Positions 1 through 64,000 of a stretch of DNA of 64,000 nt are shown here, in pieces. Numbering within the stretch: position 1 is the first letter of the stretch; each line of letters opens with the position of its first letter. The position numbers and the translations under genes are program-made. This DNA is from Acidobacteriota bacterium (GTDB taxonomy: Bacteria > Acidobacteriota > Terriglobia > Terriglobales > Acidobacteriaceae). The stretch is from assembly GCA_031296115.1 (NCBI GenBank), contig JARLGI010000027.1, positions 124,001 to 188,000 on the forward strand, read 5' to 3'. The notes beneath the pieces were generated by a model. The model did not search any database. It saw only the letters and a program-made list of their open reading frames with translations, and was not told the origin of the DNA.

Positions 1-89
1 CATGGATTCGGCGACGTCAGTGCAACGCCGCGTTCGGCCAATTCCAACGCTTGCTGCATAAACTGCTCGTCAGTCGCATGATTGCTCAT
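1..89 (-). CDS. ribD: RibD, riboflavin biosynthesis deaminase/reductase (5' end only)
   Basis: Only the first 29 codons are inside the window; the gene continues past the left edge. The N-terminus carries FMQQALELAERG followed by TSPNP, the opening of the bacterial RibD deaminase domain, where SPNP precedes the first strand of the zinc-dependent cytidine-deaminase fold. RibD deaminates and then reduces the pyrimidine intermediate of riboflavin synthesis. The ATG lies one base after the ftsY stop codon, so the two genes are probably co-transcribed and translationally coupled. The catalytic residues are not visible, so the call rests on the N-terminal signature alone. Confidence 0.75.
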   Translation of the reverse strand, partial: MSNHATDEQFMQQALELAERGVALTSPNP

Positions 90-90
90 G

Positions 91-1041
91 TCAGTCAAAC
101 AGGGAATTCACGAAGTCCTGCGGGTTGAAGGGCAACAAGTCCCCGGCCTTCTCACCCACGCCGACGTAGCGAACGGGCAGGCCGAGCTCCTTGCAGATTG
201 CCACCACCACGCCGCCTTTGGCGGTGCCGTCCAGCTTGGTCAGCACGATGCCGGTCACGCCCGCCGACTGCGTGAACAACCGCGCCTGCTGCAGGCCGTT
301 CTGTCCGGTGGTGGCGTCCATGACCAGGAGCGTTTCGTGGGGTGCGGTCGCACTGAATCTCTGCGCCGCGCGCCGCATCTTGGCCAGTTCATCCATCAGG
401 CTGGTTTTGGTGTGGAGGCGCCCGGCAGTGTCCACGATCACGTAATCCGTCTTGCGCGCCTTGGCGGCCTGCAGCGCGTCGAACAGCACCGCTGCTGGAT
501 CGCCGCCGGGCTTGTTCTTGATGACCTCCGTCCCTGTGCGATCGCCCCAGACTTCCAGTTGCTCGATGGCGGCGGCGCGAAAGGTATCGGCAGCGGCCAG
601 TAGTACGGTCTTACCCTGGCCCCGCAATACGTGCGCCAGTTTGCCGATGGTGGTGGTCTTGCCGGTGCCATTCACCCCAACCACGAGAATGACTTCTGCC
701 TCGCCGTCGACTTTCTGCACCGGTCTCTTCTCGGCCGTATTGAGGATGGCGAGTAACTCATCCTTGAGTACGCGCTTCAACTCTTCGACATTGTCAATCT
801 GCTTGCGGTCAACCTTCGCCCGCAGAGATTCGAGCACGGCGGATGTCGTCGCGGTCCCCAGGTCGGCGGCGAGCAGCGTGGCTTCCAGTTCATCGAGGGT
901 ATCGCGGTCAATCTCTTTGCCAATCGCAACGATGTCCTCGATCCGCTCGCTCAGACTCTCACGCGTCCGCGTGACCGCCTCTTTCATGCGTTGCAGAAAG
1001 CTGGGTTTCTCTTCGGTACTACCAAATAAGGTCTGAACCAT
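91..1041 (-). CDS. ftsY: Signal recognition particle receptor FtsY
   Basis: SRP-receptor GTPase that docks SRP-bound ribosomes at the SecYEG translocon. The 316-residue protein has an NG domain: helical N domain at residues ~10-100, P-loop GVNGTGKT at 122-129, DTAGR at 204-208 and TKLDG at 268-272 followed by the closing AKGG motif. The long acidic A domain of E. coli FtsY is absent, as in many non-enteric bacteria. The ATG is preceded by AAGGA at good spacing. ribD follows one base after the stop. Family assignment is secure. Confidence 0.97.
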   Translation of the reverse strand: MVQTLFGSTEEKPSFLQRMKEAVTRTRESLSERIEDIVAIGKEIDRDTLDELEATLLAADLGTATTSAVLESLRAKVDRKQIDNVEELKRVLKDELLAILNTAEKRPVQKVDGEAEVILVVGVNGTGKTTTIGKLAHVLRGQGKTVLLAAADTFRAAAIEQLEVWGDRTGTEVIKNKPGGDPAAVLFDALQAAKARKTDYVIVDTAGRLHTKTSLMDELAKMRRAAQRFSATAPHETLLVMDATTGQNGLQQARLFTQSAGVTGIVLTKLDGTAKGGVVVAICKELGLPVRYVGVGEKAGDLLPFNPQDFVNSLFD

Positions 1042-1238
1042 AGGGAATCCTTCGCGAGAGCGCGATCGCTTGGAAGAGCGAATTCCTTCCTACAATGACT
1101 GCTCTGCCGCGATCTTTCATTATAGACAGAGCATCGCGCACGGGTTGTGATAGACGACCATCGCATGCGCGCCATTTGCACGCGAATCCCCCACGTCGCA
1201 GATCTCATCCAAAGCTTTTGGTTCTGTTAGGAGGATGG

Positions 1239-1490
1239 ATGCCAAAGTGTGAACATGTAAAGCAAGTGACAGAGGTCACGCCGGCTGGAGAAGTTTGCCA
1301 AGGATGCGTGGCCGCTGGGCTGCGGCCGGTTGAGTTGCGCCAGTGTCTGACCTGCGGACACATCGGCTGCTGCGATTCCTCGCCCGGACGCCACGCCAGG
1401 CAACACTTCCAGGAGACTGGCCACCCGGTGATGAAGGCGTTCAAGTCCAGTGACTGGAAGTGGTGCTATGTGCACGAGGAATACGCCTAG
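1239..1490 (+). CDS. UBP-type zinc finger domain protein
   Basis: An 83-residue protein that is essentially one ZnF-UBP domain: CEH near the N-terminus, CQGC, then CLTCGHIGCC, followed by HARQHFQETGHPV and a C-terminal aromatic segment. These Cys/His residues match the pattern used by UBP fingers to bind two or three zinc ions. Eukaryotic members bind the ubiquitin C-terminus; the bacterial role is unknown. The start at 1239 is supported by TAGGAGG at 1228-1234; an upstream in-frame extension lacks such a site. It is probably transcribed alone. Confidence 0.85.
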   Translation: MPKCEHVKQVTEVTPAGEVCQGCVAAGLRPVELRQCLTCGHIGCCDSSPGRHARQHFQETGHPVMKAFKSSDWKWCYVHEEYA

Positions 1491-1626
1491 TTCTTCCCAG
1501 GTGGCCTTCGTGCCGGGCTTCAGCCAGTCGCTTCGTATCTTCATCCCGCCGCGAGCGACGGGTTTGTATACTCTGTAGCGAGCCTTGAAAAACTCTCGCT
1601 GCCAACGAATGCCTGCCTGTGGATCG

Positions 1627-4350
1627 ATGGCCCACGCTCAACGTCGACTCCCCACCATCGCGGGTTTGTGCCTGTTGCTCAGCGTGTTGTGGACGTCTGC
1701 GCCAGCGCAAGTCTCCTCGCCATGGGTTGACATCAAGCCCCTGCCGGTCGACACCGGCACTACCGGCCTGAAGTTAACGCTTCGCCGCCTGCACACGACG
1801 GCGCGGCTAATGCACACCGTTGCTCATCCTGATGACGAAGACGGCGGCATGCTCACCCTGGAATCGCGTGGGCACGGCGTCAGCGTGCTGCAGTTGACGC
1901 TAAATCGCGGCGAGGGCGGACAGAACAAGGTCGGCAGCAATCTCTTCGATGAACTTGGTATCGTTCGCACGCTGGAGTTGCTGGCTGCCGACCGTTACTA
2001 CGGTGTAGACCAGCGCTTCACGCGCGTTGCCGACTTTGGCTTCTCCAAGACGCCGGAGGAGACCTTCCAGATGTGGCGCGGCCACGACGTTGCGCTGGGC
2101 GACATGGTGCGGGTGATTCGTACCTTCCGTCCTGACGTCATCTGCACGCGCTTTCAAGGCAATTCGCGGGACGGCCATGGCAATCATCAGGCCTCGGGAC
2201 TCCTGACGCGCGAAGCGTTCCGCGCCGCCGCCGATCCCACGCGTTTTCCGGAACAGGTCCGGGAAGGCCTCCAGCCGTGGCAGGCCAGGAAGCTTTACAT
2301 GGACAACGTGCGGGCGAATGAAGACTGGACGATCCAGTTGGAGACGTCGCAATTCGATCCGCTGCTCGGCGAGACCTATGTGCAGTTCGGATGGAAGGGC
2401 CTGAAGCACCAGCTTTCGCAGGGCGCCGGCGCGTGGACCGCTCCCGAAGGCAAACGCTACAGCTATTACAAGTTGATCGATTCCGTGCTTCCCAACCCTC
2501 CGGTCGCAGGCGCCCACGAGAACGACTTCTTCGAGGGACTGGATACCGCGCTTCCCGGACTGGCGTCGCGGTTAGGGACGGACCAGGCAAGGGTGCCGTG
2601 GTTGCGCCCGCAGCTCCTGGCGATTGCCAAGACTGTCGACGATGCGACTGCGGCGGCGGACAAGAGTGGTCAGGCCGCCGCGAAGCCGCTACTGCGCGGA
2701 CTCGATTTGACGCGCGCATTGATCGCGAAGGTAGAGCAGTCGCCCCTCTCCGCTGCTGAGAAGGCCGATCTTGTTGCCGACCTTCACGCTAAGCAAGAAC
2801 AGTTCGAGCAGGCTGCCAACTTAGCTCTTTCCCTCAATCTTGCGGTTGGTCCGGGCACGTCTGATGGTCGGCCGATGGCCGAGACCTTTACCACGGGCGA
2901 CGGCGACGTGCTGGCGGCGGTCATCACAGCCGGCAAGCCTTTCCTGTTGATGGCCCGATTTCACAACGGCAGCGCTAGCCCAATTGACGTGAAGCAACTG
3001 GCGCTGGATGTTCCCCAGGACTGGAAGTCCGAGCTGTTCATGGACCACGTGCCTAAGCGAATCGCGCCAGGCGACGGTTGCGCTGTGACGTTTCGTGTCA
3101 CTCCGCCGGCTGATGCGCAGCTTACGAAGGCATACTTTCATCGTGACAATCCGGAGGTCGACACGACTTACCAGATCGACAATCCGGAGTACGTGACGCT
3201 GGCTCTGCCGCCGCCGCCGGTGGCAGCGCACGTGCTGTACAGCGTGGACGGGGAAGAAGGCGTGATCCAGAGCGTCGCGCGCACTCCGATGCACAACACC
3301 AGGAGCGATGCCTGGTCGATGCCGCTCTCGGTCGTGCCGCCGTTCTCCGTCGAGACCTCGCCGACCACGCAGATCATTCCCGCCGGAGCGGACCCCTCGG
3401 CGGAGTTGAGCGTCGTGGTGCGCTCCACCAGCGATCGTTCGGCCGCAAGTGTGCATCCGGAGGTTCCGTTGGGCTGGAAAGTCGAGCCGCAGTCGGCGAC
3501 CGTCGAGTTCGCCAAGAGCGGCGAGCACGCCTCCGAATTCAAGGTGCTGCCCGACGGCGCTGGGGAAGCGCGCTACCGCGTGCGCGCACTGCTCAATGCC
3601 AACGGCCGCGATTACAGCGAAGGCTACAGCCTGGTAGCTCGTCCCGACATTGGCGGCTTCTTCTATTACCAACCGGCCTTGCAGCGGGCCAGCGTGGTCG
3701 AGGTGAAGGTCCCGCCTAATCTCGAAGTCGGCTATATCATGGGCGCGGGCGACGACATTCCGACTGTACTGCGCCAGCTCGGCCTCGACGTGACCCTGCT
3801 CACGCCTGACGATGTGGAGCACGGTGACCTAGGTCGCTTCGGCACAATCGTTCTCGGCATCCGCGCCTACGACACGCGCGAGGACGTGAAGAAACACAAC
3901 CAGCGCCTCCTCGATTACGTGCAGAATGGCGGCACGCTGCTGGTGCAATACAACACCTCGCCCAGCGACTTCAACGCTGGGCACTTCACGCCCTATCCGG
4001 CGCAGCTTAGCCGCGAGCGCGTCACCGTGGAAGAAGCGCCGGTGACCGAGCTCGATCCACACAGTGCGGTTTTCCACTATCCCAACCAGATCACGGCGCG
4101 TGACTTCGACGGCTGGGTGCAGGAGCGCGGGCTGTATTTCATGGACCAATGGGACCCTCACTACACGCCGCTTCTGGCGTCAAATGATCCCGGCCAGGAG
4201 CCGCAGAAGGGCGGCTTGTTGATTGCGCAGTACGGCAAGGGCCACTACATCTACACGGGATACGCGCTTTTCCGCCAGCTTCCCTTCGGAGTTCCGGGCG
4301 CCATTCGCCTCTATGTGAATTTGCTGAGCGTGGGTCATGAGCCAAAGTAA
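1627..4350 (+). CDS. Secreted PIG-L (LmbE-like) family deacetylase, large form
   Basis: About 907 residues from the chosen start. An N-terminal RR-containing segment and hydrophobic core ending near SAPAQ look like a signal peptide. The PIG-L domain follows, with AHPDDE (metal ligands and catalytic Asp) and a downstream HGNHQASG motif. PIG-L enzymes are zinc-dependent de-N-acetylases of GlcNAc-type sugars. The long C-terminal half has beta-rich segments and a final Rossmann/ThuA-like region (GAGDDIPTVLRQLGLDVTLL). Such large forms are exported and their substrate is unknown. In-frame starts at 1585 (TTG) and 1609 (ATG) are possible; none has a strong ribosome site. It overlaps the next gene by 14 bases. 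Confidence 0.85.
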   Translation: MAHAQRRLPTIAGLCLLLSVLWTSAPAQVSSPWVDIKPLPVDTGTTGLKLTLRRLHTTARLMHTVAHPDDEDGGMLTLESRGHGVSVLQLTLNRGEGGQNKVGSNLFDELGIVRTLELLAADRYYGVDQRFTRVADFGFSKTPEETFQMWRGHDVALGDMVRVIRTFRPDVICTRFQGNSRDGHGNHQASGLLTREAFRAAADPTRFPEQVREGLQPWQARKLYMDNVRANEDWTIQLETSQFDPLLGETYVQFGWKGLKHQLSQGAGAWTAPEGKRYSYYKLIDSVLPNPPVAGAHENDFFEGLDTALPGLASRLGTDQARVPWLRPQLLAIAKTVDDATAAADKSGQAAAKPLLRGLDLTRALIAKVEQSPLSAAEKADLVADLHAKQEQFEQAANLALSLNLAVGPGTSDGRPMAETFTTGDGDVLAAVITAGKPFLLMARFHNGSASPIDVKQLALDVPQDWKSELFMDHVPKRIAPGDGCAVTFRVTPPADAQLTKAYFHRDNPEVDTTYQIDNPEYVTLALPPPPVAAHVLYSVDGEEGVIQSVARTPMHNTRSDAWSMPLSVVPPFSVETSPTTQIIPAGADPSAELSVVVRSTSDRSAASVHPEVPLGWKVEPQSATVEFAKSGEHASEFKVLPDGAGEARYRVRALLNANGRDYSEGYSLVARPDIGGFFYYQPALQRASVVEVKVPPNLEVGYIMGAGDDIPTVLRQLGLDVTLLTPDDVEHGDLGRFGTIVLGIRAYDTREDVKKHNQRLLDYVQNGGTLLVQYNTSPSDFNAGHFTPYPAQLSRERVTVEEAPVTELDPHSAVFHYPNQITARDFDGWVQERGLYFMDQWDPHYTPLLASNDPGQEPQKGGLLIAQYGKGHYIYTGYALFRQLPFGVPGAIRLYVNLLSVGHEPK

Positions 4351-5800
4351 TCCTGCGGATCAGCCGGAACTGGTTCGCGGCATCGGAGTGGCAGGCGCGA
4401 CTACGCTGAACATGATTGACATGATCGGCGTGGGCCCGTTCATCACCATCCCGCTGATCGTGAGCGCCGCCGGCGGCCCGCAAGCCATGCTGGGCTGGAT
4501 CGTCGGGGCAATCCTGGCGCTTTGCGACGGGCTGGTATGGGCGGAGTTGGGCGCGGCCATGCCGAACGCCGGCGGCTCCTACGAGTATCTGAAGGAAAGC
4601 TACGGGCCGAAAACCCTTGGCCGCCTGCTGTCGTTCCTCTTCATCTGGCAACTGTCGTTTAGCGCGCCCTTGTCGGTCGCCTCGGGCTGCATCGGCCTGG
4701 CGCATTATGCCGGGTACTTGAGCCCCGGATTGGAACGCGTACTCGCCTCACATACTTTGCATCTGGGCTTGCCGCTGCTGGGCACTCTGGAAGCGAGCCT
4801 GGTAGTGATGCCGGCAACGTTTATCGCGATCGCCACCTGTGTCTGCGTCATGTTTCTGCTCTATCGCCGGATCACGGCAATCGGCAAGCTCGCCGAACTG
4901 CTGTGGGTTGTGGTGATCGGCTCGGTGCTATGGATCATCGTGTCGGGCTTGACGCATTTCAGCGCGGCGCGCGCCTTCGACTTTCCGCCCGGAGCGTTCC
5001 ATCTCTCGCGTCAATTCCGCACCGGACTTGGCACAGCCATGCTGATTGCGACCTACGACTACTGGGGCTACTACAACGTCTGCTTCATCGGCGCGGAAGT
5101 GAAAGAGCCGGGACGTAACATCCCGCGCGCGCTCATCATTTCCATCTTCGCGGTCGCAGGGCTGTACATCGTGATGAACATAAGCGTGCTGGGCGTCGTG
5201 CCATGGCGCGACATGGCGTCGCTTTCGAACGATCAGAACAACTACGTCATCTCGGTGTTCATGCAGCGGATTTACGGCAGTTGGGCGGGACGCATCGCCG
5301 CCGGACTCATCATGTGGACGGCGTTCGCCTCCGTCTTCTCGCTGCTGCTGGGCTACTCGCGCGTGCCTTATGCCGCCGCGCTCGATGGCAACTATTTCCG
5401 CGCCTTCGCCCGCGTGCATCCGGTGCATCGTTTTCCCACGGCTTCGCTGCTTGCCCTCGGTGGAGTGGCCATGCTGTTCTGCTTCCTGCGCCTAGCCGAC
5501 GTGATTGCGGCACTGGTGGTAATCCGCATCATGCTGCAGTTCATCGTGCAGGCCGTCGGCGTCATGGTCTTGCGCAAACGCCGCCCGGACCTGCCTCGAC
5601 CGTTCCGCATGTGGCTCTATCCGTTGCCGGCGTTGCTGGCGATCGCCGGCTTTACATTCATCCTGTTGTTCCAGCAACATTTCCTCCGCGAGATCCGCTA
5701 CGCAGTCGTCATTCTCATCGCCGGACTGCTTATCTACTTCGTACGCTCCTGGCGCCGCCGCGAATGGCCGTTCGCCCGCGCTTTGGAAGTTGCCGGATGA
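4337..5800 (+). CDS. APC family amino acid/polyamine permease
   Basis: A 487-residue polytopic membrane protein with about 12 hydrophobic helices. The unwound first helix of the APC superfamily is visible as MIDMIGVGPFITIPL near residues 29-44, and GGSYEYLKESYGP is the usual sequence after helix 2. This family imports amino acids or related amines with protons or by exchange; the substrate cannot be read from sequence. It starts inside the end of the PIG-L gene, which implies coupled translation. It could supply or recover compounds linked to the neighbouring secreted deacetylase, but this is only inference. Confidence 0.88.
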   Translation: MSQSNPADQPELVRGIGVAGATTLNMIDMIGVGPFITIPLIVSAAGGPQAMLGWIVGAILALCDGLVWAELGAAMPNAGGSYEYLKESYGPKTLGRLLSFLFIWQLSFSAPLSVASGCIGLAHYAGYLSPGLERVLASHTLHLGLPLLGTLEASLVVMPATFIAIATCVCVMFLLYRRITAIGKLAELLWVVVIGSVLWIIVSGLTHFSAARAFDFPPGAFHLSRQFRTGLGTAMLIATYDYWGYYNVCFIGAEVKEPGRNIPRALIISIFAVAGLYIVMNISVLGVVPWRDMASLSNDQNNYVISVFMQRIYGSWAGRIAAGLIMWTAFASVFSLLLGYSRVPYAAALDGNYFRAFARVHPVHRFPTASLLALGGVAMLFCFLRLADVIAALVVIRIMLQFIVQAVGVMVLRKRRPDLPRPFRMWLYPLPALLAIAGFTFILLFQQHFLREIRYAVVILIAGLLIYFVRSWRRREWPFARALEVAG

Positions 5801-5974
5801 CGCGGCTGGTCACGCATTGGCAGCGGCTCGCAACGTCCGGCGCCGAGCTGTGCAAAATCGCCGTTACTTTTGCCATGCTCGGCAGTCTCATTCTCCATGG
5901 CCACGAGCGGAGCATGGCATGACGGACTTACGCCTGCTGTCGGCCATCCAGCGACAAATAGCGAAACGCAGCCG

Positions 5975-7243
5975 ATGTCAGGGCTAGGCTCGCTGCCCGA
6001 ACTACCGATTGCTCCGCCACGCCGCCGCAGCGTGATTGGCCCGCTGCACGAACCGCTCTTCCGCACGCTCTGGATTGCCGCGGTCGTCAGCTACACCGGC
6101 ACCTGGATGCAGAACGTTGGCGCCGGCTGGCTGATGACCTCGCTTACCATGTCGCCGCTGATGGTCGGCCTGGTGCAGGCAGCGGGCAGCATCGCCGTCT
6201 TCCTAGTCGTGCTACCTGCAGGCGCCGTCGCCGACGTGGTAGACCGCCGCAAGCTTTTGCTCTTCACGCAGTCCTGGATGGTGCTGGCTGCCGCCGGACT
6301 CGGCGTACTCACGCTAGCAGGCAAAGTCACGCCCGGGCTGCTGCTGCTGCTCACCTTCCTGATGGGCTTTGGCGCGGTACTCAACGATCCTGCTTGGCAG
6401 GCCATCACGCCGGAGATTGTGTCGCACCGGAACTTCACCGCCGGCATCGCGCTGAACTCCGCAGGCTTCAACGTCGCCCGCGCCATCGGCCCGGCGCTGG
6501 GCGGACTGGTCATCGCGGCCACCAGTTCGGGGATCGCATTTCTGCTCAACGCAGTGTCGTTCTTTGGTGTCATCTACTTCCTCTACCAATGGAGGCGCAA
6601 GCCGGGCCGGACCTCGCTGCGGCTGAGCCACATGAGCAGCGCGATGTTTGCCGGCTTCCGCCACATGCGGCAATCGTCCGAAGTGAAAGCCGTACTGGTG
6701 CGTAGCGCGGTTTTCAGCATCTCCGCCAGCGCGCTGCCTGCATTATTGCCGCTCCTGGCCCATCCATTCGGCTCGCAGGGATACGGCCTGCTGCTCGGCT
6801 TCTTCGGGGCTGGCGCGCTGCTGGGCGCGACGCTCATCCCGTTTTTCCGCCGCCGGGTTTCCACCGACACGCTGGTGGCGATTGCGACCGCCGTCTTCGC
6901 GTTTACCACCTTTGCCGGGGGCCGCTGGCAGGGCTTCGTCATGCTGTCGCTAATCATGCTGGTCGCCGGTGTGGCGTGGATCCAAATCTTGGCCAGCCTG
7001 AACGTTTCCGCCCAAACTATGTGTCCGGGACACATGCGCGCCCGCGCCATCTCGATGTATCTGCTGGTACTGCAAGGCGGTCTGGCGGGCGGCGCGGCGC
7101 TGTGGGGAGCAGTGGCCGAGCGCTGGGGCATCAGCCGCTCGCTGTCGTACGCCGCACTCGGCCTGACAATCGGCATCCTAGCGACGCTGTGGTTCCGGCT
7201 GCATCCCGGCCAAGTGCGGGCGGAATCGCTCGGAATGGATTAA
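5975..7243 (+). CDS. MFS transporter (EntS/MFS_3-like)
   Basis: About 422 residues with 10-12 transmembrane segments and the charged loop DVVDRRKLLL between helices 2 and 3 that marks the major facilitator superfamily. LFRTLWIAAVVSYTGTWMQNVGAGWLMT near the N-terminus resembles the EntS-type exporter group, usually drug or siderophore efflux, though many members are uncharacterised. The reading frame extends upstream to 5870, but the segment before 5975 is not membrane-like and looks untranslated; no strong ribosome site decides this. It lies 170 bases after the APC permease on the same strand. Confidence 0.85.
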   Translation: MSGLGSLPELPIAPPRRRSVIGPLHEPLFRTLWIAAVVSYTGTWMQNVGAGWLMTSLTMSPLMVGLVQAAGSIAVFLVVLPAGAVADVVDRRKLLLFTQSWMVLAAAGLGVLTLAGKVTPGLLLLLTFLMGFGAVLNDPAWQAITPEIVSHRNFTAGIALNSAGFNVARAIGPALGGLVIAATSSGIAFLLNAVSFFGVIYFLYQWRRKPGRTSLRLSHMSSAMFAGFRHMRQSSEVKAVLVRSAVFSISASALPALLPLLAHPFGSQGYGLLLGFFGAGALLGATLIPFFRRRVSTDTLVAIATAVFAFTTFAGGRWQGFVMLSLIMLVAGVAWIQILASLNVSAQTMCPGHMRARAISMYLLVLQGGLAGGAALWGAVAERWGISRSLSYAALGLTIGILATLWFRLHPGQVRAESLGMD

Positions 7244-7304
7244 AATACTGCAACACGTACCGGCCCTAACCGTAATTCCAGATCCCAATAGGAGGCACTT
7301 TCGA

Positions 7305-7892
7305 ATGAATAAGCAATTTGCTATGGCAATTCTGCTGCTGGCCATCGGCACGGCGGGCACTCCGGCCGCAGCCAACGCCCAGATGGCGCAGGCCAAACCC
7401 GACCAAAAACCGACCTTCGCAATGGTCCTCGACCGCAACCTTACCGGTACGGAGAAGGAGGTTGTCTCCGCTGCTGAAGCCATGCCGGACGACAAGTTCA
7501 ACTTCGCTCCCACGCAGGGCGAATTCAAGGGAGTGCGGACCTTTGCTCAGCAGATAAAACACATCGGCGCCGTCAACTACGTGCTGGGCGCGACTATTCT
7601 GGGCGAAAAACCGCCCTTGGACCTGGGCAAAGGGGAAAACGGCCCGGACATCATCACCTCCAAGGCGGATGTGGTGAAGTTTCTGAAGGACTCCTTCGCC
7701 TACGCCCACAAGGCCGCCAATAGCATCGACGAAAACAACGTGCTGGGCATGGTGCAGAGCCCGTGGGGACCCAACAAAGTGACCCGGCTCGGGCTGAGCT
7801 TAATCATGGTTTCTCACCCCTTCGATCATTACGGCCAGATGGTGGAATACCTGCGCATGAACGGCATCATTCCGCCCGCGAGCCGCGGCTAG
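7305..7892 (+). CDS. Exported DinB-like protein
   Basis: A 195-residue protein with a clear signal peptide (hydrophobic residues ~5-18, cleavage probably after AANAQ). The mature part matches the DinB four-helix bundle: LDRNLTGTEKEVVSAAEAMPDDKFNFAP, a central helix with KHIGAVNY, and a C-terminal SHPFDHYGQMVEYLR. Bundle histidines are present (KHIG, HPFDH), so metal binding is plausible. DinB-fold proteins are often metal-dependent thiol transferases, but exported ones have no assigned function. The start is supported by GGAGG at 7291-7295. A hairpin terminator follows. Confidence 0.85.
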   Translation: MNKQFAMAILLLAIGTAGTPAAANAQMAQAKPDQKPTFAMVLDRNLTGTEKEVVSAAEAMPDDKFNFAPTQGEFKGVRTFAQQIKHIGAVNYVLGATILGEKPPLDLGKGENGPDIITSKADVVKFLKDSFAYAHKAANSIDENNVLGMVQSPWGPNKVTRLGLSLIMVSHPFDHYGQMVEYLRMNGIIPPASRG

Positions 7893-7920
7893 TAGTATGG
7901 CTTCGCGTCCGAGCAGAGGA

Positions 7921-7944
7921 GAAGGCGCGCACTGTTGCGCCTTT
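7921..7944 (+). terminator. Rho-independent terminator after the DinB-like gene
   Basis: GAAGGCGC (7921-7928) pairs with GCGCCTTT (7937-7944) around an 8-base loop, with a T-rich run TTCTTCTT directly after. It sits 29 bases beyond the stop codon. Confidence 0.65.
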
Positions 7945-8113
7945 CTTCTTTGCCGCCGACGATCACACCTGAACCCCGTTGGTTTCAAAGAGTCTGCTGT
8001 CTCCGACGCCGCAATTCGCTCTTTTATCAGTTTGCCTCTGTCCCTTCGGCTACCCCTCCCCCTCCTATATTGAGTTTTCAATCGTTTACATAAGCGGTTT
8101 AGTTTCAATAACT

Positions 8114-8600
8114 TCATTCTGAACGCCTTATAGCTATGTGATAGTTAGGATTGCAGTTAGATGTCACAGCTAGGTGCCGCTCGGCTTTCATTTCCTCTTC
8201 AACAAAGCCGGAATACTCGTCGCGCAGTTCCATGTAGCGCAGATTGGAAGCCGCCATCCGCAGGCCGTAGAACATCAGGCCGGCGCTCTTTTTCTCGATG
8301 AGGCCGCACCCTCACCATGGCCAGTCGCACGGCGTACATGTCCACCAGATCGGGTATGTGGAAACGCGCCTGGATGCGGCGGCGGGCGCGTGCCATCCGC
8401 CAGCGGCGCCCGCGCAGCACCACGTGCGCAGCACAGTACCTGCGCCCCCGCAGGGCCGCGGCTTGGCAATAGCGGTCGTTGTCCACGATGTGGCGGCAGG
8501 TGCGAATGATGAGGGGAGCGTGACCGGCGGAAGAGCGCTCCCGAGGTGCAGATGTTTCCTGCCGGCGCGGCCGGAATTGCGGACAGAAAGTGTGGTCCAT
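8114..8600 (-). pseudogene. Frameshifted small cysteine-motif protein (conserved acidobacterial-type hypothetical)
   Basis: Frame one from ATG 8600 reads through CRHIVDNDRYC, GRRYCAAH and MYAVRLAMVRV. The expected continuation GLIEKKSAGLMFYGLRMAAS and RYMELRDEY is in a different frame ending at 8114. The second frame is closed by a TGA just upstream, so the break is confined to about 8305-8315. I recall a family of small proteins with CxHI...C...yC..H and the MYAVRLAM segment in Acidobacteria; its function is unknown. The gene is either inactivated or affected by a sequencing or assembly indel. The flanking spacers 7945-8113 and 8601-8814 show no other gene. Confidence 0.65.
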
Positions 8601-8814
8601 CCGAGTCCCTCGCAGGATGCACCTTAAGCGTAGGCATGATTGCGGTGCGAAGTCACGGAAAAAACGACGCGTCAACTTACCAAAGTAACCAGCGAACTTT
8701 TCCGTTCTGGGAAAATGCGCGGAATGCTGATAGGTGGCGCACCCCCCGCCCGGCGCTCGGAAACTCTGAGCCGATCCGCCCGCACGGCGCTGAGGAGAGT
8801 TCAGCCGGTGCCGA

Positions 8815-9462
8815 TCACATCTCCAGTGCGAACCCTCCGGAAGGGAGTACCTGCACTCTCACGTCTTGCAAGCTCGCGGTGATTGCATCGGCTTCGGCCA
8901 ACTCCGTTGCCTCGTACGTCGTAAGAACAGCCACCGCAGCCATTCCCGCGGCTTTCGCCGAGCGTATGCCGGACGGCGCATCCTCGAAAACCACGCATTG
9001 GCTCGGGACGCAGCCCAAGAACCGCGCGCCCGCCAGATATGGCTCAGGATCGGGCTTTCCACGGGTCACATCGTCGGCCGTGATCATTCGTGCCGGCACC
9101 GGCAGACCGGCCACTTGAAGCCGCTTGGTTGCCAGCCGCCGGGTTCCGGAGGTCACGATGGTGTACCGATGCAGGGGAAGCGATGCGAGAATTTCCTTCG
9201 CTCCCGGCAGCAGCCGCAAGCCTTCGGTATCGTCCAGTTCCATCTGTTCCATTCGGTTCGTCTCCCTCTGCGCATCGAGGTGAGGCGCGACGGTGCGCAC
9301 GGTCTCAATGGTCCGCTGACCGTGCGCGACATGGACCACGTAGCCGGGATCGAGCTGATGCTCCCGCGCCCACGAAGCCCAGACGCGCGCCACGCAAGGC
9401 GTGGAGTCTACCAGCACGCCGTCGAGATCAAATAGAATGGCTTCGCAATGTAGCGAGCGCAT
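8815..9462 (-). CDS. HAD superfamily IA phosphatase (sugar-phosphate type)
   Basis: A 215-residue haloacid dehalogenase phosphatase. Motif I is DLDGVLVDS near residues 12-20, motif II is the Thr/Ser of VTSGT, motif III is the Lys in RGKPDPEPYL, and motif IV is FEDAPSGI. The 15-80 helical cap is the size seen in beta-phosphoglucomutase, glycerol-3-phosphatase and sugar phosphatases such as YfbT. PSGIRSAKAAGM is typical of that subgroup. Substrate is a small phosphorylated metabolite, not predictable here. It is encoded alone, divergent from the MgtE-type gene. Confidence 0.88.
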   Translation of the reverse strand: MRSLHCEAILFDLDGVLVDSTPCVARVWASWAREHQLDPGYVVHVAHGQRTIETVRTVAPHLDAQRETNRMEQMELDDTEGLRLLPGAKEILASLPLHRYTIVTSGTRRLATKRLQVAGLPVPARMITADDVTRGKPDPEPYLAGARFLGCVPSQCVVFEDAPSGIRSAKAAGMAAVAVLTTYEATELAEADAITASLQDVRVQVLPSGGFALEM

Positions 9463-9588
9463 GACGGTAGTTTCGCAGAGGCGTTCAAAAACGCGAAACG
9501 TCCCGAATTAGTCTTCCTCCCTCCAACGTTTCCGGAAATTCCGCGAATTCGCTGAAAATTCCCTGTTGCATCGAATATATTGACTGCG

Positions 9589-10830
9589 ATGCCTTCTCTG
9601 GCACTTTCCGACCTGATTGGCTCGCCGGTGTATGACCAGACCGGGGCGGCGGCCGGCAAAGTGCGCGAAGTGGCCGCGGTGCCGCAGGACAACTCGAGCC
9701 AGATACTGGGTCTGGTGGTGAAGACCCGCAGCGGCGACCGGCTACTGGTCACCAACTCGGTGATTTCCATCAATGGCGGCACACGCGCCAGCACATCCGT
9801 ATCGGATTGGATCACCTACACCGGCGGTGACGGCATGCTGCTGCTGGCGCGCGACCTCCTCGATCAACAGATCATTGACGTTCATGGACGCAAAGTGGTG
9901 CGGGTGAATGACGTCGAAATCCACCTGGAGATGGGCGACGACCATGTGGTCCTCACGCTCGGCGCTGTAGACGTAGGGGCGCGCGGGGCCGTGCGTCGCC
10001 TGCTGAAGGGAGCGGTACCTGCAGGCGCGCTGCATGCGCTGGTGAACAGGATTCCGCCGCGGCTGATCCCATGGGAGTTCGTTGATCTGATCGAAGTTGA
10101 CCCTACCCGGCGCGTAAAGCTGAAGATTTCGCTGGACCGGCTGGCCAAACTCCATCCTGCCGACATCGCCGATATCGTCGAAGATCTGGCCCCGGCGGAA
10201 CGCGAAGCCGTCTTCGAGACCCTCGATGAAGGAGTCGCAGCCGACACCCTCGAGGAAGTCGATCCCAAGCTCCAGGTTTCCATTCTCAGCTCACTCGATT
10301 CCGACCGTGCCGCCGACATCATCGAGGAGATGGATCCCGATGCCGCCGCCGACCTGCTGGGTGATATGCCTCCCGAGGCGTCGGAGGAAATCCTCACCGA
10401 AATGCAGCCCGAGGAGCGTGCCGAAGTCACCGAACTGATGACCTTCGAAGAGGACACGGCAGCCGGCCGCATGACCACGGACTATATGGCCCTGGGTCCG
10501 GCGGCCAGAGTCGAGGACGCCGTCGAGATGCTGCGCAATTTCGAAGGCGGGGTGGAGAGCGTCAGCACCGTCTTTATCATCGGCGAGCAGCAGAAACTAC
10601 TCGGCTCGGTGCCCCTCGCCAAGATCGTTCTGGCGCCAGCGGGAACGCCGCTGATGATGCTGAGCACCGGGCAAATGACCACAGTTCATCCCGGCGCCGA
10701 CGAGAAAAAAGTGGCCGAGCTCTTCGACAAGTACAACCTGCTGACCCTCCCGGTCATCGATGATGAAGGCAGGCTGACCGGCGTGATTACTGCCGACGAC
10801 GTCATCAACATGCTGCGCAAGAAACTGTAA
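9589..10830 (+). CDS. PRC-barrel / MgtE-N / CBS protein without a channel domain
   Basis: About 413 residues. Order: PRC-barrel-like strands at ~5-70 (LIGSPVYDQTGAAAGKVREV) and a second similar unit at ~85-135; an MgtE N-domain of acidic helical repeats at ~180-285 (DIADIVEDLAPAEREAVF, DAAADLLGDMPPEASEEIL); and a CBS pair at ~290-413 ending in TGVITADDVINML. In MgtE the N and CBS domains form the cytosolic Mg2+ sensor that gates the channel; here no transmembrane domain follows. The next gene, 81 bases downstream, is an NRAMP-like transporter, so the protein may sense Mg2+ for it. A TTG at 9580 is an alternative start. Confidence 0.85.
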   Translation: MPSLALSDLIGSPVYDQTGAAAGKVREVAAVPQDNSSQILGLVVKTRSGDRLLVTNSVISINGGTRASTSVSDWITYTGGDGMLLLARDLLDQQIIDVHGRKVVRVNDVEIHLEMGDDHVVLTLGAVDVGARGAVRRLLKGAVPAGALHALVNRIPPRLIPWEFVDLIEVDPTRRVKLKISLDRLAKLHPADIADIVEDLAPAEREAVFETLDEGVAADTLEEVDPKLQVSILSSLDSDRAADIIEEMDPDAAADLLGDMPPEASEEILTEMQPEERAEVTELMTFEEDTAAGRMTTDYMALGPAARVEDAVEMLRNFEGGVESVSTVFIIGEQQKLLGSVPLAKIVLAPAGTPLMMLSTGQMTTVHPGADEKKVAELFDKYNLLTLPVIDDEGRLTGVITADDVINMLRKKL

Positions 10831-10911
10831 GCTAGCCCTTCAGGTGGCGCGGTTCGCAATGTGCGTTTATTCTGGGTGGTCTTCTTGATCTCACCTTGAA
10901 TTCCCGGTGTC

Positions 10912-12174
10912 ATGACCCAAGTCCGTCGACTAAAAGTCTGGAGAATCCGACTGCTGATGTTCCTGGCCGTTATTGGGCCCGGGTTCATCACCGCGAACGT
11001 CGACAACGACGCGGGCGGAATCTACACCTATTCGGCAGCCGGAGCGCAATTCGGGTATCTCCTGCTTTGGGTCATGATCCCCATGACGGTCGCGCTGGTG
11101 GTGGTGCAGGAGATGTCGGCCCGCATGGGCGCGGTCACGGGCAAAGGCCTCAGCGACCTCATTCGCGAGGAATATGGCCTGCGGATCACGTTCCTCATGA
11201 TGATAGGGCTGGTCATCACCAACTTCGGCAACATCGTTGCCGAGTTTGCCGGGGTGGCCAGCAGCCTTGAGTTGTTCCACATCTCCCGTTACATCAGTGT
11301 TCCGGTGGCTGCAGTTATCGTTTGGTTGCTGGTGGTAAAAGGCACGTACAAGAGCGTCGAGAAGGTCTTTCTGGCGGCCTCGTTCTTTTATTTCGCCTAC
11401 ATCATTGCCGGCGTGCTGGCGGGACCAAGCTGGCAGGAGGCTTTCAAGGCCACCTTCAAACCGCCGCTGAGCAGCGCGTTCCGCGATTCCGCCTACATTT
11501 ACATGATCATTGGCGTGGTGGGGACCACGATCGCTCCCTGGATGCAGTTCTACCTCCAGTCGTCCATCGTGGAGAAGGGAATTACCGCCCGCGACTATAG
11601 GGCCTCGCGCTGGGACGTGATATTGGGGTGCCTCTTCACAGATATCGTCGCATGGTTTATCGTAGTGGCCTGCGCGGCGACGCTTTACGTGCATGGCATT
11701 CGCCAGATTCGCGATGGCGCCGACGCGGCCCAGGCACTGCGCCCGCTGGCCGGCGAGTACGCCTACATTCTCTTCGCCGCCGGTCTGTTCAACGCTTCGC
11801 TGTTCGCGGCGTCAATTCTGCCGATTTCCACCGCGTATACCGTCTGTGAAGGGCTGGGCTTCGAGTCGGGCGTCGGCCACAAATTCAGCGAGGCCAAAGT
11901 CTTTTACTGGCTCTACACGTTGCTGATTATCGCGGGCGGAGGCGTCATCCTTCTGCCGAACATTCCGCTGGTGAAGATCAGCATTCTGTCGCAGGTGGTA
12001 AACGGCATCGTGCTGCCGTTTGTGCTCATCTTCATGCTCTTGCTGGTGAACAAGAGCGAACTGATGGGCAAGTACGTGAATGGCACCTGGTTCAACCTGA
12101 TCGCCTGGGCGACGACCATCATCATGATTGGGCTGACCGTGGCCTGGTTCGTGACGGGGCGCGGCGGCGGCTAG
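10912..12174 (+). CDS. NRAMP-family divalent metal transporter, NRMT-like (possible Mg2+)
   Basis: A 420-residue membrane protein with about 11 helices and the LeuT-like NRAMP layout. In helix 1 the usual DPGN motif reads D33-A34-G35-G36, so the Asp is kept and the Asn is Gly. In helix 6 the usual Met-Pro-His reads A208-P209-W210, so the soft-metal ligand Met is lost. Loss of that Met is, to my knowledge, a hallmark of NRAMP-related magnesium transporters. The preceding gene encodes MgtE sensor domains without a channel, which fits Mg2+ handling. Substrate remains inference. The stop overlaps the convergent Nudix gene by 4 bases. Confidence 0.85.
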   Translation: MTQVRRLKVWRIRLLMFLAVIGPGFITANVDNDAGGIYTYSAAGAQFGYLLLWVMIPMTVALVVVQEMSARMGAVTGKGLSDLIREEYGLRITFLMMIGLVITNFGNIVAEFAGVASSLELFHISRYISVPVAAVIVWLLVVKGTYKSVEKVFLAASFFYFAYIIAGVLAGPSWQEAFKATFKPPLSSAFRDSAYIYMIIGVVGTTIAPWMQFYLQSSIVEKGITARDYRASRWDVILGCLFTDIVAWFIVVACAATLYVHGIRQIRDGADAAQALRPLAGEYAYILFAAGLFNASLFAASILPISTAYTVCEGLGFESGVGHKFSEAKVFYWLYTLLIIAGGGVILLPNIPLVKISILSQVVNGIVLPFVLIFMLLLVNKSELMGKYVNGTWFNLIAWATTIIMIGLTVAWFVTGRGGG

Positions 12175-12611
12175 AGCAGCGCACCGTCGGCAATTTCTTG
12201 CACCAGCTTGCGATCGGCGTCGAGGAAATCGAGCGAGGGTAGATCCTGTTTCTTGACCCAGCGGATTTCTCGAAAGATGCAGTTCTGGAGCTCGCCCTCG
12301 TAGTGCTCTACCAGAAAAAAGTGAAGCTCAACGGCATTCCCGTTGGCGTAGGTGTGACAGAACTGGGTGACTTTGGGGCCCACCTCGGGTCTTATTCCCA
12401 ACTCTTCTTCGAGCTCGCGGTGCAACGCTTGAGCCGCATTTTCTCCGGACTCAATCTTGCCTCCGGGAAATTCCCACTTGAGCGGCAGCGCCTGGTATTC
12501 CGTGCGCTGGCAGCAGAGGATTTCTTCCTGGCGGACGATGAGAGCGGCGACCACCTGTTTGATCAAGGCTTCCGCCTCGCTTGTGTACCACGGCGGCGGT
12601 AGCTCAAGCAA
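12171..12611 (-). CDS. Nudix hydrolase (MutT-like)
   Basis: About 146 residues with an intact Nudix box: GGKIESGENAAQALHRELEEELG, matching GX5EX7REUXEEXG. The core WEFPGGK and early CCQRTEY resemble MutT/8-oxo-dGTP diphosphatases, which remove oxidised nucleotides, although Nudix specificity is hard to call. The longest frame begins with TTG at 12611 inside the end of the GAF gene; no ATG fits, and the exact start is uncertain. Overlap with the upstream gene implies coupled expression. Confidence 0.88.
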   Translation of the reverse strand: MLELPPPWYTSEAEALIKQVVAALIVRQEEILCCQRTEYQALPLKWEFPGGKIESGENAAQALHRELEEELGIRPEVGPKVTQFCHTYANGNAVELHFFLVEHYEGELQNCIFREIRWVKKQDLPSLDFLDADRKLVQEIADGALL

Positions 12612-13086
12612 GCTTCGCCAGGCAGCTGCCCACCAGTGCGGCGCAGTGTTCCACCAGTTGTTGGTCGGCGTCGCTGAAGGCCGCCGGGGCGTGGCTGTCT
12701 ATATCCAGTTCGCCAACCACGCTGTCCTTCACGAAAATGGGAGCAACAATCTCAGACTTGGTCTCGATGGAGCACGCCAGATAACGCGGGTCGGCGTTCA
12801 CGTCGTCCACCACCACGGTCTGGCCTGTCGAAACCGCGGCGCCACAGATGCCCTGGTTGAGCGGGATGCGCTTGTGCGGCGTCTCTGCGCCGACGTAGGG
12901 CCCCAGCACCAGCATGGGGTCTTCGCCCAGTCGGCCGGGGTCGATCATGTAGAAGCCGACCCAGTCGAAGTGCGGCAGCCGCTCCTGTAAGCGGCCGACG
13001 ATCACGCTCATCAGGTCCTCGACACTATCGGCAGCCGCGGCCAGCGCATCGAGTTCAGTTGCCAGTTGCCGATAGTTCGTTGCCAT
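12604..13086 (-). CDS. GAF domain protein, probable free methionine-(R)-sulfoxide reductase
   Basis: A 160-residue single GAF domain. FDWVGFYMID, NQGICGAAV and SEIVAPIFV are characteristic of the fRMsr group, which reduces free Met-(R)-sulfoxide using thioredoxin. Cys81 (GICG) and Cys105 (YLAC) lie 24 residues apart, the spacing of the catalytic and resolving pair. The third Cys of the E. coli enzyme, ten residues before Cys81, is His71 here. It overlaps the Nudix gene by 8 bases; both would act on products of oxidation. Confidence 0.8.
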   Translation of the reverse strand: MATNYRQLATELDALAAAADSVEDLMSVIVGRLQERLPHFDWVGFYMIDPGRLGEDPMLVLGPYVGAETPHKRIPLNQGICGAAVSTGQTVVVDDVNADPRYLACSIETKSEIVAPIFVKDSVVGELDIDSHAPAAFSDADQQLVEHCAALVGSCLAKLA

Positions 13087-13153
13087 GTTTCTCCATTCCT
13101 ATCACAGGCTGCTTTGGCGGTTACTGGACTCCTTCCGGCCATCTGCCGGCAAC

Positions 13154-14614
13154 TCAGTACTCCCCGTACCTTCCGCGAACAGACTCAATCAACTTCTGTG
13201 AGTCGAAACCAACTCCGTCCTTGAATACGATCTCGACGTTCTCGATGTCTTCGATGCGAGACGCTGGATTGCCCTTCAACACCACTAGGTCGGCGTTCTT
13301 GCCGACCGCAATCGAGCCGATCTGGTTTTGCTTGCCCATGTACGTCGCTCCGTTCAGGGTAGCGACCTGTATTGCCTGCACCGGCGTAAAACCGGCCTCC
13401 ACCAACAGCTCAATCTCGCGCTGGTCGCCGAAGCCAGGCAGCGTGCCGCCGTTGCCCGTCGGATCCGGACCGGCAAGCAACAGCCCTCCGGCATCGGAGA
13501 AAGCCTTCTCCAATTGCATATCGCGCTTGAACATCTCCAGCGACTTACCGGCAGGCGCCGCTAGGCGGGCATTGCGCGCGTAGAGATAGGCGTCGCGCGC
13601 CTCGGAAGTCAGCGCATCCATCATCCTAGGCGACAGCGGCGGCCGTCCGGGAACGCTGTTCTCAAACACCGGCAACGTCGAAGTCACCGCAACGTGGTCC
13701 TTCACCAACGTGGCGATCAGGTCCTTGGCTTCGGGCGAATCGGGAGCCATCTTCTCCAGCGTCGGACCGCCGGCCGTCGGAGGGCAAAGGTCCGGCTTCT
13801 TGTCCGGGTCGAGCTGTGTGTTCACATAGAATCCGTGCTCCAGGTCGTCGATGCCCAACTCCGCAGCTTCCTTGTAGGTCACCGAGCAGAGGTGTCCCGT
13901 AATTTTGATGCCGCGCTTGTGGGCCTCTTCGATGGCGGCCTTCAGCTCGTCGCGCGTGATGTTCATGTAGGCCTTGAAGGACGTAACACCCTGGTCGGCC
14001 CAGTAGTTCACCATGCGGCGCGCGTCGTCGGGCCCGGTCAAGGCATGCATCTGGATGAAATAGCTATTGGGGCCTTCCAGGTATGGACCGGTAACGTCGA
14101 GGTGGGGGCCCGGGAGGCTTCCAGCTTCGATATCGCGCTTCAAATTCAGATCGGCGTAGGTCTCAACGCTACCTGTCGTCCGCAAGGTGGTGACTCCGGC
14201 GCCAAGATAGAGGCGCGGGGAAGAGAATGTCATCTGTGGGACCAGCACGGGCGGCTCACCCGGCCCTGCCGCGTCGCGGTCGGGCCGTGCGATGTAATAG
14301 AGGTGGTCGTGCATTCCGATAATGCCGGGCATGACCGAGTATCCGCGAAGGTCGAGCACAACGGTACCGCTGCTCTGCGCAACGTCGGCGCCAGGCTGCA
14401 CCGCTGCGATCCTGCCCTTCTCGATGATGACGTTCTGGTCGTCAACCGCCGGCTTTCCCGTGCCGTCGATTACCCGAACGTGTTCCAGCACCACTCTTGG
14501 TGAGTTCACCCGCACATGTTTCTGCACGACAGGCGCGAGCAAGGGCGGCTGTTGCCCCAACCCTGGCGAGGCCGCTCCCAGGCACATAATCAGCAGACAG
14601 CGAGCGATGCGCAT
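13154..14614 (-). CDS. Exported amidohydrolase family protein
   Basis: A 486-residue protein with an N-terminal signal peptide (RIARCLLIMCLGAASPGLG). The amidohydrolase fold shows the N-terminal beta-sandwich (VRVIDGTGKPAVDDQNVIIEKGRI), the metal-binding HDH in GIIGMHDHLYY, a later GHLC and LEHGFY for His ligands, and LAGPDPTG containing the conserved Asp near the end. NADLVVLKGNPASRIEDI is the usual C-terminal sandwich. Relatives include imidazolonepropionase-like and prolidase-like enzymes; the substrate is unknown. It is divergent from the VKOR gene. Confidence 0.88.
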   Translation of the reverse strand: MRIARCLLIMCLGAASPGLGQQPPLLAPVVQKHVRVNSPRVVLEHVRVIDGTGKPAVDDQNVIIEKGRIAAVQPGADVAQSSGTVVLDLRGYSVMPGIIGMHDHLYYIARPDRDAAGPGEPPVLVPQMTFSSPRLYLGAGVTTLRTTGSVETYADLNLKRDIEAGSLPGPHLDVTGPYLEGPNSYFIQMHALTGPDDARRMVNYWADQGVTSFKAYMNITRDELKAAIEEAHKRGIKITGHLCSVTYKEAAELGIDDLEHGFYVNTQLDPDKKPDLCPPTAGGPTLEKMAPDSPEAKDLIATLVKDHVAVTSTLPVFENSVPGRPPLSPRMMDALTSEARDAYLYARNARLAAPAGKSLEMFKRDMQLEKAFSDAGGLLLAGPDPTGNGGTLPGFGDQREIELLVEAGFTPVQAIQVATLNGATYMGKQNQIGSIAVGKNADLVVLKGNPASRIEDIENVEIVFKDGVGFDSQKLIESVRGRYGEY

Positions 14615-14689
14615 TCGTCCTCCTCGATAGGCTGCTTATTGTATCTGCGAAACCCGTCCGGCGGCACCCCATCGGACAAAGCAATCCAA

Positions 14690-15142
14690 ATGGGTGAGCT
14701 ACAATCGCAGTACCGGAGAAAGCGTGTGCGCTACCTGATTGTTCTGCTCGCAATTGCCGGCATTGTAGCGTCGTCGCTCGCGCTCAAGGTGCACTATGAC
14801 ACCGGTTCCGAGCCCTGCAGCATCAACGACAAATGGGACTGCGGCGTGGTGAACCACAGTCCTTACGCGGTGATGTTTGGTGTGCCAGTGGCCGCGCTGG
14901 GCATCGCTGGCTACCTGCTCATCGGCGCCCTGGGATTTCTGCGGCGGCAGGTCGAGTTGCTGATTGCGACCTTGATCGGCCTGGCATTTGCCCTGTATCT
15001 GACTCATATCGAAGCGCATGTCCTAGAAGTATGGTGCCTGTACTGCGTGATCTCACAGGCAGTCATCGCCGTCCTCGCCCTGCTGGCTTTGTTCTGGCTG
15101 GGATGGGCGAGAATGCGGCGTAACCCTTCCCAGCCAACTTGA
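14690..15142 (+). CDS. Vitamin K epoxide reductase family protein (VKOR)
   Basis: About 150 residues with four transmembrane helices. Periplasmic loop cysteines are CSINDKWDC followed by GVVNHSPYA, and the quinone-site pair is CLYC in the last helical part, matching bacterial VKOR. VKOR passes electrons from a DsbA-like oxidase to quinone and so supports disulfide formation. No fused thioredoxin domain is present, so the partner is encoded elsewhere. The ATG at 14690 lacks a good ribosome site; GTG at 14726 with GGAGA upstream is a good alternative and would begin near the first helix. Confidence 0.9.
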   Translation: MGELQSQYRRKRVRYLIVLLAIAGIVASSLALKVHYDTGSEPCSINDKWDCGVVNHSPYAVMFGVPVAALGIAGYLLIGALGFLRRQVELLIATLIGLAFALYLTHIEAHVLEVWCLYCVISQAVIAVLALLALFWLGWARMRRNPSQPT

Positions 15143-15162
15143 TAGAACGGGGGCCAATCGTC

Positions 15163-16371
15163 ATGACCATTGCCAAAGCCAAAAAAGGTGCCATCGGAAT
15201 TCTTACCGGAGGCGGCGATGTGCCCGGGTTGAACCCGGCGATTCGCGCTGTCACCATCAGGGCCTTGCGCGAGGGCTACGAGGTCATTGGGCTGCGTCGG
15301 GGATGGGCGAGCCTCGTAGACATGGTCCGCGACAAGGACTACGACAACAGCGACAACTTTCAGAGTCTGTCGGAGGAGCTGGTGAATCGGGCCGGACGTA
15401 CCGGCGGCACGTTCCTGCACACCTCGCGAACCAATCCTGCGCGGGTTGCGAAGGCGAACGTGCCTCACCATCTGCACGCGAGCTATAACTCCGCCAGGAA
15501 CGATCTGACGCCGGAGGTGCTGAAGAACCTGGAATGGCTGGGCATCGAGTCGCTGATCCCGATCGGCGGCGATGACACGTTGAGCTATGGCGTACGGCTC
15601 TACCAGGAAGGCGTGAAGGTGGTGGCGATTCCCAAGACGATGGACAACGACGTCCCGGGAACGGACTACTGCATCGGCTTCAGCACCTGCATCACGCGCA
15701 CCATCGAGATGACCAACCGCCTGCGCACCTCGGCCGGGTCGCACGAGCGCCTGCTGGTGCTCGAGGTCTTTGGCCGCTATGCGGGGTTCACCGCCATGCT
15801 GCCAACGATGGCCGGCGCTGCCAACCGCTGCGTCATTCCTGAGCACAAGTTCAGCATTGATCTGCTGGCCGAGTTGCTGCTGGCCGACCGCCGGAAGAAC
15901 CCCAGCAAGTATTCGGTGGTGCTCATTTCGGAAGGCGCGATGTACGAAGGCGGAGAGATGGTGTTCGAGCATGAAACCACCGACGCCTTCGGCCACAAGA
16001 AGCTGGGCGGCATCGGCGATCTGATCTCGCAGAAGCTGAAGGAGCTTTCGCCGAAATACAATCACGGCCGGCCGGTGGATGTGATTAACCAGAAGCTGGG
16101 ATACCTGGTGCGCTGCGGCGATCCCGATGCCCTGGATTCCATCGTGCCCATGGCCTACGGCAACCTGGCCCTGGATTTGCTGCTGAACAAAATCCACGGA
16201 CGGCTGGTGGTGCTGAAGAACGGCCGCTACGACAACATGCCGATCGAAGCGGTCATCGCCACCAAGAAGGTGGTGAACGTGAAGGAACACTACAATACCC
16301 AGCGGCTTCGTCCGCACTACAAGAGCTTCGAGATGAAGCCTCTGTTCATCATGACGACCGACCTGGGGTAG
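15163..16371 (+). CDS. 6-phosphofructokinase, probably PPi-dependent type
   Basis: A 402-residue PFK. GGGD at residues 16-19 with VPGLNPAIR is the first phosphate motif. The discriminating positions read GGDD (135-138) and PKTMDND (157-163). Asp at the position equal to E. coli 104 and Lys at that equal to 124 are the pair associated with pyrophosphate use; ATP enzymes have Gly at 104. This suggests reversible PPi-dependent phosphorylation of fructose 6-phosphate. Length fits the longer PFK clades. GGGGG about ten bases before the ATG supports the start. The 3' end overlaps the convergent 573-residue gene by 23 bases. Confidence 0.85.
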   Translation: MTIAKAKKGAIGILTGGGDVPGLNPAIRAVTIRALREGYEVIGLRRGWASLVDMVRDKDYDNSDNFQSLSEELVNRAGRTGGTFLHTSRTNPARVAKANVPHHLHASYNSARNDLTPEVLKNLEWLGIESLIPIGGDDTLSYGVRLYQEGVKVVAIPKTMDNDVPGTDYCIGFSTCITRTIEMTNRLRTSAGSHERLLVLEVFGRYAGFTAMLPTMAGAANRCVIPEHKFSIDLLAELLLADRRKNPSKYSVVLISEGAMYEGGEMVFEHETTDAFGHKKLGGIGDLISQKLKELSPKYNHGRPVDVINQKLGYLVRCGDPDALDSIVPMAYGNLALDLLLNKIHGRLVVLKNGRYDNMPIEAVIATKKVVNVKEHYNTQRLRPHYKSFEMKPLFIMTTDLG

Positions 16372-18070
16372 GGTAGGAGCCCAGGCGCAAAAAAGGCTGC
16401 TTCAGCGCATCATGTTTTTGCAGGCGGCGCAGGTACTCTGCCTCTTCCGGCAATACCTTCGCGCGAATGATTTCCGTCAGCGCGCGTTTTTTTGCGTCGT
16501 TCCAGCCCTTGAACTCGGGTACCAGCGCCATCACCAGCGCGAACTGCTCAAAGGCTGACCGCTCCAGCGGACTCCAGGTCGCGAGGTCGACTCTCAAAGC
16601 CTGGGACAGGTCTGCTGTCGCCGCGGACCGCATCTTCTCGGGATCGCCGGCGAATTTCGCTGCCATGCGAAGCTGCACGGCCAAACCGATATTCCGGGTG
16701 GAGAACATATCCCAAAGTTCTTTTGCCCCAGTGCCGAATTCATAAAACACGTGATGTTCCGCCAGCTTTCGCAGCGTGCTGGCCGAGGTGCGATGCGACG
16801 GGTCGCGCTTCATCCTGGCTTCCTCCCGCTCGGTAAGCGCCAGCAGTTCGCGACGTCCGGGCCGGAACCCCAGCTTGCGATAAAACCAGAAAGCACCGGA
16901 CTTGATGGCCTCTTCATTGTCGTGTCCGATCTGGTAGGGATAGACCGAGATGGTGGTTACCCCCGTCTGCTGATGCAGAAAGTGCAGGACCTTGGAGTAG
17001 ATCCACGCGGTCTCGCCGTCGCGGAAGGTGTAGTAGGTGTTGAATCCCACTTCCATCCACTCGAAGAGCGAAATGCCCTCGACGTAATTGATAGGCACGC
17101 CGTTCTTGAAGGTGATTCCCGCGTAATAGGCGCGCAGCGGCAGGCGCCGGTCCGGCGGCAGTCCCCAAAGAAAGATGTGGACCCCGCGTCCCACGTGGGC
17201 TTCCACGACGGTGGCGGGATCACCGCGCGTCGTGCCCCAAAGCTCGCGATAGCGAACCGTAAGCGCCTCGCGCACCATGTCGAGCAGCTTGCTGCTTTCG
17301 GCCGGCGAGAGCCTGCGGACGTTCAGCGGCGAGGATTGAAGCTCTTCAGCGAGCGACACCTGGTTGCGCTGGATCAGCGGCTTGCGGTGGTAATACATTG
17401 CCGACGGATTGCGGCGGGCACGTGTGCGGCTGGCTGGCGAATCGCCGAGCTCCCAGTCAATGGCGATCTTCAGCGCGTCATACCACGCGGTGTTTTGCAG
17501 CGTGGTCCCCGGCGCCTGCTCGAGGCGGTCCATCAGCCAGGGCAGAATTTTGTTCGCACCTCCGGCAGCAGCGGCCAACCAATCAAGAAGCGGCGTGTCC
17601 GCTTCGACTAGCGAATCGTCGGCCAGCAGAGGCACAATCTGCGGCAACGCCACCGCTATCTGACGCGCCTGCTCGTCTAGGTTCCAGTCCACAGCGACTT
17701 GTTGCGGATGGCGTTGCGTAAGCCAGCGCGCCACTTCGTAGGTGAAGGTGTCACGTATCGTTGTGCCAGCGACGCCCGAGAACTGCTCGTCGTCGAAGAG
17801 ACTCAAGTCGGCGCCGGATTCGCGCAGCCGGGCGACTTGACTCGCGATCTTGCCGAGCAGCGCTTCCGTCAGCCTTACGACTTTCGCGCTTTGCGGAAAC
17901 GCCCGCAGGAACAGCAAGGTATCGTGGAACCGCGCGAGGGAAGTGGCGTCAGAGAACCGAGCGCCCTGGAAGCTGGCCAGAAGCCTCTCGACGCGGGAGG
18001 CGCAACCCGGGCCGTAACAGCGGCGGCATGCTTCCAACCGCTGTAATTGGGTCGACAGATTCTTGTTCAT
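16349..18070 (-). CDS. Conserved hypothetical protein with GNAT-like segment
   Basis: A 573-residue soluble protein I do not recognise as a named family. No signal peptide or membrane segment is visible. Residues ~1-20 include CRRCYGPGC, a possible small metal site. The central region has ITFKNGVPINYVEG and GFNTYYTFRDGETAWIYSK, followed by YQIGHDNEEAIKSGAFWFYRKLGFRP, which resembles the acetyl-CoA-binding loop and the F-Y-x-K-L-G-F end of GNAT acetyltransferases. It lies ten bases after the antiporter gene and is likely co-transcribed with it. An N-acyltransferase role is inference only. Confidence 0.6.
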   Translation of the reverse strand: MNKNLSTQLQRLEACRRCYGPGCASRVERLLASFQGARFSDATSLARFHDTLLFLRAFPQSAKVVRLTEALLGKIASQVARLRESGADLSLFDDEQFSGVAGTTIRDTFTYEVARWLTQRHPQQVAVDWNLDEQARQIAVALPQIVPLLADDSLVEADTPLLDWLAAAAGGANKILPWLMDRLEQAPGTTLQNTAWYDALKIAIDWELGDSPASRTRARRNPSAMYYHRKPLIQRNQVSLAEELQSSPLNVRRLSPAESSKLLDMVREALTVRYRELWGTTRGDPATVVEAHVGRGVHIFLWGLPPDRRLPLRAYYAGITFKNGVPINYVEGISLFEWMEVGFNTYYTFRDGETAWIYSKVLHFLHQQTGVTTISVYPYQIGHDNEEAIKSGAFWFYRKLGFRPGRRELLALTEREEARMKRDPSHRTSASTLRKLAEHHVFYEFGTGAKELWDMFSTRNIGLAVQLRMAAKFAGDPEKMRSAATADLSQALRVDLATWSPLERSAFEQFALVMALVPEFKGWNDAKKRALTEIIRAKVLPEEAEYLRRLQKHDALKQPFLRLGSYPTPGRSS

Positions 18071-18080
18071 GCAATTATTT

Positions 18081-19316
18081 TCAGGCCTGGCCAGCGGCCG
18101 CAGAATCGGCCTGAGCTGGGAGCAGAACCGAGGCGTCAGTTCTCGGTCCGACGCCCGAGACTTTGCTGGCCCTCACCGATCCCCAGATGATGAAAAGGTT
18201 TGTGATAAGAACAACCGTAAAAGCCATGGCCGGGAGGAAGGAAACCACCGCTCCGCGCACGGCAACAATCTCGAGTGCCAGAACCGCGGTGACCAGCCCG
18301 CGCGGCATCATCCAGAACAGGAGCTCCGTGTCCGTGCGGGCGACGTCGCGAACGGCGTAACAGCTCACCTGCACGGCAAGAAAGCGGGCCAACAGCAGGG
18401 CCGCCAGGATGCCCAGGATTGGAACGACGCGGTCACGGCTGACAACCTCGGCCACCACACCCAGGACAACGAAAAAGAACGAACGCACAATAAAGCCGAG
18501 TTCGGAGTGAAAGGCCAGCATCCGTGCCCCCTGGCGCGTCATGTGCGGGGTTCGCGGCAGGTTGGCCAGGGTGATGCCGAAGATGAGCACCGCCAACAGG
18601 CCGCTGCCATTGAAATAGCGGCCGACGGCATAAATTCCCAGCACTACGCCGAGGTTCAGGATGTTGCTGCAGGGCGTTCCTGCCAGCAGCGGCCATAGTC
18701 GCCACCACAGCGCCCCGACGGACACGCCCAGGAGCAAGGCAACGCCGATGTGCTGCGAGAAGTCCAGTGCCATTCCGGCGACGATCGACTGGTCCTGGCC
18801 GACAGTGAGCAGGCTTCCGACCATGAGCACAGCAATGATCTCCCCCAGCGATGCCTCAATGGTGAGGGTGACCTTGATGGGTCCCGGCGTGGGGATCTGC
18901 TGCAACGCCGGGATTACGACCGCGCCGCTGGTGCAGCCGAGCGCTGCTCCCAACAGCAGGCAATCCAGCCACTGCAAATACAGCAAGGCTTTGCCCATCA
19001 AAGTGACCAGACCTAGGGTGAGACCGAAACTGAGAATAGTCAGCAGCAGCCCCGCAGGGAAGTAGCGCAGCGCTTGCTGCAGCCTCAGTTCCAGACCGCC
19101 CTCAAACAGAATGAGGATGAGTGCCAGCGTACCCAGAATGCCGATTGCGCCCTTAAAGTTGTCGGGATTGACCCAATGCAAGACCGGCCCTACCGAGACG
19201 CCGATGACCAACAGCACGATGAGATCGGGAATGCGGGTGAGCTCGGCAAGCCGTTTGGCCACCACGGCCACTATCAGTAGCGCTGCAGGCAGCCCGAAAA
19301 TGCGTGCCATTTCCAT
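18081..19316 (-). CDS. Cation:proton antiporter (CPA superfamily)
   Basis: A 411-residue integral membrane protein with about 12 helices and no cytosolic TrkA domain. LILFEGGLEL in helix 3 is the standard sequence of Na+/H+ exchanger family members. The ion-binding helix reads TIEASLGEII, where CPA1 proteins normally have ND or DD, so the carboxylate is shifted to Glu. Ion specificity cannot be called. It sits between the GT-C gene and the 573-residue gene in a minus-strand run. Confidence 0.8.
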   Translation of the reverse strand: MEMARIFGLPAALLIVAVVAKRLAELTRIPDLIVLLVIGVSVGPVLHWVNPDNFKGAIGILGTLALILILFEGGLELRLQQALRYFPAGLLLTILSFGLTLGLVTLMGKALLYLQWLDCLLLGAALGCTSGAVVIPALQQIPTPGPIKVTLTIEASLGEIIAVLMVGSLLTVGQDQSIVAGMALDFSQHIGVALLLGVSVGALWWRLWPLLAGTPCSNILNLGVVLGIYAVGRYFNGSGLLAVLIFGITLANLPRTPHMTRQGARMLAFHSELGFIVRSFFFVVLGVVAEVVSRDRVVPILGILAALLLARFLAVQVSCYAVRDVARTDTELLFWMMPRGLVTAVLALEIVAVRGAVVSFLPAMAFTVVLITNLFIIWGSVRASKVSGVGPRTDASVLLPAQADSAAAGQA

Positions 19317-19417
19317 AAAGTCGTAGGGAACGCGAGGTGTCGCCTAGCCAAATGGCAGTTGCTGAATGAGACATCATATACAGAATTGCGGCGTATCGGT
19401 AGCGGATGAGTTTGGTT

Positions 19418-21043
19418 TTACGACGCAGCTTGCGGCTCAGTGGCCGAGCCTTCGAGGGGCGGTGGGTCGTGGCTGATGGCCAGCATTTTGCACAATCGCC
19501 GGAAGGCCCACGCCAGTGCCGCCAGTCCGGTTACCCAGACAAGGAAGGCGACGTCGACAACCCAGCGCTGCGCGACGCCAACTCTCCGCAGGAGAAAGGG
19601 GAGAAAGTTCCAGGTAGTGATATGGACGTAATCCCAGGGATCCTGCGTCATAGGGATGTTGTTGAGGCCCCACTGCTCCATTCTGCCCAGCGCAAACGCA
19701 GCGATGTTCTTGAAGCGCAGCGCGATGACGAACGTAGGATGGCCCATGGTTTCCATCTGGTAGATTTCCAGCGGCAACCAGAAGGCGAGAGACGCCAGCT
19801 GGACAACCGCGCTGATAGCGATCAGCAGAGTCCCGAGCCACCAGATAGACTTCGCGAGGTTGTGACGATAACGCAGCAGGATGGGCACAGAGATGAACGC
19901 CACCATCTCCGCGGCGGTGGAGACATAGCGGTCGCCCCATGCGAAGTCGCCACTCCACACCGAGTAGCGCGCGTAAAAGCTGATGTATGCGAACAACAGC
20001 AGGAAAGCGGTCAGCAGGTACGCCCGCACATCGTTGCGCAAGCGCTTCCAGGTGACCACGGCAAGAAGGATTGCCAGCACGACCAGCGGGTCGACCAGGA
20101 AGATGGACTTCTCCGGCGTGAACAGCGCTCCGAAGAAACCTACGCGGAAGGGCACCTCCCATGGATAATTCGCAGGCAGTGACGGGTTCAAGGCGCGCTG
20201 CTCGCGCGCGACGATGGAAACGTACGTATTGGTGAAGGAGCCGAAACGGTAGTACTGGTATACGCGGTCAATCAGCAGGAAAAATAGATAGACCGGTGCG
20301 ACTATTTGGCAGTAACTGACGATGCGAAACCACAGCGCCCTGCTTCGTACGCCATCGAACCACAACACCAGCAACAGAAAGACTCCGCCCGCCAACAAGT
20401 CGAGGCCGGTAGTTAGTCGCGTAAGTAGGTTCAGCCCGAATGCGGCAGATCCGATGGCCAGCGCGCGCCTGCTTCCGGTCTGCAACCATTCGTATTGCCA
20501 TGTCAGGCCGGTCATGGTCAGCAGCAGGATGTAGTTGTTCTCCATCATGTTCTGCGCGTAGTGCAGATGCGTGGTGCAGAACAGCAATGCCAGCACTCCG
20601 GCCACCGCCTGCCTGGTCGTGAAGCCGAGCAGCCGCAGGAAGCGGAAGCAAACCATCGCAGTCAAAACGTTGATGAGAATATTCGTACTGTAGCTGACGA
20701 CGATGCTGCGTACGCCGGGGTCGGTGCCATCGTAGTTGGCGAAGATGGGCAAATGTTCGAGGAAGGTGCCGACGAGGTCCGCCGGCAGGAAAATCAGCGA
20801 CTGCCCGATGCCGTACCAGCTATAGAGCTTGCCGTCGCGTCCGTGAAGGCCGAACACGAGCAACTCTCCGGAAGGTACTTGCGGCTGCGAGGTCCACAGC
20901 CAATGTGTGGTCTGCAGCCGGACGGTGGTGTCGGCGGTGCCTAGTTCGCCGGACTGTATGACAAAGGCGCTGAGCGCCGCGACCAGGGACAGCAGGAACA
21001 CTGGATCGCGCAGACGTCGCTGATAGCGAGCAGTGGTCGTCAT
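19418..21043 (-). CDS. Membrane glycosyltransferase-like protein (GT-C fold)
   Basis: About 541 residues with 10-12 transmembrane helices and a large first extracytoplasmic loop carrying acidic residues, as in GT39/GT-C lipid-linked sugar transferases. WYGIGQSLIFLPADL follows that loop, and YAQNMMENNYILLLT lies between later helices. These enzymes add sugars to proteins or envelope lipids using polyprenyl-phosphate donors; the acceptor is unknown. ATG 21043 is preferred because it lies one base after the glycerate kinase stop; the longer frame from 21079 would overlap that gene. Confidence 0.7.
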   Translation of the reverse strand: MTTTARYQRRLRDPVFLLSLVAALSAFVIQSGELGTADTTVRLQTTHWLWTSQPQVPSGELLVFGLHGRDGKLYSWYGIGQSLIFLPADLVGTFLEHLPIFANYDGTDPGVRSIVVSYSTNILINVLTAMVCFRFLRLLGFTTRQAVAGVLALLFCTTHLHYAQNMMENNYILLLTMTGLTWQYEWLQTGSRRALAIGSAAFGLNLLTRLTTGLDLLAGGVFLLLVLWFDGVRSRALWFRIVSYCQIVAPVYLFFLLIDRVYQYYRFGSFTNTYVSIVAREQRALNPSLPANYPWEVPFRVGFFGALFTPEKSIFLVDPLVVLAILLAVVTWKRLRNDVRAYLLTAFLLLFAYISFYARYSVWSGDFAWGDRYVSTAAEMVAFISVPILLRYRHNLAKSIWWLGTLLIAISAVVQLASLAFWLPLEIYQMETMGHPTFVIALRFKNIAAFALGRMEQWGLNNIPMTQDPWDYVHITTWNFLPFLLRRVGVAQRWVVDVAFLVWVTGLAALAWAFRRLCKMLAISHDPPPLEGSATEPQAAS

Positions 21044-21044
21044 G

Positions 21045-22388
21045 TCAGTAGGCCAACAGGATGCGCAGGTCGCGGACATTGTTGCCGGTCGGGCCCGTCA
21101 TGATGGAGTCGCCGATCGCGTCGAGGAGCGGGTAGGCGTCGAACTTCGCCAGCGCCTGTGCCGCGTCCAATCCACGTTGCGTGGCGCGCGCGAGGGTCGT
21201 TCCATCCACCAGCGCGCCTGCGGCCGGACTGTTGCCGTCAATGCCATCGGTGCCTGCGCTGAGAACCGTGAGGTTCTCGCCCGCGATCTGCTGCGCGCAA
21301 TAAAGCGCGAGTTGCTGGTTGCGTCCCCCAATGCCCGACGTTGCTCCCACCTTCACAGTTACTTCCCCGCCGGAAATGAGGCAGGCGCGGGAAACGCCCT
21401 TGTGCAACTGGCGCATCCGGTGCAGCAAGTGGTCGGCGGCGCGCTCGTAGTCCCAATCATCACAGCTATTGTCGACCTCGACCGCAAAACCGCCAAGCGT
21501 GGCCTGTTCCACCACCGCGTTGGTGGCCGTGGCATTGGAAAGCACGGTGGCATATCGCGAACGCGCGAATGCCGGATCGCCGGACTTGGGTGTCTCCTGC
21601 AGAAGGCGGCGCTGAAATAGTGCGCGCACGCTGGCAGGAAGCGCCGTTGCGAGGTTATAGCGCTGAGCAATCGCATAGCAGTCGGCGGCGGTCGTGGTGT
21701 CAGGCATGGTGGGGCCCGAGGCAAGTGCGTCCGGCGCGCCGTCGGGCACGTCGGAAACCAGCACCGACGCCTGGTAGGCGGGCGCCGCTGCTTGCGCCAA
21801 CCGACCGCCCTTCAGCGCCGACAAGTGCTTGCGAATCGCGTTGATTTCGGCGATAGGCGCTCCGGAATGAACGAGCGCTTTGTAGGTTGCTACCACGTCG
21901 TCCAAGGAAAGTCGATCGCTGACCGGCTTTTCAGCAATGGCCGAGGCCCCGCCGCTGATGAGAAACAGCACCAGCGAGCGCTCCGACCCGCCAGCGACAA
22001 GCTTGAGGATGGCGTCACCGGCCTGCAGCGATGCGGCGTTGGGCAGCGGGTGGCCTCCCGTGAAATAGCGAAAGCCGAAGAGCGCATGGGATGGCGCATT
22101 GGAACAGGCAATGATGCCCTCCATATCGGCACCCGCGATTTCGCGCAAGGTTTCCGCCATGGTGTGTCCTGCCTTGCCCGTGGAAATCACCACGGTGCGA
22201 GCGAACTTGGGCAGGTCGTAGACGTCGTCGGCGATGAAGAGCGAGTCGCCCTCCCGCCGGATGTGCCTGGCGAACGCGTGCGGAATGCTGCATTCGAGCA
22301 GCGCCTGGTGGAACATCTCGCGGGCACGCTCGCGCATTTCGCGGAAAATGGCTTCTCTCGCGGGATCAGCGGGCAGCGGAAAGCACAT
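21045..22388 (-). CDS. Glycerate 2-kinase (MOFRL family)
   Basis: A 447-residue member of the DUF4147/MOFRL glycerate kinase family. The N-terminal domain shows FISTGKAGHTMAE-type Lys-containing motif (STGKAGHTMAE) and FRYFTGGHPLPNAAS, and LFLISGGASA is the family phosphate loop. The C-terminal MOFRL domain has SGIGGRNQQLAL and LSAGTDGIDGNSPAAGA. It phosphorylates D-glycerate at C2, feeding 2-phosphoglycerate to glycolysis. It is tightly linked to the GT-C gene downstream and 43 bases from the hydrolase upstream. Confidence 0.93.
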   Translation of the reverse strand: MCFPLPADPAREAIFREMRERAREMFHQALLECSIPHAFARHIRREGDSLFIADDVYDLPKFARTVVISTGKAGHTMAETLREIAGADMEGIIACSNAPSHALFGFRYFTGGHPLPNAASLQAGDAILKLVAGGSERSLVLFLISGGASAIAEKPVSDRLSLDDVVATYKALVHSGAPIAEINAIRKHLSALKGGRLAQAAAPAYQASVLVSDVPDGAPDALASGPTMPDTTTAADCYAIAQRYNLATALPASVRALFQRRLLQETPKSGDPAFARSRYATVLSNATATNAVVEQATLGGFAVEVDNSCDDWDYERAADHLLHRMRQLHKGVSRACLISGGEVTVKVGATSGIGGRNQQLALYCAQQIAGENLTVLSAGTDGIDGNSPAAGALVDGTTLARATQRGLDAAQALAKFDAYPLLDAIGDSIMTGPTGNNVRDLRILLAY

Positions 22389-22431
22389 GCCGGTGCATTA
22401 TAACTGCCGCGATTGCGGCAGCGTTCTCAAG

Positions 22432-23127
22432 TCAAACGCCCAGCAACTCATGAAGCCAGGTCTCGATGGTCAGGCGCATCTCGGTCAGGTGGCCCTCGAA
22501 GAAGTGATTGCCGGGGATGAATACCAGTTCTTTCGACTCGGCAGCCGCGGCGACGACCCTCTCCAGCACCTCATGTGGTCCGAATTCATCATGATCGCCG
22601 CTGACGAACAGCTTGGGCTTGTAACATTCGCGGAGGAAGGAAAACGAGTAAACCCGGCCCTCGGCTGCGACCGGCGTTCCCAGCGAAATCAGCGCCGACA
22701 CATCGGGGTCTGAGCAGCAGGCCCGCAGTCCAGCCGCTGCGCCAAAGGAGAATCCGGCGAAGATGACGGGCAGCGCGAAATCCCGCTTCAGCCATGCCAG
22801 CGCGGCCTGCACGTCGCCCACCTCACCGCGCCCGTCGTCATGCTCGCCCGCGCTCAGCCCCGTGCCCCGAAAGTTGAAGCGCAGCACAGGAAAGCCGAAG
22901 GAGTGAAGCGCTTTCATCGCGTGGAAGACGACCTTGTTGTGCATGGTTCCGCCGAACAGCGGATGCGGATGGCACACCAGGCCCGCGTGGGTCGCGGTGG
23001 GCGAGCCGACGTTGAGCAGGGCTTCCACTCGGCCTGCTGGGCCTTCGAGAAAGAATGAGCGGATTGCCGAATGGGAAATCGCCAAAGTTTGCCTGCCTTG
23101 CCAGCTCTGTGTCTCGGTGGTGAACAC
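22432..23127 (-). CDS. Alpha/beta hydrolase, dienelactone-hydrolase-like
   Basis: A 231-residue alpha/beta hydrolase. The oxyanion strand HPHPLFGGTMHNKVV, the nucleophile elbow GFSFGAA, the acid in SGDHDEFGP and the His in PGNHFFEGH give a complete Ser-Asp-His triad. This is the family of small hydrolases often annotated as dienelactone-hydrolase-related. No signal peptide, so it is cytosolic; substrate unknown. It starts three bases after the M28 peptidase stop, so the two are co-expressed. Confidence 0.88.
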   Translation of the reverse strand: MFTTETQSWQGRQTLAISHSAIRSFFLEGPAGRVEALLNVGSPTATHAGLVCHPHPLFGGTMHNKVVFHAMKALHSFGFPVLRFNFRGTGLSAGEHDDGRGEVGDVQAALAWLKRDFALPVIFAGFSFGAAAGLRACCSDPDVSALISLGTPVAAEGRVYSFSFLRECYKPKLFVSGDHDEFGPHEVLERVVAAAAESKELVFIPGNHFFEGHLTEMRLTIETWLHELLGV

Positions 23128-23130
23128 GAA

Positions 23131-24660
23131 CTACTCTTCCGGCGCTGACCCTACGGTGCTATGTGGGAGCGACTCCGGCATCTCCGATACATTCCACGCC
23201 CACGCCGCAAGCAGGGCCGCGCCCTGGTTGATCTGGTCGGGGATCGCCTTGTCGAAGGTGTCCGTCTGGCTGTGGTGCGCCTCGCGGTAGTGCGCGGGAA
23301 GCTGCACACAGAAATAAGCGGGCACTCCTTTGCGCAGGAACGGCACATGGTCTGAGCCTCTGAAATATTCGTTACTCAATGGCTTAAGATCAAATACCTC
23401 TTGTAATGGTTGATAGATTTCCTGCATCAGCGGCGCGGTCTGCCACAGGTCCTCCAGCGCGATGCTGAATACCTTGCCGGTGCCAGTGTCGTGGATCAAT
23501 ACGGCATCAATCTGGGGAATCTCGTTGGCATGCTTCGTGAGGAAGGTGGCTGCACCGATGCCTCCCTCTTCCTCGCCGGTGAAGAGAACGAAGGTAATGG
23601 TCCGCTTGGGCTTCCAACCCAGCGCCTGCAAGGCGCGCGCAGCTTCGAGCGTCGCCATCGCACCGGTGCCGTTGTCGAGTGCGCCCTGTCCCAGGTCCCA
23701 GGAATCAAGGTGCCCACCGATAATGACCCGCTCGTCCGGGTGCTCGCTGCCCTTGATCTCTGCCACTGTAATGGAAGCAGGCGCCGGCTTCTCGCTGAAG
23801 GTTTCAGCCAGGTTCGCTTTCATCGTGACCGGCCCGGCTTGCAGCAGGCGATAAAGCAGGTCGTAGTCCTCGTGGGTGAGGAAGGCCATGGGAGCTTCGC
23901 TGGGCTGATAGGTACGGAAGCCCCCCGTCATGTTGTAAAGGCTGTCGGTCTTACCGCTGTCTAACAGGATGGCGGCAGGTTGTTCGGCCGCGATCTGCCG
24001 TAGGCGCTGCATGTATCCTCGAAAACCCTCCTCGCCTTCGGGTACGCCTCGTGGCGGCGGAATCACCGCATCGTAAGCGTTTTCGGGATTCGGGTCTTCC
24101 CGCGACAGGTCGCGGGGCTTGCCCATCAACACGAAGGCGCCCTTCAGCTTCGCCTTGTACTGCTCAAAGTCCGCCGGCTTCTTAATACTGACGACCATTG
24201 CACTGCCGGTGGCTTCACCGTCCGTCGCCTTGCTCCAGCCGAAAGCGTGAATGCCGATGCGTTGCTGAATGGGGCTGGTAATCTCCGCCGTCTCCGCGCC
24301 ACGCGTCCAGGCGTGGGCGATCTCGACTGTCTCCAGGTGCGCGGCGACGCCGTAATCCTGGAAGCGCTTGAGGGTCCAATCGCTGGCCGCCTGCATCTGC
24401 GGCGAGCCCGTCAAGCGCGGCCCGATCTGAGTGGTCAGGTACTCGAGGTTCTTCATCAGCTCCGAGTGGGCTTTGACTTCGTCGGCGATTTTCTGGTCAG
24501 CCGCTTCCATGGCCCTGCGATAAGCGGTGCGCTGCTCGGCAGTCCGTTGCGGAACAGGCTCGGCAGCTTGCGGTGGAGCTTCTTGCGACTGCACCAGAAG
24601 TACGCTGCTGAACAGAAGTAGGAACAGTTGCGCCAGAAATGGACGGCGGAGTTGGATCAT
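23131..24660 (-). CDS. Exported M28 family zinc aminopeptidase
   Basis: A 509-residue protein with a signal peptide (hydrophobic residues 9-24, cleavage near VQSQE). The peptidase domain shows the M28 zinc and catalytic residues: GGHLDSWD, GALDNGTGAMA, TGEEEGGIGA, HDTG and a late GSDHVPF with the last His. A PA-like insert occupies the region between residues ~130 and 290. Such enzymes (aminopeptidase Y/Q-like, carboxypeptidase Q) trim peptides outside the cytoplasm. Followed three bases later by the alpha/beta hydrolase; the broken CPBP gene lies 40 bases upstream. Confidence 0.92.
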   Translation of the reverse strand: MIQLRRPFLAQLFLLLFSSVLLVQSQEAPPQAAEPVPQRTAEQRTAYRRAMEAADQKIADEVKAHSELMKNLEYLTTQIGPRLTGSPQMQAASDWTLKRFQDYGVAAHLETVEIAHAWTRGAETAEITSPIQQRIGIHAFGWSKATDGEATGSAMVVSIKKPADFEQYKAKLKGAFVLMGKPRDLSREDPNPENAYDAVIPPPRGVPEGEEGFRGYMQRLRQIAAEQPAAILLDSGKTDSLYNMTGGFRTYQPSEAPMAFLTHEDYDLLYRLLQAGPVTMKANLAETFSEKPAPASITVAEIKGSEHPDERVIIGGHLDSWDLGQGALDNGTGAMATLEAARALQALGWKPKRTITFVLFTGEEEGGIGAATFLTKHANEIPQIDAVLIHDTGTGKVFSIALEDLWQTAPLMQEIYQPLQEVFDLKPLSNEYFRGSDHVPFLRKGVPAYFCVQLPAHYREAHHSQTDTFDKAIPDQINQGAALLAAWAWNVSEMPESLPHSTVGSAPEE

Positions 24661-24700
24661 GCGTGCTTCCTCAAAGTGAAAAGGTATTTGTCGGTTCGCG

Positions 24701-25317
24701 TCATCGATTCAGGTAGAGCAGTGCACCGAAACCGGAAAAGTCCACCAGGAAGTGCGACACGGTGTTCCATCCAATGGACTTGGTCTTGAAGGCGACCAGT
24801 CCCCAACACAGTCCTAAGACGTACGAGCTCAATACAAAGAACAGAGCTCCCTTTTTGTACGGTATGACGGAGAGAGGCGCAAAATGCCAGATGGCGAACC
24901 CAACCGCCGGGCAGAGGTAAGCCATCCAGAGGCCGGAAAAACTCTCGACATACACCCCGCGCCAGAAGAGTTCTTCGACGCCTGCGTTAACCAGGGCGAG
25001 CACCGCGGACAGAAGAAAAATCATGGGCGTTACCAAGGGAACCTGTTTGGCAAACGGTCCGAAGCAGACCGCGAGCACCACCGGAACAGCCAAGAGCGTC
25101 CACAGCAAAGCATTTGGCGGTGTATGGAACCTAGCGCGCGGCAGAGGCCGGTACTTCCGAGGACAACTCGCGAAATCACCAGAAGCGCCAGCCAATAGGT
25201 CATCATCCCTAGCAGGTGAGCTGTTTTCAGCGCGAACCAATGCTGGTACGCCTGAAAAACGGCATACATCACAAGAGGTATCACGATTATCAGAAGCGGC
25301 AGCAGTTTTGTTTGCAT
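24701..25317 (-). pseudogene. CPBP intramembrane metalloprotease, single frameshift
   Basis: The N-terminus MQTKLLPLLIIVIPLVMYA through VLGSTGL is in one frame. The rest, from PRARFHTPPNALLW through EELFWRGVYVE (the EExxxR motif) and FAIWHFAP (His), is in another. The switch is at about 25141-25150, and restoring one base would give a protein of about 205 residues with four or more helices. The initiator ATG is six bases after the rph stop, as expected of an operon gene. CPBP (Rce1-like) proteases are membrane-bound. Inactivation, or a missing base in the assembly, are both possible. Confidence 0.8.
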
Positions 25318-25323
25318 GGCAGT

Positions 25324-26061
25324 TCATTGCCTCAGCGGCAATCCGGTCAGCACTGCTTGTTGCTTGGCGATGAGCGACTCGATGCCCTTGCGCGCCATCG
25401 TCATCATCTTCCCCAATTGCGCATCGTCGAAGGGACGGTGTTCGGCGGTAGCCTGCACTTCGACAAACTTCTTGCCGCCGGTCATGACCAGATTCATGTC
25501 CACGTCGGCGCGTGCGTCTTCCTCGTAGCAGAGGTCAAGCATGGCCTCGCCATCCACGATCCCGACGCTGGTGGCGGCGATGTAATCGCGAATCGGAGCC
25601 ACGGTCAGCGCGCCTGAGTCGATCATGCGCCGCATCGCCAAACCCATGGCGACGAACGCACCGGTGATGGCCGCGGTGCGCGTGCCTCCGTCAGCCTGGA
25701 TAACGTCGCAGTCAATGAAGATCGTGCGCTCACCCAACTTCTCCATGTCGGTGACTGCGCGCAGGGAGCGCCCTATGAGGCGCTGGATCTCGTGCGTGCG
25801 GCCGCCCTGACGGCCCTTGGCAGCTTCGCGTGGAGTGCGGGTGAGGGTTGCGCGGGGCAGCATGCCGTATTCGCTGGTGACCCAGCCTTTGCCTCGGCCG
25901 CGCAGAAATTGCGGTACGGTGTCCTCGACGGTCGCGGTGCAGATGACGCGAGTGTTGCCGACCTCGATCAGGCACGAGCCTTCAGCGGTAGAGATGAAGT
26001 CGGCCAGGATATTGACCGGCCGCATCTGTTCAGGGGAGCGATTGTCCGAGCGAAAAACCAT
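25324..26061 (-). CDS. rph: Ribonuclease PH
   Basis: A 245-residue phosphorolytic 3'-5' exoribonuclease that trims tRNA 3' ends. Diagnostic segments are [13 protein letters not shown] at the N-terminus, [61 protein letters not shown] and [14 protein letters not shown]. Length and motifs are standard. It starts 86 bases after secG, and a terminator hairpin stands between them. The broken CPBP gene follows six bases later. Confidence 0.97.
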
Positions 26062-26098
26062 AAACCGCGATTGTAAGCTACCTTAACCAGCGGCCATG

Positions 26099-26124
26099 AA
26101 AAAAGCCTCCGCCACGGCGGAGGC
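26099..26124 (-). terminator. Terminator after secG
   Basis: GCCTCCGC (26105-26112) and GCGGAGGC (26117-26124) form an eight-base stem with a four-base loop. On the minus strand this is followed by six T residues (26104-26099), a classic intrinsic terminator 24 bases beyond the secG stop. Confidence 0.85.
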
Positions 26125-26147
26125 TGGGAATGTTGCCGGTGCCGGAT

Positions 26148-26495
26148 TTACCGGGTGGGCGTCGTCGGCTGCGGCTCGGGCGCAGGCGGTTTCTGCTGCA
26201 CAGGCGCTGACTTGGTCGGTGCGGGGCGCGTACCCTCCAGGACCGACCCGCTGCGCGGGCCACGGCGTGACGACATTACGGAGAGGGTGATCGAGGTGAA
26301 CATGAAAACGATGGCTGCCCAGGTGGTGGCCTTGGAAAGCACAGTTGCCGCGGTGCGCGTGCCAAATGCGGTCTGGCTGCCCATGCCGCCAAAAGCGGCA
26401 GCGATATCGGCGCTCTTGCCGCTCTGCAGCAGCACGACCGTGATGAGGAATGCACAAACGATGACGTGAATGACGGTAATCAGTGGAACGACCAT
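26148..26495 (-). CDS. secG: Preprotein translocase subunit SecG
   Basis: A 115-residue protein with two transmembrane helices: residues ~3-22 (PLITVIHVIVCAFLITVVLL) and ~58-76 (TTWAAIVFMFTSITLSV). Between them is the SecG signature QSGKSADIAAAFGG with GSQTAFGTRTA. The C-terminal tail is long and Pro-rich. SecG assists SecYEG-driven export. tRNA-Leu(GAG) lies 82 bases upstream on the same strand, an arrangement like the secG-leuU neighbourhood of enterics. Confidence 0.95.
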   Translation of the reverse strand: MVVPLITVIHVIVCAFLITVVLLQSGKSADIAAAFGGMGSQTAFGTRTAATVLSKATTWAAIVFMFTSITLSVMSSRRGPRSGSVLEGTRPAPTKSAPVQQKPPAPEPQPTTPTR

Positions 26496-26577
26496 GTAAC
26501 TTGCAATCTCGCTTCAGGCGGCCGGACGCGCCGCAAATTTTCTCTAGGCGTTGCTGAACACTTGGGACGGGCCATGG

Positions 26578-26659
26578 TGCGGAAGGGGGGACTTGAACCC
26601 CCATGCCTTTCGGCGCCACCCCCTCAAGATGGTGTGTCTGCCAATTTCACCACTTCCGC
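26578..26659 (-). tRNA. tRNA-Leu (GAG)
   Basis: Cloverleaf on the minus strand: acceptor GCGGAAG/CTTCCGC, anticodon stem CCATC/GGTGG with loop TTGAGGG giving anticodon GAG, a long variable arm (class II), and T arm GGGGG-TTCAAGT-CCCCC. Discriminator A is followed by an encoded CCA at 26577-26575. A TATACT box at 26720-26715 could be its -10 element. Confidence 0.96.
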
Positions 26660-26752
26660 ACTATCCGGATGCCGGTGCATCACGGAGTCCAAGCAGAAAC
26701 GTAAAGGCACATTCAGTATAGCAAAGAAGGGCTGCACTTCGGACACAGGTTG

Positions 26753-26774
26753 TTAGCTATGCTACACTTAGCTA
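26753..26774 (+). promoter_or_regulatory. Possible autoregulatory operator of the toxin-antitoxin operon
   Basis: The heptamer TTAGCTA occurs at 26753-26759 and again at 26768-26774, 15 bases apart (about 1.5 turns), each containing the palindrome TAGCTA, just upstream of the GGAGG site (26778-26782) of the antitoxin. Phd/VapB antitoxins usually repress their own operon through such sites; binding here is inference. Confidence 0.4.
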
Positions 26775-26791
26775 AGCGGAGGAAATAGCCA

Positions 26792-27025
26792 ATGCCGGCT
26801 GCGACCATCCATCAAGCCAAGACGAACTTGTCCAAACTGATCGAGCGCGCCGAACGGGGCGAGGAAGTCCTGATCGCCCGGGGCGACAAGATTGTGGCAA
26901 AACTGGTACCAGTCCATAATGCTCCAAAGCGGCGCCGCTTGGACCTTCTGAAGGGCAAATTCAAAGTTCCAGCGGAATTCTTTGAACCCCTGCCGGAAGA
27001 AGAACTGAAAATATGGGAACGATGA
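26792..27025 (+). CDS. Type II antitoxin, Phd/YefM-like
   Basis: A 77-residue protein. The N-terminal half (ATIHQAKTNLSKLIERAERGEEVLIARGDKIVAKLVP) has the beta-alpha-alpha-beta layout of the Phd/YefM DNA-binding and dimerisation domain; the charged C-terminal tail (FEPLPEEELKIWE) is what wraps the toxin. It neutralises the PIN toxin encoded next and likely represses the operon. ATG with GGAGG nine bases upstream. The stop overlaps the toxin start as ATGA. Confidence 0.9.
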   Translation: MPAATIHQAKTNLSKLIERAERGEEVLIARGDKIVAKLVPVHNAPKRRRLDLLKGKFKVPAEFFEPLPEEELKIWER

Positions 27026-27411
27026 TGCGCCTTTTGGTTGATACGCACGCACTGCTGTGGGCCTTGACCGGCGACCGGAAGCTCTCCAAGCGAGCGCACT
27101 CGGTTTTGGCTTCCTTCGATAATGACGTCATGGTTTCCGCCGCGAGTGTCTGGGAGATCTGCACCAAGTTCCGAATCGGCAAACTTCCGGACGCCGAGGG
27201 CCTGTTTGCCGATTGCGCCGGAACCATTGAGCGGCTGGGGTTTCACGCGCTCTCCATCTCGGTTGAGCACGCACAGCGCGCCGGGAGCTTGCCGGGACCT
27301 CATCGGGACCCTTTTGACCGCATGCTCATCGCCCAAGCCCAGGCCGAAAACCTGCCCCTGGTGAGCAATGAGCGAATCTTCGATTCCTTTGCCATAACTA
27401 GAATTTGGTAA
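27022..27411 (+). CDS. PIN domain toxin (VapC-like)
   Basis: About 129 residues forming one PIN domain: LLVDTHALLW with the first catalytic Asp, SAASVWEI with the conserved Glu, and HRDPFDRMLIAQA with the later acidic pair, which together bind Mg2+ for RNA cleavage. Targets of such toxins are usually tRNA or rRNA. Start ATG 27022 is within the antitoxin stop (ATGA), so translation is coupled; ATG 27013 and 27025 are in frame. The module is on the opposite strand to flanking tpiA and tRNA-Leu/secG. Confidence 0.92.
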   Translation: MMRLLVDTHALLWALTGDRKLSKRAHSVLASFDNDVMVSAASVWEICTKFRIGKLPDAEGLFADCAGTIERLGFHALSISVEHAQRAGSLPGPHRDPFDRMLIAQAQAENLPLVSNERIFDSFAITRIW

Positions 27412-27442
27412 ACCGATCCTGGACCGCGATCCACGGGTCGAC

Positions 27443-28192
27443 CTAGTACTTCACAATCCTCGTGAAGTTCTTGGGATCGAGACTGGCGCCGCCCACCAGC
27501 GCACCGTCAATCTCTTCTTCCGCCATGAGTGCCGAAGCGTTGTCCGGCTTCACGCTGCCGCCATAGAGAATCCGCAGGCCGTCAGCGAATTCCTTCCCAA
27601 ATGCCTTCTCCGCTTCGAGGCGAATGACAGTGTGGGCGTCGGCTGCCATCTGCGGCGTAGCGGTCTTGCCCGTGCCAATCGCCCACACCGGTTCATAGGC
27701 AACCGCCATCTTGGCGGCCTTCTTGGCCGAGATGCCATTGAAAGCGCGCATGCACTGGCGCCGCAAGACATCCTCGGTGAGGCCGGCCTCGCGCTCCTCC
27801 AGTACTTCGCCGACGCAGACGATCGGCGTCAGTCCGTGCTCCAGTGCAGTCTCCAACTTGCGGTTGACCGTGTCGTCGGTCTCGTTGAAATATTGCCGCC
27901 GCTCGGAGTGGCCAATGATGGCGTGCGTTACTGCGATGGCGGTCAACATCCCGGCCGAGATTTCACCGGTGAACGCGCCTTCCTTTTCCCAGTGCACGTT
28001 CTGCGCGCCGATGGCGACATTTGAACCCTCGGCGGCTTCGACCGCGACAGGCAGGTCGACGAAGGGCGGACAGACCACGATCTCGTCGCGGTCATGACTG
28101 GCAACCATAGGTAGAAATTCGTCAAAGAACGCCGTGGTCTGTTCCGGCGTCTTGTACATCTTCCAATTGGCAACAATTAGTTTCTTTCTCAT
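27443..28192 (-). CDS. tpiA: Triosephosphate isomerase
   Basis: A 249-residue TIM. Residues include NWKMYK (Asn and Lys), IGHSERRQ with the electrophilic His, and AYEPVWAIGTGK with the catalytic Glu and the flexible loop, then LYGGSVKP near the end. It interconverts glyceraldehyde 3-phosphate and dihydroxyacetone phosphate. In many bacteria tpiA is followed directly by secG; here a toxin-antitoxin module and a tRNA lie between. Confidence 0.97.
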   Translation of the reverse strand: MRKKLIVANWKMYKTPEQTTAFFDEFLPMVASHDRDEIVVCPPFVDLPVAVEAAEGSNVAIGAQNVHWEKEGAFTGEISAGMLTAIAVTHAIIGHSERRQYFNETDDTVNRKLETALEHGLTPIVCVGEVLEEREAGLTEDVLRRQCMRAFNGISAKKAAKMAVAYEPVWAIGTGKTATPQMAADAHTVIRLEAEKAFGKEFADGLRILYGGSVKPDNASALMAEEEIDGALVGGASLDPKNFTRIVKY

Positions 28193-28289
28193 GAGGCAGG
28201 AGTCCGTGAAGTAGGGTTTGTGAAATACCGACTATACCAGTGCGGCGGCGCCGCGCGCGATCGCCAATTCGTGGCGTTTCACGCAATGT

Positions 28290-28991
28290 TCAAAATAGCT
28301 CACGCAACTGCCCGAAACTGTCGACCTGCACCAGCCTGCCGTCCCGGCTCTCCGGACGCAACTCATCGCGCTCCAGCATCCAGGTGTTGTGGTGAGGCAC
28401 AAAGACGGCATGCAGCCCGGCCTCCAGCGCGGGGTTGATGTCAGACTTCGGGCTGTTACCAATCATCCAGGTCTGCTCGCGCAGCAGGCCGTATTTTTCG
28501 ACCACCCGGCTGTACGTCGGGGCATCCTTTTCCGCCACCACTTCGATGGCCGTGAAGTGTTCTTTCAGTCCCGAGCGCTCGACTTTGCCGGTCTGCTCCG
28601 TGATGTTGCCTTTGGTCACCAGGAACAGGTGATGGCGCTGCGCCAGCTCGGCAAGGGTTTCCGGCACCTCCGGCAGGATCTCCATGGGATGCTCGGCGAT
28701 GGCGTAAGCGAATCCCCGGATGGTGTCGTGCAGAGCGGGAGTCAGCGGCTCAACGGACAATTGCTCAAAGCACCGCACGAGCGCCATGGCGAAGCTGTGC
28801 ATCCCATATCCATGCTGGCGGATGTTTTCGCGCTCCACCTCGTACAGCACCTCGCGTACCTGGTCAGGTGTGTACTCATGATGGTTCAAGAATGAGATGA
28901 AGTTGGCGATGGCCCGCTCGAAGTAGATGTTGTTCTCCCAGAGCGTGTCATCGGCATCAATCAGCAGGTTCTGGCACGTTGTAACTCTCAC
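28290..28991 (-). CDS. HAD family hydrolase (YjjG/pyrimidine nucleotidase-like)
   Basis: A 233-residue HAD protein. Motif I is LLIDADDTLWENN, motif II is the Thr in LVTKGN, motif III the Lys in VAEKDAPTYS, motif IV MIGNSPKSDI. A helical cap of about 90 residues sits after motif I. The layout matches HAD phosphatases of the YjjG type, often nucleotidases. Start codon is GTG at 28991, six bases after the stop of the inactive M16 gene, so this is the third gene of that operon. Substrate unknown. Confidence 0.8.
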   Translation of the reverse strand: MRVTTCQNLLIDADDTLWENNIYFERAIANFISFLNHHEYTPDQVREVLYEVERENIRQHGYGMHSFAMALVRCFEQLSVEPLTPALHDTIRGFAYAIAEHPMEILPEVPETLAELAQRHHLFLVTKGNITEQTGKVERSGLKEHFTAIEVVAEKDAPTYSRVVEKYGLLREQTWMIGNSPKSDINPALEAGLHAVFVPHHNTWMLERDELRPESRDGRLVQVDSFGQLRELF

Positions 28992-28997
28992 AGCCGT

Positions 28998-30473
28998 TCA
29001 GTTCCCACCCGGCCCTTGCTGCATCAGGCTGGCCGGAGGCGGAGGAATCGTAATATCCACGTTCTGTACGGGGAGTCCCACGGTGTTGAGGGGCTTGTCG
29101 AAGGCAGCGTCATTGCCCACTACCAGCACGGCCATGCGTTCCTTGTGAACGTACTTGTTGGCCACTCGGTTGACGTCTGCCGCTGTAATCTTCTCCACTT
29201 CTCTACGGTAGCGCTCCAGGAAGTCCAGCGGGTAGTGGTAGAACTCATAGGTCATCTTCTCGTGTAGCACCTTCTCGGGTGTATCAAACTGGAAGATAAA
29301 AGAGTTCAGAATGTTGTCTTTTGCCTTCTTCAGTTCTTCGGCGGAAGGCGGTGTCTTGCGCAGGTCATCGATCTCGCCATCGAGACCCTCGAGTCCCTGG
29401 ACGGTACTGCCACTCTTGGTTTGCATCTGAAGGTTGGTGAGGCCGGGGCGATCCCATCCGTAGCCAACGCCGCCGCCAACGCTATAGGCGAGCCCCTTTC
29501 CGGAGCGAAGATTGTTGAATAGCCTCGAAGAGAAGCCTCCGCCAAAAAGTTCATTCATCACGCTCACGGCGAAGTAATCGGGATTGCTGCGCTCGATGCC
29601 TAGGTCGATCATGTCAATGCTGCTTTGGTTAACGTCAGTCTTGCGCACAAAGTACAGCGCAGGCTTGGGTTGCTCGAACCTGATCTCGGGCTTCTTTGCA
29701 TCAGGGCCTTTCTGCCAGGAAGCGAAGGCCTGCTCCAGCTTGCTCTGCATGGCCTTGGGATCGAAATCTCCGTTGATGCCGAAGATAATGTTGTTGGGAT
29801 AGATGTATTGCCCGTGCCACTTGAGCAGGTCTTCACGCGTGACTGCGGCGACGGTTGCGTACTCCGGCACGCGCGCGTAGGGATTGTCTTTGCCGTACGC
29901 GATGATCCGGCTCTCGCGGCGTGAAATGGAGTTCACGTCGTCATTGCGGCGCGAAATGTTGGTGTACATCTGGTCCTTCGCCAGTTCCAGTTTGTCCGGT
30001 CGGAATTCCGGATTGTGCAGCAGGTCGAGGAACATCGCGAACACCGCGTCGAAATCGCCTTTCAGGCAATCGAGTGAGATCGACGTGGAATCGGACCCGC
30101 CGGAGGTTTCGATCTTCGCGGCGCGGGCTTCCAGAAAGTCATCCATCTGGTCGCCGGTCTTGCTCTTGGTCCCTCCGGTCCGCCAGACCTCGCCGTAAAG
30201 CTCAGTCAGCCCTACCTTGTTGGCCGGCTCGGAGATGGAACCTCCGCGAATGCGCGCGGTGGCGGAAATCAGCGGCAACTCATGATCTTCCTGGAGGAAA
30301 AGCACCATGCCATTGGACAACTGCACCCGAACCGGCTCTTGGGGTTTGAACGCCGGAAGCGGCGGCGGCTGCACCGCGTTCCAGGGCTTTACCTCTTGTG
30401 CAGGAGAAAAGACTGCGAGAGTCAGAACGAAGCAGAACAACACATGCGCAAAACGTGACGGGAGGACTCGCAT
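28998..30473 (-). CDS. M16 peptidase-like subunit lacking the zinc motif
   Basis: A 491-residue exported protein (hydrophobic signal LFCFVLTLAVFSPAQ). The two M16 lobes are present: VQLSNGMVLFLQEDHELPLIS opens the first, and GLAYSVGGGVGY and QTKSGSTVQ are late-lobe features. The catalytic HxxEH is missing: the place reads LTELYGEVW. In two-subunit M16 proteases an inactive chain carries the substrate-binding Arg/Tyr of the R/Y motif. Its TAATG start overlaps the stop of the active subunit, so the two probably act as a heterodimer. Confidence 0.88.
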   Translation of the reverse strand: MRVLPSRFAHVLFCFVLTLAVFSPAQEVKPWNAVQPPPLPAFKPQEPVRVQLSNGMVLFLQEDHELPLISATARIRGGSISEPANKVGLTELYGEVWRTGGTKSKTGDQMDDFLEARAAKIETSGGSDSTSISLDCLKGDFDAVFAMFLDLLHNPEFRPDKLELAKDQMYTNISRRNDDVNSISRRESRIIAYGKDNPYARVPEYATVAAVTREDLLKWHGQYIYPNNIIFGINGDFDPKAMQSKLEQAFASWQKGPDAKKPEIRFEQPKPALYFVRKTDVNQSSIDMIDLGIERSNPDYFAVSVMNELFGGGFSSRLFNNLRSGKGLAYSVGGGVGYGWDRPGLTNLQMQTKSGSTVQGLEGLDGEIDDLRKTPPSAEELKKAKDNILNSFIFQFDTPEKVLHEKMTYEFYHYPLDFLERYRREVEKITAADVNRVANKYVHKERMAVLVVGNDAAFDKPLNTVGLPVQNVDITIPPPPASLMQQGPGGN

Positions 30474-32026
30474 TATTCCGCTCCTTTGGTGGCCCCAGCC
30501 GGCTGGCCGCTTGCCATCTGGGTCTGAATCACGCCGAGTGTGCGATTGGTGTCGGAGAAAACCTGGTTGGCCACGCGTCGGACATCAGCCTTAGTCACCT
30601 TGTCCACCCGGTCGAGGTAGCGAAACAGTTCGCGCCAGTCGCCATAACGCGTCTGGTAGGTGGCAAGCTCCTGTGCCAAGCCTTCGTTGCTGGCCAAGCC
30701 GCGAATCAGGTCTGCCTTGGTTCTTGTCTTGAACATCTGCAACTCGTCGTCGGTCACGTCCTGCGTCTTGAGCTTCACGACCTCTTCCTGGACAGCTTTC
30801 TGCATCTCGTCGGTCGTATGACCCGGCAGCGGCACGGCGTAGAAAGCAAACAGGTGCCCGTATTTGATACCCGGCCAATCGGAAAAGCCCGCCGCGGCGG
30901 CGGCGATTTTCTTGTCACGCACAAGCGAGCGATACATTCGCGAAGTACGCCCGTTGGACAGTATGTCGGAGATGGCCTCGTACACCACGTCGTCCGGCGC
31001 CAAATAGTTCGGGCGGTGATAGCCCTCGAGGTAGAAAGGCTGCGCTGGGTCTTTCAGGGTGACCTGCCGCACCGAGTTCTGCGGCGGCTCTTCGGTGTGC
31101 AGTTCTTCCGGCTTGGGTGTGTTGGAAAGGCGGCCGAAGTAGCGCTCAATTATCGGGAAAGCCTGCGCGGGATCCAGGTCGCCGACCAGCCCAATCACCA
31201 TATTGCTGGGCACGTAATAGCGCTGAAAGAATTTGGCTGCGTCGGTGGCGGAGAAGTTCTGCAGGTCGGAGGCGTAGCCGATCGTCGGGCGATGGTAGGG
31301 GTTGGCCATGAAGGCCGTCCCCAGGAACTGCTCGATCAGCCGCCCGACGGGCTGGCTGTCGGTGCGCATGCGGCGCTCTTCCATCACTACGCTGCGCTCC
31401 TTGTAGAACTCGCGCATCACCGGATGCTGCAGGCGGTCCGATTCCAGTGCCGCCCAAAGCTCGAACTCATTCGCCGGCATCGAGTACATGTAGCCGGTTT
31501 CGTCATAGCTGGTGAAGGCGTTCATGCCGACGCCGCCGTGGCTCTCCACCACTTCGCCAAACTGGTTCTTGATGACATACTGATCGGCGTCTTTCATAGC
31601 GTCCTGCCAGGCCTTTTGCAGTTGCGCCAGTTTCTGAGGATCGCGGCCGACCGGCTTGCTGCGCTCAGTCTCATACGCGGCATAGGCTTGCTCGACCCTC
31701 TCCAGCCCCCCTTTCTCCGCAGCAAAATCCCTGGTGCCGATGTCGGGAGTGCCCTTGAAGGCCATGTGCTCCATCATGTGCGCCAGGCCGGTCTTGTTCA
31801 GCGGGTCCTGCGCCGATCCGGCATCCACCAGAGTAAAGAAGGAGAACACTGGCGCCTCCGGCCGCTGCCACAAAACCACCGTCAGACCGTTGGGAAGGGT
31901 CTTCACCGAGACCCGCTTTTCATAGGACGCTAAATCCTGGGCCGCCAGCGGCAGGGCCACCGCCAGCAGCAGCAGCAGGAAAGTCAACTTGGCGAAGCAA
32001 CGCTTCATCATGCCTCCAGAACTCAT
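30473..32026 (-). CDS. M16 zinc metallopeptidase, catalytic subunit
   Basis: A 517-residue exported peptidase. A signal peptide lies at about residues 7-29. H83-M-M-E86-H87 in GLAHMMEHMAFKGTP is the inverted zinc motif, and the more distal acidic ligand is expected in the following helix. NGLTVVLWQRPEAPVFSF is the usual N-terminal strand. It would degrade short peptides, probably with the inactive partner. ATG 32026 or ATG 32008 (MKRC) may be the true start. It overlaps the next gene as TAATG. Confidence 0.92.
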   Translation of the reverse strand: MSSGGMMKRCFAKLTFLLLLLAVALPLAAQDLASYEKRVSVKTLPNGLTVVLWQRPEAPVFSFFTLVDAGSAQDPLNKTGLAHMMEHMAFKGTPDIGTRDFAAEKGGLERVEQAYAAYETERSKPVGRDPQKLAQLQKAWQDAMKDADQYVIKNQFGEVVESHGGVGMNAFTSYDETGYMYSMPANEFELWAALESDRLQHPVMREFYKERSVVMEERRMRTDSQPVGRLIEQFLGTAFMANPYHRPTIGYASDLQNFSATDAAKFFQRYYVPSNMVIGLVGDLDPAQAFPIIERYFGRLSNTPKPEELHTEEPPQNSVRQVTLKDPAQPFYLEGYHRPNYLAPDDVVYEAISDILSNGRTSRMYRSLVRDKKIAAAAAGFSDWPGIKYGHLFAFYAVPLPGHTTDEMQKAVQEEVVKLKTQDVTDDELQMFKTRTKADLIRGLASNEGLAQELATYQTRYGDWRELFRYLDRVDKVTKADVRRVANQVFSDTNRTLGVIQTQMASGQPAGATKGAE

Positions 32027-32171
32027 GACCTAACTGGCCCCAAGTTAGAAACTTACGCAGGGAAGGACAGGCAAGTCAAACGAGGGCGAGCGGCGCATCC
32101 CATGCGCCATCGGCGGGTGACTCGCAATCTCATCTCGGGCGTGGTTGCGGCTGCTGTATATTCTTCCTCTT

Positions 32172-33368
32172 ATGCGCACTCTCTTCGCTCGGCGCACTGC
32201 GTGGAACCTTGCCACCAACCAGTACACGCAAGCGCTGGAGGCCCGCCGACGGGAGGGAGGGGAAGTACTCGACCTGACCGCGTCAAATCCGACCACGGTC
32301 GGGCTGCAATACCGCGGAGACGAGCTGCTGGCGTCGCTGTCGCATCGCGAATCGCTGGTCTACGATCCGCAGCCGAAAGGGCTGCTCAGCGCGCGACAGG
32401 CGATTGCCGGGTATTACGTGGAGAAGGAAAGCGCGGTCTCGCCGGACGACCTGATTCTGACCACCAGTACCAGTGAAGCCTATTCGTTTGTGTTTCGGCT
32501 GTTGTGTAATCCCGGGGACGCGGTGCTGGTGCCTTCGCCCAGCTATCCGCTGTTCGACTTTCTCGCCGATCTTCAGGACGTCAAGCTCGCCCACTACGAG
32601 TTGGTATACGACCACGGATGGCAGATCGATTTCCACTCGCTGGATGTAGCGCTGAAGAAGCTGAGCGATGAGAGCATAGTTTGCCGCGCCGTGATGGTGG
32701 TGCATCCCAACAACCCGACCGGCTCCTACGTGAAAGCGCACGAACTGCAGGAGTTGAACCGCATTTGCGCGGCGAACCAGATGGCGCTCATCGCCGACGA
32801 GGTCTTCCTCGACTATTCTCTCACCCAACAGAAGCCCCTGACGTTCTCCTCGAACCGCTTCGTGTTGACCTTCACCTTGAGCGGCCTATCGAAAGTTTCG
32901 GCGCTGCCGCAGATGAAAGTTGCATGGCTGGCCACCGGCGGCCCCACAGCGTTGAAAGCTGACGCGCTGCGGCGGCTGGAGGTCATCGCCGATACGTTTC
33001 TCTCCATGAACGCACCGGGGCAACTTGCGGTGCCGACGATGGTAGAGCAGCGCCACAATATTCAGCGGCAACTCATGACGCGGGTCAGGACTAACCTCGC
33101 AGAACTGGATGCGCAGCTCTCCTTGCAGAAATTGTGTCAGCGCCTTGCCGTCGAGGGCGGATGGTATGCCGTCCTGCACGTTCCCGCTACGGGCAGCGAC
33201 GAGGACTTCGCCATCCGGGTGCTGCAGCGCACCGGCGTACTGGTGCAGCCGGGACACTTCTACGATTTCGCCGCCGAGGGATACGTAATCATCAGCCTAA
33301 TCACCACGTGTGAGGTTCTCACCGAGGGAGTCAAGCGTATGCTGCATTGCTTGCAAGCCATGGCCTAG
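32172..33368 (+). CDS. Class I/II PLP-dependent aminotransferase
   Basis: About 398 residues of fold-type I aminotransferase. LDLTASNPTTVGL opens the protein, TSTSEAYSFVFRLLCNPGD is the PLP phosphate region, HPNNPTGSYV the Asn that contacts PLP, DEVFLDYS the Asp/Tyr pair, and LSGLSKVSALPQMKVAW the Schiff-base Lys. Likely acts on an amino acid and 2-oxoacid pair. An in-frame GTG at 32145 gives nine extra residues; neither start has a good ribosome site. Divergent from the M16 operon. Confidence 0.9.
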   Translation: MRTLFARRTAWNLATNQYTQALEARRREGGEVLDLTASNPTTVGLQYRGDELLASLSHRESLVYDPQPKGLLSARQAIAGYYVEKESAVSPDDLILTTSTSEAYSFVFRLLCNPGDAVLVPSPSYPLFDFLADLQDVKLAHYELVYDHGWQIDFHSLDVALKKLSDESIVCRAVMVVHPNNPTGSYVKAHELQELNRICAANQMALIADEVFLDYSLTQQKPLTFSSNRFVLTFTLSGLSKVSALPQMKVAWLATGGPTALKADALRRLEVIADTFLSMNAPGQLAVPTMVEQRHNIQRQLMTRVRTNLAELDAQLSLQKLCQRLAVEGGWYAVLHVPATGSDEDFAIRVLQRTGVLVQPGHFYDFAAEGYVIISLITTCEVLTEGVKRMLHCLQAMA

Positions 33369-33372
33369 TCTC

Positions 33373-33492
33373 TGTCATGCTGAGCGAGTGCGGTAGCAAG
33401 TGGCCGCGCGAGTCGAAGCACCCCTTTCGGATTCCGAACTCTATAGGGGCCCTTCGACTCGCGGCAAACTCGGCCGCTCGCTCAGGGTGACA
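33373..33492. repeat. Palindromic intergenic repeat with TGTCAnnCTGAGCGAG ends
   Basis: The left end TGTCATGCTGAGCGAG matches the reverse complement of the right end CTCGCTCAGGGTGACA, with inner arms GTCGAAGCACCCC and GGGCCCTTCGAC. The unit is about 120 bp with no coding content. I recall similar sequences dispersed through acidobacterial genomes, but copy number cannot be tested here. Confidence 0.6.
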
Positions 33493-33503
33493 ACACAAAA
33501 GGA

Positions 33504-34169
33504 CTAGAAAAAGAATGAGTGAAATTGTTCCGAAATCTCATCTGGCAGGGTGTCACGGTTCGACTTCTGCCACAGACCGTGAGCTGCTCCCTCAATCGCC
33601 GCTAGTTTAGTTTTCCCCAGGATCAACTTGAGCGCCGCTTGCAGCTCTCCGATCGAGCCGAAAGCGTCTCGCGTGCCGCTGATGAACAGGCAGGGAATTC
33701 TTAGCTGAGGAAAGTGGGTTGTCCGCAATTGCGCCGGCCGCCCGGGAGGATGCAGCGGGTAGGAGAGCAGCAGCAATCCTTCCACCAGCGCCGGTTCCGC
33801 TGCCGCTAGCATGCTGGCCTGGCGCCCGCCATACGACGAACCGCCGAGAAAGGCATGTCCGGCGAACTGTTTCTTCATCAGCGTGACGGCCCGACGCAGT
33901 CCTTCCTGGTCGTGCTTGGCGTCGGACGGCGAGGGCGGACCGGTTGGACGACGCTGGCGATACGGCAAATCGCAGCGCAGAACGTTCAAGCCCGACTCAG
34001 CCAGACGTTCCGCGAGCGCCACTAGCAACGGGGTGTTGCAATTGCCGCCAGCCCCGTGCGCGAGGACCAGGAAATCCCCGGACGGACTCGTAGCGCGATG
34101 AAGGAACCCGCGCACCGGAGCTTCGCCGGTGGATTCCTCCGCAAACGGTTGTGCAATACTCTTGCTCAC
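33504..34169 (-). CDS. Alpha/beta hydrolase (TEX30/KANSL3-like)
   Basis: A 221-residue cytosolic alpha/beta hydrolase. LVLAHGAGGNCNTPL is the oxyanion strand, GGSSYGGRQAS the nucleophile elbow, SGTRDAFG the acid and GAAHGLW the His. LPYRQRRPTGPPSPSDAKHD is typical of the small family related to eukaryotic TEX30. The substrate is unknown. It lies 32 bases after the peroxiredoxin gene on the same strand and may be co-transcribed. Confidence 0.85.
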   Translation of the reverse strand: MSKSIAQPFAEESTGEAPVRGFLHRATSPSGDFLVLAHGAGGNCNTPLLVALAERLAESGLNVLRCDLPYRQRRPTGPPSPSDAKHDQEGLRRAVTLMKKQFAGHAFLGGSSYGGRQASMLAAAEPALVEGLLLLSYPLHPPGRPAQLRTTHFPQLRIPCLFISGTRDAFGSIGELQAALKLILGKTKLAAIEGAAHGLWQKSNRDTLPDEISEQFHSFFF

Positions 34170-34201
34170 GACAGAATCCTGACGGCACTAAACACTGCCA
34201 G

Positions 34202-34738
34202 CTACCGCCCCAGCTTCCGCGCCTCGCACGCCTGCACTACCTTGCTCGGGTCAATGGCCGCCGAATCGAGCTGCATCTCGATGACCTTGCCGTCCTTGTC
34301 GATCAGGTAGTTCACCCGGCGCGCAGCCCTGTATTTTGGGTTGAACAGTCCATACTCCTTGGTCACGTCGCCGCCCCAGTCGCTGAGCAAGGGGAAGGTG
34401 ACGCCGATCTTTTCCGCCCACGCTTTATTGGAGAAGGGAGAATCCATGCTTACACCCAGGACCTGGGTATCCGCAGCTTCCAGCTTCGACAAATTCTGCT
34501 GGAAAGCCTGCATCTGCTTGCTTCAACCACCGGTGAAGGCGAAGATGTAGAAGGCCAGGGCGACGTTCTTCTTGCCCTTGAAATCGCGCAGGGAAACTTT
34601 GTTGCCGTTCTGGTCCTGCAAAGTGAAGTCGGGTGCCATATCGCCGACCTTGATCTTCGGCGCGGGGGTTTCTTCGGCGGCATAGGTCGCCGGCGCCAGG
34701 GTGGCCGCCAGCAGCAGTGCCAGGAAAATCTGCTTCAT
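34202..34738 (-). CDS. Exported peroxiredoxin with in-frame TGA at the peroxidatic position (probable selenoprotein)
   Basis: A 178-residue AhpC/TSA-type peroxiredoxin after a signal peptide (MKQIFLALLLAATLAPA, cleavage near TYAAE). The frame has one internal TGA at 34525-34523, codon 72. It lies in AFTGG-[TGA]-SKQMQAFQ, exactly where related proteins have the peroxidatic Cys (AFTGGCxK). Conserved sequence continues to VLGVSMDSP, AEKIGVTFPLLSD and INYLIDKDGKV-like VNYLIDKDGKV on the far side. No other lesion is present, and a SECIS-like hairpin follows the TGA. Selenocysteine insertion is the best reading; a Cys-to-stop mutation cannot be excluded. AGGAGA precedes ATG 34738. Confidence 0.8.
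34476..34507 (-). promoter_or_regulatory. Bacterial SECIS-like hairpin after the peroxiredoxin TGA
   Basis: GCTTTCCAGC (34507-34498) pairs with GCTGGAAGC (34484-34476) leaving one bulged T and a 13-base loop that begins A-G. The loop G lies 26-27 bases after the TGA, within the 16-37 base window of bacterial SECIS elements, and a G in the first two loop positions agrees with the published consensus. Confidence 0.65.
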
Positions 34739-34863
34739 GGACTCTCTCCTATCGCTCACAGGGCCGTGTGGCCTCAGCGTCGGCATTGTCCCATTAACTT
34801 GGGGCAATCTACCAATGCGGTTAAGCGAGGCTCTGCTTCCCATTATGGGAATAGCCCTTTTCG

Positions 34864-34892
34864 TTGCACAAATCGAGCCTGCCCATTACATT
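34864..34892 (+). promoter_or_regulatory. Sigma-70 type promoter of the FadR-like gene
   Basis: TTGCAC at 34864-34869 and TACATT at 34887-34892 with 17 bases between match -35 and -10 elements. The operator-like palindrome lies just downstream across the expected start site. Confidence 0.5.
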
Positions 34893-34900
34893 GGTACAAC

Positions 34901-34918
34901 TGAATGAATGCTCATTCG
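34901..34918 (+). promoter_or_regulatory. FadR-type operator palindrome
   Basis: TGAATGAATGCTCATTCG contains the inverted repeat GAATGA/TCATTC with a four-base centre. It matches the Bacillus FadR consensus TGAATGAMTANTCATTCA at all but two fixed positions. It sits 8 bases after the -10 box of the adjacent FadR-like gene, fitting autorepression relieved by acyl-CoA. Confidence 0.7.
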
Positions 34919-34986
34919 GTGGACTGAACGACGGGCGGTTGACGCCCGCGCGCCGAGTCTCCTAGAGCAGAACGATCAAGGTTACC

Positions 34987-35634
34987 ATGAAGGACGACCC
35001 CCAAATTCCAGTCAAGCCGAATGGCGACAGCGTTCTGGCCGTGCCGCGGAATGCCGATAAATACCAGCGCATTCTCGACGCTGCGGTTTCGGTGTTTGCG
35101 GAGAAGGGTTTTTTTAACTCGCGCGTCTCGGACATCGCCGACCGCGCCGATGTCGCCGATGGCACCGTTTATCTCTACTTCAAGAACAAGGACGAGATAC
35201 TCAAGACCGCCATCAACACAGCGTTTGACGGCTTCATGCGGCAGGCGCGAACTCAATTGGAGAAGCTGGCCGATCCTGCCGACCGGCTGCGACGGCTGGC
35301 GTTTCTGCATCTCGATGCGCTGGGCTCGAACCGCAACCTGGCCGTGGTATTTCAGATGGAGCTGCGGCAGAGTACGCGTTTCCTATCGGAGTTCTCTCAC
35401 CACCACATGATTGAGTATCTGAGGCTGGTCCGCACCGCCATCGGCGACGGGCAGGCCAGCGGGTTCTTTCGCCGCGAGATGTCGGACAAGGTCGTGGCCA
35501 ACTGTTTCTTCGGCGCGCTCGATGAGATGGTGACCTCCTGGGTGCTAAGCGAACATGAATATCGCCTGTCCGGAATGGCCGATGCTGTGGTGGACATTTT
35601 CTTGAACGGGATGCGGGTCGCCCGGACACCGTAA
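34987..35634 (+). CDS. TetR family regulator, FadR-like
   Basis: A 215-residue TetR protein. The helix-turn-helix region is VAEKGFFNSRVSDIADRADVADGTVYLYF-like (AVSVFAEKGFFNSRVSDIA, then VADGTVYLYFKNKDEIL). The ligand domain (VFQMELRQSTRF, FFGALDEMVTSWVL) resembles Bacillus subtilis FadR (YsiA), which represses fatty-acid degradation genes and is released by long-chain acyl-CoA. The matching operator at 34901 and the acyl-CoA ligase 188 bases downstream support this role. Confidence 0.88.
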   Translation: MKDDPQIPVKPNGDSVLAVPRNADKYQRILDAAVSVFAEKGFFNSRVSDIADRADVADGTVYLYFKNKDEILKTAINTAFDGFMRQARTQLEKLADPADRLRRLAFLHLDALGSNRNLAVVFQMELRQSTRFLSEFSHHHMIEYLRLVRTAIGDGQASGFFRREMSDKVVANCFFGALDEMVTSWVLSEHEYRLSGMADAVVDIFLNGMRVARTP

Positions 35635-35822
35635 AGTAGGCCGCGTTGTGCAATGCAGCGAAGTGACACAGCCAGGGCGGTCATCGGTCACAGCGTGCCG
35701 GTCACAGTAGGGCTAGTATTGTTGCGTTGCAGGTGTATCGTCGCCCGGTCTAAAGAACGCATTACTTCCAACGGCAGATTGCTGCCGCATCACAGTCTTG
35801 CAACGCCGTAGCTTCGAAAGAA

Positions 35823-37616
35823 ATGAGCATTCGGACCCTCAATGACGTTTTCTTCACCGTGGTGGACCGCGACAATCCGCACGTCATGCTCACGCGTGAG
35901 AACGAAACCTGGAACCCCATTTCATCAACGCGGCTGCGCAGTCGCGTTTATTCCACCGCGCAACAGCTGCAGTCCTGGGGCATAGCCAAGGGCGATCGTA
36001 TCGTAATCCTCAGCGAAAACCGTCCGGAGTGGGCCGTTGCCGATTACGCCACGTTGCTGCTGGGCGCGGTGGTGGTGCCCATCTACGCCACCCAGACCGC
36101 TGACCAGGTGCTGTACGTCCTGCAAAATTCCCAAGCCCGGGTCGCTTTCGTCTCTACCCGGCAGCAGTATGAAAAGCTCGCGCCGCTACGCGAGCAGAGC
36201 AGCCTGGAATACGTCGTCGTGATGGACGACGCTCCGGAGTTGGCCAGCGCCATTCATATGCGTTCGTTCCTGCGTGACGACCATGCTGGTTCTGACGCCG
36301 AGCTGGATGCTATTGGCTCCGCCGTCGAGCCGGACGACCTGGCCACGCTCATCTATACCTCCGGCACGACCGGGACACCGAAGGGCGTTATGCTAACCCA
36401 CGGAAACATCGCCTCCAACGTTAGCGTTTCGCTGGACATGGTCGAGGTGGGAAAGGACGACCTCAGCATTTCGTACCTGCCGCTGTCGCATATTACGGCG
36501 CGCCATGTGGACTACGCGCTGGTCTACCACCACATCACCATCGCTTATTGCCCCAACATCGACGACCTGGCTCGTGCCATGCGGGAGGTGAAACCGACCA
36601 TCATTGTGGCTGTGCCGCGAGTGTACGAGAAGGTCTACAACTCGGTGCAACATAAGATGCACGGTGTGAAAGGCGCGCTCTTCAAGTGGGCGCTGTCCGT
36701 GGGCGCGGCGAACCGCGAAGCGATTCTGCGAGGTGAGACGCCCACAGCGTTCTCCTGGAGGCTGGCCAACAAACTGGTGTTTTCCAAGGTGCGGGAAGGT
36801 TTGGGCGGCCGCGCCCGGGTGTTCGTCTCCGGCGGAGCCCCTCTGGGCCGCGAAATTGCCACCTGGTACGCAGACATCGGCATCCGCATCCACGAAGGGT
36901 ACGGCCTGACCGAGACCTCGCCGGTAATCGCCCTCAATAACCCCATCTATCATCGCCTGGGCGCGGTCGGAAAACCGCTGTCGAATGTTGAAGTGCGGAT
37001 CGCGGCGGATGGCGAGATCCTGGTCAAGGGGCCTTCGATCTTCAAAGGCTATTGGAACATGCCGGAGGAAACCGCCAGCGCCTTCGAGGATGGCTGGTTC
37101 AAGACCGGAGACGTCGGCGCGATCGATGCCGACGGGTATCTTTCCATTACCGACCGTAAGAAAGACTTGATCAAGACCTCCGGCGGAAAATTCATCGCGC
37201 CCCAGCCCATCGAAAATTCGCTGAAGGCCAACATGCTGGTCGGCGAAGCCGCGTTGCTGGGCGACAAGCGCAAGTTTCCGGCCGTGCTCATCGTCCCTAA
37301 TTTTCAGGAGCTGGAGGACTGGGCGCAGCACCACGGCGTGAAGTTTTCCTCGCGCAAAGAGCTGGTGAAGTCGCCGCACGTGCAGGCGCTCTACGAGGGC
37401 ATCGTGGAAGAACTGAACCGCAACCTGGCGCAGTACGAGAAGCTGAAAAAGGTGCTGGTCATCCCCGAGGAGCTCAGCATCGCCGACGGCACGCTCACCC
37501 CGAGCATGAAACTGCGCCGCCGCCATCTGGAAGCGCGTTACAAGAAGGAAATTGACGGGCTTTACGCTGACGCGACGGCGGCCCGTGCGCGGGCTACCGG
37601 CCACGCGGTGAATTAA
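35823..37616 (+). CDS. Long-chain fatty-acid-CoA ligase (AMP-binding)
   Basis: A 597-residue ANL-family enzyme. The AMP-binding motif is LIYTSGTTGTPKGVMLTHGN, followed by YLPLSHITAR, then GYGLTETSP and the hinge GWFKTGDVGAIDADGYLSITDRKK. It activates fatty acids to acyl-AMP and then acyl-CoA. The membrane long-chain type (FadD/FACL, with large C-terminal lid) fits the length. It is downstream of the FadR-like gene and probably in that regulon. The ATG has only weak GAAAG upstream. Confidence 0.92.
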   Translation: MSIRTLNDVFFTVVDRDNPHVMLTRENETWNPISSTRLRSRVYSTAQQLQSWGIAKGDRIVILSENRPEWAVADYATLLLGAVVVPIYATQTADQVLYVLQNSQARVAFVSTRQQYEKLAPLREQSSLEYVVVMDDAPELASAIHMRSFLRDDHAGSDAELDAIGSAVEPDDLATLIYTSGTTGTPKGVMLTHGNIASNVSVSLDMVEVGKDDLSISYLPLSHITARHVDYALVYHHITIAYCPNIDDLARAMREVKPTIIVAVPRVYEKVYNSVQHKMHGVKGALFKWALSVGAANREAILRGETPTAFSWRLANKLVFSKVREGLGGRARVFVSGGAPLGREIATWYADIGIRIHEGYGLTETSPVIALNNPIYHRLGAVGKPLSNVEVRIAADGEILVKGPSIFKGYWNMPEETASAFEDGWFKTGDVGAIDADGYLSITDRKKDLIKTSGGKFIAPQPIENSLKANMLVGEAALLGDKRKFPAVLIVPNFQELEDWAQHHGVKFSSRKELVKSPHVQALYEGIVEELNRNLAQYEKLKKVLVIPEELSIADGTLTPSMKLRRRHLEARYKKEIDGLYADATAARARATGHAVN

Positions 37617-37656
37617 CTCCGTCTTGCGTGATTAAGAAAGGCTGGGGTCCGATTCG

Positions 37657-38061
37657 CTACTTCTTGTGTTCGTTCTGCGCGATACGGGCCTTTACCAATT
37701 TCCTTACCAGCGACGTGGGTAGCGGCTTTTCCACCGTAAAACGAATGGTGCCTTTCGATGTCGGGAAGCCTTCGAGTTCCTTCTTGAACAGCTTGATTAC
37801 GGATGAGCCCATGGGGAACAGGCTGCAGTGGTTGGAAAAGGCGGCGTAACCCACCAGGTATCCCTTGTACTTGAACATCGGAATACCGTAACTGATGACC
37901 TCCGTCGTCTCCGCGGGCACCACCGAACGAATCGTTGCGCGGAGGTTTTGCAAGGCCTTGCGCGCCGGCTGCGGGACGCATGCCAGATATCCGTCCACGT
38001 CCTTGGGTACGCCCTTGTTCTTCAGAACCGAACCGCGACTGGCTGGCTTCGTTTTTTTCAT
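37657..38061 (-). CDS. DUF1801 / YdhG-like protein
   Basis: A 134-residue basic protein. The core (YLACVPQPARKALQNLRATIRSVVP, ISYGIPMFKYKGYLVGYAAFSNHCSLFPM) matches the DUF1801 fold, seen in frataxin-like iron chaperones and in a family of unknown function. The conserved SYGxPxF loop is present. Cytosolic; role unknown. It is convergent with the acyl-CoA ligase gene. Confidence 0.82.
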   Translation of the reverse strand: MKKTKPASRGSVLKNKGVPKDVDGYLACVPQPARKALQNLRATIRSVVPAETTEVISYGIPMFKYKGYLVGYAAFSNHCSLFPMGSSVIKLFKKELEGFPTSKGTIRFTVEKPLPTSLVRKLVKARIAQNEHKK

Positions 38062-38143
38062 ATGGAATCAGACCTCGCCGTAACTTTTTCCCCAAGCTAG
38101 TACGCCGACCGTTTTAGCCCGCGAAGCCCCGTTGACCGAGTTC

Positions 38144-39202
38144 TCATTCGATGGGCTCGACCACAATCGGCGGGGCGCCGCGGTCCTTGGAGTCGGGGCG
38201 TTGCACCAGGATAGTGGCCAGCAGCACGACCACGATTCCTGTGATCTGCAGCGGCGACACCCACTCCCCCAGGATGAGCGCGGTCAACAGGATCGCCCAC
38301 ACCGGCTCGAGGCAGGCGATCACAATGGCCCGCGTCGGATCAAGGTGCTGCAAGGCCGTGAAGTAGACCGAGAAGGGAACCAGCATCGAGGTGACGGCAA
38401 AGGCGACCAGAAATAGCCATTGGCCGCCGCTGTAGGGCTGGGCAACGATCTTCCACGGTGGGTTGACCACTAGCCAGAAAACTGCGGCGCCGAGCAGAGA
38501 ATAGAACAGCACCGTCCAACGGTTGTAGACCTGCAGGAGGTGTTGGCCGTACACGTTGTAGAAGGCGAACGAGACGGCGGCCATTTCGGCGGCCGCGATG
38601 CCAAGTGTGTTGAAACGCGGCCCGGAAATCGCCAGCCAGGGAAAGTTGTGCTGCGCAGCAATGCCTCCAACCGCCAGTCCGCAACCAATGACTGCCAGTA
38701 ATACACCGCCGATGCGACGCATGGTCGGCTGTTGCAGCCGGCGCGCCACCATGTAGAACAGCACCCAGACCGGCGCCACATATTGCAGAATAATGGCGGT
38801 CGCCACAGTTGTCTTCTCGATCGCGTAGTAATAGAAAAAATTAGACGCCGCCAGGCCGAGAATCCCCAGCAGAAAGAACTGTGCCAAGTGCGCGGCGCGT
38901 ACGCGCAACGGCCGCCGGGCGAGCAGCAGAAGGGGAACCAGCAGCAGAACAGAGATCGTGGTGCGGCTCTGGGCCAGGATGACCGGATCGATGGGACGCA
39001 GCGCTTGCGCACCCGTGAACAGTTTGCCGGTGAACACCGCGCGGCCCATCGCGGCCGAGAGTCCCCAGAAGAACGTCGCCGCGGCAATGAACAGGTAGCC
39101 GCGAGCGGGATGAGGTTTGGTTGAGTCGAGCTCGACGGAGGGATCCACAATAGGGCGTAAATGGTTAGTGGAACGTCCGAAGACCGAACCAATTACTGGC
39201 AA
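38144..39202 (-). CDS. EamA family transporter (DMT superfamily)
   Basis: A 352-residue protein with ten predicted helices in two EamA repeats (residues ~40-180 and ~190-340). Conserved segments are FFWGLSAAMGRAVF in the first helix and SVYFTALQHLDPTRAIVIACLEPVWA in the second repeat, with WVSPLQITGIVVVLLA at the end. These drug/metabolite transporters usually export amino acids or related metabolites; specificity is unknown. The first ~35 residues are hydrophilic and a later start is possible. Confidence 0.88.
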   Translation of the reverse strand: MPVIGSVFGRSTNHLRPIVDPSVELDSTKPHPARGYLFIAAATFFWGLSAAMGRAVFTGKLFTGAQALRPIDPVILAQSRTTISVLLLVPLLLLARRPLRVRAAHLAQFFLLGILGLAASNFFYYYAIEKTTVATAIILQYVAPVWVLFYMVARRLQQPTMRRIGGVLLAVIGCGLAVGGIAAQHNFPWLAISGPRFNTLGIAAAEMAAVSFAFYNVYGQHLLQVYNRWTVLFYSLLGAAVFWLVVNPPWKIVAQPYSGGQWLFLVAFAVTSMLVPFSVYFTALQHLDPTRAIVIACLEPVWAILLTALILGEWVSPLQITGIVVVLLATILVQRPDSKDRGAPPIVVEPIE

Positions 39203-39214
39203 CTATCCACTGTT

Positions 39215-40297
39215 TCAGTCAGCAAGCGATTCGCTGTGCGAAGAGCGCACGACCTTGGCGACAGTATATGGTGCGCGCTTGGTCGGCTCGTGGAAATGCC
39301 GCACCGACAATTCGCCCAGCAGCCCCAACGCAACCAACTGAACACCAGCGACAATCAGCACTGCAGCGAACACCAGCAGCGGTCCGTGCTCTTCCATAAC
39401 GTCGACGTGGCGGACGAATTTCTCGAAGATCATGTACAGCGCCAGCAGTCCGCCGCCGACGGAGCTCACGGTGCCGAAGGTGCCAAAGAAATGCAGCGGC
39501 CGAGACATGTACTTCAAAAGGAAGCGAATGGTAATGAGATCGAAGAACACCCGAAAGGTACGCGAGATACCGTAATGTGATTCGCCGCGTTCACGGTTCA
39601 CGTTACGGATGGGCACCTCGCAGATGCTCGCACCGTATGCCGAGGCCAGCGCCGGGATAAACCGGTGCAGCTCGCCATAGAGAGGAACTTCCTGGATCAC
39701 TTGCCGGCGATAGGCCTTGAAAGTGGTGCCGAAGTCATGCAGTTCAACTCCGCTCAGCTTGGCCATGAGCCAATTGGCAATCTTGGAGGGAATGCGCCGC
39801 ATGACAAAATTGTCGATGCGTTGCTTCCGCCAGCCGCTGACGATGTCGTAGCCCTCGCGCAGTTTCTGCAGGAACACCGGGATATCGTGCGGGTCGTGCT
39901 GCAAGTCGCCATCCATGGCGATAACGTACTCGCCCTCGCAGTGGTCGAAACCGGCGGCCAGCGCCGAGGTTTGCCCGAAGTTGCGGCGCAGCTTGACTAC
40001 GACCACACGGCGGTCCACTGCGGCAATCTGCTGCAACATCCAGAAGGTGGTGTCGTTGCTGCCATCGTCCACAAACACTAACTCAAACGACTCGCCGGTC
40101 GTCTCCATCACCGCCTTCAGGCGGTCATAGAGCTCGGTGACATTCTCTTCCTCGTTGTGGAACGGTACGACGATGGAGTACTTAAGCACAGCATTGTAAT
40201 TATACCGTTCATCAGTGCCAAAACAGGAATGGTTTTTGCCAAAGCAGGGAAGTGTACTGTGGTCCTCCGTGGGCGCATTGAGGTTCTCGTTTGCCAT
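39215..40297 (-). CDS. GT2 glycosyltransferase, GtrB/DPM-like
   Basis: A 360-residue membrane-associated GT-A enzyme. SIVVPFHNEEENV is the nucleotide-binding start, VDDGSNDTT the first Asp cluster, and AMDGDLQHDP the metal DxD. Two C-terminal helices (FGTVSSVGGGLLALYMIF and AAVLIVAGVQLVALGLLGEL) match GtrB/ArnC-type enzymes that load sugars on polyprenyl phosphate. The first ~38 residues before the GT fold are atypical, so a later start (GTG near 40190) is possible. It precedes the EamA gene by 12 bases. Confidence 0.9.
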   Translation of the reverse strand: MANENLNAPTEDHSTLPCFGKNHSCFGTDERYNYNAVLKYSIVVPFHNEEENVTELYDRLKAVMETTGESFELVFVDDGSNDTTFWMLQQIAAVDRRVVVVKLRRNFGQTSALAAGFDHCEGEYVIAMDGDLQHDPHDIPVFLQKLREGYDIVSGWRKQRIDNFVMRRIPSKIANWLMAKLSGVELHDFGTTFKAYRRQVIQEVPLYGELHRFIPALASAYGASICEVPIRNVNRERGESHYGISRTFRVFFDLITIRFLLKYMSRPLHFFGTFGTVSSVGGGLLALYMIFEKFVRHVDVMEEHGPLLVFAAVLIVAGVQLVALGLLGELSVRHFHEPTKRAPYTVAKVVRSSHSESLAD

Positions 40298-40341
40298 TGC
40301 TTCCGAAGCTAAACGGCAACCCCTTTTTTGAGGTTGTTCGA

Positions 40342-41589
40342 CTAAACCAGGGTTGGTTCTGGCGGCACGCTTATCGCACTCTCCAACGTGCGTCCGAGTG
40401 ATTCAACTGACACGGCATCCAGGGCCTGACGCAGGTCCGCGATAAGGTCTTCTGCATCTTCAATCCCCACAGAGTAGCGAACCAAGCCGTCGGTGAATCC
40501 CGCATCGCGCCTGGCTTGCGCAGACATGCTGGCGTGGGTCATTGACGCCGGGTGTTCGACAAGCGTCTCCACCCCACCCAGCGAGACAGCCAGTGTAGCT
40601 ACTCGTACGTGATCCATCAACAGGCGCCCAGCTTTCATCCCGCCTGTGAGTTCAAAGCTGATCATCGAACCGAAACCGCTCATCTGCTGTTTGGCCAACT
40701 CGTGCTGTGGGTGTGACTCCAGGCCGATGTAATGGACGGCACTGACCTCAGGCTGTTTCTCCAGCCATGCGGCGATTTCCATCGCACTCTGCTGGGCCCG
40801 CTCAATCCGGATCCCAAGCGTCTTGAGGCCGCGCAGCACCAGGAACGCCTGGTGCGGATCCATATTGCATCCGGAATTCACCATTGCCTTGCGCAGGCGC
40901 TTGTAAATGTCCATGTCCTTGGCGACGATGATTCCACCCACAACGTCCGCATGGCCATTGATGAACTTGGTCACGGAATGAAGGACGACATCGGCTCCAA
41001 GATCGAGCGGTTGCTGCAAATACGGGCTGGCGAAGGTGTTGTCGACCACCACCAGGCAGCCATGCGCATGGGCAATCGCTGCAACCTGTTTTATGTCAGT
41101 GACTTGCATGGTTGGGTTGGAGGGTGTTTCCACATAGACGAGCCGGGTGTTAGGCCGCAGGGCTTTCTTGACTTGGGTCAAATCCGTTGTATCAACGTAA
41201 GTGGACTGGACACCGAACCGCGAGAAGTCTTTCTCCATCAAACCGCGGCTGGGACCGTAGACCGATGCGGTACTCACCATGTGCGCGCCGCCCTCAAGGA
41301 GGGCCAGGTACACCGTGCAGATGGCACCCATTCCCGAACTGGTGGCTATGCCCCCACAGCTATGCTCCAACTCCGCCACGCTTTCCTCCAGGGCGTGGAT
41401 GGTCGGATTGCCAATGCGGGTGTAAATGTAGCCATCTCCCTTGGCCGCAAACAGCGCGGCGCCATGTGCTGCGTTCCGAAATGCAAAGGTGGAGGTTTGA
41501 TAAATGGGAACGTTCACCGCGCCGGTCGCATCCTCGGTGTGTCCGGCATGGATCAGCTTGCTGTTGATACCCAGATGTTTGGTGTTCAT
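40342..41589 (-). CDS. Trans-sulfuration PLP enzyme (cystathionine gamma-synthase/methionine gamma-lyase group)
   Basis: About 415 residues of the Cys/Met metabolism PLP family. YTRIGNPTIHALE and SSGMGAI hold PLP contacts, YVETPSNPTMQV the substrate loop, VVDNTFASPYLQQPLDLGAD the PLP Asp, and SVTKFINGHADVVGG the Schiff-base Lys. The SVYGPSRGL stretch has neither the Cys of classical methionine gamma-lyases nor a decisive marker, so synthase versus lyase is open. GAGGGGAGGG directly precedes two adjacent ATGs; 41589 is the better spaced. Longer starts lack support. Confidence 0.88.
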   Translation of the reverse strand: MNTKHLGINSKLIHAGHTEDATGAVNVPIYQTSTFAFRNAAHGAALFAAKGDGYIYTRIGNPTIHALEESVAELEHSCGGIATSSGMGAICTVYLALLEGGAHMVSTASVYGPSRGLMEKDFSRFGVQSTYVDTTDLTQVKKALRPNTRLVYVETPSNPTMQVTDIKQVAAIAHAHGCLVVVDNTFASPYLQQPLDLGADVVLHSVTKFINGHADVVGGIIVAKDMDIYKRLRKAMVNSGCNMDPHQAFLVLRGLKTLGIRIERAQQSAMEIAAWLEKQPEVSAVHYIGLESHPQHELAKQQMSGFGSMISFELTGGMKAGRLLMDHVRVATLAVSLGGVETLVEHPASMTHASMSAQARRDAGFTDGLVRYSVGIEDAEDLIADLRQALDAVSVESLGRTLESAISVPPEPTLV

Positions 41590-41785
41590 CATCCCTCCCC
41601 TCGCGGTTCTGACTGCGTTTGCGGCTCGTGACCATACGGCCAACCTTCATTATCCGACTCTGTCCACAAATGGGCAGTGACCCTCGGCACAAGGCGCCGT
41701 GACCTCGTAGGTTCGGATTGACAGCAGAGAAAACAGACCCGACGTGAGGAGTTGGTGTAAGTACTGCGATTGGAGAGGTAAATGG

Positions 41786-41859
41786 CGCGCCCTGAGAGAT
41801 TCGAACTCCCGACCTTCTGGTTCGTAGCCAGACGCTCTATCCAGCTGAGCTAAGGGCGC
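41786..41859 (-). tRNA. tRNA-Arg (ACG)
   Basis: Cloverleaf on the minus strand: acceptor GCGCCCT/AGGGCGC, D arm with GCTC/GAGC, anticodon stem TCTGG/CCAGA with loop CTACGAA giving anticodon ACG, T arm GGGAG-TTCGAAT-CTCTC. Discriminator G is followed by encoded CCA (41785-41783). Confidence 0.96.
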
Positions 41860-41876
41860 GTGATGCGCAGCAACAG

Positions 41877-41882
41877 ATTATA
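41877..41882 (-). promoter_or_regulatory. -10 element of tRNA-Arg
   Basis: A perfect TATAAT on the minus strand 17 bases upstream of the mature tRNA. No good -35 hexamer is seen at the expected distance. Confidence 0.5.
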
Positions 41883-42429
41883 CCAAACGTTTGAGAGGTA
41901 ACGGCCCGCGCAGAATCGCGCTGCCGCAGCAGAATCGACACTTAACGTGTCTCGGTTGCGTCGGGGGCTGGGTTGTCGTAGCTCCCGGTGGACTCCCATT
42001 TCTGCCCAGCCAGCACGAGCCATCGCTTCGAGTCAGGTCATCGCGCCCAGGGCACTGGTACCTTCTGTTGAGCCTTCGACGAGCGAAAACGACTTGCCAC
42101 CCGGAGTTCCAGTGTGTCACTTAGGCACGTCGCCTAAGTCCCAAGTCGGCCTTTGCGGTGTAAAACTTTAGTGCCAACAGTAAAGTTTGCTCGGACACTG
42201 GAAATTCTACCGTGTATGTCGCTAACCTTTCCCTTTAAGTCGTTTGTTTTCAGTATAGAGGCTTTGGCACACGGGATGCTTCCACATATACCAGACGAAG
42301 TGGCGCAATAAGGGCCACCCGGACAGGAATTTCGGCCAGAGTTCCTCTTCCGAGTGGCCCTCTAAGTTCAGGTTGTTGAGTCCTCCCCCTACGTCGGGAT
42401 TGTGTGATCCCAGACGATGCGTGAAAGGA
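41883..42429. other. Non-coding stretch with two inverted repeats
   Basis: No convincing gene: short open frames on both strands lack ribosome sites and family resemblance. ACTTAGGC (42119-42126) and GCCTAAGT (42132-42139) form an 8-base stem with a 5-base loop. AAACTTTA (42163-42170) and TAAAGTTT (42181-42188) form an 8-base stem with a 10-base loop. Function unknown. Confidence 0.5.
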
Positions 42430-42469
42430 CGAAAGGCGAAGTGCCGACGAGACGGCGTTTCGCCTTTCG
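42430..42469 (-). terminator. Long hairpin, probable terminator of the HMA-fold gene
   Basis: CGAAAGGCGAA (42430-42440) pairs with TTCGCCTTTCG (42459-42469), an 11-base stem, with GTGCCG/CGGCG extension inside. It is 22 bases past the stop of the minus-strand gene; the trailing sequence is only mildly T-rich. Confidence 0.5.
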
Positions 42470-42490
42470 TATTTTGCCAAGTCGGGCGCG

Positions 42491-42718
42491 TTAGACTAGC
42501 GCCATGCGCTCTTGGATGTCGAAGCCAGCGCTCCGCAACAGCTTTTCCACCGTTGACTCATTCAGTCTCGTAGCGTCATATTCCACGCGAACCGCGCGCT
42601 CGGTTTCGTGGATGCGCATCTGGCGGATCCCGTAGACATCACTCAGTTGAGCTAACGCGCTCATTGCCGACTCGGTCGGGGGTATCCCGTAACGAAACAA
42701 AACTTCGACTGCGGTCAT
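42491..42718 (-). CDS. HMA-fold small protein without metal-binding cysteines
   Basis: A 75-residue protein from ATG 42718, preceded by GAGGTGG. The pattern (VEVLFRYGIPPTESAMSALAQL, then IRQMRIHETERAVRVEYDATRL, NESTVEKLLRSAGFDI) is the beta-alpha-beta-beta-alpha-beta order of heavy-metal-associated domains, with the typical V-x-Y-D-x-x-x-x-N/T and L-x-x-A-G-F ending. The CxxC metal site is missing; no Cys occurs at all. Transcribed divergently from the copper-type ATPase, suggesting shared regulation. A direct metallochaperone role is unlikely. Confidence 0.65.
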   Translation of the reverse strand: MTAVEVLFRYGIPPTESAMSALAQLSDVYGIRQMRIHETERAVRVEYDATRLNESTVEKLLRSAGFDIQERMALV

Positions 42719-42892
42719 CCAACCACCTCTCAGCAAACGTGCAATGATAATAATTCCGGGATCTCAATCGCTATGGGCAAGCGTAGCCTGTTTGCGCCGC
42801 CTCAAAACTTCTGGCTGCGAGAGTCCGCCTTCAATATAGTGCATCGCCGTGCTCAATGAATAGGATGGAGAATTGAAGCGAACGAGGAGACC

Positions 42893-45640
42893 ATGACGCC
42901 CGAAGAAAGTCAGCCAAACCGAATCGTGGACATATCGGTGCAAGACCCAGTCTGCGGGATGGCAGTCGACCCGGCACAGGCCCGAGGCAAGGCACAGTAC
43001 GAGGGCCACAGCTACTCCTTCTGTTCGCCAGCCTGCATGCATAAGTTCGTTTCGTCTCCCACAAAATACTTGGGAAGCCGCCCGTTGCACCTGGAGAATT
43101 CGCCAGCGCCTGTTGCCGATATTCGCAAGGCCGATCGCGATCCGGTGTGCGGTATGACAGTGGATCTCTCGAAGGCGGCATCTTCGGTCGAATATGAGCA
43201 CAGGCTCTACCATTTCTGCTGCAAGGGCTGCGCTGAAAGATTCAAGAACGATCCGCAGAAATATCTGTCGCCGAATTACAAGGCGGCAGGGATGGCCGCA
43301 ATGGTCCAACTTGGAGTTACGCCGGTCAAGATTGCGCTTGTCGCCGATGTCGCCGCACAGCCTCCGAGCATTACCTTCGCTGATGAGGGCGCTCCGCCCG
43401 CGCGTCCATCTGCCGCGCAAAGACCCGAAAGCGCCTACATCTGCCCGATGGACCCCGAGGTGCGCCAGTCGCATCCTGGCGCATGTCCGAAGTGCGGCAT
43501 GGTACTGGAGCCTGAGACGCCAATCGCCGCTACCACGCAATGGACTTGCCCGATGCATCCCGAGATCGTCCGCGACGAGCCGGGAGCGTGTCCGATTTGC
43601 GGCATGGCGCTGGAACCCAAGACCGTCACGGCCGCACAGGGAGATAATCCCGAATTGCGCAACATGACGCGCCGCTTCTGGACCAGCGTGGTGCTCGGCG
43701 TTCCGCTGGTGGCGTTCGCCATGTTGCGCATGGGATCGCTCGCCCATCTGGTCTCGCCGCGGCTCGGCAACTGGATTGAGTTCGCGCTGGCCACGCCCAT
43801 CGTGCTGTGGTGCGGATGGCCTTTTTTGCAGCGCGGTTGGGCGTCGGTCAAGTTCCGCAGCCCGAACATGTTCACCCTGATCGCGATGGGCGTGGGCGTG
43901 GCGTATGTGTACAGCGCTGTTGCGACCATTGTGCCGCTGCTTTTCCCGCCATCGCTGCGCGGCATGCACGGCCAGCCTGAGGTGTATTTCGAAGCTGCGG
44001 GCGCGATCATCGCACTCGTGCTGCTGGGGCAGGTGCTGGAGTTGAAGGCGCGCAGCCGCACCTCAAGCGCCATTCGCGCCTTGCTGGATCTCTCGCCAAA
44101 ATTGGCGCGCATCATGCGCGACGACGGCAGCGAGTATGACGTGCCGCTCGAGCAGGTGCAGGTCGGCGACAAATTGCGCGTGCGTCCCGGCGAGAAGATC
44201 CCGACCGATGGCGTCGTGGTGGACGGTCTCAGTTCCGTGGACGAGTCGATGGTAACGGGCGAGTCGATCCCCATCGAGAAGCACTCGGGCGACAGGGTCA
44301 TTGGCGCCACGGTCAACGGCACGGGCTGGCTGCTGATGCGTGCCGAATGCGTGGGCAGCGAGACCATGCTGGCGCAGATTGTGCAGATGGTGAGCCAGGC
44401 GCAGCGCAGCCGAGCGCCCATCCAGCGGCTGGCCGACAAGGTGGCTGCGTGGTTCGTGCCGGCCGTGCTGGCAATTGCCGTCATCACCTTCGTCGTCTGG
44501 CTGATCGTCGGGCCTGAGCCGCGGCTGGCCAATGCCATCGTGAACGCCGTCGCCGTGCTCATCATCGCGTGTCCTTGCGCGCTTGGCTTGGCGACGCCGA
44601 TGGCCATCATGGTCGGCACGGGACGCGGCGCTCGCGCCGGCGTGCTCATCAAGAATGCCGAGGCGCTGGAGACACTGCACAAGGTCGACACGCTTGCGCT
44701 CGATAAGACGGGTACCTTGACCCAGGGCAAGCCGGAGTTGCTGGAAGTGGTCGCCTTCGGCGGTGAGACCGAGGACCGTGTGGTGCGCCTGGTTGCAAGC
44801 CTGGAGCGGGGAAGCGAGCATCCGCTCGCCGCCGCGATCGTGGAGGCAGCGCAGGTCAACCGCATCCCGCTCATTCCGTCTGAGTCGTTCCGCTCGCTTA
44901 CCGGACGTGGCGTTGTAGGCACAGTTGGCGGGCACGAAGTCGCCGCCGGCAATGAGCTTCTGCTGGAGGAAATGCAAATTGATTCAGCCGAAATGAAGGC
45001 CAGGGCCGAAACCATGCGTGCCGACGGCCAGACAGTCGTATTCTTAGCAGTGGACGGGCGCGCCGCCGGACTGCTGGGAATCGCGGACCCGGCGAAGCCG
45101 GATGCTCCGCAGGCGATGCGTGATCTTCAGCGCGAAGGTCTGCGCGTCGTGATGCTCACCGGCGACAGCGCAACGACGGCGCAAGCCGTGGCGCGCCAGC
45201 TTGGTATTCGCGACTTCGAGGCCGGAGTGTTGCCCGAGAGCAAGGCCGACGCGATCAAGAAATTGCAGCACGGTAGGCACTTGGTGGCCATGGCCGGCGA
45301 CGGCATTAACGACGCGCCCGCACTGGCCCAGGCTAACGTGGGCATCGCCATGGGTACGGGCACTGACGTCGCCATGGAGAGCGCCGGCATCACGCTGCTC
45401 AAAGGCGACCTGGCGGCTTTGGTAGGCGCCCGCCGGCTCAGCCGCGCCGTCATGCGCAACATCAAGCAGAACCTGTTCTTCGCCTTCATCTACAACTCGG
45501 TCGGCGTGCCTATCGCGGCGGGAATTCTTTATCCCAAGTTCGGGATTCTCCTGAGCCCGACCATCGCCGCCGCCGCCATGAGCTTCAGCTCGGTGTCGGT
45601 TATCAGCAACGCGCTAAGGCTGAGAAGGGCGAAGTTGTAA
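42893..45640 (+). CDS. Copper-type P1B ATPase with two YHS and two heavy-metal-binding domains
   Basis: A 915-residue metal-exporting ATPase. Order: YHS domain at ~17-62 (DPVCGMAVD), second YHS at ~81-127 (DPVCGMTVD), two zinc-ribbon-like HMBD units at ~182-245 (CPMDPEV...CPKCGM and CPMHPEI...CPICGM), then the ATPase core: [10 protein letters not shown] near 560, DKTGTLTQ near 603, SEHPLAAAI near 642 and [11 protein letters not shown] and the HP motif define P1B; Cu+ or Ag+ is the usual substrate. No HMA domain is fused. GAGGAGA precedes the ATG. Divergent from the Cys-less HMA-fold gene. Confidence 0.94.
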
Positions 45641-45692
45641 CAGCCGTCTCGCACCTTGCGTCGCGGGAGTGTGTGACTGTCGACTGCCTGCT

Positions 45693-46175
45693 TCACAGCT
45701 TCTGCAGGTACTCCACAACCTCCGGGCTGGTCCACTCCTGGGCTCCGATAAACTTCCGCACGATCTTGCCATCGCGGTCGATCACGAAGGTCTCGGGAAA
45801 CTTGAACGTCCCGTAGAGCTCGTTGCTGCGCTTGGTGTCGCGGACGGTCAACAGATCGACGTTGTGGTCCTTGACGAACTGCTTATAGGCGGCATCGTCG
45901 TCATCCTCACTGACGGCCAGGATGGTAACCTTGTCGCCGAGCTGTTTCTGCAACGCCACCAGCGAGGGCATCTCCTGGATGCAGGGCGGGCACCATGTAG
46001 CCCAGAAGTTGAGCAGCACGGGCTTGCCGCGAAACTGGCTCAGAGCAACCGTCTTCGAGCCATCGGGGATGGTGAAATCGGGAGCGGCATTGCCGATGCG
46101 CGGTGGGTGAGCGCTGTTGCAGGCAGCGGGGAGGAAGAGAGCGAGGATGGCGATGAAGGATAAAGAGCGGTTCAC
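45693..46175 (-). CDS. TlpA/ResA-like thioredoxin lipoprotein
   Basis: A 160-residue thiol-disulfide protein. The N-terminus ends in the lipobox LPAAC, so it is probably anchored to a membrane facing the periplasm. APDFTIPDG and LLNFWATWCPPCIQEMPSL give the CPPC active site; FPETFVIDRDGKIV holds the cis-Pro region. TlpA/ResA proteins reduce or exchange disulfides on cytochrome c or metal-centre proteins. It is convergent with the copper ATPase gene, which may be coincidental. Confidence 0.92.
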   Translation of the reverse strand: MNRSLSFIAILALFLPAACNSAHPPRIGNAAPDFTIPDGSKTVALSQFRGKPVLLNFWATWCPPCIQEMPSLVALQKQLGDKVTILAVSEDDDDAAYKQFVKDHNVDLLTVRDTKRSNELYGTFKFPETFVIDRDGKIVRKFIGAQEWTSPEVVEYLQKL

Positions 46176-46245
46176 GAATCTATAATAATTGAGACAGCAA
46201 GGACTCTGCCGTCCCCACGGGACTCGTAGGCGTCATCAACATTCA

Positions 46246-46265
46246 CCCAGCGGTGAAGCGCTGGG
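46246..46265. repeat. Small GTGAAG-loop hairpin
   Basis: CCCAGCG (46246-46252) and CGCTGGG (46259-46265) flank a six-base loop in the spacer between the TlpA-like and GT2 genes. It resembles other short TGAA-loop hairpins in this window. Confidence 0.45.
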
Positions 46266-46357
46266 CTAAGCTCTTTCGCGCCTACGGCGCTGCGAAGGCA
46301 GCACGCCTGAATGCCGAGCGCTGATTGCCGAGTGTTCGCGCTCAGTCTGGTGTCACA

Positions 46358-47473
46358 ATGAACGCCGCGACGCCCACTCCCGAGGTTTCGGTCATCGTTC
46401 CGGCGCGGAACGAGGCGGATTGCCTTGCCGATTGCCTGCGGTCGCTGGTGGGGCAACCGGGCGCCAGCTACGAAGTCATCGTCGTTGACGACCATTCGAC
46501 GGACGGGACGCGGGCAATCGCGGAGAGTTTTTCAGCTCCGAACCTTTCGCAAGAGATACACACCAGTAATGTGCCCGGGTCCTCTTATCCCGCGGTGCGG
46601 GTCATCACTGCCGATGTTCTGCCTCCGGGCTGGAGCGGCAAATGCAATGCCGCGTTGAGCGGCGCGAAGGTCGCGAAAGGGAAGTGGCTGCTGTTCACCG
46701 ACGCCGACACAAGACACTCGGGCGATTCGATTGCGCGAGCATTGCGGGAAGCGCAGGAGTACGGCGCCGACATGCTGTCCTATTCGCCAAAGCAGGAGGT
46801 TGCCAGCTTCGCAGAGCGTGCCCTGATGCCTGTGATTTTTGCTGAGCTGGCTACGCAGTACCCGCCTAAGGCGGTCTCCGATCCTAAGTCCCCTGTGGCG
46901 GCAGCCAATGGGCAATATCTGCTGATCAAGCGCGAGGTGTACGACACCGTCGGCGGACATGCGGCGGTGGCAATGACCATCCTGGAAGACGTTGCATTGG
47001 CGAAGCTGGTAAAGCGCGCCGGCTATAAGCTGCGATTCCGTGTGTCCGACGCGGTAACGACCCGCATGTATCGCAGCGTCCCGCAGATGCTGGAAGGCTG
47101 GACGAAGAACCTGGCGCTGCTGTTTCCGCATGCTCCTTCCCTGGCCATGCTGAGGACGGCCGAGTTCGCACTGATCACTGGCGGTGCCCTGGCGGCACTG
47201 ACTGCAGGGCTCGAACGCAAGCCGTCGATGGCTGCTGCTGCCACGGCGGTGGCAGGCAGCACGTGGTTGTTCTTCCTGCGGCGCATTCGCCGAGCACATT
47301 TTGATTGGGTGTCAAACGCGCTGGCCATTTTCGGATTGCCGCTTTTCGCGGTTCTTTTGCTGAATTCCGACATCTCACATAGACGAGGGTCGGTGCGCTG
47401 GAAGGGTCGGGAGTACTCCCCCGGTGCAAAGACCGGATCGAGCGACGGAAATGCCGGCCTACGCTCCAGATGA
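46358..47473 (+). CDS. GT2 family glycosyltransferase (HpnB/CrtQ-like)
   Basis: About 371 residues. The GT-A domain begins EVSVIVPARNEAD, with VVDDHSTDGT and LFTDADTRH as nucleotide and metal sites, then ILEDVALAKLVKRAGY with the ED acid. WSGKCNAALSGAKVAKGKW and the hydrophobic C-terminal third with three likely helices resemble HpnB- or CrtQ-type enzymes that act on lipid or carotenoid acceptors. Starts in frame upstream exist (46325); ATG 46358 fits the fold start. The acceptor is not predictable. Confidence 0.85.
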   Translation: MNAATPTPEVSVIVPARNEADCLADCLRSLVGQPGASYEVIVVDDHSTDGTRAIAESFSAPNLSQEIHTSNVPGSSYPAVRVITADVLPPGWSGKCNAALSGAKVAKGKWLLFTDADTRHSGDSIARALREAQEYGADMLSYSPKQEVASFAERALMPVIFAELATQYPPKAVSDPKSPVAAANGQYLLIKREVYDTVGGHAAVAMTILEDVALAKLVKRAGYKLRFRVSDAVTTRMYRSVPQMLEGWTKNLALLFPHAPSLAMLRTAEFALITGGALAALTAGLERKPSMAAAATAVAGSTWLFFLRRIRRAHFDWVSNALAIFGLPLFAVLLLNSDISHRRGSVRWKGREYSPGAKTGSSDGNAGLRSR

Positions 47474-47520
47474 CAGCACATACGATAATCAACAAGGAAA
47501 ACTAGCCGTACCAGGAGAAC

Positions 47521-47931
47521 ATGGTCTATCTAACTCGGAAGTGTGAGTTTTCCGCGTCGCACTATTACCACAATCCAGGGTTCACGCCGGAGGAGAACCA
47601 GCGCGTATTCGGCAAGTGTGCCAACCTCAACGGTCACGGGCACAACTACACGCTGGAAGTCACGGTGAAAGGCGAAATAGATCCGCAGACCGGCTTCGTT
47701 GTGGACTTGAAGGAGTTAAAGGAAACGTTGAACCGCGAGGTGATCGAGGCGCTCGATCATCGTCATCTCAACAAGGAAGTGCCCGAGTTCGCCACGCGCA
47801 TTCCGACAACCGAGAACCTGGCAATCGCCATCTGGCAGCGGTTGGAAAGTAAGTTGAACGTTGCAAAGCTGCATCGTGTGCGCGTGTACGAACTGCCAGA
47901 CCTGTTCGTCGATTTCTACGGTGAAACATGA
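47521..47931 (+). CDS. 6-pyruvoyl/6-carboxy-tetrahydropterin synthase (PTPS/QueD family), copy 1
   Basis: A 136-residue zinc enzyme. The zinc ligands are H14 (FSASH), H39 and H41 (NGHGHNY), and the catalytic Cys33 lies in GKCANLNGHGHNY. That arrangement (Cys six before the HGH) and GEIDPQTGFVVDLKELK resemble eukaryotic PTPS more than E. coli QueD, where Cys is closer to HGH. The reaction on dihydroneopterin triphosphate gives pyruvoyl- or carboxy-tetrahydropterin. Its ATGA overlap with the second copy implies coupled translation. Confidence 0.88.
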   Translation: MVYLTRKCEFSASHYYHNPGFTPEENQRVFGKCANLNGHGHNYTLEVTVKGEIDPQTGFVVDLKELKETLNREVIEALDHRHLNKEVPEFATRIPTTENLAIAIWQRLESKLNVAKLHRVRVYELPDLFVDFYGET

Positions 47932-48350
47932 AGGCACACCTGACGCGGCGCTACATTTTTTCAGCTTCGCACCGTTTGCATAGCGAGGCGCTGTCGGAGG
48001 CCGAGAACCGCGCTACCTATGGCAAGTGCAATAATCCGCATGGACATGGCCACAACTACGCGCTGGAGGTCACCGTCAGCGGGCATGTGAACCAGCAAAC
48101 GGGGATGATCTGCAACCTCTTGGACCTGGATGACGCGGTGCAACGCGAGATTATCGAGCGCTTCGATCATGACAATTTGAATGTGCGTCCAGAATTTGAG
48201 GCTATCGTGCCAACTACGGAAAACCTCAACGAGGTCATCTTCCGGATTCTGAAGCAAAGCTTCAAGGCGGCTCATCTTGAGAAGGTGCGGCTGGAAGAGA
48301 CTATGATGAACAGCTTCGAGTATGCGGGCGGCACGGAGTTGCGAGTTTAG
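47928..48350 (+). CDS. PTPS/QueD family protein, copy 2
   Basis: A 140-residue paralogue of the preceding gene. H15, H40 and H42 and Cys34 (GKCNNPHGHGHNY) are kept, as are DHDNLN and TTENL, so it should be active. GHVNQQTGMICNLLDL is again of the eukaryotic PTPS kind. The sequences differ throughout, so this is an old duplication and not an assembly copy. The start overlaps copy 1 by four bases, and folE follows after 12 bases. Two copies may have diverged in product. Confidence 0.88.
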   Translation: MKAHLTRRYIFSASHRLHSEALSEAENRATYGKCNNPHGHGHNYALEVTVSGHVNQQTGMICNLLDLDDAVQREIIERFDHDNLNVRPEFEAIVPTTENLNEVIFRILKQSFKAAHLEKVRLEETMMNSFEYAGGTELRV

Positions 48351-48362
48351 TACTTGATAACC

Positions 48363-48962
48363 ATGAAAGATCTTATCGAAATTCCGACTCTAACCAGCGC
48401 CAGTTTTGAAGAACTGGCGCGCGAAATGCTCGTTCGCCTGGGCGAGCAGCCCAGCCGCGAAGGGCTAATCAGTACCCCGGAGCGCTACACCAAGGCCCTG
48501 AAATACCTCACGAAGGGCTATAACGAAGACCCGGAAGAGATCCTGAAGGGCGCACTGTTTACGGTGGATTACGACGAAATGGTGATCGTGAAGGACATCG
48601 AGATGTTCTCGCTTTGCGAGCACCACGTTCTGCCGTTTTTTGGTAAGGTGCACGTTGCCTACATCCCCAAGGGCAGGGTCATTGGGCTTAGTAAGACCGC
48701 ACGGCTGGTAGAGGTGTTTGCCCGCCGGCTGCAGGTGCAGGAGCGGCTGACGGTGCAGATTGCGGAGACTATCCAGAACACCATCCAGCCGCTGGGGGTG
48801 GGCGTAGTGATCGAAGCCCGCCATCTATGCATGATGATGCGCGGGGTCGAGAAGCAGCACTCCGCTACGGTCACGTCGTCCATGCTGGGCGCGTTCCGCG
48901 CGCAGCAGACGCGGCAGGAATTCCTCAGTCTTATCAATCACGAGAACAGCAACGGTATCTAG
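48363..48962 (+). CDS. folE: GTP cyclohydrolase I
   Basis: A 199-residue FolE. The zinc site is [20 protein letters not shown] with the second ligand in [47 protein letters not shown] and VTSSMLGAF are family blocks. It converts GTP to dihydroneopterin triphosphate, the direct substrate of the two upstream PTPS proteins. ATG 48363 chosen; TTG 48354 also in frame. The SDR gene begins three bases after the stop. Confidence 0.96.
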
Positions 48963-48965
48963 GCC

Positions 48966-49735
48966 ATGGCTGCGAAGAAGACGTAGTTGCCCTCCAAGAA
49001 ATCAAAGTCAGGCTTGCGCTTGCGGGGGCAAGTTGCAGTCGTGACCGGCGGTAGTCGCGGGATCGGCTATGCGATTGCTCGTGCGTTGGCCGCTGAAGGC
49101 TGTAATGTCGTGATTACCGGTCGCCCTGCGGCAATGCTCAATCAAAGTGCCGCGCAGATGGCCAAGTCGGTGGGAACCAGAGGTCAGTCGCAGATTGTTC
49201 CCCTCGTCTGCGATGTGCGCGATCCCGAGTTGGTTGGGGACCTGACGTAAAGAAACGCCTCGGCAAGGTGGATGTGCTGGTCAACAACGCCGGGACCGCA
49301 CAGCCACTGGGTGCCATCGAGCAGACCAGCATCGAGTTGTGGCGCGGGTTGATGGATACCAATCTTACCGGGTTGTTCCTCTGCAGCCGTGCGGCTCTGC
49401 CGCTGATGAAGGCCGGAGCAACCGTCGTGAACAATCTGTCGGTCGCCGCGAAGACCGTGTTCCCCAATTTCGCTGCGTATAACACCTTGAAGCACGGTGC
49501 GCTTGGATTCACCCTTTCGCTGCGCGAAGAACTGATGCCGCGCGCCATTCGCATAGTCGCCTTGATGCCCGGCGCTACCGACACCGATCTGTGGCAGCAG
49601 TTCTGGCCGGATGCTCCGCGTGAACGCATGATCGATGTGTTCAGCGTCGCGCAAGCAGTGCTCTACGCCGCATTGCTGCCGCCGGGCGCGAACCTGTCAG
49701 AACTGGTGCCGACGCCCACGGGGGGAGCGTTGTAG
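48966..49735 (+). pseudogene. Short-chain dehydrogenase/reductase with an early amber codon and a frameshift
   Basis: From ATG 48966 the frame reads MAAKKT then TAG (48984-48986) and continues in the same frame to VAVVTGGSRGIGYAIARALA (Rossmann TGxxxGIG). Near 49244-49248 it shifts: after DPELVGDL the continuation VKKRLGKVDVLVNNAG (NNAG) and a later YNTLKHG (YxxxK) are in another frame. A TTG after the amber codon could restart translation, but the frameshift still splits the protein. Sited directly after folE and two PTPS genes, it could have been a sepiapterin-reductase-like SDR; that role is inference. Confidence 0.8.
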
Positions 49736-49893
49736 GAAGCGACTGGCAGCTAGCAATCAGGCAACCGTCCAGCAGGGAATTACATTCATCGCGCCAATCG
49801 AGTTGCGTGAGAGCCACCGTTTAGCGGGTTTAGAATTGCCCACCGGCTGAATGGGTTTGCTACTTGCTGGCCACTAGTTGCTAGTTGCTTTCT

Positions 49894-50643
49894 CTACATC
49901 CCGTAGTGATAGCGTCGCGCGCTGGCAGGGAAGAGCTTTATCAGTAGCATGCCTGCGAGGAAGCCGCCAACGTGGGCCCAGAAGGCGATGCCACCGGAGC
50001 TGCCGCTGTGCGTAGCGATGGACGTGGCGGCCCCGCTGATGAACTGGGCCACAAACCAGTAGCCTAGCACGATCCACGCCGGCAGCCATACGAAGAACAC
50101 GAAGAAAAGCGGCACCAGCGTCAGCACGCGCGCTCGTGGATACAGCAGGAAGTAGGCGCCCATGACACCTGCGATGGCCCCGCTGGCGCCGACGGTGGGT
50201 ATAGTTGAACCCGCATTCAACACGGTATGGAACAGTGCCGCGGCCACTCCGCAGATGAGGTAAAAGAGCAGGTACATGCCGTGGCCAAGACGGTCCTCCA
50301 CGTTGTCGCCGAAAATCCATAGCGCCCACATGTTGAAGATGAGGTGCAGCCACGAGCCGTGGAGGAACATGGAGGTGAAAATCGGCAGCACCGCGCCTAT
50401 GGTCGGCACGTAGCGCGTGCCGAGCTGCGACACCAGGTCCCAAGGCACATAGCCATGATTGAACAGCACGACAGTCAGCCGTGCCGGAACTACTCCCAAC
50501 TGGAAGAGCAACTGGTTGGCTGCCCGCGCGCTTTGCTGCGAGAGCACCCACTCGTACAGAAAGATGACGGTGTTCAGCGCCACCAGCGTGTAGTTCACGT
50601 AGGGCGTACTGACTCGAGGTGCGTCGTCCTTCAGGGGGATCAT
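49894..50643 (-). CDS. Rhomboid family intramembrane serine protease
   Basis: A 249-residue protein with six to seven helices. GASGAIAGVMGAYFLLYP carries the catalytic Ser in GxSG, and FWAHVGGFLAGM the catalytic His. LHGSWLHLIFNMWALWIFG is the conserved L1/helix 2 block with HxxxN. Rhomboids cleave transmembrane substrates. The protein is divergent from truB across a 110-base spacer. Confidence 0.94.
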   Translation of the reverse strand: MIPLKDDAPRVSTPYVNYTLVALNTVIFLYEWVLSQQSARAANQLLFQLGVVPARLTVVLFNHGYVPWDLVSQLGTRYVPTIGAVLPIFTSMFLHGSWLHLIFNMWALWIFGDNVEDRLGHGMYLLFYLICGVAAALFHTVLNAGSTIPTVGASGAIAGVMGAYFLLYPRARVLTLVPLFFVFFVWLPAWIVLGYWFVAQFISGAATSIATHSGSSGGIAFWAHVGGFLAGMLLIKLFPASARRYHYGM

Positions 50644-50753
50644 GGATGTGTCTTACAGATGCGGCAGGGAAGCCAGTTCCCTGGAAAATCTCCCGGCGAT
50701 TGGCGGCAGGCCAGTTGACCAAACAATCGTCGAACCTCCACGATAGCAGAAGG

Positions 50754-51635
50754 ATGCCCATCAACGGTGTACTGGTAGTGGACAAGCCGGCCGTTTGGAC
50801 CTCGCACGATGTGGTGGCGCGCATGAGGCGCATGACAGGCGAGCGCTCCATCGGACACCTCGGCACCTTGGACCCCATGGCGACCGGTGTCCTGCCGCTG
50901 GTGTTGGGCAGGATGACGCGCCTCTGCCAGTTTTACAGCTCAGCCGAGAAGGCTTACGAAGGCACGATTCAGCTGGGCTGGGCGACCGACACCTATGATG
51001 CTGACGGTGAGCCATCAGGATCGCCCCAGGAAGCTCATGTAACACTTGAAGAGCTTACCGCACTGACTACCTCATTTGTGGGGCATATTCAGCAGGTTCC
51101 GCCGCCGTTTTCAGCCAAGAAGATCAAAGGCCTACCCGCCTATAAGCTGGCCCGCAAGGGGCAGGAGGTCGAGCTTAAGCCGGTCGAAGTCGAGGTGAAG
51201 CAGTTCTCGGTGTTGGGAATGGAAGACGACCTGGTTCGGTTTCAGACCCGTGTGTCGTCAGGAAGCTACGTTCGCAGCCTGGCGCACGAACTGGGACAAA
51301 GGCTGGGCTGTGGGGCGCACCTGGCGTCCCTCAGGCGCACTGCGGCGGCGGAGTTTTCCATCGAACAGAGCCACACACTAGAGGCTATCGCAGAAACCGC
51401 CGCTCAAGGCCGCCTCGACGAGCTAATGGTGCACCCTCGATGCGTCTTACCGGCCATCCCGTCGGTCACCGCTGACAACGAGGCGATTGGCAGAATCCGC
51501 CACGGCCGCACCGTAAACCTGCCGGAGATGTCGCAATCGCCCTGGGTCAAGGTATTCGCCGGCCAAGCCGAGCTAATCTGCCTCGCCAGCCGGGTTGCGG
51601 GAACGCTGTTCCATCCCAAGGTCGTGCTGCTATAG
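50754..51635 (+). CDS. truB: tRNA pseudouridine-55 synthase
   Basis: A 293-residue TruB. NGVLVVDKPAVWTSHDVV, then GHLGTLDPMATGVLP with catalytic Asp40, and YEGTIQLG, VPPPFSAKKIKG and SSGSYVRSLAHELG are all family motifs. It makes psi-55 in the T-loop of tRNAs. ATG 50754 chosen; an in-frame GTG-type extension upstream is out of family. C-terminal PUA-like tail present. Confidence 0.95.
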   Translation: MPINGVLVVDKPAVWTSHDVVARMRRMTGERSIGHLGTLDPMATGVLPLVLGRMTRLCQFYSSAEKAYEGTIQLGWATDTYDADGEPSGSPQEAHVTLEELTALTTSFVGHIQQVPPPFSAKKIKGLPAYKLARKGQEVELKPVEVEVKQFSVLGMEDDLVRFQTRVSSGSYVRSLAHELGQRLGCGAHLASLRRTAAAEFSIEQSHTLEAIAETAAQGRLDELMVHPRCVLPAIPSVTADNEAIGRIRHGRTVNLPEMSQSPWVKVFAGQAELICLASRVAGTLFHPKVVLL

Positions 51636-51644
51636 CCGGAGATA

Positions 51645-52170
51645 TTAATAAGGCCAATGCTCGATCACCCATGAGGCAATCTCTTCCGACCGAGCCTCAC
51701 AGGCTTGTAGGGTCCACTCAGAATATTTCTCCGCGAACTTCCGCGCAGCCTTAAAGCTTGAATCTTCAGAATAAACAAGCCTTTTTCCTCATATAAACCA
51801 TTACCAAGACTCTGATTCATTTCCTGGGACAGCGGAAGCAGGTTGGCAAGGAGATGCTTCATCGTCTCATGTGTTCGTGGGTGAAGACCTGAAACCATCC
51901 GTCGACGGGGTTGTTTGGCAGAACGTGCTCTATCCAAAGGTTCAATCCCCGGCTGGTCGCCTCCGAGGGATCGATTCCACATTGAGGAACCGTTAAGCGG
52001 CCGCTTCAAGACCGCCGCGCGCACATCCTCGTTTCCCGGCCATGTGACAGTTTTGTGTCTCCGGATCTCCTTACTGACTTTTTCGGGCGTCGGTGCACCC
52101 TTGCAATCAGTCCAAAGCTCTTGAACAGGGAAAGGTAATCCTGGCGCTCGATAGCGAGTCTCCAGGCCGG
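51645..52170 (-). pseudogene. Remnant of a DUF1524/HNH protein (GmrSD-like C-terminus)
   Basis: Pieces in successive frames, all minus strand, add up to a DUF1524 domain: ELWTDCKGAPTPEKVSKEI and TWPGNEDVRAAVLKRPL; then LNLWIEHVLPNNPVDGW with VFTHEHMRR (the EHhhP/HNH core); then KHLLANLLPLSQEMNQSLG (usual GNLxLLsxxxN block); then FKAARKFAEKYSEWT to EEIASWVIEHWPY-stop at 51645. At least three frame changes and loss of the N-terminus mark it as decayed. Related intact proteins are DUF262/DUF1524 modification-dependent nucleases. The rest to 52262 shows no gene. Confidence 0.7.
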
Positions 52171-52262
52171 GCGGTGTCTAGACAACTGCGCAATGTCCGA
52201 TAACAGATATTATGTTAAGCAAGATGCGCAGCCCATAAATCGAGCCTTTCGAGTTGGGGCCT

Positions 52263-52577
52263 CTAGGCCGTCGGGGTTAGCAACTCCGCCAGTTCCCCGC
52301 GGAAGCGCCGCAGGGCCTCTAACCTCTCCGGAGTGGCTTCCACGATCTCAGACTTCGCCTGGAAGACCTGGCGGCCGCCTTTCTCCACAAGCACGCCCAG
52401 GGCTTCCCCCATACGCCATCCGGGAGTGCCAATCATCTGCATACCCGTCGGGGTGGACTGCAGCAAGGCGATGCAGCCGTCGCGGACGACGCCCACTGCC
52501 CGCGGATAGCGCTCGAAGGTCCGGAGTTCGAATCCCGCCAGGTAGATGCGTTGTAGTTGTTCGGCAGGATCGGGCAT
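52263..52577 (-). CDS. Conserved hypothetical protein
   Basis: A 104-residue soluble protein without recognised domain. It begins MPDPAEQLQRIYLAGFELRT and has MQMIGTPGWRMGEALGVLVEKGG, then a charged helix ATPERLEALRRFRGEL. No cysteine cluster, signal or membrane segment (one Cys in DGCIAL). Coding bias and a clean frame support a gene. The start ATG 52577 lacks a strong ribosome site. It lies between a decayed nuclease and the bifunctional-nuclease gene, without clear operon partner. Confidence 0.55.
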   Translation of the reverse strand: MPDPAEQLQRIYLAGFELRTFERYPRAVGVVRDGCIALLQSTPTGMQMIGTPGWRMGEALGVLVEKGGRQVFQAKSEIVEATPERLEALRRFRGELAELLTPTA

Positions 52578-52603
52578 GGGGAGAATTTTCCCGGATGAGT
52601 GTC

Positions 52604-52621
52604 ACCGGCCTAAAGGCCGGT
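52604..52621. repeat. TAAA-loop hairpin in a repeat-like spacer
   Basis: ACCGGCC (52604-52610) and GGCCGGT (52615-52621) enclose TAAA. Further along, GGGTCTGAAGGCCC has a similar form. No T-run on the minus strand, so it is a weak terminator candidate; it resembles the dispersed short hairpins elsewhere in the window. Confidence 0.45.
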
Positions 52622-52708
52622 TCATTTTCCTTGAGGGCGTCTCGACGCGGGTCTGAAGGCCCGCTCTACCCGAACCCATTATTCTTGCGCGGCCGCGGAT
52701 TGTTCCGC

Positions 52709-53194
52709 CTACATCTTGTAGCGACCGAGGTCGTCTTCGCCCAGGCTCTCCAGGTACTTTCGCAGATCGTCGCTCGAGACCCGGTCGCTCACGTTGGTAG
52801 CTTGCTTGCTGTTCTTCAGCACCTCGTCTTCGACGAAGATGGGGCAATCCATACGCAACGCAAGGGCTAGGGCGTCCGACGGCCGCGAATCGATGCTGAT
52901 CATCTCGCCGCCGCGCTCCAGCCAGATTACGGCGAAGAACGTATCGTCCCGTAGCTCGGTGACGACTACCTTGCGGACCGTGGTCTCCAGCCCAATCAGC
53001 AGGTTCTTGAGCAGGTCATGGGTCATCGGCCGCGGCGTGGTAACTTTCTCGATCTCCAGCGCGATGGCGTTGGCCTCGTAGACGCCGACCCAGATCGGCA
53101 GTACTGCCTCCGTGCCCTGGTCTTTGAGGAGGACGATCGGCATGTTGGTCACGGGATCGATCATGAGCCCGCGAATTTTCATTTCGACTTCCAT
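52709..53194 (-). CDS. Bifunctional nuclease (BFN/DUF151) domain protein
   Basis: A 161-residue protein with the DUF151 domain, seen as MIDPVTNMPIVLLKDQ, LPIWVGVYEANAIALEIE and SIDSRPSDALALALR. Related plant proteins cut DNA and RNA; Thermotoga and mycobacterial homologues are structurally known but poorly understood. In bacteria they often sit near tRNA-modification genes, as here beside miaB. Cytosolic. The start may also be ATG at the fifth codon (53182). Confidence 0.9.
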   Translation of the reverse strand: MEVEMKIRGLMIDPVTNMPIVLLKDQGTEAVLPIWVGVYEANAIALEIEKVTTPRPMTHDLLKNLLIGLETTVRKVVVTELRDDTFFAVIWLERGGEMISIDSRPSDALALALRMDCPIFVEDEVLKNSKQATNVSDRVSSDDLRKYLESLGEDDLGRYKM

Positions 53195-53261
53195 CGTGCC
53201 TCCCCTGGGTGCTTGCCTTTTAATACTCTTCTTGTAGTACGCAGCGCAACCGGTTTGTGGA

Positions 53262-54608
53262 TTAGACGGCCAATTCGCCCAAAAGGCTGTTAGGGAACGC
53301 CTGTGTGACTAACACGCATGAATACTCACCGATGCCCGGCTCCGGCTGGCCGTTGAGCACGAAGTTCAGCGTCTTGTTCTGCGAAGTGCGCCCCACGAGC
53401 TGCCCTTTGGCTGGGTTCTTCCCTTCCACCATCACTTCAAGGATCTGGCCTACGTGCCTGCGATAGCTCAGGCGTTGGAGTTCGCGTTGATGTTCCAGCA
53501 AAACCTGTAGTCGCCGCGATTTCTCTTCCTCGGGAATCGAGTCGGCATACTGCAGTGCCGGAGTGTTAGGCCGCGGCGAATATTTGAACGCAAAAACTCC
53601 GTCGTAGCCAACTTCATCGAGCAAGCTGAGCGATTCGCTGAATTCTGCCTCGGTCTCGCTAGGAAACCCGGCAATCACGTCGGTCGTGATGCTGAGTTCG
53701 CGGTTGCGCGTTGACTTCATCCAGGCGATGCGCTCGAGATACTGCTCGCGGCTGTACTCGCGGAACATGGATTCCAGTACACGGGACGAGCCGCTCTGCA
53801 CTGGCAGATGCACGTGGTCGCAGAGCGTCGGAACGGCGTCGATGGCGTCCACGATATCTTTAGTAAAGTCGCGGGGATGTGATGTCGTAAACCTCACCCG
53901 GCGAATGCCCGGCACTTCACCAACGGCGGCTAGCAGTTCCGCGAAGCTCTTCTTCCCTGCTGGATCGCGGTAGGAATTTACGTTCTGGCCGAGTAGCTGT
54001 ATCTCTGTGAAACCGGCGTCGGCCATACAGCGGGCTTCGTTTAAGACCGACTCCGAAGTCCGGCTGCGCTCTTTCCCGCGCGTGTACGGCACCACGCAGT
54101 AGGCGCAGAACTTGTCGCAGCCTTCAATGATGGTGATGTAGCCGCGATGAGGATTGGTGCGGGCGGTGAACTCGGTCGCGAAGGTCTGGTCGGTCTCGCG
54201 GTCATCGAGACCGGTGACGCGGGTGGCGCCTGCTCCGATTTGAACCAGCATCTCCGGCAGATTGCGGTACGACGCCGAACCGGCCACTAGCGACACGTAG
54301 GGGGCGCGCTCAAAGATCTTCTCGCCCTCCTGTTGGGCAACACAGCCCAGAACGGCGAAGCGCTTCCCTTCCTTGTGCAGCTTCTTAAAGTCGTTGAGCC
54401 GGTGGAAGACTTTCTGCTCCGCCTTATCGCGGATGGAACAGGTGTTGTAGAGGATGAGGTCGGCTTCTTCTTCGCGTTCGACCTGCGCGTAACCCTCGGA
54501 GATGAGCGTGCCCACGACTTTTTCGGAGTCGTGAAAGTTCATCTGGCACCCGAAGGTTTCGATGTAGAACGTCTTTTGCTGGGAACTCACAACCACTCTC
54601 TGCAGCAA
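53262..54608 (-). CDS. miaB: tRNA-2-methylthio-N6-dimethylallyladenosine synthase
   Basis: A 448-residue radical-SAM methylthiotransferase. The N-terminal UPF0004 domain has FGCQMNFHDSE, NTCSIRDKAEQK and VLGCVAQQ cysteines for the auxiliary cluster; the radical-SAM cluster is CDKFCAYC with VVPYTRGKERSR; a TRAM domain ends the protein. It adds the methylthio group to i6A37 in tRNAs. A start within MLQRVVVSSQQ is uncertain by a few codons. It stands 67 bases upstream of the BFN gene in the same direction. Confidence 0.96.
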   Translation of the reverse strand: MLQRVVVSSQQKTFYIETFGCQMNFHDSEKVVGTLISEGYAQVEREEEADLILYNTCSIRDKAEQKVFHRLNDFKKLHKEGKRFAVLGCVAQQEGEKIFERAPYVSLVAGSASYRNLPEMLVQIGAGATRVTGLDDRETDQTFATEFTARTNPHRGYITIIEGCDKFCAYCVVPYTRGKERSRTSESVLNEARCMADAGFTEIQLLGQNVNSYRDPAGKKSFAELLAAVGEVPGIRRVRFTTSHPRDFTKDIVDAIDAVPTLCDHVHLPVQSGSSRVLESMFREYSREQYLERIAWMKSTRNRELSITTDVIAGFPSETEAEFSESLSLLDEVGYDGVFAFKYSPRPNTPALQYADSIPEEEKSRRLQVLLEHQRELQRLSYRRHVGQILEVMVEGKNPAKGQLVGRTSQNKTLNFVLNGQPEPGIGEYSCVLVTQAFPNSLLGELAV

Positions 54609-54765
54609 TCAGTATATCGCGGGAAAGTCAGCAATCAGCGCTCAGCAGCCAGCATTCAGTAATTGTTCACAGGGCGCAGGTCTCGACGTTTCATCACAGG
54701 TGTGCGCTGTCATATTAAAACGATTCTTCTTCAGCCCTTCGCAGCTGAATGCTGAGTGCTGACAG

Positions 54766-55245
54766 CTACTTCCCCAGTAGCTTCTCGATTTGTGGCTCGA
54801 TGGCGGCCGGCGGAGTGGTGGGAGCGTAGCGATCGACTACTTTGCCCTTCTTGTCCACCAGGAACTTGGTGAAGTTCCACTTGATGCTGTCGCCTAGCAG
54901 CCCACCCTTCTTGCTCTTCAGAAACTTGAAGATCGGGTGCGCGTCGTCGCCATTGACCTCGATCTTGGAAAACAACGGGAAGCTCACGCCGTAGTTGAGC
55001 TGGCAGAACGATTTGATTTCGGCATCAGCCCCAGGCTCCTGGTGGCCGAACTGGTCGCAGGGAAAGCCCAACACTTCGAAGCCACGGTCTTTGTATTTCG
55101 CGTACAGCGATTGCAGGCCCTCATATTGCGGCGTGAACCCGCATTTGCTGGCGGTATTCACGATGAGCAGGACCTTGCCTTTGTAATCGGCGAGCTTCTT
55201 GTTGCGGCCGTTGTTCAGCTTGGCGGAAAGATCGTACAGGCCCAT
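54766..55245 (-). CDS. Glutathione peroxidase family protein
   Basis: A 159-residue thioredoxin-fold peroxidase. The active Cys35 is in NTASKCGFTPQYEGL, the Gln in FPCDQFGHQEPG and the Trp in KWNFTKFLVD. The enzyme uses Cys, not selenocysteine, and with a second Cys in FPCDQ it likely works with thioredoxin. It reduces hydroperoxides in the cytosol. Encoded alone, followed by repeats. Length and motifs are standard. Confidence 0.94.
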   Translation of the reverse strand: MGLYDLSAKLNNGRNKKLADYKGKVLLIVNTASKCGFTPQYEGLQSLYAKYKDRGFEVLGFPCDQFGHQEPGADAEIKSFCQLNYGVSFPLFSKIEVNGDDAHPIFKFLKSKKGGLLGDSIKWNFTKFLVDKKGKVVDRYAPTTPPAAIEPQIEKLLGK

Positions 55246-55266
55246 TCCTTCTTGTCTCCTTCAGTC

Positions 55267-55370
55267 TTTTCACCACCGAGAACACGGAGAACACTGAATA
55301 TCATGACTATCTTTTTTCTCCTGAGCGCGGTGCCCTCTGTGGTGAAAATTCTCCGTGCCTCTGTGGTTAA
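55267..55370. repeat. Imperfect palindromic repeat with CACCACnGAG arms
   Basis: TTTTCACCACCGAG at the left matches the reverse complement of CTCTGTGGTGAAAA (55335-55348) at 13 of 14 positions, and ACACGGAG matches CTCCGTG further out. The form 'ctctgtggtgaaaattctccgtgcctctgtggtt' style is a common intergenic repeat in related genomes as far as I recall. No coding content. Confidence 0.5.
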
Positions 55371-56809
55371 TACGCTTTCGCAACCACCACGCGGCGATCC
55401 ACGGTCTCCCCGGTGACGATGCACTTGCCTGGCCCGTCGTACTCGTCCACCAGCGGGATGCAGCGCACCGTGGCCTTGAACTCCTTCATGCGCAAATCGC
55501 TTTCCGCGGCGTCCTTTACGTGCGCCATGACGAACTTTCCGCCGCCCTTTTCCGCGGTCACGTCCTTCAGCAGGGACTCGACCTCCTCGATGGAATTCGC
55601 CAGCACCGTGTTGGCCTTCAGGCGCTGCTTAGCAGTGTCGTACATTGATTGCTGCATTTCCGCCAGCACGGCCGGCAGCCTTGCCGCGAGCTCAGCCTGA
55701 GGCACTGGATCCTTGGTCCCGGTATCTCGCCGTTTCAGCACGATGTTGCCGGACGCCAGGTCGCGAGGCCCGAGTTCCAGCACCACCGGCACTCCGCGGC
55801 GCTCCCAGTGGAAGAACTTTGCGCCCGGGCTTTGCGCTTCGCGGTCGTCCACCTTGGCGCCGACTTCCTTGGCGATGCGATGCGCCGCCTCCAGAACCTT
55901 TTCCTTCTCCTCGTCCTTGCGGAAGATGGGTACCAGCACTGCTTTGGTCGGCGCCAGTTTCGGCGGCAGTACTAACCCCTTGTCGTCGGAATGGCTCATG
56001 ATGAGCCCGCCGATTAGCCGGGTACTCACGCCCCAACTTGTCTGCCACACGTAGTCGAGTTGGCCTTCTTTGTTCTGGAACTGCACGTCGAAGGCCTTGC
56101 CGAAGTTCTGCCCCAGGTCGTGGCTGGTACCGGACTGAAGAGCAAATCCGTTCTGCATCATGGCCTCGATGGAGTAGGTACGCAGTGCGCCGGCGAATCG
56201 CTCCGCCTGCGTCTTCAGGCCCTTGATGACCGGCATAGCCATCACGTTCTCGGCCACATCGGCATACACGTCGAGCATGCGCAGCACTTCCGCCTGCGCC
56301 TCTTCATGGGTGGCGTGCGCGGTATGGCCCTCCTGCCAGAGGAATTCCGTGGTGCGCAGGAACATGCGGGTACGCAGCTCCCAGCGCACGATGTTCGCCC
56401 ACTGGTTGAGCAGCAGCGGCAGGTCGCGCCAGCTCTTGATCCACTTGGCGAAAAAGTGGCCAATGATGGTCTCCGACGTGGGGCGGATTACATACGGCTC
56501 TTCTAGTTGCTTGCCACCGGCGACCGTGACCACCGCCAGCTCCGGCGAAAAGCCCTCGACGTGCTCCGCTTCCTTCTGCAGAAAACTCTGCGGGATGAGC
56601 AGAGGGAAATACATATTCTGGTGGCCGGTGGCCTTAAAGCGGTCGTCGAGCTTACGCTGCAAAAGCTCCCAGACGGCGTAACCGTTGGCCTTGATGACCA
56701 TGCAGCCCTTTACGATTTCAGCGGGCTCCGCCATGTCGCCTTGCAGAACGACGTCCTGGTACCAGGTTGCAAAATCCTGACTGCGAGCAGTAATAGGAGA
56801 TTCGGCCAT
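55367..56809 (-). CDS. proS: Prolyl-tRNA synthetase (archaeal/eukaryote-like type)
   Basis: A 480-residue class II synthetase. Class II motifs: motif 2 in [21 protein letters not shown], motif 3 in [32 protein letters not shown] is the ProRS signature. There is no bacterial INS editing domain between motifs 2 and 3; a short C-terminal zinc-like extension ends near KAY. This short ProRS form occurs in archaea, eukaryotes and some bacteria. Cys in the C-terminal domain ([22 protein letters not shown]) fits it. Confidence 0.95.
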
Positions 56810-56905
56810 GAAAGATTGCTCTCGTTCCTCTTAGATGAATGTGATTCTTAGATTATGACAGGTGGGGAGCAGGAATCGGAATCGCTAGCGGCGCATCGTT
56901 GATAG

Positions 56906-57475
56906 TTATTTTGTGCCATTCTTAACCAGCTCCAGAAATGCGCCGTGCACACGCGGGTCCGGCGACAACTCAGGATGGAAGGTCGCGGCCATCACTCTTC
57001 CCTTTCGCACTAGAACGGGATGGTCCCCGCGCTTGGCCAGCACCTCGACCCCTTCGCCAACGCGTTCGATTCGCGGGGCGCGAATGAACACCATCTCGAG
57101 CGGCTCATCGCCGAAGGAGCTGGCAGCTTCAAGGATGGCGGAGTCAATCTGGCGCCCATAGGCGTTGCGACGAATCGTGATATCCAGGACGTCCAGACCC
57201 GGCTGATGCGGATTCTCCACCTGCTTGGCCAGCAGGATCGCGCCAGCACAGGTCCCAAACGTGGGCTTGGTGTGCACGAATTTGTTGAGCGCCTGAAACG
57301 TGCTCTCACCCAACAGTTTCAGAAATGTGCTGGACTCGCCTCCGGGGATGACCAGCCCGTCAATCTCATCGAACTGCCCGGGCTTGCGTACCAAGACGAC
57401 TTCCGCGCTCAGCTCTTCCAAGCGGCGACGGTGCGCATCGAAATCACCCTGTAGCGCAAGGACACCGATTCTCAT
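56906..57475 (-). CDS. pdxT: Pyridoxal 5'-phosphate synthase glutaminase subunit
   Basis: A 189-residue class I glutamine amidotransferase. GVLALQGDF is the start, GGESSTFLKLL the oxyanion region, GTCAGAILLA the nucleophile Cys, and ATFHPELSPD the His/Glu pair. It supplies ammonia to PdxS. It is 145 bases downstream of pdxS in the same direction, with an inverted repeat in the gap. ATG is the natural start. Confidence 0.96.
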   Translation of the reverse strand: MRIGVLALQGDFDAHRRRLEELSAEVVLVRKPGQFDEIDGLVIPGGESSTFLKLLGESTFQALNKFVHTKPTFGTCAGAILLAKQVENPHQPGLDVLDITIRRNAYGRQIDSAILEAASSFGDEPLEMVFIRAPRIERVGEGVEVLAKRGDHPVLVRKGRVMAATFHPELSPDPRVHGAFLELVKNGTK

Positions 57476-57486
57476 AAGTCAGTTCT

Positions 57487-57614
57487 CAGTTGCCGGTTGT
57501 CAGTTGTCAGTTACGTCGCAACAAACAAGGCTATTCTTAGGAGATGCGGAACCATAACAAGAGACGCGGATCTCGCCGCGCCGGACCGAACTGACAACCG
57601 ACAGCTGCCAACTG
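57487..57614. repeat. Imperfect inverted repeat between pdxS and pdxT
   Basis: The left arm CAGTTGCCGGTTGTCAGTTG... (57487-57512) and the reverse complement of the right arm (57589-57614) agree at 22 of 26 positions across a 76-base centre. It is built of short GTCAGTT units. No gene inside. Confidence 0.5.
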
Positions 57615-57620
57615 CCTTCC

Positions 57621-58559
57621 TTACCATCCCCTGGTCTGCAGCAGGTCTTTTTCTTCGATGGCGCCGACGGCCAGGCCCTTCATCGCGCCCGTCATCTGCT
57701 CGCTGACCTCGGCCATGATTTTGGCGTCGTCGTAATGCGTGGTTGCGATCACGATGGCGCGGGCGCGGGATTCGGCTTCCTCACGCTCTTTCGGCACGCT
57801 CAGGTCGAGCGGCGTCGCGCCCCCCTTCATGAAGATTCCCGAGCCGACGAAGACCGCTTCCGCGCCGAGCTGCATCATCAGCGACGCGTCGGCTGGCGTG
57901 GCAATTCCGCCGGCGGAGAAATTCGGCACCGGCAACTTCCCTGCCTTGGCGACCATGCGCACCAGTTCGTATGGTGCCTGATGGTTCTTGGCCGCGGCGA
58001 ACAGCTCCTGGTCGCTCATCACGGTGAGCTGCTTCATTTCTTTCACAATCTGCCGCATGTGTTTGACCGCATGAATGACGTCACCCGTGCCCGCCTCGCC
58101 CTTGGTGCGGATCATGGCTGCGCCTTCGACAATACGCCGCAGCGCTTCGCCCAGGTTGCGCGCGCCGCAGACAAACGGCGTTTTGAACGCGTGCTTGTCC
58201 ACGTGGTGCTCCTCATCGGCAGGAGTCAGAACCTCGGACTCGTCAATGTAGTCCACGCCGATTTCCTGCAGCACCTGCGCCTCGGCAAAGTGCCCGATGC
58301 GGCACTTGGCCATCACCGGAATGGAGACCACGCTCATGATCTCGCGAATCAGTTTGGGGCTGGCCATGCGTGACACGCCGCCCTCGGCGCGGATGATGGC
58401 CGGCACGCGCTCCAACGCCATCACCGCCGCGGCGCCAGCCTTTTCAGCGACCTCGGCCTGCGCAACGCTCATGACGTCCATAATGACGCCGCCCTTGAGC
58501 ATTTCGGCGAGTCCGGTCTTCAGACGCAGACTGCTATTGTTGCCATTGTTCTCTGACAT
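57621..58559 (-). CDS. pdxS: Pyridoxal 5'-phosphate synthase subunit PdxS
   Basis: A 312-residue (beta/alpha)8 enzyme. [15 protein letters not shown] with an early Lys, [12 protein letters not shown]-like [44 protein letters not shown] and [20 protein letters not shown] are PdxS hallmarks. It makes PLP from ribose 5-phosphate, glyceraldehyde 3-phosphate and ammonia from PdxT. A 12+12 complex with PdxT is known. First gene of the pair. Confidence 0.97.
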
Positions 58560-58670
58560 TGTGTTCTCCTGCTGCGGGGCGCGATCGAATGGGACGCTTA
58601 ACCACTCATTTTACTCTGCGCAACACGGCGGCGTAACCCCCGGACCGCGCGCGACGTCGCGCCCGCATAT

Positions 58671-58698
58671 TTGACACGGCCTGCTCAGGCTGTAAAAT
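58671..58698 (+). promoter_or_regulatory. Strong sigma-70 promoter for tRNA-Leu(CAG)
   Basis: TTGACA at 58671-58676 and TAAAAT at 58693-58698 with a 16-base spacer; the tRNA begins 50 bases after the -10 box. The match to consensus is very good. Confidence 0.8.
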
Positions 58699-58748
58699 AA
58701 GAGTGCTTCCCGAACAGCGAGTGGCAGTCCAGGCTCGCTTCCACAAGT

Positions 58749-58832
58749 GCCGAAGTGGCGGAATTGGCAGACGCGCATGGTTCAGGTCCATGTACCCGCA
58801 AGGGTGTGGGGGTTCGAGTCCCTTCTTCGGCA
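58749..58832 (+). tRNA. tRNA-Leu (CAG)
   Basis: Cloverleaf: acceptor GCCGAAG/CTTCGGC, anticodon stem CATGG/CCATG with loop TTCAGGT giving anticodon CAG, long variable arm (class II), T-loop GGTTCGAGTCC. Discriminator A, then encoded CCA at 58833-58835. Confidence 0.97.
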
Positions 58833-58934
58833 CCAACTTTTCTGCCCAATCCCGTCGCTGCGATCAGAATTTCGCCTACAGGCTTAGACGCCCGCAAACA
58901 GCTTAGTTTTGAGTCTATCTTCCGCAGCCTTGCC

Positions 58935-59942
58935 TTAAACAATCGCAGCTGACGTCCCTGGCGAATACTGAAGAGCCAGCAGCGTCTCGTCGTCGGCGCG
59001 CTCCATGGTGCCGCGGAAGGCCGCCAGACGCTGTTTGCAGGCATCTACCAACCTTGCCGGGCAGCAAGACGGATGCTGCTCTGCGATAAGTCTACGCAGC
59101 CCTTCAATTCCGTATTCTTCGCCATCGGGATTGCTCGCCTCGCTGACGCCGTCGGTGTACAGCACCACGGTATCGCCGGGCGACATCCTGGCGCGCACGA
59201 CGTGCACGCTGTCGTCGGAGAAGAATCCCAACGGCTTGCAGTTGCTTTCGAAAATCGTCACCCCCGACTTACCGGCCAGCAATGCCGGCAGGTGGCCGGC
59301 ATTGGCCAGTTCCAGCTGACCGTCGTTGGAGGCCCGGCCGAAGACCAGCGTGGCGTACTGGTTGGGCAAAGCGCTCTCGTGAAAAAGCCGGTTGGCGCGC
59401 ACCATCAGGTCTTCAATGGACAGCCGGAGCGGGATCAGCGAACGGAAGACGGCGCGCAAGTTCGAGGCCAGCATGGCCGCTGCGACACCTTTGCCGGAAA
59501 CGTCGGCCAGGATGAAGTTCAGGTGGCCGTCGTCCTTCATGACGTCGCAGTAATCGCCGCTCACCATGCCAGCGGGCTGGTAATGGTAGGAAATCTCCCA
59601 ACCCGGAAACGCCATCTCCTGCGGCGGCAACAGGCCCTTCTGGATTTGCGCCGCCAGTTCCAGGTCGTATTCCAGCGCGCGCTGCTGCTTGGGCGTCAGG
59701 CAATCCAGGCAGACCCTGAGGAGAGGGTTCTCCGCCAGTTGTTCGCTCGGCACCACGCCCACGCAAACCTCGCACACGCCGAACTTGCCGTGCTCAATGC
59801 GATGCAACGCGCTGTCCACTTCATCGAGCAGGCGCAGCACGTGTTCGCTCTCGCTCTCGGCCAGCACATCCGACAGCCGTGCGCGGCCCGCCAGCAACTG
59901 TTCGCGTACGCTGTTGACGTAAACCGTCTCACCAATCGCCAT
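58935..59942 (-). CDS. DksA/TraR-type zinc finger fused to PP2C-like (SpoIIE) phosphatase
   Basis: About 335 residues. An N-terminal helical part (residues ~10-50) leads to a four-Cys zinc finger, C57-x2-C60 and C78-x2-C81, of the DksA/TraR kind (ALHRIEHGKFGVCEVC). A SpoIIE/PP2C_2 domain follows, with SGDYCDVMK, LADVSGKGVAAAMLAS, YATLVF, NAGHLPALL, VLYTDGVSEA and ADDETLL, the metal-binding Asp set. Such enzymes dephosphorylate anti-sigma-factor antagonists. The fusion to a DksA finger is unusual. Start ATG 59942 has AAGGTGG upstream. Confidence 0.88.
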   Translation of the reverse strand: MAIGETVYVNSVREQLLAGRARLSDVLAESESEHVLRLLDEVDSALHRIEHGKFGVCEVCVGVVPSEQLAENPLLRVCLDCLTPKQQRALEYDLELAAQIQKGLLPPQEMAFPGWEISYHYQPAGMVSGDYCDVMKDDGHLNFILADVSGKGVAAAMLASNLRAVFRSLIPLRLSIEDLMVRANRLFHESALPNQYATLVFGRASNDGQLELANAGHLPALLAGKSGVTIFESNCKPLGFFSDDSVHVVRARMSPGDTVVLYTDGVSEASNPDGEEYGIEGLRRLIAEQHPSCCPARLVDACKQRLAAFRGTMERADDETLLALQYSPGTSAAIV

Positions 59943-60105
59943 GGCTAACCACCTTATATCAGTTAGAAGGTTATATTCAAGCCCGGGATACACTGTTTTT
60001 GATGACCCTCACCCGGCTATGGACACTCTAAATATGCAGCTGGGCTGGGGTCGTTCCGCTTCTTGCGGCCAAAGCGAAATTCACACCCGCTTCCGGGGAG
60101 CGGAG

Positions 60106-60483
60106 TCACAGCCCGGCCGACTTGCAGGTGTCGGCAATGTGCTTGACGCTCTGCACCTCAAACACTTTTTCCTCTACTGCGCTCGAGGCAGCGCCCGGTT
60201 GGGTTGTGTCGTAAGTCCGAATGCCTGGTTTGCCGGTGATCTCAACCTCATGCCCGACGTGGGGCTTGAGCTTGCGGGCGCCGCCCGAAAGCTGGTGCGG
60301 CGTGCCATTGTCTTCGATCAGGGTGTACTGCCCCGCCGGCGTCTGTAGACATCCCGTAATCGTCATCAGATTGGCAGCTTTGCTGGCTGTCTTGCCAGCG
60401 TCCGCCGCCGTATTCCCGGACTGCGCTTGCACTCCGATAGCAAAGACCAGAAGCACCCACCCGAGCGTGACTAGCTTGTTCAT
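60106..60483 (-). CDS. Small exported protein, OB-fold-like (DUF5818-like)
   Basis: A 125-residue protein with a signal peptide (LVTLGWVLLVFAIGVQAQ). The mature part has MTITGCLQTPAGQYTLIED, then KLKPHVGHEVEITGKPG and a beta-rich end VFEVQSVKHIADTCK. Five short strands and the HVGHEVEITG turn resemble secreted OB-fold domains common in Acidobacteria. Two Cys (GCLQ and TCKSA) may form a disulfide. Function unknown. AAAGGGGC precedes ATG 60483. Confidence 0.7.
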   Translation of the reverse strand: MNKLVTLGWVLLVFAIGVQAQSGNTAADAGKTASKAANLMTITGCLQTPAGQYTLIEDNGTPHQLSGGARKLKPHVGHEVEITGKPGIRTYDTTQPGAASSAVEEKVFEVQSVKHIADTCKSAGL

Positions 60484-60517
60484 ACGAGCCCCTTTCCGGC
60501 CGTTAAGCGACGACATC

Positions 60518-63502
<2,985 letters not shown>

Positions 63503-63622
63503 AGGAATGTAAAAATTCTAACAGCAATCGCCCTGGCACCACTCTCGCCAATTGACCCACAGTGGCGACCATCCCATAATCTTTGTGCCTGACGAATTCC
63601 GCGGCTCACAAGGTGGCTCGCC

Positions 63623-63862
63623 ATGAAGAAACAGAGCAAGAAGACTCGCCGTCCTTTCTCCACGGCTGGCGAGCGGCTGGACGACGTTTTGGGCGATGCA
63701 TCCAAGCGCATCGAGGAAGAGACACTGACGCTCATCAAGTACATCAACGACGAGCTGGTGCCGGCCATCCGCGCCCACTCGACCAGGGCGCTGCGGATTG
63801 CCAGCGAGAAGCTGAACCAGGCCGCCGACCTGATGGATGCGGGCAAGCCGAAAAAAGGGTGA
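63623..63862 (+). CDS. Small conserved hypothetical protein
   Basis: A 79-residue, charged, helical protein: a basic start KKQSKKTRRP, then RLDDVLGDASKRIEEETLTLIKYINDELVPAIRAHSTRALRIASEKLNQAADLMD, predicted mostly alpha-helical, and a basic end. AAGGTGG lies eight bases before the ATG. No known domain; perhaps a DNA- or ribosome-associated protein given its charge, but this is speculation. Divergent from alaS. Confidence 0.6.
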   Translation: MKKQSKKTRRPFSTAGERLDDVLGDASKRIEEETLTLIKYINDELVPAIRAHSTRALRIASEKLNQAADLMDAGKPKKG

Positions 63863-63900
63863 TACGTCTGCCACCTGCGTTCCAGAGCGAGTTCCCTCAG

Positions 63901-63953
63901 GGGCTGAAGCCCAACTCTGGGGTGGTTGCTTGCGGCACGCCTGAAGGCGTGCC
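63901..63953. repeat. Two TGAA-loop hairpins downstream of the small gene
   Basis: GGGCTGAAGCCC at 63901-63912, and GGCACGCC-TGAA-GGCGTGCC at 63934-63953 with an eight-base stem. They belong to a short hairpin family also seen at 52604 and 46246. The second may act as a terminator, though only weakly T-rich afterwards. Confidence 0.55.
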
Positions 63954-64000
63954 CTTTCAAAGCTGGCCTGCAATGCTGCCTCCCACTGCCAGAGTCTGGC

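Follow-up and report, generated by a model that had tools for sequence, protein, structure and literature searches.

A predicted exported selenocysteine peroxiredoxin of Acidobacteriota with a conserved C-terminal cysteine

The window analyzed here, a stretch of 64,000 nucleotides from an Acidobacteriota assembly (GCA_031296115.1, contig JARLGI010000027.1, positions 124,001 to 188,000), encodes a peroxiredoxin with a predicted leader peptide in which a single in-frame TGA stands at the position of the peroxidatic residue. Because the same TGA arrangement recurs in close relatives, the gene is, judged by sequence comparison, that of a selenoprotein rather than a broken gene, and a secreted selenocysteine (Sec) peroxidase is, taken as a whole, very probably the best explanation. 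The parts of this reading carry different weights: comparison of the sequences makes it close to certain that Sec is really inserted at position 72, export of the protein is predicted and highly likely, and the predicted peroxidase activity is likely. Gene callers would truncate the Sec-peroxiredoxin at the TGA.

Gene anatomy and host selenocysteine machinery

The gene, its elements and its nearest neighbors in the window are as follows:
34202-34738, minus strand: coding sequence of the predicted exported Sec-peroxiredoxin, 178 residues with U72 (ATG at 34738, TAG ending at 34202)
34744-34750, minus strand: Shine-Dalgarno-like AGGAGAG, 5' of the ATG
34679-34738, minus strand: predicted signal peptide, residues 1-20, with putative cleavage after ATYA read from the sequence (home-made hydropathy rule)
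34523-34525, minus strand: putative Sec codon 72, the in-frame TGA, peroxidatic residue in AFTGGU
34473-34511 (core 34477-34505), minus strand: candidate SECIS hairpin of 8 bp with a 13-nt loop, AGAAUUUGUCGAA, and lower stem GCAG/CUGC
34226-34228, minus strand: codon of Cys171, the sole Cys of the mature protein and candidate resolving residue, at U72 +99
33504-34169, minus strand: alpha/beta hydrolase (Abhydrolase_11), GTG start 32 nt past the stop of the Sec-peroxiredoxin gene; also in the vicinity at 5 of the 45 loci from relatives, all of them closely related
34987-35634, plus strand: divergent TetR-family regulator; also in the vicinity at 9 of the 45 loci from relatives
35823-37616, plus strand: AMP-binding acyl-CoA-ligase-like protein; also in the vicinity at 12 of the 45 loci from relatives

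Translated through the TGA, the protein has the N-terminus MKQIFLALLLAATLAPATYA-AEETPAPK and the active-site motif AFTGG-U72-SKQMQ, and it matched AhpC-TSA (PF00578) across residues 31-154 without a break at the TGA (E 5e-38, Pfam search with the read-through protein). The single in-frame TGA at codon 72 (34525-34523) had been placed exactly in a preliminary description of this DNA, which had also claimed that the TGA occupies the peroxidatic position of AFTGG-x-SKQMQ, that peroxiredoxin sequence runs on past it and that a random mutation would rarely fall on just this codon. All of this held, as evidenced by the presence of the TGA at this codon in all 62 members of the clade described below, by the one AhpC-TSA match covering both sides of the codon and by the 47 top matches from a search of 297 genomes in the phylum, all with exactly one in-frame stop, a TGA. 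A broken gene or a sequencing error, in which the TGA would be a nonsense mutation and the coding sequence beyond it a relic, could draw on the facts that an in-frame stop in one contig of a metagenome-assembled genome (MAG) can be an error and that the hairpin, taken as a single sequence, is not exceptional. Against this stand the alignment of homologues at codon 72, which the preliminary description had suggested as a check and which found the same TGA in all 62 relatives from many other assemblies, the conservation of the part after the TGA with its invariant R141 and C171, and the enrichment of tRNA-Sec among carrier genomes; we regard this explanation as refuted by the conservation of the TGA and its probability as negligible.

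TGA was also found to serve as a normal stop, ending 2 of 8 neighboring genes and 15 of 42 six-frame open stretches of at least ~300 codons, a count that takes in non-coding frames. The neighboring genes that end in TGA, the Sec machinery genes of the host, the coincidence of the codon with the catalytic Cys/Sec site of the fold and the constrained hairpin after the UGA all argue against decoding of UGA as another amino acid (e.g., Trp) or by ordinary suppression, which we consider very improbable; general UGA reassignment was rejected in view of the TGA stops nearby and the host Sec machinery.

The host assembly (3.75 Mb, 125 contigs, 93.6% complete) was found to contain selA, selB, selD and a tRNA-Sec, the four genes that the preliminary description had named for a genome check; the lack of selB or tRNA-Sec that it had given as refuting was thus not observed. 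The tRNA-Sec gave one match of 67.1 bits against the Rfam cut-off of 47 (5 of 14 control genomes were also above it) and was called independently by ARAGORN with anticodon TCA, while SelB scored 383.8 bits against a cut-off of 242 (2 of 14 controls above), SelA 565.1 bits (1 of 14 controls above the cut-off) and SelD 365.7 bits (2 of 14 controls above the cut-off). The host SelD has an in-frame TGA of its own, in GUASK, and is a candidate second selenoprotein of this genome. Across the phylum, tRNA-Sec was detected in 43 of 45 carrier genomes versus 135 of 252 others (Fisher p = 6e-9, a test that ignores genome relatedness); of the two carriers lacking a match, G234 had SelB above the cut-off, and G266, which is 72% complete, had a weaker SelB-profile match. 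Three Sec-peroxiredoxin carriers of family f47 (G214, G270 and G108; loci L154-L156) had a SelD free of in-frame stops and in this differed from the other 19 of 22 genomes. Separately, a peroxiredoxin with AhpC-TSA and 1-cysPrx_C domains (L001:1497-2309) was noted 40 nt from the host tRNA-Sec gene.

Clade membership and Cys-containing counterparts

The clade comprises 62 members, the window gene and 61 loci. The best 47 matches of the 297-genome phylum search yielded 46 clade loci from 45 genomes, the remaining match being the leaderless L084, and 16 members came from a named-genome scan (19 loci, the other 3 being PrxQ). Carriers thus number at least 45 of 297 genomes, a minimum since many lower-scoring matches lie outside those read or listed. 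In addition to the shared TGA, all 62 members had T at U-3, G at U-1, AF at U-5/-4 and exactly one Cys in the mature domain, located at +97 (1 member), +99 (37), +100 (15), +101 (2), +104 (1) or +105 (6) relative to U. A hydrophobic leader was recognized by the home-made hydropathy rule in 61 of 62 members, the exception being L071, which possibly has a wrong start. Among the 46 aligned members the invariant columns included T69, G71, the U72 site, R141 and C171; this alignment (A1) and the tree each omit 16 of the 62 members, mostly near-identical ones. In the tree, a quick one with SH-aLRT support only, the exported clade held together save for weakly supported deep forks. For the exported clade, at least one change is forced by the starred branches, and two are needed on the tree as drawn; a single origin is compatible with these data. 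A plasmid search matched 7 records, all at less than 60% identity.

The preliminary description had expected an exported Sec peroxiredoxin to be unusual in such genomes, an expectation contradicted both by the number of carriers and by a second exported-looking Sec type, U-x3-C, found at nine more Acidobacteriota loci (L107, L177-L184) and in Pseudomonadota MAGs (L111, L112), with motifs such as FTGGUTAEC and FTGGUTMQC. Its C-x3-C counterparts were L161, L164, L172 and L176 in Acidobacteriota and L114 and L115 in Pseudomonadota. Like the clade, these are exported-looking TxxU or TxxC proteins with profile similarity to it; unlike the clade, they have the second Cys four residues past the catalytic residue and no C-terminal Cys, and they exist in both Sec and Cys forms, whereas no Cys form of the clade was seen among the loci read. 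Their five tree members fell on a branch separate from the clade (99*).

The search for a Cys form of the clade covered 37 Cys-type Acidobacteriota loci (16 + 21), among which there was none, and no locus had a sole C-terminal Cys in the +97 to +105 range; the types represented were PrxQ-like (C-x4-C, or Cys at +36), exported C-x3-C, leaderless TPVC-like and AhpC. None of a further 23 TGA-type Acidobacteriota loci (7 + 16) fell in the clade, including L193, which had no clear leader and had Cys at +31, +104 and further on. At L187 the motif rule found no catalytic residue. Sampling beyond Acidobacteriota consisted of 398 Pseudomonadota genomes, 3 single genomes and the named-genome scan. The Pseudomonadota search (E 1e-32) matched 49 genomes, and a sole C-terminal Cys was absent from the 22 loci read of those matched, which were of PrxQ-like or exported C-x3-C type; one of them, L120 of the C-x4-C type, has an unrelated Cys near the protein end.

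Two other kinds of Sec peroxiredoxin were encountered. TPVU-like proteins without a clear leader were found at L084, L088-L090, L106, L110, L186, L191, L193 and L194, and since those placed in the tree (L084, L088-L090, L106 and L110) were intermixed with Cys forms, exchange between Sec and Cys has probably occurred among these leaderless types, as far as sequences can tell. A TAGU/TPGU type (L188-L190 and L192) had no Cys at +4/+5 except in L192 (+5).

Hairpins downstream of the UGA

In the window, UUUCCAGC pairs with GCUGGAAG to form a candidate SECIS hairpin whose loop begins 25 nt past the UGA and has G at position 2. The bacterial SECIS (bSECIS) model as described in PMC13188914 calls for a loop of 3-9 nt with G in one of its first two positions, a spacing of 16-37 nt, a stem of 4-16 bp and an MFE of at most -7.5, and the same source mentions that some bSECIS elements lie outside the model. 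The preliminary claim that the hairpin follows the SECIS rules therefore stood for spacing (25), loop G, stem (8 bp) and folding energy (-15.9 kcal/mol) and fell for the 13-nt loop, which exceeds the model's range. The window hairpin was no stabler than shuffled sequence (z = 0.01), and the single-sequence fold was accordingly dropped as proof of a SECIS. A strict scan with the model passed 6 of 25 members with the first hairpin type defined below (the window failed) and 33 of the 37 other members; it was likewise dropped as proof and given little weight either way, because it also passed 37% (2733 of 7418) of in-frame positions picked arbitrarily from these genes.

By eye, members were sorted into type 1 (n = 25) and type 2 (n = 34), with L046, L077 and L087 in neither and outside the pair counts, so that two hairpin designs follow the same UGA (L028-L051 and L071-L086 versus L022-L027, L029, L032, L037 and L052-L067). 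Type 2 (28 distinct sequences among its 34 members) has the core UAUCAG(G/U)CUGAUA or UACCAGGCUGGUA and a 3-nt loop starting 23 nt past the UGA (e.g., L034 and L073). Pairing was kept in 86.1% of cells, and covariation was 0.194 versus 0.085 in shuffled alignments (reached in 0 of 500), with slid versions giving 0.001-0.145; the number of covarying pairs was unremarkable (4 versus 3.0, with 116 of 500 shuffles as high), as were pair types (487 of 500 as high). One U-A to C-G change links a synonymous Tyr codon change (TAT/TAC) with an Asp/Gly change. Synonymous codons were frozen at CAG (+8) and GCT/TCT (+9) in 33 of 33 cases. Of 165 windows of 16 codons, the six under the strongest constraint were those that start between -3 and +2 relative to the UGA.

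Type 1 (25 members including the window, 23 distinct) has the UUUCCAGC/GCUGGAAG pairing and the 13-nt loop, with pairing kept in 93.5% of cells, a value that none of 500 shuffles reached. Covariation was modest (0.155 versus 0.120 shuffled, 2 of 500 as high), only 2 pairs covaried (158 of 500 as high), and sliding by one column gave more two-sided cells (5 versus 4). The codon window +1 to +16 ranked 16th of 182, and CTG was used at +14 in 24 of 24 Leu codons. The tree groups its 18 type-1 members together (100*), next to L030, which is type 2, an arrangement that suggests a single replacement of the hairpin, on the type-1 branch. SelD hairpins were searched in 22 genomes, of which the three of family f47 were left out (no stop), and the motif search read 10 of 19 loci, 6 of 9 from type-1 genomes and 4 of 10 from type-2 genomes. 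All 6 readable genomes of family f1 had a 3-nt loop in this hairpin; the same SelB would therefore need to accept both hairpin shapes. With its different hairpins behind one and the same codon, the gene provides a naturally occurring set of variants. We hold as an evenly balanced proposition that the clade is a Sec-obligate periplasmic subfamily with an AhpE/PrxQ-like scaffold and a pair of Sec and C-terminal Cys, in which Sec is never swapped for Cys, lineages without Sec lose the gene, and one Terriglobia-centered branch has replaced a small-loop SECIS with a 13-nt-loop hairpin; if this is true, SECIS turnover would be directly traceable within one orthologous gene.

Catalytic site, proposed mechanism and relation to known peroxiredoxins

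The protein is predicted to have a peroxiredoxin fold, with an AhpC-TSA/Redoxin domain present. An AlphaFold2 model built on a 46-row alignment had a mean pLDDT of 91, with residues 1-20 under 60, and placed U72 as the third residue of helix 70-81 and C171 in the last helix, 165-175. The best Foldseek matches were AhpE chains of Mycobacterium tuberculosis (36-38% identity, TM 0.77 by query and up to 0.90 by target), followed by Sulfolobus Bcp1 and Bcp4, and a PDB profile search returned 2ywn first and AhpE next. With respect to the PxxxTxxC(U) motif and its Arg, T was present in 62 of 62 members and R141 was invariant in the 46 aligned; the P position is occupied by P in 13 of 62 members and by I65 in the window protein. 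T69 and R141 we take to be the residues that assist peroxide attack, as in peroxiredoxins generally.

In the mechanism we propose, SelB, directed by the hairpin just past the UGA, would insert selenocysteine 72 into a secreted peroxiredoxin of AhpE/PrxQ-like type. The selenolate would attack peroxide in the periplasm, assisted by Thr69 and Arg141, to give a selenenic acid. Condensation of this acid with Cys171 of the C-terminal helix, within or between subunits, would then yield a selenenylsulfide, by analogy with the two reacting cysteines, peroxidatic and resolving, of human Prdx5. The selenenylsulfide step is proposed because the U-Cys spacing of 97-105 resembles that of human Prdx5, an atypical 2-Cys enzyme in which catalytic Cys48 and resolving Cys152 are joined intramolecularly at a spacing of +104 (PMC6790197). 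By this analogy Cys171 is probably the resolving residue, a putative role carried over from an enzyme that was absent among the best sequence or fold matches listed. We judge it rather unlikely that the enzyme is instead of an AhpE-like 1-Sec type, in which Cys171 has another role and an external thiol reduces the selenenic acid directly: Foldseek places the 1-Cys AhpE of M. tuberculosis closest and C171 sits in a confidently modeled helix, yet C171 is the sole mature Cys, is kept in 62 of 62 members and has a near-constant spacing close to that between the two cysteines of Prdx5. Moreover, of the leaderless Sec relatives, L084, L089, L106 and L110 have no second Cys and L088 and L090 have one only at +31; the C-terminal Cys therefore goes with the exported clade.

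We class the protein as both a selenoprotein and a peroxiredoxin and place it outside AhpE, PrxQ and PrxU. It shares with AhpE of M. tuberculosis the AF dyad and the T before the catalytic residue and differs from it in its leader, its invariant C-terminal Cys, its Sec in place of Cys and the G, rather than V/I, that precedes this residue. The AhpE subfamily, which is 1-Cys, is described as having the AF dyad, T/S, and V or I as the residue that immediately precedes the catalytic one (PMC5302317); in the clade AF and T were found in 62 of 62 members, but G preceded U in 62 of 62. The invariant second Cys of the clade is a candidate resolving residue. The C-x4-C of PrxQ/BCP was likewise absent, U+5 being K, Q, R, N or S in all 62. 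With the TxxU family (PrxU) the clade shares the peroxiredoxin domain, the peroxidatic Sec and T at U-3, and it differs in its leader peptide, its C-terminal Cys partner and the lack of P at U-7 in 49 of 62 members. Against the NCBIfam model for PrxU (NF040737) the window protein scored 77.8 bits versus a cut-off of 270; it reached the cut-off of no NCBIfam model (PRK09437, 89.5 versus 140).

TxxU Sec peroxiredoxins have been known since 2001, when PrxU of Eubacterium acidaminophilum was reported (Sohling 2001, cited in PMC13188914); the family is entered in a review table (PMC13188914) and is represented by 253 sequences in the GOS survey (PMC2398784) and 43 in the Sargasso Sea data (PMC1088965). 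Zhang (2006) counted 12 bacterial peroxiredoxin selenoproteins, and 4 selenoproteins of 3 families in Acidobacteria (PMC1794560); the deep-Sep paper gives three known selenoprotein genes in one Acidobacteriota genome (PMC12013277). As our own searches show, this phylum also has exported Sec types of other kinds. What appears to be new is a subfamily that has a C-terminal Cys partner and, in one branch, an atypical hairpin, that showed no Cys form among the loci read and whose window member stays below every NCBIfam cut-off; a description of it was not found in the literature searched, which was mainly open-access. Cys homologues are said to exist for almost every selenoprotein, and detectors that work by homology depend on Cys/Sec pairs (PMC13188914); deep-Sep may miss selenoproteins without Cys homologues (PMC12013277). 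Since no Cys form occurred among the loci read and the hairpin of one branch is off-model, both usual kinds of detector could miss the clade.

With a Sec peroxidase probably located outside the cytoplasm, one has to ask how reduction of a periplasmic selenenylsulfide would proceed. In our proposal a periplasmic reducing pathway would recycle it, plausibly with host CcdA, TlpA/ResA-like and DsbD_N proteins as putative electron donors, an assignment that we make tentatively. The host encodes a CcdA-type DsbD_TM protein followed by TlpA/ResA-like (WCPPC) and DsbD_N-domain proteins in mutually adjacent genes (L135:2066-8152), which lie 2.3-4.2 kb from selB and are unlinked to the Sec-peroxiredoxin gene. 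As to the substrate, a lipid or organic hydroperoxide in place of H2O2, or a protein that mainly relays oxidation to partner proteins, would agree with the probable export and with the acyl-CoA-ligase-like gene and TetR regulator nearby in near relatives; this neighborhood, however, was present in only part of the near relatives, the features examined do not discriminate between such substrates, and we find the alternative somewhat unlikely. The search for a conserved operon yielded little: the hydrolase, regulator and ligase-like genes recurred in 5, 9 and 12 of 45 loci, 29 of which had only ~1.5 kb flanks. Elsewhere in the window, an Acido-Lenti-1 RNA (RF01687) was detected at 46246-46291 on the plus strand (47.5 bits versus a cut-off of 37).
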